Shown here one piece after another: positions 1 to 41,292 of a stretch of DNA of 41,292 bases. The notes below the pieces were generated by a model. That model was not told the DNA's origin and did not search any database. It worked only from the letters and a program-made list of their open reading frames with translations. The stretch's first letter is position 1. Every line of letters starts with the position of its first letter. The translations under genes and the position numbers were made by a program. The DNA is from Anaerolineae bacterium (GTDB lineage: Bacteria > Chloroflexota > Anaerolineae > B4-G1 > SLSP01): contig JALXBP010000120.1 of the NCBI GenBank assembly GCA_026991395.1, positions 1-41,292 of the forward strand. Direction: 5' to 3'.

Positions 1-182
1 GTCGGATCACGCAGTTGGGTGAGGGGGCCGAGTAGCTCGAACCAGAGGTGCCCCTCGGCAAAGCCCCGGATCCCCATACGCTGGAGAGCACCTTCCATCA
101 CGGAGGTGCCGGAACGCTGCATGCCGCGCACGAAAACGGGATCGAGCGTTCGCCAACGGGCTTCGATCTTCTCGAGACTCAC
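1..182 (-). CDS. Sulfotransferase family protein, N-terminal part (cut by window edge)
   Basis: Only the first 60 codons are present. The start is GTG at 180-182, preceded by a GGGAGGT ribosome binding site and lying 13 bases after the stop of sat-cysC. The segment FVRGMQRSGTSVM (about residues 17-29) matches the 5'-phosphosulfate binding loop (RSGTS) that opens PAPS-dependent sulfotransferases, and the following GALQRMG helix fits that fold. The family moves the sulfuryl group of PAPS onto a hydroxyl or amine of a sugar, lipid or small molecule. The directly upstream gene makes PAPS, so the two probably form a sulfation module; the acceptor cannot be told from this fragment. A kinase-like P-loop protein is a less likely alternative because the loop lacks GKS/T. 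Confidence 0.72.
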   Translation of the reverse strand, partial: MSLEKIEARWRTLDPVFVRGMQRSGTSVMEGALQRMGIRGFAEGHLWFELLGPLTQLRDP

Positions 183-195
183 AGGATTACCTCCC

Positions 196-1914
<1,719 letters not shown>

Positions 1915-1952
1915 TTAGAGAAAGATATCGCGGTTTCCACAGAAAAGGCCGC

Positions 1953-2576
1953 TCATTCCACGAGCGGCAGCAGTTCCCAGAGGGACGAAACAACCAGGTC
2001 GGCGGCGGTCGGGGCCGGAGCCGGGCCGAAGAAGCATGTCCGCATCCCCGCCGCCCGCGCCGACTCGATGTCCAGTGCCCGGTCGCCCACGCCCAGCGTC
2101 TCTTCGGGGCGCATGCCACATCGCGCGGCGACGGTGGCGAACTGGGCCGGATCGGGCTTGCGCGGCAGCCCGTCATCGTGCGTGACCATAGCGCAGAAGA
2201 GATGACGCATCCCGTGCGCCTCCAGCAGCGCTTCCAGCGAAGTGCGGCGGCGATGGGTGGCGATGCCGTTCTTCCCGCCGTGGCGCACGACCGCCTCGCA
2301 GACCTCCCGCGCGCCGGGGAAGGGCGGCTGGCTCTCCGGCGGCATCGCCAGGTAGATGGCGTAGAAACGCTCGCCCAGCCTCTCCGGCTCCACGCCGAAA
2401 CGCTCGCCCAGCACGTCGAGGATGTGGGTGAAGGAGACCTTGACCAGCCGCTCGACCTCCTCCGCGTCGATCTCGTGCCCCAACTCGGCGATCGCCTGGC
2501 GGAAGGCGGCGACGATGGCCGGGTAGGTGTCGAAGAGCGTGCCGTCGAAGTCCCAGATGATGTTTCGTACTTTCAC
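1953..2576 (-). CDS. HAD-superfamily hydrolase (phosphoglycolate phosphatase-like), copy 1
   Basis: A 207-residue HAD subfamily IA protein. It has motif I WDFDGTLFDT with nucleophile Asp9 and acid/base Asp11, a helical cap (about 17-85), motif II Thr in GIATHR, motif III Lys in RKPDP, and motif IV GVGDRALD. All catalytic positions for a phosphomonoesterase are present. The start is a GTG (2574-2576) whose bases overlap the stop of the upstream HAD gene as GTGA, so the two are translationally coupled. It shares the WD..GTLFDTYPA, THR, RKP and LGVGDR signatures with its neighbour, which points to a tandem duplication. The substrate is unknown; 2-phosphoglycolate or a nucleotide or sugar phosphate are typical of the family. 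Confidence 0.88.
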   Translation of the reverse strand: MKVRNIIWDFDGTLFDTYPAIVAAFRQAIAELGHEIDAEEVERLVKVSFTHILDVLGERFGVEPERLGERFYAIYLAMPPESQPPFPGAREVCEAVVRHGGKNGIATHRRRTSLEALLEAHGMRHLFCAMVTHDDGLPRKPDPAQFATVAARCGMRPEETLGVGDRALDIESARAAGMRTCFFGPAPAPTAADLVVSSLWELLPLVE

Positions 2577-3214
2577 GCGATCCCCTCGTTTTCGGCGCGG
2601 ATGAACTTGAGCAGCGCCGCCATATCGCTCACCTCGATCTCGGCTTTCACCTCGTGCGGCTGCGGCCCGACGTAGGCGGTGCGCAAACCGGCGTTCCGCC
2701 CGGCCTGGACGTCCACATCGCGATCGCCCACGCCCAGCGTTTCCCGCTCGACCAGCCCGTACTTTTCCACCAGGTAGAGACAGGCGGCGGGATTGGGCTT
2801 GCGCGGGAAGCGTCGCTCACAGGAGACGACCTCGGTGAAGTAGTGCCGCAGGCCATGGATCTCCAGCAGGAGATAGGCCGATTCGCAACTGCGGTGGGTG
2901 ACGATGAAATTCATCCCCCCGCGCTCGACGATGTAGCGCAGGACGGCCTCCACCCCCTCGCGGGGAGGTTGCGCCTCCGGGCCGATGGCGTGGTAGTGCA
3001 CGCTGTAGCGCCCGTAGAGGGCCGCTTCGTCGAGGCCGTATCGCTCCGCGAGGACCTGCGCACAGTGCTGACGGCTCACGCGCAGGAGCGTCATCAGGTC
3101 GGCGGGCGGCTCCTCCACGCCGAAATCGGCCAGCGCACGGCGGAAGGCCTCGGCCATCGCCGGGTAGGTGTCGAAGAGCGTACCGCCCACGTCCCAGATG
3201 ATGTGGCGGATCAT
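2573..3214 (-). CDS. HAD-superfamily protein, copy 2, with altered motif I
   Basis: A 213-residue HAD IA protein, paralogous to the next gene downstream. Motif I reads WDVGGTLFDT: the nucleophile Asp8 is kept but the second Asp, the general acid/base in phosphatases, is Gly10. Motif II (VTHR), motif III (RKPNP) and motif IV (GVGDRDVD) are intact. In the HAD family this position is not Asp in phosphonatases and some other non-phosphatase members, so classic phosphatase activity is doubtful. It may act on a different bond, or regulate or pair with copy 1. The ATG lies 5 bases from the glyQS stop and the ribosome binding site is weak, so translation probably depends on glyQS. Confidence 0.85.
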   Translation of the reverse strand: MIRHIIWDVGGTLFDTYPAMAEAFRRALADFGVEEPPADLMTLLRVSRQHCAQVLAERYGLDEAALYGRYSVHYHAIGPEAQPPREGVEAVLRYIVERGGMNFIVTHRSCESAYLLLEIHGLRHYFTEVVSCERRFPRKPNPAACLYLVEKYGLVERETLGVGDRDVDVQAGRNAGLRTAYVGPQPHEVKAEIEVSDMAALLKFIRAENEGIA

Positions 3215-3218
3215 CGGG

Positions 3219-6221
<3,003 letters not shown>

Positions 6222-6245
6222 AAACCGTATGCCTCCGAGTTAAAG

Positions 6246-7016
6246 TCAGCGGCCTGCCATCCGCAAGGTCGCAGGACGACGTTCGAGCTGCCAGGCGATG
6301 TACCGTTCCATCAGACGGGTGACCTCGCGGGCGCTCGCCGCCGGCCACGGTCGTGTGCGCAGTGCCTCCCAGGGGCGTCGCTGCAGTGCCTGGAGCCAGG
6401 AGAGGGCGCTCGGCGAGAGGGCGTAGAGCGGCGTCGTCTCGTCGGTCTCCCTGCCTGCGTAGCAATCGGCGCAGAGCGCGCCGCCGTGTGCGGGCGAGAA
6501 GCCGTAAGGTTGCCGGTCGTCGCGGCGCGGATGGAGCGGCCGTCGGCAGACGACGCAGTGATCCCAGATGGGACGGTAACCGGCCAGGTCGAGCAGGCGC
6601 TGCTCCCACCAGCGCAGGAAGCGCTCCCCGTCCTCCTCCTCCAGGTGGACGAGGGCCTCCTCCACGAGGTGCAGCAGCCGCGCATCGGCCTCCCCCTGGA
6701 AAAAGGCCAGGACGAGTTCGGCCACGTAGCGGGCCTGCGTCGCCCGCCGGAAGTCCTCGCGCAGGCGGGGATGGAACTCGATGGCTTCGGCCTGGCTGAT
6801 CACATCCCAGGAACTCTTGCTGCGGGCGACGAGCAGCCGCACGCGGTTGAACAACTCCAGGTGCCCGGCCTTGCGCGAGCGGGGCTTGCGGACGCCGTGC
6901 GCGATCAGTTCGTAGAGGCCGTCCTCGGCCAGCAGGCGCACGATGCGGTCGGCTTCGCCCTGATTGCGCCGCGCGAGGACGATCCCTTCCAAGTGGTAGA
7001 GCCGACCGCGTCTCAT
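6246..7016 (-). CDS. recO: DNA repair protein RecO
   Basis: A 256-residue protein. The N-terminal OB fold is recognised by EGIVLARRNQGEADRIVRLL and by HGVRKPRSR (about residues 40-48). A helical domain follows, with a zinc site formed by CVVC near residue 155 and CADC about 30 residues later. RecO anneals single strands and helps RecR load RecA at gaps. The ATG at 7014-7016 shares its A with the TGA of the upstream gene (TGATG), indicating coupled translation. An in-frame GTG directly before it is an alternative start that adds one residue. The longer frame running up to 7220 overlaps the neighbour and has no support. Close linkage to glyQS is common in bacteria. Confidence 0.92.
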   Translation of the reverse strand: MRRGRLYHLEGIVLARRNQGEADRIVRLLAEDGLYELIAHGVRKPRSRKAGHLELFNRVRLLVARSKSSWDVISQAEAIEFHPRLREDFRRATQARYVAELVLAFFQGEADARLLHLVEEALVHLEEEDGERFLRWWEQRLLDLAGYRPIWDHCVVCRRPLHPRRDDRQPYGFSPAHGGALCADCYAGRETDETTPLYALSPSALSWLQALQRRPWEALRTRPWPAASAREVTRLMERYIAWQLERRPATLRMAGR

Positions 7017-7537
7017 CACGCCTCCGGCGGAAGCTCCAGCAGCCGCGTCAGGGCCTGCTGGAGGGGCTGCACGGCTTCCGGCGCGAGGCAGGGGGAGAGC
7101 GGATGGCGTTCGCCTTCCGCGGTGACGACCCAAAGCCGCGCCGTTTCCACGATGCGCCGCTGCGATTCGGCGATGGAGCGCTGCTCCACCGTCAGGGCTG
7201 CGGGCGCGTCCGTCTCCCACCGCTCCTCGCGGTGGAGGTAGCGCACCACGTGGAGGAGGCGGGGCGTGCCGTCCGGCGGATTTTCCGCCAGGCCGCGGCT
7301 TTCCCGCGGCAGCGTGCGGATGAGGTAGGCCGCTATCAGCGCGGCGATCGCCGTGGCCATGGTCATCGCCGTCCAGCGTCCGGCGGGGTCGGCGTAGAAG
7401 AGCAGGATGAGGGCGATGAGCCAGCCGCCGCCCACGCCGCTCAGCAGGGGGAGCAGCGGCGATTCGGTCGTCCAGGCGACCTGCCAGCGCTCCGGTCTGC
7501 CGATCTGTATCGCTGTGTCGTGGTAGCCTCCTCGCAT
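7016..7537 (-). CDS. Two-helix membrane protein of unknown function
   Basis: A 173-residue protein that I do not recognise. A short polar N-terminus leads into two hydrophobic segments (about residues 28-47, SPLLPLL...LIALILLFY, and 54-72, TAMTMATAIAALIAAYLI). A C-terminal soluble domain of about 100 residues follows, rich in Arg and Glu, with RLLHVVRYLHREERW and a WVVTAEGERHPL strand pair. This layout recalls bacterial PH-like or DUF membrane proteins but is not diagnostic. The ATG at 7537 is preferred over the adjacent GTG at 7540; a CGAGGAGG-like sequence falls inside the gene, so its own ribosome binding site is weak. The gene is 13 bases after a small membrane peptide and overlaps recO by one base. 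Confidence 0.7.
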   Translation of the reverse strand: MRGGYHDTAIQIGRPERWQVAWTTESPLLPLLSGVGGGWLIALILLFYADPAGRWTAMTMATAIAALIAAYLIRTLPRESRGLAENPPDGTPRLLHVVRYLHREERWETDAPAALTVEQRSIAESQRRIVETARLWVVTAEGERHPLSPCLAPEAVQPLQQALTRLLELPPEA

Positions 7538-7550
7538 CACGCGCCTCTGC

Positions 7551-7658
7551 TCACCGCAGCATCATCACGAAGCTCAGGAGCATGCTCAGCAAGAGCAGGA
7601 TGGTGATGACGTAGAGGAAGATTTGCGAGAAACTGCGCTTTGTCCGTCGCTTTTTCAT
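7551..7658 (-). CDS. 35-residue single-span membrane peptide
   Basis: A short frame starting ATG AAA AAG at 7656-7658 with a strong AAGGAGG site six bases upstream. A second ATG directly before it, at 7661, would leave only three bases of spacing. The product has a very basic head (MKKRRTKRS), a hydrophobic helix of about 22 residues (IFLYVITILLLLSMLL and onward) and a two-residue C-terminal tail, so it should span the membrane once with the head inside. It is the first gene of the recO-glyQS-HAD-sat operon, directly behind a TATAAT box. Function unknown. The good ribosome site, promoter position and clear helix make it a likely real gene. Confidence 0.72.
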   Translation of the reverse strand: MKKRRTKRSFSQIFLYVITILLLLSMLLSFVMMLR

Positions 7659-7681
7659 CATCGACCTCCTTCCTCACGCGA

Positions 7682-7690
7682 ATTATAACA
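7682..7690 (-). promoter_or_regulatory. Extended -10 promoter for the minus-strand operon
   Basis: Read on the minus strand the site is TGTTATAAT: a perfect TATAAT at 7682-7687 preceded by the TGn extension. The expected -35 position (7705-7710) reads AATGCC and is poor, as is typical of extended -10 promoters. It lies 24 bases upstream of the 35-residue peptide start and could drive everything down to the sulfotransferase. Confidence 0.6.
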
Positions 7691-7766
7691 CACGTCGATT
7701 TTCAGGCATTGCTCCGCGGCGCGCCGTGGGGGGGTCCCGCGCGGCCCCTTGGGCGTGCCCGCCCTT

Positions 7767-7795
7767 TTGACTTGGGAAGGGGACGTGTTTAAATG
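7767..7795 (+). promoter_or_regulatory. Sigma70-type promoter for the lipoprotein gene
   Basis: TTGACT at 7767-7772 and TAAATG at 7790-7795 are separated by 17 bases. Transcription should begin near 7802, right at the base of a hairpin, leaving a leader of about 60 bases before the ATG at 7864. Confidence 0.6.
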
Positions 7796-7801
7796 ACGCC
7801 A

Positions 7802-7837
7802 GGCTCTTCTTCCCCAAGCCCCGTGGGTCGAAGAGCC
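7802..7837 (+). other. Hairpin in the leader of the lipoprotein mRNA
   Basis: GGCTCTTC (7802-7809) pairs perfectly with GAAGAGCC (7830-7837) around a 20-base loop. The predicted start of transcription is at or next to the first stem base, so the stem would cap the 5' end of the message and may stabilise it. No U-run follows, so it is not a terminator. Confidence 0.5.
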
Positions 7838-7863
7838 GCTGCGCATCCTAAGGAGGTGGATCG

Positions 7864-9153
7864 ATGAAGGCAAAAGAGATCATCCTGTCGCTGTTGCTCG
7901 TGCTGACGGTCGTCGGCTGTACGGCGGCGGGCGAACCGACGGCTTCGCCGGTGCCCTCGGCGGTGCCCACGGCCACGCCGCGCCCGCCCACACCGACCCC
8001 TTTGCCCGATAGCGCGCTGGAGACGGCGGTCAACAGGGTGGCCGGTGTTACGGTGCGCTATCCGAGCGACTGGCATCTGCTCATCACGTCGCACAAGACG
8101 CTCATCACGCCCTCGGAGGAGGTGGCGCAGCGCGAGGACCTGGGCGCAGGCCCCTTCTTCCTCATCGTCTCCGGCCCGCCGGATGAGATGGAGGAACTCG
8201 GCTTCCCCGGCGCGACGCTTTCCGAACGGCTGAATCATCTGCAGGAAAGCCTGGCCGATGCGCCCGGCTATCTCATCCTCAAGCCCCCGTATGAGGAGAC
8301 GATCGGCGGCAAGACCTTCCGATTGGCCCAGATCAGCCTGCTCCTGCGCCCCGATCGCCCGCCCTACCACCTCATCCTCCTCGTCTACTGCGACGATGCG
8401 CTGGCCCTCACCGGTCTCGTCGGCGCGCCGGAGGAAGCGTGGGCGACCTACGGCCCCATCTTCCGGCAGATGATCGAGACGATGGTGCTCAGCAAGCCCC
8501 AGCCGGTCGTGGAAAAGGAGCAGGGGACGCTGGCGATGGACGAGAGCCGGGCGGCGACGCTCGAAGGAGGGGTGATCGACGTCTGGACCTTCGACAATCC
8601 CGGCAATACCCTCGTCAACGTCGATCTGCAGCCCAGGGACGGGCTGCTGGACCCCTACCTCGTCGTGCGCGATGAGGAGGGCAACGTCGTCGCTGCCAAC
8701 GATGACCGCTCGGCAAGCGGGCGCGGGGCGGGCATCGACGGCCTGTGGCTGGCGCGACCGGGACGCTATCGCTTCGAGGTACACGCCAAGTCGGGGATGG
8801 GAGATTACGACCTCACGCTCACCTCGGCCAAGGAAGAGGCGCTCCAGCGCCACATCGCCTACGGGGAGAGCATCTCCGACACGCTGCGCGGCAACGGCGA
8901 ACGGCACCTGTGGTCTTTCGAGGGCCGGGCAGGCGATCAGATTACCATCACGATGAACGGGGAGAAGATCGACGCCTACCTGGAGCTTTACGCGCCGGAC
9001 GGCGAACTGCTCCTGCGCGACGATGACAGCGGCGGCGGCACTGATGCGCGCATCGCGCTCACCCTGCCGCAGGACGGTACCTACTACATCCTGGCCTACG
9101 CCGTCGATCCGATGGCGGGCGGGCTTTACGACCTTTCGCTCACGCTGCGCTGA
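7864..9153 (+). CDS. Secreted lipoprotein with two PPC-like domains
   Basis: A 429-residue protein. The N-terminus MKAKEIILSLLLVLTVVGC is a lipoprotein signal peptide, with the lipobox VVGC and the lipidated Cys19. A Pro/Thr/Ser-rich linker (about 20-50) follows. Residues about 55-215 form a globular domain starting VTVRYPSDWHL, of the kind seen in extracytoplasmic proteins that open with a (Y/V)RYPxxW motif. Two repeats of about 95 residues then follow (about 235-320 and 335-428), each with a DVWTF or HLWSF start, an LDPYLVVRD or IDAYLELYAPDGE core and a GRYRFEV or GTYYILAY end; this is the bacterial pre-peptidase C-terminal (PPC) beta-sandwich. There is no catalytic domain, so it is probably a binding or surface protein. 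A TAAGGAGGT site fixes the start. Confidence 0.82.
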   Translation: MKAKEIILSLLLVLTVVGCTAAGEPTASPVPSAVPTATPRPPTPTPLPDSALETAVNRVAGVTVRYPSDWHLLITSHKTLITPSEEVAQREDLGAGPFFLIVSGPPDEMEELGFPGATLSERLNHLQESLADAPGYLILKPPYEETIGGKTFRLAQISLLLRPDRPPYHLILLVYCDDALALTGLVGAPEEAWATYGPIFRQMIETMVLSKPQPVVEKEQGTLAMDESRAATLEGGVIDVWTFDNPGNTLVNVDLQPRDGLLDPYLVVRDEEGNVVAANDDRSASGRGAGIDGLWLARPGRYRFEVHAKSGMGDYDLTLTSAKEEALQRHIAYGESISDTLRGNGERHLWSFEGRAGDQITITMNGEKIDAYLELYAPDGELLLRDDDSGGGTDARIALTLPQDGTYYILAYAVDPMAGGLYDLSLTLR

Positions 9154-9205
9154 GGCCCTCGACGCCCTCCGCGCGCGAAGTCCCGTTCCGGAAGGGGCGC
9201 TTTTC

Positions 9206-9214
9206 TGGTACAAT
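9206..9214 (+). promoter_or_regulatory. Extended -10 promoter ahead of yajC
   Basis: TGGTACAAT: a TACAAT box at 9209-9214 with the TGn extension, 35 bases before the yajC ATG. The -35 position reads TTCCGG and is weak. The same TGGTAnAAT pattern recurs before rmd (13015). Confidence 0.5.
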
Positions 9215-9249
9215 GGAGGTGGGGGTTCCAACATCGCAAGGAGGTTCCG

Positions 9250-9522
9250 ATGCAAGCGAGTGAGCAAGCCTGGCTCTTCCTCATTCTCCTCGCCCTGGCC
9301 TTCCTCTTCCTGCCCCAGTGGTTCGCCCGCCGACGCCGCAAGCAGCGCATCGCGCAGTTCGCCGTTGGCGACCGGGTGATCACCATCGGCGGCTTCATCG
9401 GCACGCTGACGGCGCTCGATCTGGAGGCGAACGTCGCCCGTCTCCGCCTGGCCGATGGCGTCGAGGTGGAGATCGTGCCGGGTGCCCTGGGGCAGAAGCT
9501 GGGCGATGGCGAGGTTTCGTGA
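9250..9522 (+). CDS. yajC: Preprotein translocase accessory subunit YajC
   Basis: A 90-residue protein with one N-terminal membrane helix (about residues 7-23, WLFLILLALAFLFLPQW), then a basic RRRRKQR stretch. The YajC-type cytosolic domain follows: VGDRVITIGGFIGTL, then LADGVEVEIVPGAL. YajC associates with SecDF at the Sec translocon; secD and secF are not in the window. An AAGGAGG site lies eight bases before the ATG. Three bases separate its stop from the phosphatase gene, so it heads an operon running to rtcB. Confidence 0.92.
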   Translation: MQASEQAWLFLILLALAFLFLPQWFARRRRKQRIAQFAVGDRVITIGGFIGTLTALDLEANVARLRLADGVEVEIVPGALGQKLGDGEVS

Positions 9523-9525
9523 GCG

Positions 9526-10239
9526 ATGCACATCTCGGTCGCAGTTGCCAAGATCGACAAGTGGGCGGTGCGTCAGGGCGGCGACACGTTGGAGATCATC
9601 GAACGTCCGCGCGGCGGGCTTTCGCTCGTCTTGGCCGACGGGCAAAGCTCCGGTCCGGGGGCCAAGCGGATCAGCTTGACCGTCGTGCGCAAGGTCATCT
9701 CCGAGTTGGGGGAGGGGGTGCGCGACGGTGCGGCGGCGCGGGCGGCCAACGACGTGCTCTACGCGATGCGCGGCGGGCGCGTCTCGGCCACGCTGACCAT
9801 TCTCTCGGTGGATATGGACGACCGCGATCTGGTCATCACTCGCTGCGGCGAGCCGCCGGTGTACGTGCGCCATCCCGACGGGCGCTTGGAGGCGCTCCCC
9901 GGTGAGGCCCCGCCGCTCGGCTTCCGCCGCCGAATGCGCCCGCTGGTAACCACGCTCCCCTTGGAGCCTGGCCTGATGGTCTGCGCCTTCACCGACGGGC
10001 TGATGCACGCGGGCAGCCGCACGGGACGCACCCTGGAGATCGGAGCGGCCATTGCCGACCTGTGGGCCGACGCACCTACCGCCCAGGCCATCGCCGACGG
10101 CCTGCTGGAGCGTGCGATGGCGGCGGACGACGGGCGTCCGGTGGACGACACGAGCATCGCCGTCCTCCTCGTCCGTGCCGGAGAGGGGCGCGGCCCCCGC
10201 CGGTTGACGGTGGAGATGGGCGTCCCCGATGTGCGATGA
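9526..10239 (+). CDS. PP2C-type (SpoIIE-like) serine/threonine phosphatase
   Basis: A 237-residue stand-alone PPM domain without sensor or membrane parts. Metal-binding signatures are visible: LVLADGQSSGPGAKR (about 35-49) for motif DG..G, the TILSVDMDDRDLVITRCGEPPVYV core strands, MVCAFTDGLMHAG (about 150-162) with the second Asp-Gly, and the C-terminal DDTSIAVLLV. Such enzymes usually dephosphorylate anti-anti-sigma factors or act in partner-switching stress control. No STAS protein or RsbW-type kinase is adjacent, so its partner is unknown. Its stop overlaps the next ATG (ATGA). Confidence 0.82.
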   Translation: MHISVAVAKIDKWAVRQGGDTLEIIERPRGGLSLVLADGQSSGPGAKRISLTVVRKVISELGEGVRDGAAARAANDVLYAMRGGRVSATLTILSVDMDDRDLVITRCGEPPVYVRHPDGRLEALPGEAPPLGFRRRMRPLVTTLPLEPGLMVCAFTDGLMHAGSRTGRTLEIGAAIADLWADAPTAQAIADGLLERAMAADDGRPVDDTSIAVLLVRAGEGRGPRRLTVEMGVPDVR

Positions 10240-10598
10240 AGACGGAGCTGCTCATCGGCATCGTCGGCCCCTGCTCGGCGGGGAAGTCGGAACTGGCCCG
10301 TCGGCTGCGGGAGGCCGGCTGGCGCGTGCGGGAGATCCGCCAGGAGCATTCCGGCGTGCCGACGATGTGGCGGCGGCTGACCGATCCCGACATACTCATC
10401 TACCTCGACGTGAGCATCGAGGCGGCGATGGCCCGCGAGAAGCTGTCCAGGCCGCCCGCCTGGTGGGTCGAGGAGCGCGAGCGCCGTCTGCGCGACGCCC
10501 GTGAGCACTGCGATCTCTACATCGACACGAGCGCTATGACGCCGGAAGAGGTCTTCAGGCGGGTGCGCACCGCTTTGGAGGAGATGGAGGCAGTATGA
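10236..10598 (+). CDS. Small P-loop NTPase or kinase-like protein
   Basis: A 120-residue protein with Walker A GPCSAGKS (about 11-18) and a following helix ELARRLREAGW. It has an ILIYLDV strand (about 54-60) that resembles the Walker B strand of nucleoside-monophosphate kinases, an RPPAWWVEERERRLRDARE lid-like helix, and a CDLYIDTS strand. Size and layout fit a minimal adenylate-kinase-like or dephospho-CoA-kinase-like fold, but no substrate-defining motif is clear. It overlaps the phosphatase before it and mobB after it (ATGA both times), so the three products are made together. Function unknown. Confidence 0.72.
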   Translation: MKTELLIGIVGPCSAGKSELARRLREAGWRVREIRQEHSGVPTMWRRLTDPDILIYLDVSIEAAMAREKLSRPPAWWVEERERRLRDAREHCDLYIDTSAMTPEEVFRRVRTALEEMEAV

Positions 10599-11098
10599 CC
10601 GTTCCAACCATCGGTTTCGTAGGCCGCTCCAGCAGCGGCAAGACGACGCTCATCGAGCGTCTGTTGGCCGAGTTCACGCGGCGCGGTGTGCGCGTCGCCG
10701 TCGTCAAGCACACCCTGCATCGGCAGGTGGAAACGGACCTGCCGGGCAAGGACAGCCGCCGCTACTGGGAGGCGGGTGCGGCACAGACGGCCCTCGTCGC
10801 CGGTGATCGCATCGTCCTCACGCGGCGGGCGAACGATCCCGCCGTGGAGGAGGCTTTGGCGCAGATCGAGGGCGTCGATCTCATCATCGTCGAGGGGCAC
10901 AAGAAGGCGACCTACCCCAAGATCGAGGTGATCCGCGCCGCCCGCAGTCCGCACCGCATCCCCGACCTCGATCGGGTCATCGCCTGCGTTACCGATGTGC
11001 CCGATCTCGATTGCGGCGGGCTGCCCCGCTTCGATTTCGATGCCGTCGTCCCGCTTGCCGACTTCATCACGGCCCAACTCCACCTGCGCGAGGTGTGA
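10595..11098 (+). CDS. mobB: MobB-type GTP-binding protein (molybdopterin-guanine dinucleotide synthesis adapter)
   Basis: A 167-residue protein. It opens with a strand and P-loop GFVGRSSSGKTTLIERL (Walker A, residues 10-17). The MobB signature VAVVKHTLHR follows, then DLPGKDSRRYWEAGA, the VDLIIVEGHKKATYPKIEVIR strand containing the invariant EG, and a PDLDRVIACVTD segment. MobB binds GTP and is thought to assist MobA in attaching GMP to molybdopterin. No other molybdenum cofactor gene is in the window. It overlaps both neighbours by a few bases. Confidence 0.9.
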   Translation: MTVPTIGFVGRSSSGKTTLIERLLAEFTRRGVRVAVVKHTLHRQVETDLPGKDSRRYWEAGAAQTALVAGDRIVLTRRANDPAVEEALAQIEGVDLIIVEGHKKATYPKIEVIRAARSPHRIPDLDRVIACVTDVPDLDCGGLPRFDFDAVVPLADFITAQLHLREV

Positions 11099-11505
11099 TG
11101 GGGCACTGGGAGGAGCGCGAGCATACCGCGGACGCCCTCATCGCCGTTTGGGGGGCCGACCTGGCTGATCTCTTCGCGACCGCCGCCGAGGCGATGTTCG
11201 CCCTCTTGGAGCCGTGGGGAGGAGGTGAGCCGCTCCCGCCGCTCCGCGTGGCGCTGGAGGCTTCGGATGTGGAGAGCCTGCTGGTCGATTGGCTCAACGA
11301 ACTGCTCTTCCGCGCCGAGACCGTGCCGCTGCGGAGTTTCCACGCCTTCCGCATTCACCACATCGACGGGCGGCGGCTGGAGGCGACGGCCCGCGGGCGC
11401 ACGGTGGAAGGATGGCGCACCTACATCAAGGCGGCGACCTTTCACAACCTGCACGTCCGCTGCCGCGCGGAGGGCTGCGAGGCCGAGGTAACCTTCGATC
11501 TCTGA
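11098..11505 (+). CDS. Archease, activator of RtcB RNA ligase
   Basis: A 135-residue archease. Family hallmarks are the N-terminal EHTADALIAVWGADLADLF segment with its metal-binding Asp, the central LLVDWLNELLFRAE, and the C-terminal IKAATFHNLHV. Archease speeds guanylylation and turnover of RtcB. The gene starts on the last base of the mobB stop (TGATG) and ends 12 bases before rtcB, so enzyme and activator are co-produced. Confidence 0.93.
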   Translation: MGHWEEREHTADALIAVWGADLADLFATAAEAMFALLEPWGGGEPLPPLRVALEASDVESLLVDWLNELLFRAETVPLRSFHAFRIHHIDGRRLEATARGRTVEGWRTYIKAATFHNLHVRCRAEGCEAEVTFDL

Positions 11506-11517
11506 AAGGGGGATGTG

Positions 11518-15022
<3,505 letters not shown>

Positions 15023-15038
15023 CCCTGTGGCGTGGCAC

Positions 15039-15067
15039 GGAGCACGCCCGCCCGGGCGTGCTCCTTT
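15039..15067 (+). terminator. Terminator after gmd
   Basis: GGAGCACGCC (15039-15048) pairs perfectly with GGCGTGCTCC (15055-15064) and is followed by TTT. It ends the rmd-gmd transcript; read from the other side it can also stop the converging gene at 15077. Confidence 0.8.
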
Positions 15068-15076
15068 CGCTTCGGC

Positions 15077-15988
15077 TCAGTTGTGAAGGGCCAGATGGCC
15101 TTCGTAGGTGGGGTCCAGGAGCCGGTTCCAATCCCAGAGGAGATAGACCAATCCGCCCCACGGTTGCCACGGGGCACAGAGTTCCGCGATCGTCTCCGCA
15201 TCCACACCGTCCGGTGCCGGCTTGCGGTGCCAGCATGACCAGGCGCACAGATCGGAGGGAATGTAGGCGTAGTGCCCCAGCGAGAACATAATCAGCGCCA
15301 GGCGACATTCGGTGATGCCGGGAAGGACCTGGAACTGTGCGGCGACGACGACCGAGGAGAAGTCCCGCCGCTCCAGGGTGAGGAGCCGATCCTCGGCCGT
15401 CAGGTAGGCGGCGAGCAGAGCCCGCAATTCGGCTCCTGTCTCTTCGCCCAGGATGTCGTAGAGGAGACGCAGCGATTGCAGAATCTGCACAGCCGAAGGG
15501 AAGGCGTGGCGCGTGGGATTGCTCGGCCAGGGATCGCCCAATTGTTCGACGAGTTGCGACAGTCGATAGACGGCCAGCGCCAGCGGGCGCGTGGTGAGCA
15601 CGAAGGCTTTGACCATGTCCTCGAGGAGCGTCGTGCCGCGCAGGAAGCGGGCCCCTTCCTCGAGGAAGGGCAGCAGCGGGCGCAATGTTTCCCCTTCCAG
15701 CAGGGCGAAGAAGTCGCGGAAATCCTCTCCCAGGCGGAGCATGCGCCACACCTTGCGGCTGAGCTCTTCCCGCTCCTCGCCGCTCAGCCGCTCATCGACG
15801 CGCACCTGGACGCCCGCGCTTGCCTCCGAGATGGAGAAGCGCACCGTCCTGCCCGAGGAGAGCCGCTCCACCCGATCCAGGTCGCCGTTGTAGCTGCTGT
15901 GGAAGGGCGGCAGGATGAGGCTGCTCGATCGTTGGAGCAGGTGCGCGAGAGAGAAACCCTCCGGTGTCGTTAGAATCCAATGTGTCAT
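15077..15988 (-). CDS. Divergent HhH-GPD (AlkA-like) DNA glycosylase
   Basis: A 303-residue protein that reads as a distant relative of 3-methyladenine DNA glycosylase II. Features seen: an N-terminal domain with VRVDERLSGEEREEL; MLRLGEDFRDFFALL; FLRGTTLLEDMVKAFVLTT, in the place where AlkA-type proteins have a TLFEALV...TT helix; the helix-hairpin-helix loop LPGI; SLGHYAYIPSDLC, matching the P.D stretch that carries the catalytic Asp; and APWQPWGGLVYLLWDW, matching the C-terminal WxxYRGLVYWFW element. The hairpin lacks the second Gly (LPGIT instead of LPGIG) and two Cys flank the Asp, so activity or lesion choice may have shifted. Base excision repair of alkylated DNA is the best guess. It is a single-gene unit convergent with gmd. 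Confidence 0.6.
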   Translation of the reverse strand: MTHWILTTPEGFSLAHLLQRSSSLILPPFHSSYNGDLDRVERLSSGRTVRFSISEASAGVQVRVDERLSGEEREELSRKVWRMLRLGEDFRDFFALLEGETLRPLLPFLEEGARFLRGTTLLEDMVKAFVLTTRPLALAVYRLSQLVEQLGDPWPSNPTRHAFPSAVQILQSLRLLYDILGEETGAELRALLAAYLTAEDRLLTLERRDFSSVVVAAQFQVLPGITECRLALIMFSLGHYAYIPSDLCAWSCWHRKPAPDGVDAETIAELCAPWQPWGGLVYLLWDWNRLLDPTYEGHLALHN

Positions 15989-16095
15989 TTGGGCATCGCC
16001 TTTATCAGCGCTTCTACCATAACATAGAGTGCCCGGTGGGCGGTTTCATCGGAGTTACGGAAAAGTTAAAGGCCGCGAAATGGCCGGACAAACGT

Positions 16096-16124
16096 TTGCC
16101 ATCATCCCCACAGCGTGTTACAAT
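16096..16124 (+). promoter_or_regulatory. Promoter for the histidine kinase gene
   Basis: TTGCCA (16096-16101), 17 bases, then TACAAT (16119-16124). Transcription should start around 16131. That gives a leader of about 43 bases to the start chosen at 16174, or nearly none to the ATG at 16132. Confidence 0.65.
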
Positions 16125-16173
16125 GTAAGGGATGAGCCTTGAGCCCCAGGGGGTGCGGAAGGAGTTAGGGGGT

Positions 16174-18501
16174 ATGAGATCAGCGCAGCCGGCACAAGAG
16201 CGCCTGGAGGCCAGTGCACGGAGAGAACGCGAATTGCGTTCACTTCATCTCATTGCCCAGGCGCTGAATTTCGATCAGCCGCTCGACGATATCCTGGAAC
16301 TGATTTACACGCAGCTCCAGCGCGTCATCCCGACCCCCAATTTCTGTGTTCTCCTTCTCGATGAAGATCGCACCCAACTTCGGCGCGTCTTTGTCGTCCG
16401 CCAAGGCGAGCGCATCTATATGACGCAAGGCATCCCTGTGGAGGAGGGGCTGGTCGGCGTCATCGCCCGTACGGGGATCACCATCCGCACCGATGATTAC
16501 GTTGCCGAATGCGAGCGGCGTCATCTCGAGCCACTCCAACCGCTGAAGGCATGGATGGGCGTGCCTTTGCCCGGACGCGATGCCATCATCGGCGTGATGA
16601 GTATGGCCTCGGACGGCGACGATATGACGTTCACGGAGGAGGACGAGAGCTTCCTCGTAACCGTTGCCTCCTACACCGCCTCCGCCATCGAGCGGCGGCG
16701 GCTCCAAGCCCGGCTCGAGGCCCGCGCGCATCAGTTGAAGACCCTCAATGAGATCGGTCGTCTGCTGGCCTCCAGCCTGAATATCGACGAAGTGCTCGAG
16801 TTGGTCGTCCGTTATGCCGCATCGCTACTCAATGCCGAGGGGGGATCGTTGCTCCTCCTTGATGAGGACAGCGGCGACCTCGTCTTCCGCATCTCCAGCG
16901 GCCCGGCGGGCGAGCAGCTTCGCGGGATGAAGGTCCCTGCAGGCAAGGGGATCGCGGGCAACTGCTTCTCCAGCAACAAGCCGATCATCGCCAATGATGT
17001 GCGCCAGGAGAGCAGTTGGTACCGCGCCTTCGATCAAAAGTCGGACTTCGTAACACGTTCCATCCTCGCCGTGCCCCTGAGCGTGCGCGGGCGCACCATC
17101 GGCGTGCTGGAGGCCGTCAACCGCAAGGACGGCGCGAAATTCGACGAGGAGAACGCCGAGTTGCTCCTTTCCTTTGGATCGCAGGCCGCCATCGCCATCG
17201 AAAACGCCCGCCTCTTCACCAGCACCGACCAGGCTCTGCGCCGCCGCGTCGAGGAACTGACCTTTATGCAGCATATCGACCGTCAGCTCAACGCCACCCT
17301 CGACTACCGGGAGGTCATGTCGCAGACGCTGGACTGGGCCTTGCGCATCACCAGGGCCAATATCGGGCTGATCGCCGCCTATCACGATGAGGGCGACGGC
17401 GAACCCGGCTTGCAGTTCCTCGCCCACAAAGGCTATCCGGAGGAGATCATCAACCGCTATCAGGAAGATGCCCTCTGGCCCTTGAATCGGGGGCTCATCG
17501 GCTGGACGGTCCGGCAGGGGAAGCCGTCCCTCGTTACCGACGTTACGCAGGACCCGCACTACGAGCCGTCGCTGCCGGGCATGCGTGCGCAGTTGACCAT
17601 CCCTATCCGCCGGGAAAACCGCGTCATCGGCGTGTTGGCGCTGGAGTCGGAAGACCCTTCCTGCTTCAACGATGAATCCATCGAGTCCATCAACCGCCTC
17701 ATCGAGCATGCTGCCATCGCCATCGACAACGCCCGCCTCTTCCAGCAGGTGCAGCGGGCCAATCAGGCGAAGACGGAGTTCATCTCCTTCGTCTCCCACG
17801 AATTGAAACAGCCGATGACGTCGATGAAGGGGTACATCGATCTGCTGATGAAAGGATTGGCCGGTCCGCTCACCGACCAGCAGATGATGTTCCTGCAGGT
17901 CGTGCGCTCCAACGTCGAACGGATGAACCGTCTCGTCAGCGACCTGCTCGATATCTCCCGTTTGGAGGCAGGGCGGCTGCGGCTCGATATGCGCACCATA
18001 CACCCGGAAGCCGTCTCCGAGGATGCGATCAACGCCTTCCGTCAGCCTATCGAGGCCAAGGGGCAGCATTTGCAGGTGGAGATCGAAAGCGATCTGCCGG
18101 CCATCTACGGCGACCACGGGCGGCTGGTGCAGGTATTGACCAACCTGCTCAGCAATGCGCACAAGTACACGCCGGAAGGTGGACGCATCATCTTTCGCCT
18201 TTACCGGTGGGAGGAGGAGGGAATCCACTACGTGCGGTGGGACGTTATCGACAGTGGCATCGGCATTTCAGAGGAGGATATGAAGCGGCTTTTTACCAAA
18301 TTCTTCCGTTCCAGCAACCCCCGTGTGCGAGATATCAAAGGTACCGGTCTTGGTCTTACTATCTCGCGCCGTATCGTCGAATTGCACGGCGGGCGCATCG
18401 AAGTCCAGAGCGAGCTCAACAAAGGTAGTACCTTTAGCATCCTCATCCCTGTTCAAGAGGAAGCACCACCTCGGGAGAACCCCGCCGTCTCGATCGTGTA
18501 G
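16174..18501 (+). CDS. Soluble sensor histidine kinase with three GAF domains
   Basis: 775 residues from the chosen ATG, which has AAGGAG nine bases upstream. The longer frame from ATG 16132 lacks a ribosome site and would have to be read leaderless. Three GAF sensor domains lie at about 35-175, 200-345 and 370-525. Next is a HisKA dimerisation helix with phospho-acceptor His542 in FVSHELKQP, and a HATPase with N box NLLSNAHKYT (657-666), G1 DSGIGIS (693-699) and G2 GTGLGL (723-728). There is no membrane span, so it senses cytoplasmic signals or ligands. KQP after the His replaces the common RTP. The response regulator-like gene 32 bases downstream is the likely partner. Confidence 0.93.
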   Translation: MRSAQPAQERLEASARRERELRSLHLIAQALNFDQPLDDILELIYTQLQRVIPTPNFCVLLLDEDRTQLRRVFVVRQGERIYMTQGIPVEEGLVGVIARTGITIRTDDYVAECERRHLEPLQPLKAWMGVPLPGRDAIIGVMSMASDGDDMTFTEEDESFLVTVASYTASAIERRRLQARLEARAHQLKTLNEIGRLLASSLNIDEVLELVVRYAASLLNAEGGSLLLLDEDSGDLVFRISSGPAGEQLRGMKVPAGKGIAGNCFSSNKPIIANDVRQESSWYRAFDQKSDFVTRSILAVPLSVRGRTIGVLEAVNRKDGAKFDEENAELLLSFGSQAAIAIENARLFTSTDQALRRRVEELTFMQHIDRQLNATLDYREVMSQTLDWALRITRANIGLIAAYHDEGDGEPGLQFLAHKGYPEEIINRYQEDALWPLNRGLIGWTVRQGKPSLVTDVTQDPHYEPSLPGMRAQLTIPIRRENRVIGVLALESEDPSCFNDESIESINRLIEHAAIAIDNARLFQQVQRANQAKTEFISFVSHELKQPMTSMKGYIDLLMKGLAGPLTDQQMMFLQVVRSNVERMNRLVSDLLDISRLEAGRLRLDMRTIHPEAVSEDAINAFRQPIEAKGQHLQVEIESDLPAIYGDHGRLVQVLTNLLSNAHKYTPEGGRIIFRLYRWEEEGIHYVRWDVIDSGIGISEEDMKRLFTKFFRSSNPRVRDIKGTGLGLTISRRIVELHGGRIEVQSELNKGSTFSILIPVQEEAPPRENPAVSIV

Positions 18502-18533
18502 GTACGTTTTAGCTCAGCACAGGGAGTCGAACT

Positions 18534-19637
18534 ATGGCCAGCGAACACAAGAAAAAGCGAATCCTCATCATCGAAGATGACGCCGATGCCGGACGGATGT
18601 ACCAGGTGCTCTTGCGACGATGGGGGTACGAGGCCTATTGGGCCAAGGACGGCGAGGAAGGCATTACCCGCGCACGAGAGATTCTCCCCGATCTCATCCT
18701 GATGGACGTGATGCTGCCCAAGATGACCGGTTACACCGCCGCCCAGCAGCTTCACAAGGATGCCCGATTCGCCACCATCCCCATCATCTTCCTCACCGTC
18801 CTCGACGGTTTCGACGCACGCAGCAAGGCTTTCAACAGCGGCGCGGACGACTTCATCAACAAAGTCAAAATATCCCACGAAGAACTGAAAGTGCGCATCC
18901 AGGCCGCCCTGCAGCGCATCGAGCGCATTCGTCGCGCCCAGGAGAGCAACGAAGAGGGTATCGCCGTGGGTGTGCTCTCCTTCGCGGGCGGGACGGGAGT
19001 CAGTACCATCGCCCTTAACCTGGCGGCCTATGCGGCACAGTACAGTGATCGCCCCGTCCAGTTCCTTGATCTCTCCTATCCCGTCAGTTACTTCAGCGTT
19101 CATTCCCACACCAATAGCAACTACCATCTCTTGAGCCTGCTGGCCCATCCGCCGGAGGAGATCAACCTGGTGACCATCGGGCGATATACGATGCAGCATC
19201 CTCTCAACTTCTCCTTCATCCCTTCTCCCGCTTCGCCTGTTCCTCTGGACAAGGTCGATCCGCTCTCTTTCGTGCGGCTGTTGCAGACCCTGAAGGCGGA
19301 CAACTACTTCGTCATCGTCGATCTGGACAAGGGCGCGTTACCCCTGGAATGGAAGGCGTTCCCGCATTTCGACTGGATCTGCCTGGTGGCCACAAGCCGT
19401 CTCGAAAGCCGCGTTTTGACGACGATGGCCTTCGAGACGTTGCCGAGCCTGGGCGTCAACCCTTCGCGGATTCGCATCGTCTTCAACGACATAACGGGGA
19501 TGGCGGGAGAGAACGATATGACCGCTCTACCCCGTCAACCCGATGTCGTCATCCCGCGGCTGCCGGGCGAACGCGAGACCAAGCTCTACCAGGAGTTCGA
19601 GTTGCTCTGGCGGCTGGTGAACTATCCGGCGGGGTAG
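18534..19637 (+). CDS. Receiver domain fused to a CpaE/TadZ-like degenerate MinD/ParA ATPase
   Basis: A 367-residue protein. The receiver domain (about 8-130) has acidic pair Asp15-Asp16, phospho-acceptor Asp58 (LILMD), Thr88 and Lys110. Residues about 143-365 adopt the MinD/ParA layout: VGVLSFAGGTGVSTIALNLAAYAA, VQFLDLSYPV, YFVIVDLDKGAL and a final PDVVIPRLPGE. In the deviant Walker A box (K-G-G-x-G-K-S/T) both lysines are replaced, giving AGGTGVST (151-158), so ATP hydrolysis is unlikely. CpaE/TadZ proteins, which place type IV or Tad pili, have the same receiver-like plus degenerate ATPase plan. No pilus gene is in the window. It probably takes phosphate from the kinase before it and acts by protein contacts. 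Confidence 0.82.
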   Translation: MASEHKKKRILIIEDDADAGRMYQVLLRRWGYEAYWAKDGEEGITRAREILPDLILMDVMLPKMTGYTAAQQLHKDARFATIPIIFLTVLDGFDARSKAFNSGADDFINKVKISHEELKVRIQAALQRIERIRRAQESNEEGIAVGVLSFAGGTGVSTIALNLAAYAAQYSDRPVQFLDLSYPVSYFSVHSHTNSNYHLLSLLAHPPEEINLVTIGRYTMQHPLNFSFIPSPASPVPLDKVDPLSFVRLLQTLKADNYFVIVDLDKGALPLEWKAFPHFDWICLVATSRLESRVLTTMAFETLPSLGVNPSRIRIVFNDITGMAGENDMTALPRQPDVVIPRLPGERETKLYQEFELLWRLVNYPAG

Positions 19638-19638
19638 G

Positions 19639-19666
19639 TTGCCAGCGGAATGCTTGGGTTTATACT
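19639..19666 (+). promoter_or_regulatory. Promoter of the glycine cleavage operon
   Basis: TTGCCA (19639-19644), 16 bases, TATACT (19661-19666). The -35 begins one base past the stop of the preceding gene. The start of transcription would be near 19673, leaving a leader of about 54 bases. Confidence 0.65.
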
Positions 19667-19672
19667 GCAGCA

Positions 19673-19687
19673 GGGGGAGCTTCCCCC
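19673..19687 (+). other. Short GC hairpin at the 5' end of the gcvH mRNA
   Basis: GGGGGA (19673-19678) pairs with TCCCCC (19682-19687) across the loop GCT. It falls at the predicted transcript start, as does the hairpin before the lipoprotein gene (7802), and may protect the 5' end. It is far too small to be a glycine riboswitch. Confidence 0.45.
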
Positions 19688-19726
19688 ACAAGATCGGCAT
19701 ATCATCTACCATTTCGGGAGGAGAAG

Positions 19727-20119
19727 ATGAAAATCGATCCGCAATGTCGTTACACCAAGAGCCACGAGTGGGCACGCAAGGAGGATGACCTCATCGTCAT
19801 CGGCATCACCGATTATGCGCAGCAGACGCTTTCGGACATCGTCTACGTCGAACTGCCGGAAGAGGGCGATGAGATCACCAAAGGCGAGGCTTTCGGCGTC
19901 GTCGAGTCGGTGAAGGCCGCCTCCGACATCTACGCTCCGGTCAGCGGAGAGGTCGTCGCCGTCAACGAAAAGCTGGAGGACGAACCGGAACTCGTCAACA
20001 GCGATCCCTTCGGCGAGGGGTGGCTGATCAAGGTCAGGCCCGACGATGCCGGAGAGATGGACGAGCTTCTCACGCCGGAGGACTACGAGAAGGTCGTTGC
20101 CGAAGAAGAGGCCCACTAA
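19727..20119 (+). CDS. gcvH: Glycine cleavage system H protein
   Basis: A 130-residue lipoyl carrier. YTKSHEWARK near the N-terminus and GITDYAQQTLSDIVYVELPE are family hallmarks. The lipoylated residue is Lys63 in GVVESVKAASD, and the C-terminus has the usual NSDPFGEGWLIKV. It shuttles the aminomethyl group between the P, T and L proteins. The ATG follows a GGGAGGAG site. gcvPA and gcvPB follow, with a terminator-like hairpin in between. Confidence 0.96.
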   Translation: MKIDPQCRYTKSHEWARKEDDLIVIGITDYAQQTLSDIVYVELPEEGDEITKGEAFGVVESVKAASDIYAPVSGEVVAVNEKLEDEPELVNSDPFGEGWLIKVRPDDAGEMDELLTPEDYEKVVAEEEAH

Positions 20120-20125
20120 CTTCAC

Positions 20126-20153
20126 ATCAAGCCCATCGCGGGCTTGATTTTCT
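20126..20153 (+). terminator. Terminator or attenuator between gcvH and gcvPA
   Basis: ATCAAGCCC (20126-20134) pairs perfectly with GGGCTTGAT (20140-20148) over a 5-base loop and runs into TTTTCTT. It looks like an intrinsic terminator inside the operon. Partial read-through would make more H protein, a small carrier, than P protein. No separate promoter is obvious between it and gcvPA. Confidence 0.7.
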
Positions 20154-20173
20154 TGTACGAAAAGGAGTCGTCT

Positions 20174-21553
20174 ATGGTCTTCGTACCGCACACGGAAGAA
20201 GAACGTCAGGCGATGCTCAAAGCCATTGGCGTCGAGAAGATGGACGATCTCTTCTACGACGTACCGGCCAGGTATCGCTATCCCACATTGGGGCTGGAGG
20301 CCCCGCTCACCGAGATGGAGGTGCTGGAGGAGCTTCGGGAACTTTCCGAGGCCAACCTCAACGCCTATCGCACCCCCACCTTCTTGGGCGCGGGCATCTA
20401 TCGCCATTGGGTCCCCGCCGTGGTGGATTACGTCCTCAGCCGAGGGGAGTTCTACACGGCCTACACCCCCTATCAGGCGGAGATCAGCCAGGGGACGCTG
20501 ACCGCCATCTTCGAGTACCAGTCCCTCATCTGCGATCTGACGGGGATGGAGGTCGCCAACGCCAGCCATTACGACGGGGCGACCGCCGCCGCCGAGGCCG
20601 TCATCCAGGCCTACAACGTCTTCCGCGGCAAGCGCAAGAAGGTTGTCCTTGCCCCGACGCTTCATCCGCACTACCGCGAGGTCATCCGCACCTACACACA
20701 GGGGATGGGGCTGGAGATCGTCGGCGACGAGGCGCTGGAGAAGCCGCTGGAGGAGGTCGTCGAGATGGTGGACGAGCAGACCTTCGCCTTCATCGTCCAG
20801 ACCCCCAACTTCTTCGGCGAGATCGAGCCGCTGGAAGGGCTGGCCGACGAGGTGCACACACGCGGCAAGAAGGCGCTCCTCGCCGTCGCCGTCAATCCCA
20901 TCAGCCTGGGGCTGCTCAAACCGCCCGGCGAGTACGGCGCGGACATCGTCTTCGGCGACGGGCAGCCGCTCGGCCTGGGGCTGAACTTCGGCGGCCCGAC
21001 GTTAGGCTTCTACGCCACCAAAATGCGCTACGTCCACCAGATGGCGGGGCGTATCGTCGGCGAGACGAAGGACGTGGAAGGCAAGCGCGGCTTCGTCCTC
21101 ACGCTGACCAGCCGCGAGCAGCACATCCGCCGCCATCGCGCCACCTCCAACATCTGCTCCAACCAGGGGATCATGACGCTGGCCGCAACCGTCTACCTTT
21201 CCGCCTTGGGCAAGGACGGCCTGCGCAAGGTCGCCCTCGCCAACTACCACAAGGCCCACTACGCCGCCGAGCGCATCGCTGCCCTGCCCGGATACACCGT
21301 CGTCGCCGACAAGCCCTTCTTCAACGAATTCGTCGTCGAATGCCCCGCGCCCGTTGCGGAGATCAACGACTTCCTGCTCAACGAATGGGACTACGAGATC
21401 ATCGGCGGCTACGATCTCAGCCGTGACTACCCGCATCTGGCCCGCCATATGCTCGTCGCCGTTACGGAGATGAACGGTCGTGATGAGATCGACGACTTCG
21501 TCGAGGCCCTCCGGGCGTTCGCGGATTACCATCAGGTGGAGGTGGAAGCATGA
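20174..21553 (+). CDS. gcvPA: Glycine dehydrogenase (decarboxylating) subunit 1
   Basis: 459 residues, the N-terminal half of the split P protein. It opens with FVPHTEEERQAMLKAIGV and contains FLGAGIYRHWVPAVVDYVLSRGEFYTAYTPYQAEISQGTL in consecutive segments, then NASHYDGATAAAEA and FGDGQPLGLGLNFGGP, all typical of GcvPA. This half has the PLP-fold but not the PLP lysine, which is in subunit 2. The complex decarboxylates glycine onto the lipoyl arm of GcvH. The ATG is preceded by AAAGGAG, and the stop overlaps gcvPB by four bases. Confidence 0.96.
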   Translation: MVFVPHTEEERQAMLKAIGVEKMDDLFYDVPARYRYPTLGLEAPLTEMEVLEELRELSEANLNAYRTPTFLGAGIYRHWVPAVVDYVLSRGEFYTAYTPYQAEISQGTLTAIFEYQSLICDLTGMEVANASHYDGATAAAEAVIQAYNVFRGKRKKVVLAPTLHPHYREVIRTYTQGMGLEIVGDEALEKPLEEVVEMVDEQTFAFIVQTPNFFGEIEPLEGLADEVHTRGKKALLAVAVNPISLGLLKPPGEYGADIVFGDGQPLGLGLNFGGPTLGFYATKMRYVHQMAGRIVGETKDVEGKRGFVLTLTSREQHIRRHRATSNICSNQGIMTLAATVYLSALGKDGLRKVALANYHKAHYAAERIAALPGYTVVADKPFFNEFVVECPAPVAEINDFLLNEWDYEIIGGYDLSRDYPHLARHMLVAVTEMNGRDEIDDFVEALRAFADYHQVEVEA

Positions 21554-23019
21554 CCGAGCCTTTGATCTTCGAACTTTCGATTCCCGGTCGCAAGGGCGTG
21601 CGTCTCCCCGAGCTGGACGTGCCGGAAAGCGAGTTGCCCGCCGACCTCCTGCGCGACGATCTCCCGCTTCCCGAAGTGAGCGAGGTCGATGTCGTCCGCC
21701 ACTACCTGCGCCTTTCGCAGCTCAACTACGCCGTCGATAAGGGTATCTACCCGCTCGGCTCCTGCACGATGAAGTACAACCCCAAGATCAACGAGGTGGC
21801 CGCGCGGTTACCCGGCTTCGTCGGCATCCATCCGCTGCAGGATGAACTGACCGTCCAGGGCGCGCTCTACCTGATGTATCACCTGCAGGAGCAGTTGAAG
21901 GCCATCTCCGGCTTCGACGCCATCTCCCTGCAGCCGGCAGCCGGTGCCCACGGCGAGCTGACCGGCGTCCTCATCATGCGCAAGTACCACCTCGATCGCG
22001 GCGAGACCCAGCGCGACACGATGCTCATCCCCGACTCGGCGCACGGCACCAACCCCGCCTCCACCAGTATGAGCGGCTTGCGCGTCGTCGAAATCCCCTC
22101 CGATGCACGGGGGAACGTCGATCTGGAGGCGATGAAGGCGTATATGAACGAGCGCCTCATCGGCATCATGATCACCAACCCCAACACGCTGGGCCTCTTC
22201 GACGAAAACCTGGAGGCGATCTGCCAGATGGTCCACGAGGCAGGCGGCCTGGTCTATGGCGACGGGGCGAATATGAACGCGCTGATGGGCATCATGCGCC
22301 CCGCCGAGATCGGCATCGATGTGATGCACTTCAACCTGCACAAGACCTTCAGCACCCCGCACGGCGGCGGTGGCCCCGGCAGCGGCCCCGTCGGCGTCGT
22401 GGCCAAGCTGGCCGACTTCCTCCCCGCCCCCATCGTGGTGAAGGAGGTGGACGCGGAAGAGGAAGCGGAAGAGGAAGCGCCCCTCTACACCTTCTACGAT
22501 CCGCCCAAGAGCATCGGACGGGTCAAGTCCTTCTGGGGACACTTCTCGGTGATGATCAAGGCCTACACCTACATCCGCATGCTGGGTGATGAGGGCGTCC
22601 GCCGCGCTGCCGAGTACGCCGTGCTCAATGCCAACTACCTCCTCAGCCGCATCCGCGACGTCTATCCGCTCCCCTACGACCGCATCTGCAAGCACGAATT
22701 CGTCGTCGAGGGGCGCTTCGAGGATGCCCCCGGCGTGCGGGCGCTGGACATCGCCAAGCGCCTCATCGACTACGGCGTCCATCCGCCGACCAACTACTTC
22801 CCGCTCATCGTCCACGAGGCACTGATGATCGAGCCGACGGAGACGGAGAGCAAGCAAGAAGTCGATCGCTACGCCGACATCCTCCTCAAGATCGCCGAGG
22901 AGGCCAAGACCGATCCCGACCTGCTGCACGAAGCCCCGCACAATGCCCCCGTCCGTCGTCTGGACGAGGTCTATGCGGCGCGGCAGAAAATCCTGCGCTA
23001 TCGACGCGACCAACAGTAG
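21550..23019 (+). CDS. gcvPB: Glycine dehydrogenase (decarboxylating) subunit 2
   Basis: 489 residues, the catalytic half of the split P protein. KGIYPLGSCTMKYNPKINE (64-82) and SLQPAAGAHGELTG (126-139) are hallmarks. The PLP Schiff-base lysine is Lys265 in NLHKTFSTPHGGGGPG. An acidic insert of Glu and Ala (about 300-308) precedes the LYTFYDPPKSIGRVKSF segment. It overlaps gcvPA by ATGA, which suits a 1:1 complex. gcvT and lpd are missing from the window and must be elsewhere if the cycle works. Confidence 0.96.
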   Translation: MTEPLIFELSIPGRKGVRLPELDVPESELPADLLRDDLPLPEVSEVDVVRHYLRLSQLNYAVDKGIYPLGSCTMKYNPKINEVAARLPGFVGIHPLQDELTVQGALYLMYHLQEQLKAISGFDAISLQPAAGAHGELTGVLIMRKYHLDRGETQRDTMLIPDSAHGTNPASTSMSGLRVVEIPSDARGNVDLEAMKAYMNERLIGIMITNPNTLGLFDENLEAICQMVHEAGGLVYGDGANMNALMGIMRPAEIGIDVMHFNLHKTFSTPHGGGGPGSGPVGVVAKLADFLPAPIVVKEVDAEEEAEEEAPLYTFYDPPKSIGRVKSFWGHFSVMIKAYTYIRMLGDEGVRRAAEYAVLNANYLLSRIRDVYPLPYDRICKHEFVVEGRFEDAPGVRALDIAKRLIDYGVHPPTNYFPLIVHEALMIEPTETESKQEVDRYADILLKIAEEAKTDPDLLHEAPHNAPVRRLDEVYAARQKILRYRRDQQ

Positions 23020-23039
23020 ATCTCTCACCTCCTTGCTTG

Positions 23040-23074
23040 AGCCGATCTCCCCACACGGGGAGATCGGCTGTTTT
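23040..23074 (+). terminator. Strong terminator after gcvPB
   Basis: A 13-base perfect stem (AGCCGATCTCCCC at 23040-23052 with its complement at 23057-23069), loop ACAC, followed by GTTTT. Confidence 0.88.
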
Positions 23075-23101
23075 GTGTCCCTCCCGTCCCCCGCGAGAAC
23101 G

Positions 23102-23129
23102 TTGACGTGCCGTCGGAGATGAGTACAAT
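23102..23129 (+). promoter_or_regulatory. Promoter of the potassium-type transporter gene
   Basis: TTGACG (23102-23107), 16 bases, TACAAT (23124-23129). Transcription should begin near 23136, giving a leader of about 90 bases that contains the hairpin at 23142. Confidence 0.65.
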
Positions 23130-23141
23130 CGAAGGGCTGGG

Positions 23142-23174
23142 GCCTTCACCTCCCAGGGGGTGGGGGCTTGTTTT
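23142..23174 (+). terminator. Terminator-like hairpin in the transporter leader
   Basis: An 11-pair stem with several G-T wobbles (23142-23152 with 23157-23167, loop of four bases), followed by TTGTTTTG. It starts only six bases past the predicted transcript start and sits about 55 bases before the coding start, so it may attenuate transcription. No aptamer fits in the space before it. Confidence 0.45.
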
Positions 23175-23226
23175 GTGTCATCATCACACGGCGTTCCTTA
23201 TTTCCGAGGCAGGAGAAGGAGAATCG

Positions 23227-25110
23227 ATGAGGGACGATACCTTGCTCTACGAAGAGGAGGAAACGCGCAAGTTCAGCTTGCGCCGCCTGTTGATCGGCGA
23301 TCCGCTCTCGACCGCGCAGGCGATCCATGAGCGGCTGACCAAGGTCAAGGCACTGGCCGTCTTCGCCTCCGACGCCCTCTCCTCGACCGCTTACGCGACC
23401 GAGGAGATTATGCTCGTGCTCATCCTCGCCGGCAGCCAGGCCATTCACCTGGCGTGGCCGCTGGCGCTGGCGATTGCGACGCTGCTGGTCATCGTCGCCT
23501 TCTCCTACGAGCAGACGATCCACGCCTATCCGACCGGCGGCGGCGCGTACATCGTCACGCACGAGAACCTGGGCGAGCTGCCCGGTCTGACGGCGGCGGC
23601 GGCCCTGCTCACCGACTACGTGCTCACGGTGGCGGTGAGCGTCAGTGCGGGGGTAGCCGCGCTCACTTCGGCCTATCCGCCGCTCTATCCCTACCGCGTG
23701 GCGCTGGCGCTCTTCTTCATCGGCCTGATCATGTTGCTCAATCTGCGCGGCATCCGCGAGTCCGGGACGATCTTCGCCATCCCGACCTATATGTTCATCG
23801 CCATTATGCTGGCGATGTTGGGGACGGGGTTGTACCGCTGGTACGTGCTCAAGACGACCGGCGTGCCGCTGCCGATGCCGCCGCGCATCCAGTACGAGGC
23901 GCAGCAGGGCCTGACGCTCTTCCTCATCCTGCGGGCCTTCTCCAGCGGCTGCGCGGCGCTGACCGGCGTCGAGGCGATCAGCGACGGCATCCCCGCCTTC
24001 AAACCGCCGGAGGCGAAGAACGCGGCGCAGACGCTGATCGCGATGGCCTCGCTGCTCATCACGATGTTCCTGGGGATTACCTTCCTTTCCTACCAGTTCG
24101 GCATCGTCCCCAACGAGATGACGCACGAGACGCTGGTCTCCCAGCTTGGGCGCTTCATCTTCGGTGATGGCTCGGTGATGTACTACCTGCTCCAGGCGGC
24201 GACGATGCTCATCCTCATCCTGGCGGCGAATACCAGCTTCTCCGACTTCCCGCGCCTCTCCTCCATCCTCGCCCGCGATCGCTACATGCCGACGCAGTTC
24301 GGCAACATCGGCGACCGCCTCGTCTTCTCCAACGGCATCATCACCTTAGGGTTGCTCTCCTCCGCCCTCGTCGTCATCTTCCAGGGCGAAACGACGCGCC
24401 TCATCCCGCTCTACGCCGTCGGCGTCTTCCTCTCCTTCACCCTCTCCCAGTCGGGGATGGTGCGGCGCTGGTTCAAGCTGCGCACGCCGGGCTGGCAGAT
24501 CAAGGCGGCGATCAACGGCATCGGCGCTTTCGCCACCGGCGTCGTCTTCCTCGTCTTCGCGGCGACGAAGTTCATCTACGGCGCGTGGATGGTGCTCCTG
24601 TGGATCCCCGTCTTCATCTCCTTCTTCCTCGCCGTCCATCGCCACTATCAGGATGTGGCGCGGCAGCTTTCGCTGGAATCCACCGGCTCGCCGCCGCCTA
24701 TCCGGCGTCATCGCGTCGTCGTGCCCATCGGCGACGTCCATCGCGGCGTGCTGGTGGCGCTCAACTACGCCCTTTCCATCTCCGATGACGTTACCGCCGT
24801 CTACGTGGAGACCGACCCGACGAAGACGGAGAAGGTGCTCAAGAAGTGGAAGGCGTGGGGCAACGGCGTCCGCCTGGAGGTGCTGCCCTCGCCCTATCGC
24901 TCGCTGGTGCGCCCGCTGGTGCGCTACGTTACGCGCATCGACGACCGTCGCCGCCGCGATCAGGTGGTGACGATCGTCCTGCCGCAGTTCGTCCCCGTCA
25001 AGTGGTGGCACCGGCTCCTGCACAATCAGACGGCCATCCTCATCCACGCCGCCTTCCTCTTCCGCCGCGAGGTGATGGTTACCGATGTGCCTTTCCATCT
25101 TCATCAGTGA
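23227..25110 (+). CDS. kimA: KimA-like APC-superfamily potassium transporter
   Basis: A 627-residue permease. The cytosolic N-terminus ends in FASDALSSTAYATEEIMLVL, a stretch typical of the KUP/KimA-like APC branch. About 12 membrane helices follow up to residue 475, including YPTGGGAYIV, NLRGIRESG and FSSGCAALTGVEAISDG. The last 150 residues form a soluble USP-like domain (VVVPIGDVHRGVLVALNYAL..). Bacillus KimA has the same plan and is a high-affinity K+/H+ symporter whose gene is under c-di-AMP control. Amino-acid transport is the alternative, but two RCK genes directly behind support potassium. The start at 23227 has GGAG sites upstream; the longer frame to 23107 covers the promoter and leader. 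Confidence 0.8.
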   Translation: MRDDTLLYEEEETRKFSLRRLLIGDPLSTAQAIHERLTKVKALAVFASDALSSTAYATEEIMLVLILAGSQAIHLAWPLALAIATLLVIVAFSYEQTIHAYPTGGGAYIVTHENLGELPGLTAAAALLTDYVLTVAVSVSAGVAALTSAYPPLYPYRVALALFFIGLIMLLNLRGIRESGTIFAIPTYMFIAIMLAMLGTGLYRWYVLKTTGVPLPMPPRIQYEAQQGLTLFLILRAFSSGCAALTGVEAISDGIPAFKPPEAKNAAQTLIAMASLLITMFLGITFLSYQFGIVPNEMTHETLVSQLGRFIFGDGSVMYYLLQAATMLILILAANTSFSDFPRLSSILARDRYMPTQFGNIGDRLVFSNGIITLGLLSSALVVIFQGETTRLIPLYAVGVFLSFTLSQSGMVRRWFKLRTPGWQIKAAINGIGAFATGVVFLVFAATKFIYGAWMVLLWIPVFISFFLAVHRHYQDVARQLSLESTGSPPPIRRHRVVVPIGDVHRGVLVALNYALSISDDVTAVYVETDPTKTEKVLKKWKAWGNGVRLEVLPSPYRSLVRPLVRYVTRIDDRRRRDQVVTIVLPQFVPVKWWHRLLHNQTAILIHAAFLFRREVMVTDVPFHLHQ

Positions 25111-25129
25111 AGTTCAGTGAGGTGAGACG

Positions 25130-25801
25130 ATGAATGTGATCGTGATCGGCTGTGGACGTACCGGCGCGACCCTGGCCCGCACGCTGGTCGAGCGCGGGCA
25201 CGCGGTCGCCGTCATTGACGATGATCCCAACGCCTTTAGCCGCTTGGGCGATGATTTCGTCGGACGGACGATTACCGGCGTGGCCTTCGACCACGATGCC
25301 CTGCGCCGCGCAGGGATCGAGGAGGCGGATGCCGTTGCCGTGGTGACGGACGATGAGGATGCTAACCTCATCACCGCGACGATCGCCAAGCGCCACTACA
25401 ACATCCCCCGCGTCGTCGCCCGCCTCTTCAGCCCGGAGCGGGAGCCGCTCTACGCCATCCTCGGCGTGCCGACGGTAACCTCCGTCTCGTGGCGCGTCCG
25501 CCGTCTGGAGCAGATCCTCTGCCATCCGACGCTCCAGATCAGCGCCTCGCTGGGGCATGGCGAGGTCGTGGACGTGGAGTTGAGCGTCGGGCCGGAGTTG
25601 GCCGCGCTGAAGGTGGCCGATCTGCAGCGGGAGGGGGCCTGGACGCCCACGGCGCTCATCGTCGGCGGGAAGGCGGTCTTGCCGCAGCCGGAGCGCACGC
25701 TGGAGGATGTGGAGATGGTACGCCTGACGATGCGTGCCGATGCGCTGGAGGACTTTCGGCGCTGGCTGCGCTCCTACGATGTCCAGACGGAGGCTTTCTG
25801 A
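25130..25801 (+). CDS. TrkA-family RCK protein 1 (K+ uptake regulator)
   Basis: A 223-residue protein with RCK-N Rossmann motif VIGCGRTGATLARTL (about 5-19), then acidic VIDDDPNAF at the end of strand 2, which favours NAD(H) or adenine nucleotides. DAVAVVTDDEDANL follows. The RCK-C part (about 140-220) has VGPELAALKVADL. RCK proteins gate Trk, Ktr and related K+ systems from the cytosol. It ends in a TGATG overlap with a second RCK gene, and no TrkH or KtrB channel gene is nearby. Confidence 0.88.
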   Translation: MNVIVIGCGRTGATLARTLVERGHAVAVIDDDPNAFSRLGDDFVGRTITGVAFDHDALRRAGIEEADAVAVVTDDEDANLITATIAKRHYNIPRVVARLFSPEREPLYAILGVPTVTSVSWRVRRLEQILCHPTLQISASLGHGEVVDVELSVGPELAALKVADLQREGAWTPTALIVGGKAVLPQPERTLEDVEMVRLTMRADALEDFRRWLRSYDVQTEAF

Positions 25802-26493
25802 TGCGTGTGTTGATTGTGGGTGGTGGCAAAGTCGGTTCCCATCTGGCCCATCTTCTGCTGGAGGATGGTTACGAGGTGATCGTCGTCGAGCAGCGTCCCC
25901 ACGTCCTCTCTCGCCTGCACCGCGAACTGCCTACCGAGGTCATCCTCGACGGCGACGGGACGCAGCTCAAGACGCTGGAGCTGGCGGGCATCCGCGAGAC
26001 CGATGTCCTCGTCACCGTAACGGGCGATGACGAGACCAACCTCACCGTGGCGATGTTGGGACGCAAGCTCTATCACGTGCCGCGCATCATCGGGCGGATC
26101 AACAACCCCAAGAATGCCTGGCTCTTCACGCCGGAGATGGGGGTGGATGTGGCGCTCAACCAGGCCGATCTGCTGGCGAAGATGATCGCCGAGCAGATGT
26201 CGCTGGGCGATATGATGACGCTCCTCCGCCTGCGCGAAGGGAAGATGGCCCTCGTAACCGAGAAGGTCGAAGCCGGTGCGCCCGCCGAGGGCAAGGCGGT
26301 GCGCGACCTGGAAATCCCCCGCGACTGCCTCCTCGTCTCCATCATTCGCAACGATGAGATCATCGTCCCGCGCGGGGATACCCTCCTCCAGGCGGAGGAT
26401 GAGGTGCTGGCACTGGTGCGGGCGGGCAAGCAGCAGGCCCTCCACCGCCTGCTGAGCCGGCCTACAGACGCAGAAGAACGAGGAGCGTCGTAG
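25801..26493 (+). CDS. TrkA-family RCK protein 2 (K+ uptake regulator)
   Basis: A 230-residue paralogue of the preceding protein. The RCK-N motif is VLIVGGGKVGSHLAHLL (about 3-19), with VVEQRP at the nucleotide-ribose position, DVLVTVTGDDETNLTVAML, and VPRIIGRINNPKN. The RCK-C domain (about 145-222) has GKAVRDLEIPRDCLLVSIIRNDEIIVPRGDT in consecutive segments. The start is coupled to the previous stop. Its last 32 bases overlap the convergent SLC13 gene, so the two transcripts are antisense to each other at their 3' ends. Confidence 0.88.
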   Translation: MRVLIVGGGKVGSHLAHLLLEDGYEVIVVEQRPHVLSRLHRELPTEVILDGDGTQLKTLELAGIRETDVLVTVTGDDETNLTVAMLGRKLYHVPRIIGRINNPKNAWLFTPEMGVDVALNQADLLAKMIAEQMSLGDMMTLLRLREGKMALVTEKVEAGAPAEGKAVRDLEIPRDCLLVSIIRNDEIIVPRGDTLLQAEDEVLALVRAGKQQALHRLLSRPTDAEERGAS

Positions 26494-28267
26494 CCACCAC
26501 GACGACCACGACCAGCGGGAGACCGGCGCGGAAGTAGTCGCGGCTGCGATAGCCCCCCGGCCCCATCACCAGCAGGTTGGCCGGATGGCTGAAGGGGGTC
26601 ATAAAGGATGCGCCGGTGACGATGGCGATGGCCTGCGCCAGCAGGCGCGGCGAGATGCCGCTCTGTTCGGCGGCGTGGATGGCGATGGGGACGAGCAGCG
26701 CGGGGATCGCCGCCCCGCCGGGGATGAGTTGCGTCAGCACGCCGGTCATCCCCAAGAAGCCGATGACGATCCCCGCCTTCCCCCAAGGGGCGAGCAGGTG
26801 CAGGACGTGCATGGCCAGCCAGGCCGCCGCGCCGCTCTTGCTCAGCGCCACGCCCGCCGGGATCATCCCCGCGATGATGAAGACCGAGCGCCAGTCGATG
26901 GCGCGGTAGGCTTCGTCCATCGAAAGCGCCCCGGCGAGGATGACCAGCGCCGCCCCCGCCAGGAGGGCGATCTCCACCGGCAGCAGGTGGACCGCCGTCA
27001 GCACGAGCGACGCCAGGAAGATGCCGACCGCCCACCCCGCCTTCGAGGTGCGCCCGTAGGAGACCGGCTCGGCCAGCGGGAGGAAGTCCTGGTCGTTTTT
27101 GAGCAGGGCGAGGTTGCGTTCGGGGCCGTAGACGAGGAGCGCATCGCCGAAGCGCAGCGGCATGCCGCCGACATCGGTGCGCAGATGACGCCCCTCTCGC
27201 CAGAGCGCAACGCCCGAAAGACCGTACCGCTGGCGGAAGCGGAGATCGCGCAGCGTCTTGCCCACCGCCCGCGAGCGCGGCGGGATGAGCACCTCCATCA
27301 GGGCGCTATCCCCCGGCAGCATCGCCTCGGAAGGGAGATTGGCCTCCTCGGCCTGCAGGCCCAGCGGTTCCAGGGCGCGGATGCGCTCCTCCCGTCCGGA
27401 GATGAGCAGTTCCGTTCCGGCGGAGAGGCGGTCCTCCGGGGTGACGAGGCGGAAGTGCCCCTCTTCCCCCCGCATAGCGAGGACACAGAGGCCCCACTGC
27501 TCACCGATGCCGCTTTCGCTCAGCCGCTTGCCGACGAGGGCGGATTGGGGCAGCACCTTCACGATCCACAGCCGCTCCGGGAGGGCGTAGAACTCCAGCA
27601 GTTCGCCCGGCTCCTGCAGGGAAGCATCCTGCTCCGCCTCGTGCGCGGTGCGCTTCGGCAGCAGCCGCCAGCCGATCAGCGCTAAGTAGAGCAACCCCGT
27701 CAGCGCGACGAGGCCGCCGATGGGGAGGAAGTCGAGGACGCCGAAGGGGGCGTAGCCCGCCGAGGCCAGCAGGCCGCTGGCGATGAGGTTGGCCGTGGTG
27801 AAGAGCGTCGCCATACCGGCCAACTGGGTCGCGTAGGCCAGCGGGAGGAGAATCTGGGATGGCGGCGTCTTCTGCTTGCGGGCCACCTCCATCGCCGCGG
27901 GGATGAGGACGGCGGCTGCCGTAACGTTGTTCATAAAGAGCGACATCATCATCCCCGCGAGCATCAGCCCGACCCGCAGGCGTGAGCAGCTCTCCTGCGT
28001 CAGTCGGTAGAGCTTGCCCGCGATGTAATGGCCGACCCCCGTCGCCGTGAGCGCCCGCCCGAGGATGAAGACGGCCATCAGCGTCACGACGATCGGGCTG
28101 CCGAAGCTCCCCACCGCCTCCTGGGGGGAGACCAGCCCCAGCACCGGCAGGGCGACCATCACCAGCAGGGCCACCAGATCAGGGCGGAGGCTGTCGGAGA
28201 TGAAGACCAGCGTCGAGATGGCGACGACGGCGATGGTCAGCCACCCTGAAAGGCTCAACGTCTCCAT
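26462..28267 (-). CDS. SLC13/DASS-family permease with internal RCK-C domains
   Basis: A 601-residue transporter. Membrane helices form two halves (about 1-200 and 410-601). The first has FMNNVTAAAVLIP and TTANLIASGL, and the second has GASFMTPFSHPANLLVMGPGGY, the paired hairpin and Na+-site motifs of the DASS fold. Between them (about 215-400) lie two TrkA-C-like domains with VGKRLSE...LCVLAM and VGKTLRDLRFRQRYGLSGVALWR. Relatives carry sulfate, dicarboxylates or unknown anions; sulfate would fit the PAPS genes in the window, but that is a guess. An AAAGGAG site precedes the ATG. No clear promoter is seen in the 100 bases between it and the NACHT gene. Confidence 0.88.
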   Translation of the reverse strand: METLSLSGWLTIAVVAISTLVFISDSLRPDLVALLVMVALPVLGLVSPQEAVGSFGSPIVVTLMAVFILGRALTATGVGHYIAGKLYRLTQESCSRLRVGLMLAGMMMSLFMNNVTAAAVLIPAAMEVARKQKTPPSQILLPLAYATQLAGMATLFTTANLIASGLLASAGYAPFGVLDFLPIGGLVALTGLLYLALIGWRLLPKRTAHEAEQDASLQEPGELLEFYALPERLWIVKVLPQSALVGKRLSESGIGEQWGLCVLAMRGEEGHFRLVTPEDRLSAGTELLISGREERIRALEPLGLQAEEANLPSEAMLPGDSALMEVLIPPRSRAVGKTLRDLRFRQRYGLSGVALWREGRHLRTDVGGMPLRFGDALLVYGPERNLALLKNDQDFLPLAEPVSYGRTSKAGWAVGIFLASLVLTAVHLLPVEIALLAGAALVILAGALSMDEAYRAIDWRSVFIIAGMIPAGVALSKSGAAAWLAMHVLHLLAPWGKAGIVIGFLGMTGVLTQLIPGGAAIPALLVPIAIHAAEQSGISPRLLAQAIAIVTGASFMTPFSHPANLLVMGPGGYRSRDYFRAGLPLVVVVVVATTLLVLLRL

Positions 28268-28370
28268 TGGCTCGGCTCCTTTGCGGCCGGGGAGGGGTGG
28301 CTGTGGCCGTCTCGTGCTTGTCGGCGGTTGCGTTGCGGGCTGCGGAAGGCTGGCATAGGGCGACGCTCCC

Positions 28371-30566
28371 TCAGCGGACGGGTGGACGGAGCAGCCGCGC
28401 CTTGATGGCCTCGCGGTCCTCGACGGCGGCCTGCTCCAGACATTCCGAGAAAAGCTGGCTGCCTTCGAGGTAGCGCGTCAGGTTTTCTGCGTCCAACGTC
28501 CAGAATGATTCGATGCCGAATTCCTCTTGCAGCCCTTCCTGCAGGGCGGTATGGAAAATCTGCCATTCGTCATCGCCCCAGTTCTCCTCCGGGAGCGGGA
28601 GGGTCATCAGCACGTGGCGCAGGGGGGCGTGCTCACCCTCCCGAAGGCGCTCCCGCAGCGTGGCGAGAACCTCGGCCAAACGAAGAGCGAAGGGAGGCCG
28701 CTTGTCTTGGGAGAGAGCAGGGAGAGAGATCGCAACCAACAGAACGTCAAGCGGCGTGAGGTCCAGTTCTGAGCACGGGTAGGTGCGGGCACGGTCGAGG
28801 ACATGGTCAAGAGCATGGTTGAGGGCATAAGCGAAAGCACGGGAGCGGTCAAGGGCAAGGATGAGCGCGAGGGTGGTGTTGAGGATGCGGACGAGGTCGT
28901 ATGCAAGATCGTGAGTGAGAGCCAAGGCGTGGGCAAGAGCGCGGTTGAGAGCGCGAGCGTGGTTGAGATCATGGTCGCGGGCGAGGGTGAGATACTCGGC
29001 GAGGGAGAGGGTCCAATAAAAATAGAATGCCCGTACCGTAGCCGAGTTGCCATCCACAGCGACCCGCTCCGCTTCCTGCGCTGCCCACGCCAGCAGGCGG
29101 GAGAGCGTTTTGTCTCCGGCGGCGAGTTCATCCAGCGTCCGCTGAATACGCTCGAAGAAGGGCGCAGCGTCGTCCAGCAGGCTGGCGGTGAGGAGGAAGA
29201 CCTCCCGCCAGCGGTCGTCGCCGATGTGGGCCATCAGCCGGTCGAGCGTGCCGGAGGCGGCGTTCTGGACGATGTAGCGGGCGGTGAAGTACTCCTGGAA
29301 GGTGAGGTGGGCGAAGGTGTAGAGGGCATGGGCCTGCTCGACGAAGATGCCGTGCTGGGCGACGATGGCCCGCAGGACATCCGTGCCGACGTCCTCGTCC
29401 ATCTCGTCCGGTGGATGGGGCAGCCGCTTGAGGAAGGCGGCGACCTTCGCCGCCAGTTCCCGCCTGCGGAAGACATACTGCCCCGCGTCGAAGGACTCGG
29501 CGGCGATGCGGGAGAAGAGTTGCCGCTTGCGGCCCACCGTCAGGTCTTTGTAGATGGTGTCGCGCCGAATCTGACGGATGGCATCCCACTTCTTCAGCAG
29601 CGCGTCCACTGCTTCCTCGTATATTTCCGCCCGGCGGGGCGCAAGCTCCTGCGTCTCGTCGAAGGCTAGGCAGATGAGGGAGAGGAGGAGCGGGGTGCGG
29701 CCCAGTTCGCGCAGGGGGGCGTGCTCCTCCTTCTCGAAGAATTCCTGCGAGAAGCGTTCCCACTTCCGCGATTGAGGGCCGAACCAGTGCCGGGCGTAGG
29801 CCCGCATCTGCTCCTCGGTGAAGTCGGCCAGTTCGACGTACTCGAACCGCTCGAAGACGTAGTCGGTGGCGGCAATGCGGCAGGTGATGAGGCATTGGCT
29901 GGGATAGCGGTCGGCGAAGTCCCGCAGTTGCCCGATGGCCTGCTCGCGGCGTCCTTCGGCCCTGGGAACCTCGTCCAGGCCGTCGAAGAGGACGATCGCC
30001 TTGCCGTCTTGCAGCAGCCGTTCGACGAAGGGGCGGGCCTGCGGGAAGCGGCAGATGTCGAACTCGCGGGCGATGAAGTCGAGGAGGGTCTGCTCCCTCA
30101 CCTCCCAATCCCGCAGTGTGACCATGATGGGCACCTTGTCGATCTTCCCCCGTGCGGCCTGCAGGGCCACGTAGCGGAGGAGGGTCGTCTTCCCGGCCCC
30201 TGGCTTGCCCAAGATGAGGAACCGTTGGCGATTGGGATCGGTGATCAGTTTGAGGGCGGGGTACCGCTTGCCGTCGGTCTGCCGCCGGGGCCTCCGCAGG
30301 GCGAAGGATTCCGCAAGACTCTCGCGGTCGTATCGTTGCAGGGCGACCGGCCTGTCCAGAATGAAGAGGTCGGTGAAGATGCCCTCTAAGGGGAGCGGCT
30401 CCGGGTGGCCCAGGACGCGGGTAAAGCCGTACCGCTCGATCACCGCCTCGCGGTAGGCTTGCTCGGCTTGTTTCCAACGCGCCTGATCCCAGAGCCATCG
30501 GATGCCCTCTTTGGTCAACTCTTCGCCGTATTGGCTCCACAGCCAGGATGCCGCCGCTTCGAGCAT
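28371..30566 (-). CDS. NACHT-domain STAND NTPase, likely anti-phage defence
   Basis: 731 residues from ATG 30566, where AGGAGG is five bases upstream; a GTG two codons earlier is less likely. Numbers below count from that GTG. The N-terminal helical module (about 1-75) ends in an EGIFTDLFIL segment common before NACHT domains. The NTPase has Walker A GKPGAGKTT (122-130), Walker B IVLFDGLDEV (193-202), and a winged-helix end with FAHLTFQEYFTARY (420-433). The C-terminal half has a low-complexity helix of Ala, Leu, His, Asn and Asp repeats (about 530-597), then a mixed domain. Bacterial NACHT proteins are known immune sensors that kill or stop the infected cell. There is no separate effector domain such as a nuclease; the N-terminal part may play that role. 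Confidence 0.88.
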   Translation of the reverse strand: MLEAAASWLWSQYGEELTKEGIRWLWDQARWKQAEQAYREAVIERYGFTRVLGHPEPLPLEGIFTDLFILDRPVALQRYDRESLAESFALRRPRRQTDGKRYPALKLITDPNRQRFLILGKPGAGKTTLLRYVALQAARGKIDKVPIMVTLRDWEVREQTLLDFIAREFDICRFPQARPFVERLLQDGKAIVLFDGLDEVPRAEGRREQAIGQLRDFADRYPSQCLITCRIAATDYVFERFEYVELADFTEEQMRAYARHWFGPQSRKWERFSQEFFEKEEHAPLRELGRTPLLLSLICLAFDETQELAPRRAEIYEEAVDALLKKWDAIRQIRRDTIYKDLTVGRKRQLFSRIAAESFDAGQYVFRRRELAAKVAAFLKRLPHPPDEMDEDVGTDVLRAIVAQHGIFVEQAHALYTFAHLTFQEYFTARYIVQNAASGTLDRLMAHIGDDRWREVFLLTASLLDDAAPFFERIQRTLDELAAGDKTLSRLLAWAAQEAERVAVDGNSATVRAFYFYWTLSLAEYLTLARDHDLNHARALNRALAHALALTHDLAYDLVRILNTTLALILALDRSRAFAYALNHALDHVLDRARTYPCSELDLTPLDVLLVAISLPALSQDKRPPFALRLAEVLATLRERLREGEHAPLRHVLMTLPLPEENWGDDEWQIFHTALQEGLQEEFGIESFWTLDAENLTRYLEGSQLFSECLEQAAVEDREAIKARLLRPPVR
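28782..28985 (-). repeat. Degenerate short repeats encoding an Ala/Leu/His/Asp helix
   Basis: Within the NACHT gene, about 68 codons encode irregular units such as LNRALAHAL, LNHALDHVLDRA and LTHDLAYDL. The plus strand is strikingly purine-rich here (runs built on GAG, GCG, GGT). The spacing of Leu and Ala every three to four residues suggests one long amphipathic helix or a solenoid that could grow or shrink by slippage. Confidence 0.6.
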
Positions 30567-30607
30567 ATGCACCTCCTGCGGTGCGCCGTTTGCGCACGTG
30601 TGCCGCT

Positions 30608-30636
30608 ATTATACTCAACCGTGGGGAAGCTGCCCA
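30608..30636 (-). promoter_or_regulatory. Promoter of the NACHT gene
   Basis: On the minus strand: TGGGCA (30631-30636), 17 bases, perfect TATAAT (30608-30613). It gives a leader of about 35 bases before the ATG. It faces away from the padR promoter about 30 bases to its right. Confidence 0.62.
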
Positions 30637-30660
30637 GCGTGCGGGGAAAAAGCCCGGATG

Positions 30661-30683
30661 ACTATTGACATTCTGTGAATAGT
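30661..30683 (+). promoter_or_regulatory. Likely PadR operator
   Basis: A 23-base dyad: arms ACTATTGACA and TGTGAATAGT around TTC, with 9 of 10 positions complementary. It covers the -35 box of the padR operon. PadR proteins usually bind such AT-rich dyads at their own promoters, so autorepression is expected. Confidence 0.65.
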
Positions 30684-30693
30684 ATGGTATCAT
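30665..30693 (+). promoter_or_regulatory. Promoter of the padR / NifX-MinD operon
   Basis: Consensus TTGACA (30665-30670), 17 bases, TATCAT (30688-30693). This is the best -35 box in the window. Transcript start near 30700; ATG at 30720. Confidence 0.8.
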
Positions 30694-30719
30694 CATAGCG
30701 ACGGAGAAAGGAGTGCATA

Positions 30720-31091
30720 ATGCGAGGTCAAGGATGGGGACGGGGCGGACCGCGGAGGCGGTGGGGCCGCAGGATGCGGATCGTCGAGCCGATGATCCTG
30801 CTCCTGCTGGCCGAGGAGGCCGGGCACGGCTACGCGCTCCTCAGCCGCCTGCAGACGAGGTTCGGCGTGGAGGGCATGCCACCGCAGACCGTCTACCGGC
30901 TGCTGCAGGAGATGGAAAGCCGCGGCTGGGTGGCCTCCGATTGGGATGTGGAGACGCGGCAAGGGCCGCCGCGCCGCATCTACCGCATCACCGAAGCGGG
31001 CCGCGAAATCCTCAATGCCTGGGCCGTCGAGATGCGCTCCTTGGAGGAGATGGTCGCACGCTTCCTGGAGGCTTACGGCCGTTTGCGTTGA
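30720..31091 (+). CDS. PadR-family transcriptional regulator
   Basis: A 123-residue protein. A very basic, Gly/Arg-rich N-terminal tail (residues 1-19) is followed by the PadR winged helix: IVEPMILLLLAEEAGHGYALLSRL in consecutive segments, the recognition helix in PPQTVYRLLQEMESRGWV, and the wing RQGPPRRIYRITEAGRE. The C-terminal dimer helix is short, as in the PadR-s2 group. Its promoter carries a near-perfect dyad, so it probably represses itself and the downstream genes until a ligand or metal signal arrives. An AAAGGAG site lies seven bases before the ATG. The next gene begins 30 bases later. Confidence 0.92.
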   Translation: MRGQGWGRGGPRRRWGRRMRIVEPMILLLLAEEAGHGYALLSRLQTRFGVEGMPPQTVYRLLQEMESRGWVASDWDVETRQGPPRRIYRITEAGREILNAWAVEMRSLEEMVARFLEAYGRLR

Positions 31092-31121
31092 AAACCGTTC
31101 TGCACGAAGGAGGTGAGAACG

Positions 31122-31463
31122 ATGTTCGGTTATGGCTATGGTCGTGGATACGGACGCGGTTTCGGTGGTTGGGGCCGCGGGATGGGCTACGGGCGCGGCT
31201 GGGGCCGCGGGGCCTGCCTGGACTACTACCGCACCTACGGGCGCTGGCCTGCTTGGTCCCGCTGGGCCGGTGGCCCCGGCTACTGGCGTGCCGCGGCGAT
31301 GGGGATGGTCGATGAGCCGCCCGTCGCCCCTGTGCCGCCCGTTGCGCCCGCTCCCGGCGCTCCCATGCCCCCGCGGGCGGATGAGGTTACCGCCTTGCGC
31401 GAGGAGGTTGCCGCGCTCCGTGCCCAGATCGACGAGGCGCTGCGTCGTCTCGGCGATCTGTGA
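31122..31463 (+). CDS. Gly/Arg/Tyr-rich protein with C-terminal coiled coil (DUF5320-like)
   Basis: A 113-residue protein in three parts. Residues 1-30 are repeats of GYGRG and GWGRG; residues 31-55 are aromatic with one Cys (ACLDYYRTYGRW..); residues 65-85 are Pro/Ala-rich. A coiled coil, ADEVTALREEVAALR and onward, fills 86-113. Small Gly-rich proteins with such tails (DUF5320) often accompany NifX-like and MinD/ferredoxin genes in anaerobes. No enzyme motif is visible; the head may bind metal, RNA or partners. The tail closely resembles that of the NifX-like protein at 32033. The start uses ATG 31122, nine bases after AGGAGG. Confidence 0.75.
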   Translation: MFGYGYGRGYGRGFGGWGRGMGYGRGWGRGACLDYYRTYGRWPAWSRWAGGPGYWRAAAMGMVDEPPVAPVPPVAPAPGAPMPPRADEVTALREEVAALRAQIDEALRRLGDL

Positions 31464-31471
31464 GCATCGCT

Positions 31472-31505
31472 GCGGGGTGCAGGGTCGGCGCACCCTGCGC
31501 CCCGC
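31472..31505 (+). other. Large intergenic hairpin without U-run
   Basis: A 14-pair stem (31472-31485 with 31492-31505, one G-T wobble, loop CGGCGC) between the DUF5320-like and PH-like genes. It is followed by CCCTTG, so it is a poor terminator. A processing or stabilising element that sets different amounts of the first two and later proteins is possible. Confidence 0.55.
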
Positions 31506-31529
31506 CCCTTGCAGCCGCGGAGGTGAACG

Positions 31530-31988
31530 ATGACGCTCTACAGACACAGGCAGATCGGCACGCTCCTCATCGTCGTGCTTGGGCTTGGCACTGTGCTCAC
31601 AGGGGCGCTTCTGCTGCAAGCAGGCGAGAGCACCGCCCGGCTGCCGCTCGGCCTCGTCCTGGTGCTGCTCATCGCGAGTGCCGTCCTCTTTGCCTCGCTC
31701 ACCGTCGAGGTTCGGCGCGACGGGATCGTCGTGAGCTTCGGCCCCGGCCTCATCCGCCGGATCATCCCCATCGGCGACATCCGCGATGTGCGGGTCGTGC
31801 GCAATCGCTGGTACTACGGCTGGGGGATTCGCCGGATACCGGGAGGCTGGCTCTACAACGTCTCCGGCTTGGAGGCGGTCGAGTTGCAGCTTGCCAACGG
31901 TCGCCGCTTCCGTATCGGCACGGATGAGCCGCAGCGTCTGGCCGAGGCCATCCGTCAGGCAATGCAAACATCCCCACCGGCAGCCTGA
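31530..31988 (+). CDS. PH-like membrane protein
   Basis: A 152-residue protein. Two hydrophobic helices (about 10-30, GTLLIVVLGLGTVLTGALLL, and 38-57, PLGLVLVLLIASAVLFASL) are followed by a beta-rich domain. That domain starts LTVEVRRDGIVVSFGPG and includes IRRIIPIGDIRDVRVV, then YNVSGLEAVELQLANGRRFRIGTDEP. This is the usual design of small bacterial PH-like (bPH) proteins, with the domain in the cytosol. It may anchor or scaffold the products of this operon at the membrane. A GCGGAGGT site precedes the ATG. No catalytic residues are expected. Confidence 0.75.
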   Translation: MTLYRHRQIGTLLIVVLGLGTVLTGALLLQAGESTARLPLGLVLVLLIASAVLFASLTVEVRRDGIVVSFGPGLIRRIIPIGDIRDVRVVRNRWYYGWGIRRIPGGWLYNVSGLEAVELQLANGRRFRIGTDEPQRLAEAIRQAMQTSPPAA

Positions 31989-32032
31989 GGGCCTGGCCGG
32001 TTAGAAGAACACAAGTTCGAGGAGGTTTACCG

Positions 32033-32533
32033 ATGAAGATCGCTATCACCGCATCCGGTCCGACAATGAACGATCAGGTCGATTCCCGCTTTGGTCGCTG
32101 CGCCTACTTCCTCTTCGTGGAGACGGAGAGCGGCGCGATGCAGGCCGTTCCCAATCCGGCGGCGGCGAGCAGCAGCGGCGCGGGGATTCAGGCGGCGCAG
32201 TTCGTCGTCCAGCAGGGGGCGCAGGCCGTGCTGAGCGGCAACATCGGCCCCAACTCCTTCGACGTGCTGCAGGCCGCCGGTGTGCCGGTTTACATCGCCA
32301 CCGGCATGACCGCCGCGCAGGCGGTGGAGGCCTTCCGCGCCGGGCGACTGGTCGCCACAGGGGGCGCGACGCACAGCGACTCGCACCATCACCACGGCGG
32401 GCCTGCCGTCCCCCCGCCGCCCGCTCCGCCCGCTCCGGCGGACGAGGTGGCCGCGCTGAAGGAGGAGGTCGCCGCGCTGCGCAAGTCCTTGGCCGATTTG
32501 CTCGACAAGATCGACAAGCTGAGCAAGAAGTAG
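32033..32533 (+). CDS. NifX/NifB-family cofactor-binding protein 1, His-rich, coiled-coil tail
   Basis: A 166-residue protein. Residues 1-110 match the dinitrogenase iron-molybdenum cofactor biosynthesis fold: MKIAITASGPTMNDQVDSRFGRCAYFLF with its Cys23, AQAVLSGNIGPNSFDVLQAAGVPVYI, and AVEAFRAGRL. A His cluster (114 and 118-121) follows, then Pro-rich 124-135 and a coiled coil 136-166 beginning ADEVAALKEEVAALR. The fold holds Fe-S or Mo-containing clusters in NifX, NafY and the Mo-Cu protein ORP. With no nitrogenase nearby, a role in cluster storage or insertion for another system is likelier. Start: GAGGAGG, eight bases before ATG. Confidence 0.88.
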   Translation: MKIAITASGPTMNDQVDSRFGRCAYFLFVETESGAMQAVPNPAAASSSGAGIQAAQFVVQQGAQAVLSGNIGPNSFDVLQAAGVPVYIATGMTAAQAVEAFRAGRLVATGGATHSDSHHHHGGPAVPPPPAPPAPADEVAALKEEVAALRKSLADLLDKIDKLSKK

Positions 32534-32561
32534 TCCCAAGGGAGGGCGGAGGGAGGGAACG

Positions 32562-32930
32562 ATGATGAAGGAAACGAACGAGACGCTGCCCGCCGTCGTC
32601 GAAGGCGAGATCGTCGAGGCGACGCCGCCGATCATCGAGGTACGGCCAGATGCCGCCCCCTCGCGCTCGGCGCGGATCGTGGAGCGAGGGCTGGCGCTGC
32701 TCTCCTCGCTGGCGAGGGTGGGGCTTCGCCTGCTGGAGGCCCGCGAGGAGGCCGCCGCCGTCTCGCAGATGACGGCGGGACGGACGGGCGTCGCCTCCAA
32801 TCCGGCGATGCCTGCCTCCTCCACCCCGCCGCTCCCCGCCGATGAGGCGTGGCCTGCGGCGCGGGGGCGCGGCGCAGGACGAGGGGGCGGGGGACGCCGT
32901 CGGCGACGCCGCCGTCGGGGTGGCCTGTAA
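32562..32930 (+). CDS. Hypothetical protein with Arg/Gly-rich C-terminal tail
   Basis: 122 residues, family not recognised. An acidic N-terminus (TLPAVVEGEIVEATPPIIEVRP) leads to a possible amphipathic helix (about 36-72, SARIVERGLALLSSLARVGLRLLEAREEAAA). A Pro/Ser/Ala stretch follows, and the last 22 residues are almost only Gly and Arg, including eight Arg in a row. That tail could bind nucleic acid, acidic partners or the membrane. The gene has its own GGAGGGAGGG site and sits between the two NifX-like genes, so it is likely expressed with them. Its GC content and Pro/Arg bias match the neighbours. Confidence 0.6.
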   Translation: MMKETNETLPAVVEGEIVEATPPIIEVRPDAAPSRSARIVERGLALLSSLARVGLRLLEAREEAAAVSQMTAGRTGVASNPAMPASSTPPLPADEAWPAARGRGAGRGGGGRRRRRRRRGGL

Positions 32931-32956
32931 AATCCACTTAGGAGGAAGAGAGAACG

Positions 32957-33424
32957 ATGCGTATCGCTATTGCTGCCGATGATCCACGCGGCCTGGAAAG
33001 CGTGGTTTCCCATCACTTCGGACGCTGTCCCTACTACGTCTTCGTGGACCTGGAGGGGAAGGAGGTGCAGAAGGTGGAGGCGCTGCCCAACCCCGGCGCG
33101 GCGCATCACGCGCCCGGCGAGGTGCCCGCCTTCATCCACGCGCAGGGCGCGGAGGTGGTCATCTCCGGCGGGATGGGACAACGGGCTATCGCCCTCTTCC
33201 ACCAATACGGCATCCGCCCCTACACGGGCGCTTCCGGCTCCGTGCGCCACGTGCTGGAGGCGCTGGTCGGCGGGGCGTTAGAGGATGCTCGCCCGTGCAA
33301 GGATGAAGGCGACGAGGCGGAGGGTGAGCACGACGAGGCCCACCGCCTGCGTGAGGAGGTCGAGGCGCTGCGCTGCCAACTCGACGAGGCGGCGCGGCTT
33401 CTGGACGGGATCGCGGGGGAGTGA
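32957..33424 (+). CDS. NifX/NifB-family cofactor-binding protein 2, coiled-coil tail
   Basis: A 155-residue paralogue of the protein at 32033. The core (1-110) has MRIAIAADDPRGLESVVSHHFGRCPYYVFV with His19-His20 and Cys24, GAEVVISGGMGQRAIALFHQYGI, and VRHVLEALVGGAL. His49-His50-His51-type residues near AAHHAPGE may help bind metal. A charged linker with Cys114 precedes a coiled coil (about 127-152, AHRLREEVEALRCQLDEA). Two different NifX-like proteins in one operon suggest a hetero-oligomer or a donor-acceptor pair. An AGGAGG-type site precedes the ATG. Confidence 0.88.
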   Translation: MRIAIAADDPRGLESVVSHHFGRCPYYVFVDLEGKEVQKVEALPNPGAAHHAPGEVPAFIHAQGAEVVISGGMGQRAIALFHQYGIRPYTGASGSVRHVLEALVGGALEDARPCKDEGDEAEGEHDEAHRLREEVEALRCQLDEAARLLDGIAGE

Positions 33425-33458
33425 GAGTGCCGAAGGAGAGTTCCCGGAGGAGCGGCCT

Positions 33459-34331
33459 ATGCGCATAACCGTAGCAAGCGGCAAGGGAGGGACGGGCAAG
33501 ACGACGGTCGCCGTCAATCTGGCGCTGAGCCTGGCCGCCGCCGGTCGCGCCGTAACCTTCCTCGACTGTGATGTGGAGGAGCCGAACGCGCACATCTTCC
33601 TCCGCCCGCAGATCGAGCGGGAGGAGACGACGGGTATCCTCATCCCGGAGGTGGACGACGATCGCTGCACCTACTGCGGACGTTGTGCCGAGGTCTGCGT
33701 CTTCCACGCGATCGCCGTCATCGGCACGAAGGTGCTCGTCTTCCCGGAGCTATGCCACGGCTGCGGGAGTTGCGCCTACAACTGTCCGGAGAAGGCGATC
33801 ACCGAGGTGTTGCATCCCACGGCCAGGCTGCGCTGGGGGAAGGCGACCGGCGAGGGCACGCCCATCGCCTTCGGGGAAGGGGTGCTCGACGTGGGGCAGG
33901 CGATGGCCACGCCGGTCATCCGCGAGTTGAAGAAGAAGGGCCTGCCTGCCGAGGAGGAGTCCATCGCCATCCTCGATGCGCCGCCGGGCAACTCCTGCCC
34001 CGTGGTGGAGACGATGCGCGGCTCCGACTTCGTGCTGCTCGTTACCGAGCCGACGCCCTTCGGGCTGCACGACCTGCGGCTGGCAGTGCAGGTGGCCCGT
34101 GAGGAGCTTGGACTGCCCGCCGGGGTGGTCATCAACCGCGACGGGGTGGGCGACGATTCGGTGGAGCGCTTCTGCGCCGAGGCCGGTATCCCCATCCTGA
34201 TGCGCATTCCGCTCGACCGGCGGATCGCGGAGGCTTACGCGCAGGGCGAGACGATCGTGGCGCGGCTCCCGGAGTACCGCGAGCGCTTCCAGGCGCTCTA
34301 CCGCCGCATCGAGGAGGAGGTGGGACGATGA
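33459..34331 (+). CDS. MinD/ParA-type ATPase with inserted 2x[4Fe-4S] ferredoxin domain, copy 1
   Basis: A 290-residue protein. Deviant Walker A GKGGTGKTT (8-16) and FLDCDVEEPNAH open the ATPase. A ferredoxin-like insert at about 65-115 carries Cys70/73/76/80 and Cys99/102/105/109, enough for two [4Fe-4S] clusters. The ATPase resumes with IAILDAPPGNSCPVVETM (switch II) and VLLVTEPTPFGLHDLRLAV. Such proteins occur beside NifX-like genes in anaerobes and in the Desulfovibrio ORP complex, where they are thought to act in metal-cluster assembly. The longer frame to 33285 overlaps the previous gene and lacks a start signal; ATG 33459 follows CGGAGGAG. It overlaps copy 2 by ATGA. Confidence 0.93.
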   Translation: MRITVASGKGGTGKTTVAVNLALSLAAAGRAVTFLDCDVEEPNAHIFLRPQIEREETTGILIPEVDDDRCTYCGRCAEVCVFHAIAVIGTKVLVFPELCHGCGSCAYNCPEKAITEVLHPTARLRWGKATGEGTPIAFGEGVLDVGQAMATPVIRELKKKGLPAEEESIAILDAPPGNSCPVVETMRGSDFVLLVTEPTPFGLHDLRLAVQVAREELGLPAGVVINRDGVGDDSVERFCAEAGIPILMRIPLDRRIAEAYAQGETIVARLPEYRERFQALYRRIEEEVGR

Positions 34332-35242
34332 GCACGGCACCGAAGCAACTGGTCATCATCAGCGGCAAGGGCGGCACGGGCAAGACGAGCCTCGCGGCGG
34401 CGATTGCCCATCTGGCCGCGGGGGAATTGCCCATCGTCATCGCGGATGCGGACGTGGACGCGGCCAACCTCGACCTGGTGCTCCATCCCACCCGGCTGGA
34501 GAGCCATCCCTTCTCCAACGGGCTGGTGGCGGAGATCGATGAGGAAAAGTGCATCTCCTGCGGGCTGTGCGAGGAGGCCTGCCGCTTCGACGCCATCCTC
34601 GTGCCGGATCGGACGGGCGACCCTTACGGGATCGACGAGGTGGCCTGCGATGGCTGCGCCGCCTGCGTCTATCACTGCCCGGTCGAGGCGATCACGATGC
34701 GCGAGCCGCAGGTCGGCGAGTGGTACCTCTCCGAGACGCCCTACGGGCCGCTCTACCACGCCCATCTCTTCGCCGGGGCCGATAATTCCGGCAAGCTGGT
34801 TACGCTGGTCAAGCAGCAGGCCAAGCTGCGGGCGATGGACGATGGCCGCCCGCTGGTCGTCGTGGACGGGCCGCCGGGGATCGGCTGTCCGGTCATCTCC
34901 GCCGCCTCCGGGGCAGACCTGGCGCTCATCGTCGTCGAGCCGACGCTTTCCGGGGCGCACGATCTGGCGCGGGTACTTGAGTTGACCGATCACTTCGGCG
35001 TCCCGGCGCTGGTGGCGATCAACAAGGGCGATCTGAGCGAGCAGCAGAGCGCGGCCATCGAGGCCTTCTGCCGCGAGCGCGGCGTCGCCTTGTCGGTTCG
35101 CATTCCTTATGATACCCTTGTAACCGAGGCGATGGTGGCCGGGCAACCGATCACCGCCTGGGCCGAAAGTCCGGCAGCGCAGGCCATCCGTGCGCTCTGG
35201 GCGACGATCAAGGCGCGACTGGGGCTACAGGGAAAGGAGTGA
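34328..35242 (+). CDS. MinD/ParA-type ATPase with inserted 2x[4Fe-4S] ferredoxin domain, copy 2
   Basis: A 304-residue paralogue of copy 1. Walker A GKGGTGKTS (13-21), VIADADVDAANLDLVL, ferredoxin insert with Cys75/78/81/85 and Cys107/110/113/117, then VVVDGPPGIGCPVISAASGADLALIVVEP in consecutive segments. The overlap with copy 1 and the equal design suggest a heterodimer, as MinD-type ATPases work as dimers with ATP between subunits. Both copies keep the signature and catalytic lysines, unlike the CpaE-like protein at 18534. Ends four bases before the MIP18-family gene. Confidence 0.93.
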   Translation: MSTAPKQLVIISGKGGTGKTSLAAAIAHLAAGELPIVIADADVDAANLDLVLHPTRLESHPFSNGLVAEIDEEKCISCGLCEEACRFDAILVPDRTGDPYGIDEVACDGCAACVYHCPVEAITMREPQVGEWYLSETPYGPLYHAHLFAGADNSGKLVTLVKQQAKLRAMDDGRPLVVVDGPPGIGCPVISAASGADLALIVVEPTLSGAHDLARVLELTDHFGVPALVAINKGDLSEQQSAAIEAFCRERGVALSVRIPYDTLVTEAMVAGQPITAWAESPAAQAIRALWATIKARLGLQGKE

Positions 35243-35245
35243 GCG

Positions 35246-35551
35246 ATGGCGCTGGAACCTACGCTGCGTGAGAAGGTTCTGATGCGATTGGCGACGGTCA
35301 TCGATCCGGAGACGGGGGCGGACGTCCTGCGGATGCGGCTCATCGAGGAGCTGGAGGCGGATGAGGCGAGCGGTTTCGTCCGCTACCGCTTCCGCCCCTC
35401 CTCGCCGCTCTGTCCGATCGCCGTTACGCTGGCGCACGACATCAAGAAGGCGGTCGCCGAGGTGGAGGGTGTGAAGAAGCAGGAGATCGAGGTCGTCGGC
35501 TACATCAAGGCCGAGGAGTTGACCCGTCTGCTCAATCAGGAAGAGGCGTAG
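35246..35551 (+). CDS. MIP18/DUF59-family iron-sulfur assembly protein
   Basis: A 101-residue protein of the family that includes SufT, PaaD and human CIAO2. It has LREKVLMRLATVIDPETGADVLRMRLIEEL in consecutive segments, where the family has a (V)xDPE motif. PSSPLCPIAVTLAHDIKKAV carries the single Cys56 at the usual reactive position, and VEGVKKQEIEVVGY ends the domain. The family helps mature Fe-S or other metal proteins and is often linked to Mrp/NBP35-type ATPases. As the last gene of the operon, just after two MinD/ferredoxin ATPases, it supports a role for the whole set in building or inserting a metal cluster. Confidence 0.88.
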   Translation: MALEPTLREKVLMRLATVIDPETGADVLRMRLIEELEADEASGFVRYRFRPSSPLCPIAVTLAHDIKKAVAEVEGVKKQEIEVVGYIKAEELTRLLNQEEA

Positions 35552-35562
35552 TCAGGAAGATG

Positions 35563-35595
35563 ACGAGGCCGCAGGGAGACCTGCGGCCTCGTTGC
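35563..35595. terminator. Bidirectional terminator between convergent operons
   Basis: A perfect 13-base stem (35563-35575 with 35580-35592, loop GAGA). It ends the padR operon and, read from the other strand, the aminotransferase gene whose stop is at 35610. U-runs are short on both sides. Confidence 0.75.
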
Positions 35596-35609
35596 GTTGC
35601 CCGGTGTGG

Positions 35610-36827
35610 CTACATCATCTCCCGGATGGCTACTCCCAGACGGCGGATGCCCTCGACGATCTTCTCCGGGTTGGCGTTCGAGAAGTTCAGCCGCATGGCG
35701 TGCCGGCCGCCGTCGCCGTTGGGGAAGAAGTTGATGCCCGGCACGTAGGCGACCTTGCGCTCGACGGCGATGTGGAACAGTTCCTGCGTGTCCACCGTCT
35801 CCGGCACCTGTGCCCAGAGGAAGAGGCCGCCGTGCGGATGGGTCCACGAGCAGCCCTCGGGCCAGAATTCGGTCAGCGAATCCAGCATCGTGTCGCGGCG
35901 GCGGTGGTACTCCTTGCGCAGCCGCTTGACGTGGACCTTGAGGAAGCCGCGCTGGGCGACGTCGTTGACCACCATCTGGTCGAAGGTGCTGGTATGCAGG
36001 TCGGCTCCCTGTTTGGCCTGCACCATCTTGAGGATGATCTCCGCGGGGGCCGAAGCCCAGCCGATGCGGATGCCCGGCGTCAGCGTCTTGGAGAAGGTGC
36101 CCAAGTAGATCGTCCGCTCCGGTGCGAGCATGGCGATGGGGATGATGTCCTCGCCCTCGTAGCGCAGCGCGCCGTAGGGGTCGTCCTCGACGATGAGGAG
36201 GTCGTACTTGCGGGCGATCTCGACGAGGAGACGGCGGCGCTCCTCCGGCAGCGTGGTGCCCGCGGGATTGTGGAAGTTCGGCAGCACGTAGATGAAGCGC
36301 GGAGCTTCCTGCTTCACCAGAGGTTCGATCTTCTCCACCTGCATCCCGTTTTCGTCCAAGGGAACGGTGATGAAGCGTGCGCCGTAGGCCCGCCATGCCT
36401 GGATCGCGCCGAGGTAGGTCGGGCTGCTGGTGAGGACGGGGGCACCCTCATCGATGAAGACCTTGCCTAACATATCGAGCGCCTGCTGTGAGCCGGTCGT
36501 GATGAGGATATTGGCGGGGGTGCGGTTGATGCCGTACTTGGACATCGATTCGGCGATGAACTCTCGCAGTGGCGGGTATCCCTCTGTGGCGCTGTACTGG
36601 AGCGCCTTTGCTGGCTCTTCGCGAAGGATGAAGTGGCATGCCTCCTCGATCTCCCGCACGGGGAACAGTTCCGGGGCAGGCATACCACCGGCAAAAGAGA
36701 TCACGTCGGGAAACTGCGTAACCTTGAGCAGTTCGCGGATGGCCGAGCTGCGCATCCGACGTGCCCGCTTGGCCATAAAGCGCTCCCATCCCACTTCTCC
36801 ATCCGGCGACTTGGCATAAACGGTCAT
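35610..36827 (-). CDS. PLP-dependent aminotransferase (LysN/2-aminoadipate type)
   Basis: A 405-residue fold-type I enzyme. It shows VISFAGGMPAPELFP (about 42-56), LQYSATEGYPPLRE, VLPNFHNPAGTT (Asn187-Pro188), VEDDPYGALRYEGE (Asp216 at the pyridine N) and TFSKTLTPGIRIGW with the PLP lysine Lys247. This pattern is that of the LysN/AADAT group, which transaminates 2-aminoadipate and often Leu, aromatic amino acids or kynurenine. Substrate cannot be fixed without lysine-pathway neighbours. The ATG at 36827 has AAGGAGG seven bases upstream and overlaps the stop of a 50-codon leader frame by ATGA. The longer frame to 36914 would read through the terminator hairpin and is not preferred. Confidence 0.9.
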   Translation of the reverse strand: MTVYAKSPDGEVGWERFMAKRARRMRSSAIRELLKVTQFPDVISFAGGMPAPELFPVREIEEACHFILREEPAKALQYSATEGYPPLREFIAESMSKYGINRTPANILITTGSQQALDMLGKVFIDEGAPVLTSSPTYLGAIQAWRAYGARFITVPLDENGMQVEKIEPLVKQEAPRFIYVLPNFHNPAGTTLPEERRRLLVEIARKYDLLIVEDDPYGALRYEGEDIIPIAMLAPERTIYLGTFSKTLTPGIRIGWASAPAEIILKMVQAKQGADLHTSTFDQMVVNDVAQRGFLKVHVKRLRKEYHRRRDTMLDSLTEFWPEGCSWTHPHGGLFLWAQVPETVDTQELFHIAVERKVAYVPGINFFPNGDGGRHAMRLNFSNANPEKIVEGIRRLGVAIREMM

Positions 36828-36976
36828 GTTGGCCTCCTTTTCAAACGAGATTCGGAAAGCAAAAAGTCCCTGTGCGCCGACAGGGACTTGGGTTCGTGAG
36901 ACGTTATGCTCCAAAGCAACAAGCCGTACAAGATGACGGCCATCGAAATCGCTATGGACATGCTTTCTACCATCAT
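36824..36976 (-). CDS. Leaderless 50-residue membrane-peptide ORF ahead of the aminotransferase
   Basis: Starts with two ATG codons at 36971-36976. The first A lies seven bases past the TACAAT box, so the message would begin on the start codon. The product has one hydrophobic helix (about residues 7-24, SIAISMAVILYGLLLWSI) followed by a polar, basic tail. The stop TGA (36824-36826) overlaps the aminotransferase ATG as ATGA. Codons about 30-38 form the terminator hairpin at 36864-36889. This could be a real small membrane protein, a leader peptide for attenuation, or a chance frame. The exact promoter spacing and the coupled stop favour translation. Confidence 0.5.
   Translation of the reverse strand: MMVESMSIAISMAVILYGLLLWSITSHEPKSLSAHRDFLLSESRLKRRPT
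36861..36889 (-). terminator. Intrinsic terminator or attenuator before the aminotransferase gene
   Basis: On the minus strand AAGTCCCTGT pairs perfectly with ACAGGGACTT over a 6-base loop and runs into TTT, giving five T in a row with the stem end. It lies between the promoter at 36983 and the ATG at 36827, so it must be bypassed for expression. Confidence 0.72.
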
Positions 36977-36982
36977 AGCTCG

Positions 36983-37010
36983 ATTGTATGCGCCTTCACA
37001 AAGGGGTCAA
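36983..37010 (-). promoter_or_regulatory. Promoter of the leader ORF and aminotransferase
   Basis: On the minus strand: TTGACC (37005-37010), 16 bases, TACAAT (36983-36988). It is back to back with the plus-strand promoter at 37022. Confidence 0.68.
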
Positions 37011-37021
37011 GCGCCCTTCGC

Positions 37022-37050
37022 TTCACACTTTTGACCATTGCGGTTATAAT
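37022..37050 (+). promoter_or_regulatory. Promoter of the small membrane protein and dynamin gene
   Basis: TTCACA (37022-37027), 17 bases, perfect TATAAT (37045-37050). The -35 boxes of the two divergent promoters are only 11 bases apart, so one regulator could act on both. Confidence 0.7.
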
Positions 37051-37075
37051 TTGGATTGTAAGGAGGTGAGATCGG

Positions 37076-37318
37076 ATGGACAAGCTACCGGAGATGAAGC
37101 AGAAGACGAGGAAGGTGCCCGCGCTTCTGTATCCTTTCGTCGGACTGTGGCGCTTCTTTGCCAGGCTCGTCGAGTTGATGGGGCGGGCGATGGCCGCGCT
37201 GCTCGGCCTGCTGGTGATGATCATCGGCGTTCTGCTCACGACGACGCTCATCGGCGCTGTGATCGGCATCCCGCTCGTCATCTTCGGCTTTCTCCTCGTT
37301 GTCCGGGCCTTTTTCTAA
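37076..37318 (+). CDS. Small hydrophobic membrane protein
   Basis: An 80-residue protein not matched to a named family. A basic start (MDKLPEMKQKTRKVPALL) leads to an amphipathic stretch (YPFVGLWRFFARLVELMGRAM). Two tight membrane helices follow (about 41-55 and 56-78, LLGLLVMIIGVLLTTT and LIGAVIGIPLVIFGFLLVVRAFF). AAGGAGG is nine bases before the ATG. Its stop is only three bases from the dynamin start, so it may be a membrane partner or adapter for that GTPase. Confidence 0.75.
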   Translation: MDKLPEMKQKTRKVPALLYPFVGLWRFFARLVELMGRAMAALLGLLVMIIGVLLTTTLIGAVIGIPLVIFGFLLVVRAFF

Positions 37319-37321
37319 CCG

Positions 37322-39055
37322 ATGCTGCACTCCATCCTCAACCGCAAGGCCGAAAAGCTCCTGCGTGACGAACGCCATCTCCTCGGCGACCTCCGCGCGG
37401 CCCTTGCCCGCTGCGGCGCAGAAGAGCCGATGCAGGAGCGGCTCGTCCAGTCCATCCGCCAGTTGGACGAACTCTTCCTGCTCGTCATCGTGGGGGAGTT
37501 CAATGCCGGCAAGAGCGCCTTCATCAACGCCCTGCTCGGTGAGCGGCTGCTCGAAGAGGGGGTAACGCCGACGACGACCCATATCCACCTGCTGCGCTAC
37601 GGTGAGCAGCGTGGACGCACCATCGGCAGCGACGGGCTGTACACCATCACCGCGCCGCTGGCCATGCTGCGGGAGATCAACATCGTCGATACGCCGGGGA
37701 CCAACGCCATCTACCGCGAGCACGAGCGCCTGACGCGGGATTTCGTCCCCCGTTCCGATCTCGTCCTCTTCGTAACCTCCGCCGACCGTCCCTTCACCGA
37801 AAGCGAACGCGCCTTCCTCGAAGGGATTCGCGCCTGGGGCAAGAAGCTGCTCATCGTCCTCAACAAGATCGACATTCTCGACGATGAGGCCGCCGTCGCC
37901 GAGGTCGAGCGTTTCATCGCCGAGGGCGCGCGGCGCTTGCTCGGCTTCGAGCCGGAGATCTACCCGGTATCTTCCCGTTTGGCATTGCGTGCCAAGGAGC
38001 AGGAGGATGAACTGCTCTGGAAGGCGAGCCGCTTTGCGCCGCTGGAGGGCCGCATTCGGCGGACGCTGGAGAGCCGCGACCGCCTGCGGCTCAAGCTCGC
38101 CAATCCGCTCGGCGTGGCGCGGAAGCTGACCGATGAGGCGCTGACGAGCCTCGACGGGCGGCTGGCCCTCCTGCGCGATGATACGGAGGCCATCGAGGCG
38201 ATCGATCGGCAGATGGAGGCCTATCGCGCGCAGATGGAGCGGGATTTCCGCGCCCGCCTGGCCGAGATCGAAACGACCTTGCACCGCTTCCAGAGCCGCG
38301 GGGAGAGCTTCTTCGAGGAGCAGATGCAGCTTGCGCACATCTTCGACCTGCTGAACAAGGAGAAGCTGCGCGGGGCCTTCGAGCGGCAGGTCATCGGCGA
38401 CCTCCCGCGGGAGATCGACCGTCAGGTCTCGGAGATCATCGACTGGCTGGTGCGGAATAACCTGCAGCAGTGGCAGGCCGTGGTGGAGCATCTGGAGACC
38501 CGCCGCGCCGTCCACAGCGAGCGCATCGTGGGGCAGATGGGCGGTTCCTTCGACTATGACCGCGACCGCCTGTTGGCCACCGTCGGACAGGCTGCGCAAG
38601 AGGCGGTGGAAAGCTACGATCACCACGCCGAGGCGGAGGCCATCGCCGCCAAGCTCCAGCAGGCCGTGGCGGAAACGGCCCTCGTCGAGGTCGGCGCATT
38701 CGGTTTGGGGGCCATCGTAACCGCGGCCTTCTCCAGCGCGGCGATAGACATCACCGGCATCCTCGCGGCAGGGACGATTGCGGCGTTAGGACTTTTCGTC
38801 ATCCCCGCGCGGCGGCGCAAGGCGCAGAAGGAACTGCGCCGACGGGTTACCGAGCTGCGGGAGCGGCTCCTCGCCGCGCTTGAGCGCGAGTTCGAGCGCG
38901 AGTTGGCGCGGGGTCTGCAGCAGATCGAGGAGGCCATTGCCCCCTACACGCGCTTCGTCCGCAGCGAGCAGGCCCTGCTCGAACGCTGCCGCCGCGACCT
39001 CACCACCATCGGGGAAACGCTGGACGTTCTGCAGGAGCGTGTCGAAGCTCTGTGA
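37322..39055 (+). CDS. Bacterial dynamin-like GTPase
   Basis: A 577-residue protein. The GTPase has G1 GEFNAGKS (58-65), G2 Thr in TPTTT (82-86), G3 DTPG (123-126) and G4 NKID (181-184). Long helices (about 245-455) form the dynamin stalk and neck. A hydrophobic paddle (about 457-494) suits membrane insertion, followed by basic ARRRK and a returning C-terminal helix (about 500-577). The order matches bacterial dynamin-like proteins, which bind, fuse or repair membranes, some in phage defence. Only one such gene is present, whereas many bacteria carry pairs. It directly follows a small membrane protein gene. Confidence 0.9.
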
Positions 39056-39080
39056 AGCGCTCGTGCAGAGATTCCCGCGG

Positions 39081-39272
39081 CTGACCATCCTCCAGAACCC
39101 CGACCTCCAGCCGATCACCGTCGCGTTGCGCAACCTCTCCGGCAGTCAGATCAAGGAGTGGAATATGGTGATGGCCGGAGCGCTGATTGCCGCGATGCCC
39201 ACGCTGCTCATCTACATCCTCCCGGGATGTTACTTCATCCGCGGTCTCCTCGCCGGTTCGGTGAAGGGATGA
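39081..39272 (+). pseudogene. Orphan 3' end of a sugar ABC transporter permease gene (MalG-like)
   Basis: An open frame of 63 codons ending TGA at 39270-39272. It matches the C-terminal part of MalG/CUT1-type permeases: a [15 protein letters not shown] segment, [23 protein letters not shown], and the family's ending [13 protein letters not shown]. The rest of the permease (EAA loop, earlier helices) is absent; upstream lies the end of the dynamin gene in another frame. No start codon with a ribosome site serves it. It is a remnant left by a deletion or rearrangement and is now the spacer before gltX. Confidence 0.75.
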
Positions 39273-39279
39273 GCAAAAC

Positions 39280-39307
39280 TTCCCTAAACGTCGCTTTGGG
39301 GTACACT
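39280..39307 (+). promoter_or_regulatory. Possible promoter of gltX
   Basis: TTCCCT (39280-39285), 16 bases, TACACT (39302-39307), 32 bases before the gltX start. The -35 is weak. Confidence 0.35.
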
Positions 39308-39339
39308 CTTCCCCATCAACCGCAATGAAGGAGGAGAGG

Positions 39340-40824
39340 ATGACCGTTCGCGTACGCTTTGCACCCAGTCCAACGGGGCATCCCCATATCGGCAACATCC
39401 GCACGGTGGTCTTCAACTGGCTCTTCGCGCGGCAGAATAACGGCCAATTCGTGCTGCGCATCGAGGATACCGACCGCACGCGCTACGTCCCTGAGGCCCT
39501 GCGGGCAATCACCGAGAGCCTGCGCTGGCTGGGCATGGACTGGGACGAGGGGCCGGACGTGGGCGGCCCTTACGGGCCTTACGTCCAGTCGGAGCGGCTG
39601 GCGCTCTACCGTCAGAAGGCGGAGGAGCTTATCGAGAAGGGATGGGCCTACCGCTGCAACTGCTCGCCGGAGCGGCTGGAGCGCGTCCGCGCGGCACAGC
39701 GGGCGCAGGGGAAGCCGCCGATGTACGACGGCCACTGTCGCAACAAGCCGCCGGGAGCCGTCTCCCCCGACGAGCCGCACGTCATTCGCCTGAAGGTGCC
39801 CCGCGAGGGCAAGACCGTCGTCCACGATCTGCTCAAGGGCGAGATCGCCTTCGAGAACCGCCTCATCGATGACCAAATCCTCCTCAAATCCGACGGCTAC
39901 CCGACCTACCACCTCGCCGTCGTCGTGGACGACCACCTGATGCACATCTCGCACGTCATCCGCGCCGACGAGTGGCTGCCGAGCACGCCCAAGCACGTTC
40001 TCCTCTACCGCGCCTTCGGATGGGAGCCGCCGGTCTTCGTCCACGTGCCGCTCGTCCTCGGCCCCGACGGGAAGAAACTCTCCAAGCGCCACGGCGCGGT
40101 CTCCGTCGCCGAGTTCAAGCGCCAGGGCTACCTGCCGGAAGCGCTCTTCAACTACCTCGCCCTCCTCGGCTGGGCCCCCGGCGAGGGCGACGAGCAGGAG
40201 ATCTTCACCCGCGAGGAGCTGATCGAGCGCTTCGACCTGCGGCGGGTCAAGCTCTCGCCTGCCGTCTTCTCCTACGAGAAGCTGGACTGGATGAACGGCG
40301 TTTACATCCGCAACCTCTCCGATGAGGCACTGCTGGAGCGGCTCATCCCCTTCTGGCAGGAGGCAGGGCTGATCCCCTCGCCCGTGCCTGCGGAGGAACT
40401 GGAACGGCTGATGATCCTCGTCCCGCTCGTCAAGGAGCGCATCAAGCGGCTGCGCGACGTGGTGCCGTTGACCGACTTCATCTTCACCGAGATCGAGCCG
40501 CCTGCGCCGGAAAAGCTCATCGGCAAGAAGATGACGGCGCGTCAGAGCCTGGAAGCGCTGCGGTCGGCCCACGAACTGCTGAAGAACCTCGTCCCCTTCG
40601 ATGCGGCGACGATGGAGCCGCGCATGCGTCAGCTTGCCAAGGACCTGGGGCTGAAGGCCGGGCAACTCTTCACCATCATCCGCGTTGCGATCAGCAACAA
40701 GAAGGTCGCCCCGCCGCTCTTCGGGACGATGGAGGCGCTGGGACGCCAGAAGACCTTGCAGCGCCTGGCGCAGGCCGAGGAAATCCTGGCGGCTTACATC
40801 ACCGAAACGGAAGCGCACGCCTGA
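39340..40824 (+). CDS. gltX: Glutamyl-tRNA synthetase
   Basis: A 494-residue class I enzyme. The HIGH-type motif is PSPTGHPHIGN (about 9-19), with RIEDTDRTRY and LGMDWDEGP near it. The KMSKS-type motif is KKLSKRHG (about 248-255), and YPTYHLAVVVDDHLM lies between. The C-terminal helical anticodon-binding region runs from about 320 to 494. It charges tRNA-Glu, and perhaps tRNA-Gln if an amidotransferase is present. I take ATG 39340 with GGAGGAG upstream; an in-frame ATG at 39325 would put the ribosome site inside the gene. Cys106 and Cys108 in YRCNCS are the remaining part of the zinc-binding region found in some GluRS. Confidence 0.95.
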   Translation: MTVRVRFAPSPTGHPHIGNIRTVVFNWLFARQNNGQFVLRIEDTDRTRYVPEALRAITESLRWLGMDWDEGPDVGGPYGPYVQSERLALYRQKAEELIEKGWAYRCNCSPERLERVRAAQRAQGKPPMYDGHCRNKPPGAVSPDEPHVIRLKVPREGKTVVHDLLKGEIAFENRLIDDQILLKSDGYPTYHLAVVVDDHLMHISHVIRADEWLPSTPKHVLLYRAFGWEPPVFVHVPLVLGPDGKKLSKRHGAVSVAEFKRQGYLPEALFNYLALLGWAPGEGDEQEIFTREELIERFDLRRVKLSPAVFSYEKLDWMNGVYIRNLSDEALLERLIPFWQEAGLIPSPVPAEELERLMILVPLVKERIKRLRDVVPLTDFIFTEIEPPAPEKLIGKKMTARQSLEALRSAHELLKNLVPFDAATMEPRMRQLAKDLGLKAGQLFTIIRVAISNKKVAPPLFGTMEALGRQKTLQRLAQAEEILAAYITETEAHA

Positions 40825-40839
40825 GGGCCACCGGCGAAG

Positions 40840-40870
40840 AAGCGGCCTCCTCGAGTGGAGGCCGCTTTTG
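40840..40870. terminator. Terminator between gltX and the LysM gene
   Basis: AAGCGGCCTCC (40840-40850) pairs perfectly with GGAGGCCGCTT (40857-40867), loop TCGAGT, followed by TTG on the plus strand and AAGA-side T residues on the minus strand. It can serve both convergent genes. Confidence 0.8.
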
Positions 40871-40872
40871 TC

Positions 40873-41292
40873 TCACCGTGAAGGGGGCTGGAGCCGCAGC
40901 CACTCGCCTGCCTGCAGCCCGTCGGCCAGCACATCGCCGTTCCACGCGGCGAGGAGCGCCGCATCGATCCCCATAGCCTCGGCGATGCTCCCCAGCCGGT
41001 CGTAGGGGGCGACGAAGTAGGCCCGCGGCGCGAAAGCCGAGGGCGGATCGAGCGGCACGAAGATCGGCGTCTCCGCAGGGATCGAGTGCGGATCGACGAT
41101 GCCGTTGACCGCCATCAGCCGATCGACGCCGACCCCGAAGGTGTGCGCCACCCCGTAGAGCGTCTGTCCCGGCAGCAGGCGGAGGTAGAAGCCGGAGACG
41201 GGCATCGAGGCCGGTTCGAGCGCGGGTTCGGGCGTGAGGGGAGGCTGCGGCGTCGCCGTCGGCGCCGGGTGCGGCGTCGGCGAGGGGAGGAT
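40873..41292 (-). CDS. LysM-domain protein, C-terminal part (cut by window edge)
   Basis: The frame is open to the window end (140 codons seen); the ATG at 41205 is internal. The visible part starts with a Pro/Thr/Ala-rich linker of about 30 residues, typical of secreted or anchored proteins. Two LysM-like motifs follow: YLRLLPGQTLYGVAHTFGVGVDRLMAVNG up to IFVP, and YFVAPYDRLGSIAEAMGIDAALLAAWNG up to LRL, in consecutive segments. LysM binds N-acetylglucosamine polymers such as peptidoglycan. A signal peptide or enzymatic domain would lie beyond the edge. Confidence 0.8.
   Translation of the reverse strand: MLPSPTPHPAPTATPQPPLTPEPALEPASMPVSGFYLRLLPGQTLYGVAHTFGVGVDRLMAVNGIVDPHSIPAETPIFVPLDPPSAFAPRAYFVAPYDRLGSIAEAMGIDAALLAAWNGDVLADGLQAGEWLRLQPPSR

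Follow-up and report, generated by a model that had tools for sequence, protein, structure and literature searches.

A Putative DUF5320-Type Coiled-Coil Tail Shared by Three Proteins of an ORP-Like Operon in an Anaerolineae Bacterium

The systems closest to the operon described here are built around proteins of the NifX fold. In IssA, the thioferrate storage protein of Pyrococcus furiosus, a NifX-fold core binds iron and sulfide, and a C-terminal tail of 70 residues, Pro-rich at first and thereafter Gly/aromatic/cationic (15 Gly, 14 aromatic, and 7 cationic residues, with a predicted pI of 10.7), is proposed to wrap the anionic thioferrate (PMC5524996). In the ORP system of Desulfovibrio, two MinD-type ATPases that carry 4Fe-4S motifs, Orp3 and Orp4, accompany a NifX-type protein, and a Mrp/ORP protein is polar in this genus (PMC6345978). 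The nitrogenase cofactor carriers NifX and NafY share the same fold.

We analyzed a contig of an Anaerolineae bacterium (GenBank assembly GCA_026991395.1, contig JALXBP010000120.1), the full 41,292 nucleotides of which are referred to as the window. The operon considered here, together with the parts of the three proteins (D, N1, and N2) on which the argument turns, is laid out in the window as follows.

30720..31091, + strand: PadR-type regulator at the head of the operon (Pfam PF03551, 63.4 bits).
31122..31463, + strand: D, a DUF5320-like protein of 113 aa with a Gly/Arg/aromatic head, a Pro linker, and a coil (PF17253, 19.2 bits over model positions 11 to 98, under the curated cutoff of 27 bits).
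31122..31295, + strand: D head, 58 aa, by composition 19 Gly, 16 aromatic, and 9 Arg/Lys residues, pI 10.4.
31305..31376, + strand: D linker, Pro/Ala-rich by sequence.
31380..31460, + strand: D coiled-coil tail, DEVTALREEVAALRAQIDEALRRLGDL, residues 87 to 113 (27 aa).
31530..31988, + strand: predicted membrane protein within the operon, with a weak bacterial PH-domain match.
32033..32533, + strand: N1, a NifX/ORP/MTH1175-type protein of 166 aa with a coil tail (PF02579, 80.4 bits).
32369..32440, + strand: N1 linker, HxxxHHHH and then Pro/Ala (alignment A1), where relatives have (GMGRG)n.
32441..32530, + strand: N1 coiled-coil tail, DEVAALKEEVAALRKSLADLLDKIDKLSKK, residues 137 to 166.
32562..32930, + strand: protein of 122 aa lying between N1 and N2; it has a short hydrophobic helix, and its C terminus is rich in Gly and Arg.
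32957..33424, + strand: N2, a second NifX-type protein (PH0822/TM1816-like) of 155 aa with a coil tail (PF02579, 82.1 bits).
33296..33331, + strand: N2 linker, starting at a Cys that is invariant in alignment A2; the linker is His-rich in many relatives.
33332..33421, + strand: N2 coiled-coil tail, DEAHRLREEVEALRCQLDEAARLLDGIAGE, residues 126 to 155.
33459..34331, + strand: MinD/Mrp-type P-loop ATPase with two 4Fe-4S motifs, Orp3/Orp4-like (PF10609, PF01656, PF00037).
34328..35242, + strand: second MinD-type P-loop ATPase with two 4Fe-4S motifs (PF01656, PF00037).
35246..35551, + strand: protein of the MIP18/DUF59 Fe-S assembly family (PF01883, 47.6 bits).

The start of D is placed at the ATG at 31122, just downstream of an AAGGAGG that resembles a ribosome-binding site, and the GTG at 31113 is an unlikely alternative. 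No relative of the predicted membrane protein was found in the other loci searched. The 122-aa protein has no Pfam match, and its relatives, which range from weak to clear (L066, L068, L067, L084, and L072; L numbers designate loci), lie mostly beside the same operon. On the minus strand, divergent from the operon, a large open frame (28371 to 30572) carries the P-loop GKPGAGKTT and reads like a NACHT/STAND-type NTPase.

Both N1 and N2 pass the 26.3-bit cutoff of PF02579 (Nitro_FeMo-Co, the NifX fold). Against the PDB, N1 matches 1eo1 with an E value of 1.2e-21 and resembles MTH1175, TM1290, and ORP, while N2 matches 2yx6 with an E value of 1.2e-27 and resembles PH0822 and TM1816. The operon resembles the ORP complex in that a NifX-type protein is accompanied by two MinD-type ATPases, both bearing a pair of 4Fe-4S motifs, and in the fold of N1, whose top Foldseek match is ORP itself (2wfb; TM score of 0.90 by target, 42% identity). 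The window differs from that system in having no MrpORP fusion, the NF041136 matches being only partial and spread over separate proteins, and in possessing a PadR-type head gene, two NifX proteins, a DUF5320-like protein, and shared coil tails. NifX and NafY (9ian_F and 1p90 among the Foldseek matches) are distant, at about 20% identity, and it is the window proteins that bear coil tails instead; no nif genes occur among the operon genes examined.

The comparison with IssA involves D as well as N1. The head of D has the makeup of the IssA C-tail, a likeness of composition and not of homology, but resides on a separate chain, whereas the cationic tail of IssA is on the same chain as its core and no coil is described for that protein. 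N1 has the MTH1175-type core, and many of its relatives carry G/R/M repeats in cis, but in the window N1 itself lacks a cationic Gly/aromatic region, its linker being composed of His, Pro, and Ala. A strictly complementary distribution, in which a locus has either an N1 with (GMGRG)n or a standalone DUF5320 gene, was considered and is not supported: many relatives have both, such that the two halves of a "split IssA" are not strictly complementary in their distribution.

A preliminary description of the window held that D, N1, and N2 end in similar C-terminal heptad helices, and our analyses bear out both the claim and its coordinates. The tails align without gaps (DEVTALREEVAALRAQIDEALRRLGDL in D, DEVAALKEEVAALRKSLADLLDKIDKL in N1, and DEAHRLREEVEALRCQLDEAARLLDGI in N2) as four heptads in one register, with hydrophobic a and d positions and a common DExxxLxEEVxALR pattern. 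Local alignment of the tail regions yields scores of 84 (D-N1), 71 (D-N2), and 46 (N1-N2), against shuffled means of 22 to 24; no plain shuffle out of 2,000 reaches the observed score for any pair, and shuffles of the coil part that preserve the heptads do so in 6, 0, and 7 cases out of 2,000, respectively. As the decisive control, a search of the bacterium's own 2.46-Mb genome with D as the query recovers the N1 tail (E value of 1.2e-4; 51% over D residues 76 to 113) and the N2 tail (E value of 0.016; 57% over residues 86 to 113) and, at an E value of ≤0.1, no other sense-strand match, the sole remaining match being antisense to D itself. The description also placed a Pro/Ala linker before two of the tails, which agrees with the Pro-rich linkers of D and N1; that of N2 is acidic and follows the conserved Cys. 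His-rich stretches directly precede the coils (THSDSHHHH in N1, at 32369 to 32400, and, in relatives of N2, HGHG or HEHEH after a Cys), which suggests putative metal sites.

In proteins of the Pfam family DUF5320 (PF17253), a head rich in Gly and Arg is followed by a linker and then by a coil at the C terminus. D shares the Gly/Arg-rich head, the aromatic-Pro linker, and the C-terminal coil, and shows the head and the coil beside NifX genes, as looked for in a DUF5320 member; standalone DUF5320 genes likewise adjoin N1 in relatives. It differs in scoring below the cutoff and in lacking the usual MGPMTGRGAGYC start. Orthologs of D are present in L066, L068, L069, and L072, the last of which scores 22.4 bits. 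Among NifX-type proteins, PF17253 passes its cutoff on the N1 relatives in L082, L106, and L067 (39.3, 42.7, and 36.6 bits) and on one N2 relative (L073, 29.1 bits), from which it follows that standalone and NifX-fused forms coexist; N1 of the window scores 14.6 bits only. When 24,736 Pfam families are considered, PF17253 is the second most common match after the NifX domain, present in 15 of the 24 N1 orthologs and 11 of the 19 N2 orthologs, and it outranks every other coiled-coil family, with part of its score coming from Gly-rich sequence. Relatives of N1 often consist of the NifX core with (GMGRG)n, a Pro linker, and a coil, an architecture that amounts to a fusion of NifX with a DUF5320 module, and the N1 coil of L113 is of the DUF5320 sequence type. 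Judged by sequence, the tail appears to be the C-terminal module of DUF5320, and the three tails would be copies of one old module. Our search of the open-access literature yielded nothing on the function of DUF5320, nor any description of NifX-family proteins with coiled-coil tails. In many relatives (L081, L083, L088, L098, L161, and L187), DUF5320 is preceded by a small protein that starts with TGRGEGYC or similar and ends in GRGRGR-type repeats.

Beyond the window, the same three genes with the same three tails recur in genomes of its family, order, class, and phylum, the ranks from which nearly all relatives were drawn; a scan of named genomes returned only two loci. In tail alignments set in register by hand, which also served for the nearest-neighbor and codon analyses, every a and d position holds a hydrophobic residue in at least 84% of the 19 D, 22 N1, and 18 N2 tails, and Leu stands at the first d position in all of them. 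Among the 38 loci with both NifX genes, 23 have tails on both proteins, 15 on neither, and none on only one. On a tree of concatenated cores, the N1 and N2 tail states switch about three times, jointly each time and twice on well-supported branches; given two to three independent changes, for which a sign test yields a P value of 0.5, we dropped this concordance as a formal proof.

Tail-less homologs thus form a subset rather than extending throughout the family, and in that subset, both NifX proteins are without tails. MinD-type ATPases are present in the tail-less loci as well, and DUF5320 retains its coil where N1 and N2 are tail-less (L170, L174, L176, L177, L186, and L189), which indicates that the coil of D also functions where NifX coils are missing, perhaps by homo-oligomerization. 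Within the same family, a second type of NifX operon (L086, L087, L090 to L095, L097, and L104) has no coils on N1 or N2: the N1 core ends an open frame, with some 140 to 150 residues ahead of the core in most cases, N2 stops after a CxESxxHGHG motif, and the same MinD-type ATPases occur in several. L085 combines the N1 and N2 cores in one open frame and places the N1 tail in another (4097 to 5290 and 4374 to 4799), a layout that reads as a sequence frameshift or a broken gene.

As to how the tails came to be shared, the preliminary description noted that their DNA is similar and proposed that they had spread by local duplication. The similarity does exist, but at a level to be expected from the amino acids that the tails have in common: the tail DNAs of D and N1 are identical at 47 of 81 nucleotides, against 45.7 expected from back-translation with local codon usage (P = 0.36), and those of D and N2 at 53 of 81, against 50.2 expected (P = 0.18). 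Between N1 and N2, 10 of 11 codons are identical, against 5.3 expected (P = 0.004), a weak hint of local duplication or gene conversion, with no excess in overall nucleotide identity (P = 0.15). For 58 of 59 tails, the nearest tail is that of the same gene in another genome. Because the tails cluster by gene and the D-N1 and D-N2 nucleotide identities are as predicted, we regard the sharing as old and reject recent local duplication or gene conversion as its source. Within-genome coevolution of the tails is significant by simple permutation, although the D-N1 signal is largely between clades; for D-N2 and N1-N2, same-genome tails are somewhat more alike than cross-genome tails even within the larger clade, in a comparison not corrected for the tree.

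AlphaFold2 models of N1 and N2, based on alignments that contain 24 and 19 sequences, respectively, predict each tail as a single helix (residues 136 to 165 in N1 and 125 to 153 in N2) that is parted from the NifX core by a low-confidence linker. Block means of pLDDT are 92 to 97 over residues 141 to 166 of N1 and 88 to 89 over residues 131 to 150 of N2. In all six pairings of the window tails, the g-e' charge pairs are favorable in the parallel orientation (+4 each) and range from -1 to +1 in the antiparallel orientation, a pattern that supports pairing in every combination without choosing between homomers and heteromers.

Given that relatives either retain the tail or lose it from N1 and N2 jointly, the shared 27-residue coil is probably how the trio assembles. 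The idea of a common docking or co-assembly tag gains indirect support from conserved in-register coils in many families of the phylum, the concordance of N1 and N2, the predicted helices, and the DUF5320-NifX fusions; the spread by local duplication attached to it is not supported. The reading that we favor, with confidence that is evenly balanced, is that the old DUF5320 coil on D, N1, and N2 pairs these proteins into one oligomer. Pairing of the coils would most likely be parallel, in register, and rather promiscuous; the N1 and N2 cores would bind an iron-sulfide or related metal cluster; the head of D would act in trans as the flexible cationic surface, which in IssA is part of the same chain, as its C-tail, and in many N1 relatives takes the form of (GMGRG)n ahead of the coil; and the resulting assembly would be acted on by the MinD-type 4Fe-4S ATPases in the manner of the Desulfovibrio ORP system.

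It is also possible, if somewhat doubtful, that the same coil was inherited or borrowed by each protein only to form its own homodimer or homotrimer, with no joint complex. The gene-by-gene clustering of the tails, with residues specific to each gene, and the persistence of the DUF5320 coil where the NifX proteins have none would both fit such an arrangement, in which charge pairing is as good as in heteromers, but the tails of N1 and N2 come and go together, and the same-genome resemblance of the D-N2 and N1-N2 tails is likewise at odds with it. We consider it improbable that the tail docks D, N1, and N2 onto a separate partner, either the MinD-type ATPases or a membrane or polar scaffold, instead of onto each other: two such ATPases are encoded in the operon and persist beside tailed loci, and a Mrp/ORP protein of Desulfovibrio is polar, but the genome search with D reveals no matching coil on the ATPases, which also occur in tail-less loci, and the self-complementary heptad pattern speaks for coil-coil pairing. 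Convergence, by which generic E/K/R/A/L-rich coils would look alike in a high-GC genome and their resemblance would be uninformative, is highly improbable and was discarded, since low complexity and the weak match of N1 to designed coiled coils in the PDB are outweighed by the equal length, position, and register of the tails in three families, by the own-genome search, and by the preference of the curated DUF5320 model for NifX tails.

Taking the single-oligomer reading further, and more tentatively, the operon may encode a modular version of IssA and ORP, in which the DUF5320 coil joins two NifX-fold proteins and a Gly/Arg/aromatic protein that wraps or nucleates iron-sulfide into a hetero-oligomeric store or assembly particle served by the MinD-type Fe-S ATPases; this would be the first function for DUF5320. 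A module that is shared, and in some cases fused, links this uncharacterized family to the cluster carriers of the NifX family, and the finding suggests that iron-sulfide storage of the anaerobe type, as in IssA, and ORP-type complexes may be buildable from interchangeable parts.

Follow-up and report, generated by a model that had tools for sequence, protein, structure and literature searches.

The aminotransferase gene and its leader

The window analyzed here, a stretch of 41,292 nucleotides from an Anaerolineae bacterium, encodes on its minus strand a class I/II aminotransferase (Pfam PF00155) whose upstream region contains a promoter, a short hydrophobic ORF, and an intrinsic terminator lying inside that ORF (Table 1). 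An earlier sequence-only reading had described the TACAAT box, the spacing of its ATG, the 50-codon frame, the 10-bp stem, and the ATGA overlap, and all of these are present. The leader ATG at position 36976 is 6 nt past the −10 box, within the 5–10 nt between box and start codon that, together with the missing Shine-Dalgarno sequence, defines a leaderless start. The ORF crosses the terminator, whose stem is perfectly paired and followed by TTTTTGC, the last stem pairs overlapping the T-run; the U-run of the transcript lies at about 36857–36863. In untranslated leader RNA, this terminator folds with a predicted probability of 0.96. Upstream of it, the Leu codons are TTG (three) and CTT (one), and the Leu/Ile cluster sits about 15–50 nt 5′ of the terminator.

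Table 1 Features of the leader locus upstream of the aminotransferase gene
Feature	Position	Strand	Remarks
Sigma-70-type promoter, TTGACC-16-TACAAT	36983..37010	−	10/12 matches
Leader ORF, 50 codons, MMVESMSIAISMAVILYGLLLWSITSHEPKSLSAHRDFLLSESRLKRRPT	36824..36976	−	Leaderless or near-leaderless, without Shine-Dalgarno
Leu/Ile codon cluster VILYGLLLWSI, presumed sensing codons	36905..36937	−	Leu/Ile enrichment across leaders
Intrinsic terminator stem-loop, 10 bp, dG −14.8, within leader ORF, then U-run	36864..36889	−	
Shine-Dalgarno AAGGAGG of the aminotransferase	36833..36839	−	
ATGA overlap of leader stop and aminotransferase start	36824..36827	−	Stop ends at +4
Class I/II (LysN/ARO8-type) aminotransferase, 405 aa	35610..36827	−	PF00155; 2egy, E 2e-110

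Two further groups of ORFs flank the locus on the plus strand. Opposite the leader, positions 37022–37318 encode an 80-aa hydrophobic ORF with a divergent promoter (TTCACA-17-TATAAT). Positions 33285–35551, convergent with the aminotransferase gene, hold a tandem pair of ORFs whose P-loop and ferredoxin-like cysteine motifs look MinD/NBP35-like by eye and, after them, a 101-aa ORF.

The solved structures nearest to the aminotransferase are LysN-like, including the 2-aminoadipate transaminase of T. thermophilus (2egy). LysN accepts a broad range of substrates, leucine among them, and from homology only we infer that branched-chain amino acids may be substrates here as well. The window’s genome (G000; the window is on contig C120) comprises 2.46 Mb in 153 contigs and is listed as 100% complete. 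No IlvE-fold enzyme, true IlvB, or IlvC was found in it, and no candidate for LysW, the carrier of the aminoadipate lysine pathway, exceeded the cut-off (best score 28.6 bits against 53.2). These absences make a role in de novo branched-chain amino acid or aminoadipate-lysine synthesis unlikely in this genome; most naturally, the enzyme would serve the breakdown of amino acids.

Recurrence and stop-codon positions of the leaders

Close relatives of the window’s genome are Chloroflexota MAGs named Thermoflexales, Thermoflexia, or Anaerolineae, and those named here are the best 80 of 181. All 60 relatives searched contain a match to the aminotransferase at E ≤ 0.001, a count that includes paralogues; at the stricter E ≤ 1e-120, 147 of the 298 genomes in the class contain one. 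Upstream regions from 139 loci, a part of all matches, yielded 116 distinct sequences, mostly from Chloroflexota; L028 and L056 were excluded since their upstream regions are missing. Strong terminators, defined as having a dG ≤ −13 and lying 10–120 nt from the gene start, are present in 44 of the 116, compared to 2.4 expected from dinucleotide shuffles; among 106 other genes, taken from the named contigs and from the window, 9 have one. L188, with a mis-set gene start, was kept in the 116 and is outside the 44. A Leu/Ile-rich short ORF accompanies the strong terminator at 36 of the 44 loci (the window and 35 other distinct loci), as in L080 (MVDFYLYPIFISILIVVLIIIP), L067 (MGLVSILSLEIARRPVQQAILFSLLALLLLVNT), L216 (MIRNLALILLDVLARRSQSA), and L219 (MTKTRGLILLDILLR); three of the 36 frames (L206, L222, and L227) are weakly Leu/Ile-rich, and in L034 and L067 the Leu/Ile cluster is denser than in the window. 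The 106 control genes gave six leader candidates, none of which reaches 25% Leu+Ile.

Eight loci (L050, L052, L055, L209, L211, L212, L213, and L223) were rejected as leaders, lacking a Leu/Ile-rich frame despite their strong terminators. Several of the eight resemble the ends of upstream genes.

A TTGAC/TA.AAT promoter pair precedes 11 of the 13 leaders of the same family, and in 8 of these 11, the window included, the ATG follows the −10 box by 5–10 nt; L038 and L044 instead display GGAG ahead of the leader start. The leaderless start proposed for the window thus recurs in near-leaderless form among its relatives, and PMC3160421 reports leaderless genes in 4 of 12 Chloroflexi genomes. Conservation of the frame in close relatives, the lack of which the sequence-only reading had named as a refutation, is divided: the frame is present in most of the family and absent from the nearest relative, G006. 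In G014, which belongs to the genus of the leader-bearing G008, a promoter directly precedes the aminotransferase gene. G002 retains a leader with its terminator, and a repeat-like insert separates both from the gene.

At L041, the putative attenuator is parted from its gene by a short inverted-repeat insert (TCACCACAGAG...CTCTGTGGTGA), which follows the terminator about 50–230 nt upstream of the aminotransferase start.

Of the 116 distinct upstream regions of this gene, 36 share the layout while differing in the peptide, which supports the translation-dependent attenuator that had been raised as a possibility. We consider it very probable that these leaders belong to this class.

The position of the leader stop codon relative to the 5′ arm of the terminator was compared with that in known attenuators. 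By this measure the E. coli leaders stop at −20 (thrL), −21 (leuL), −22 (ilvL), and −42 (trpL), and pyrL stops at +47. In the set studied here, 32 of 36 leaders stop before the gene, at −16 to +131. The interval from −45 to −17 contains none of these stops, and 22 of the 32 lie where the arm begins or farther downstream. This distribution is partly selected, since frames were picked by eye with the aid of an ORF listing that left out frames ending well before the terminator. The other four (L001, L043, L045, and L046) reach or pass the gene start. In total, 26 of the 36 leaders end inside the terminator or beyond it, and 10 frames cross it entirely; a ribosome finishing one of the ten leaders that end 2–16 nt short of the arm would occlude it only in part. 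Neither the window leader nor the others of this set have a stop far enough upstream to free the terminator, as a classical attenuator does. The E. coli ribosome represses terminators that follow a stop codon by less than 27 nt (PMC4824070).

We then compared the leaders for their tendency to form an antiterminator. An unshuffled measure of co-transcriptional sequestration proved too noisy, and a shuffled version was used instead; equilibrium folding at each ribosome position does not discriminate between the models, since the completed terminator is almost always the favored structure. The 36 leaders average z −0.34 (window z 0.3) on this noisy measure, which gives z 0.4 to 2.8 for E. coli controls and just 0.4 for leuL. 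The leaders of ilvB in relatives (n = 9) average +1.07 on nearly the same measure, with Val codons added. The difference is significant in a one-sided Mann-Whitney test (p 0.0002), in which related loci are not independent, and persists when the loci are thinned by hand to 24 aminotransferase and 5 ilvB leaders (p 0.0007).

These ilvB leaders differ in other respects as well. All nine Anaerolineae relatives read (L154–L162) have a leader and a terminator in the 330 nt or so that precede the ilvB match. The peptides contain Leu/Ile/Val runs such as GLLILVIVVLLL, the stops fall at −17 to −54, and the arm of the terminator (GCCGCCC..GGGCGGC) is complementary to an upstream segment of the GGGCGGTT type. 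No Rfam family matched at the ilvB leaders. From these features, ilvB of this clade appears to use a textbook attenuator that is switched on by starvation, and G007 and G017 possess both kinds of leader.

The distribution of ilvC, scored by matches over cut-off in 30 relatives, bears on the purpose of the aminotransferase leader. Within the family, the leader occurs without ilvC in 11 genomes (G000, G001, G002, G004, G005, G007, G008, G009, G010, G011, and G015) and with it in G017; among those lacking the leader and having a readable upstream region, G006 is without ilvC, and G003, G012, G014, and G016 have it. The leader therefore goes with the absence of ilvC, both in the family (11/1 against 1/4, Fisher p 0.0099) and in the whole order (15/2 against 4/6, p 0.025), phylogeny and genome incompleteness being uncorrected in both tests. 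The two leader carriers with ilvC are G017 and G032; G007 has ilvB, and no ilvC was found in it.

Together, these observations bear on the strongest alternative, classical attenuation as in leuL and ilvL, in which ribosomes stalled on Leu/Ile codons under starvation would allow an alternative hairpin to form, turning on an aminotransferase that makes leucine from its oxo-acid. Leu/Ile-rich leaders followed by a terminator are its textbook signs, ilvB in this clade appears to be controlled in precisely this way, and in L219 and L066 the terminator arm is sequestered while ribosomes occupy the Leu codons, as judged by the unshuffled, noisy measure. The leaderless branched-chain amino acid leader of C. 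glutamicum ilvBNC also works this way (PMC11857589). Against it, the 26 stops inside or past the terminator, with none in the −17 to −45 interval, mean that ribosomes finishing the leader in plentiful leucine would impede termination, and on the noisy folding measure the leaders show no average antiterminator tendency. Moreover, ilvC is missing from 11 of the 12 scored same-family carriers, in which de novo synthesis can therefore not be the purpose of the leader. We regard the classical arrangement as unlikely.

Translation and codon content of the leaders

A second alternative is that the leader aids translation, with finishing ribosomes reinitiating at, or feeding, the aminotransferase start and the terminator serving merely as a leaky damper. 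The sequence-only reading had coupled the leader stop to the gene start, and this feature is real and not general among the leaders: the ATGA overlap is confined to the window, L043, and L045, with L054 stopping 1 nt before the gene. Such loci would suit a translational aid, as would the “antenna” role that PMC4833913 proposes for short-distance leaders. Most leaders, however, stop 20–130 nt upstream, and the gene has its own Shine-Dalgarno sequence, with 5 or 6 matches to AGGAGG, at every named same-family locus except L049. Enrichment in Leu and Ile would also go unexplained, and we consider this alternative improbable.

That enrichment does not depend on choosing frames by eye. A composition-blind rule taking ATG ORFs beside the 44 terminators, 38 of which gave one, was compared with shuffled leaders. 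Leu makes up 17.6% of residues compared to 10.6% after shuffling (z 6.7), and Ile is likewise raised (z 3.4). Val, Phe, Ala, and Tyr are unchanged, Trp is low, and Met is raised, at least partly through runs of start codons. Thinning the set to 30 dissimilar loci leaves both residues enriched (z 4.8 for Leu, z 2.9 for Ile); the observed Leu+Ile content is reached in 0 of 400 shuffles, and that of Val in 174 of 400. Leu codons are densest 15–60 nt before the terminator arm (0.23–0.29 per codon) and fall to 0.06 per codon in the final 15 nt. CTG and CTC account for 31% of Leu codons in leaders and 66% in genes, a difference confounded by base composition. Codon-position substitutions in 12 close pairs show no clear excess at third positions, which usually marks selection on a frame, and so do not prove that the leaders are translated. 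The first reading was right that the window’s frame lacks a run of one amino acid; a Leu/Ile cluster takes its place, a signal that becomes clear only across relatives.

This composition weighs against a chance ORF, in which the promoter and terminator would be real and the frame untranslated. The folding of the terminator in untranslated RNA and the lack of a clear third-position bias would be compatible with such an ORF, but the blind-rule enrichment and the placement of the ATG in 8 of 11 promoter-bearing leaders are not expected from it, and a promoter firing into a terminator that is nearly complete would leave the gene silent unless something relieved the block. We hold this reading to be very improbable.

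Least probable of all is a functional single-helix membrane peptide with the terminator placed incidentally: the hydrophobic stretch that the sequence-only reading took for such a helix is real and plausible as one, and peptides resemble each other within a genus (L038/L044 and L043/L045), but the sequences are not conserved between genera, no Pfam match was found, only Leu and Ile are enriched and not Val, Phe, Ala, or Trp, and the shortest leaders (L219, L216, and L218) are just 15–20 codons long. A membrane helix would not be expected to favor Leu and Ile alone, and the ORF appears to encode a leader peptide instead of a membrane protein.

Proposed mechanism and known systems

The architecture is real and conserved, and its layout suggests an attenuator that may differ from the textbook amino-acid switches. 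From its parts we infer that the transcript begins at the ATG, that a ribosome loads there and can stall at Leu/Ile codons, and which sign the switch has. RNA polymerase would start at or beside the leader ATG, and a ribosome would load on the bare 5′ end and trail the polymerase closely. With charged Leu- and Ile-tRNA plentiful, the ribosome would reach the terminator arm while the polymerase is still synthesizing it, blocking the hairpin and allowing transcription of the aminotransferase. A ribosome stalled in the Leu/Ile cluster, 15–60 nt before the terminator, would let the polymerase run ahead, so that the hairpin folds and transcription stops. Abundant leucine and isoleucine would in this way switch on a transaminase that consumes amino acids.

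PMC4824070 considers a ribosome unlikely to draw level with RNA polymerase within the first 100 bp without the help of pausing. In E. coli, stalling at polyproline ahead of the pyrL terminator leads to termination (PMC5021804). An upstream pause hairpin, which could keep polymerase and ribosome in step, is suggested by a mean z of −1.0 over the 36 loci; in the window this hairpin is weak (−6.1) and not significant.

We judge the chances to be evenly divided for a pyrBI-like attenuator read through Leu/Ile codons in which smooth translation means on and stalling means off. The more specific proposal, an inverse attenuator whose leaderless Leu/Ile leader turns on a catabolic aminotransferase when tRNA is plentiful, alongside an ilvB switched on by starvation in the same clade, is tentative and falls slightly short of that. 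To our knowledge, the amino-acid-codon attenuators known so far are switched on by starvation. If the proposed direction is true, one sensor, the speed of the ribosome on Leu/Ile codons, would act with opposite signs on ilvB and the aminotransferase gene, and the difference would be set by the position of the leader stop relative to the terminator. Leader-peptide attenuation would also be newly extended to Chloroflexota: the literature searched yielded no description of it in Chloroflexota or Chloroflexi, and no relevant paper on leader peptides with catabolism or on Chloroflexi with branched-chain amino acids.

T-box riboswitches (RF00230) resemble the proposed system in controlling amino-acid genes by termination. 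They match in all 60 relatives searched, over cut-off in 50 (for example G000:C127:10820-11077 and G000:C142:8302-8550), which points to tRNA-sensing termination as common in the group. A T-box at the leader itself was rejected, Rfam giving no match at the window leader or at 20 further leader-bearing loci.

The window has the general parts of a leader-peptide attenuator, namely a promoter, a Leu/Ile-enriched short ORF, and an intrinsic terminator before the gene. Leu/Ile leaders and terminators are shared with the ilvB attenuators of the same Anaerolineae, which are set apart by their Leu/Ile/Val runs, more upstream stops, and GGGCGGTT-type complement. A short Leu/Ile-rich peptide followed by an intrinsic terminator is likewise found in E. 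coli leuL and ilvL, S. aureus ilvD, and C. glutamicum ilvBNC, the last of which starts one nucleotide from the transcript start (PMC11857589). Those leaders control biosynthesis, whereas the gene here is an aminotransferase. The stops of leuL and ilvL precede the terminator by 21–22 nt and that of ilvD by 52 nt (the latter from PMC5794164), whereas the stops here reach into it; alternative hairpins are described for these systems, and no antiterminator tendency is seen in our set on the noisy measure used.

In its layout, the window is closer to E. coli pyrBI. The pyrL ORF also traverses its terminator and ends beside the gene, the terminator lies inside the leader ORF in both, and the ribosome itself blocks the hairpin in pyrBI, as proposed here. 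pyrBI senses UTP through polymerase pausing; the presumed sensor here is the set of Leu/Ile codons, and the window leader lacks a Shine-Dalgarno sequence. Normal UTP is mentioned in PMC4824070. The proposed switch would thus combine a pyrBI-like geometry with a leuL-like input and an output inverted relative to that of leuL.
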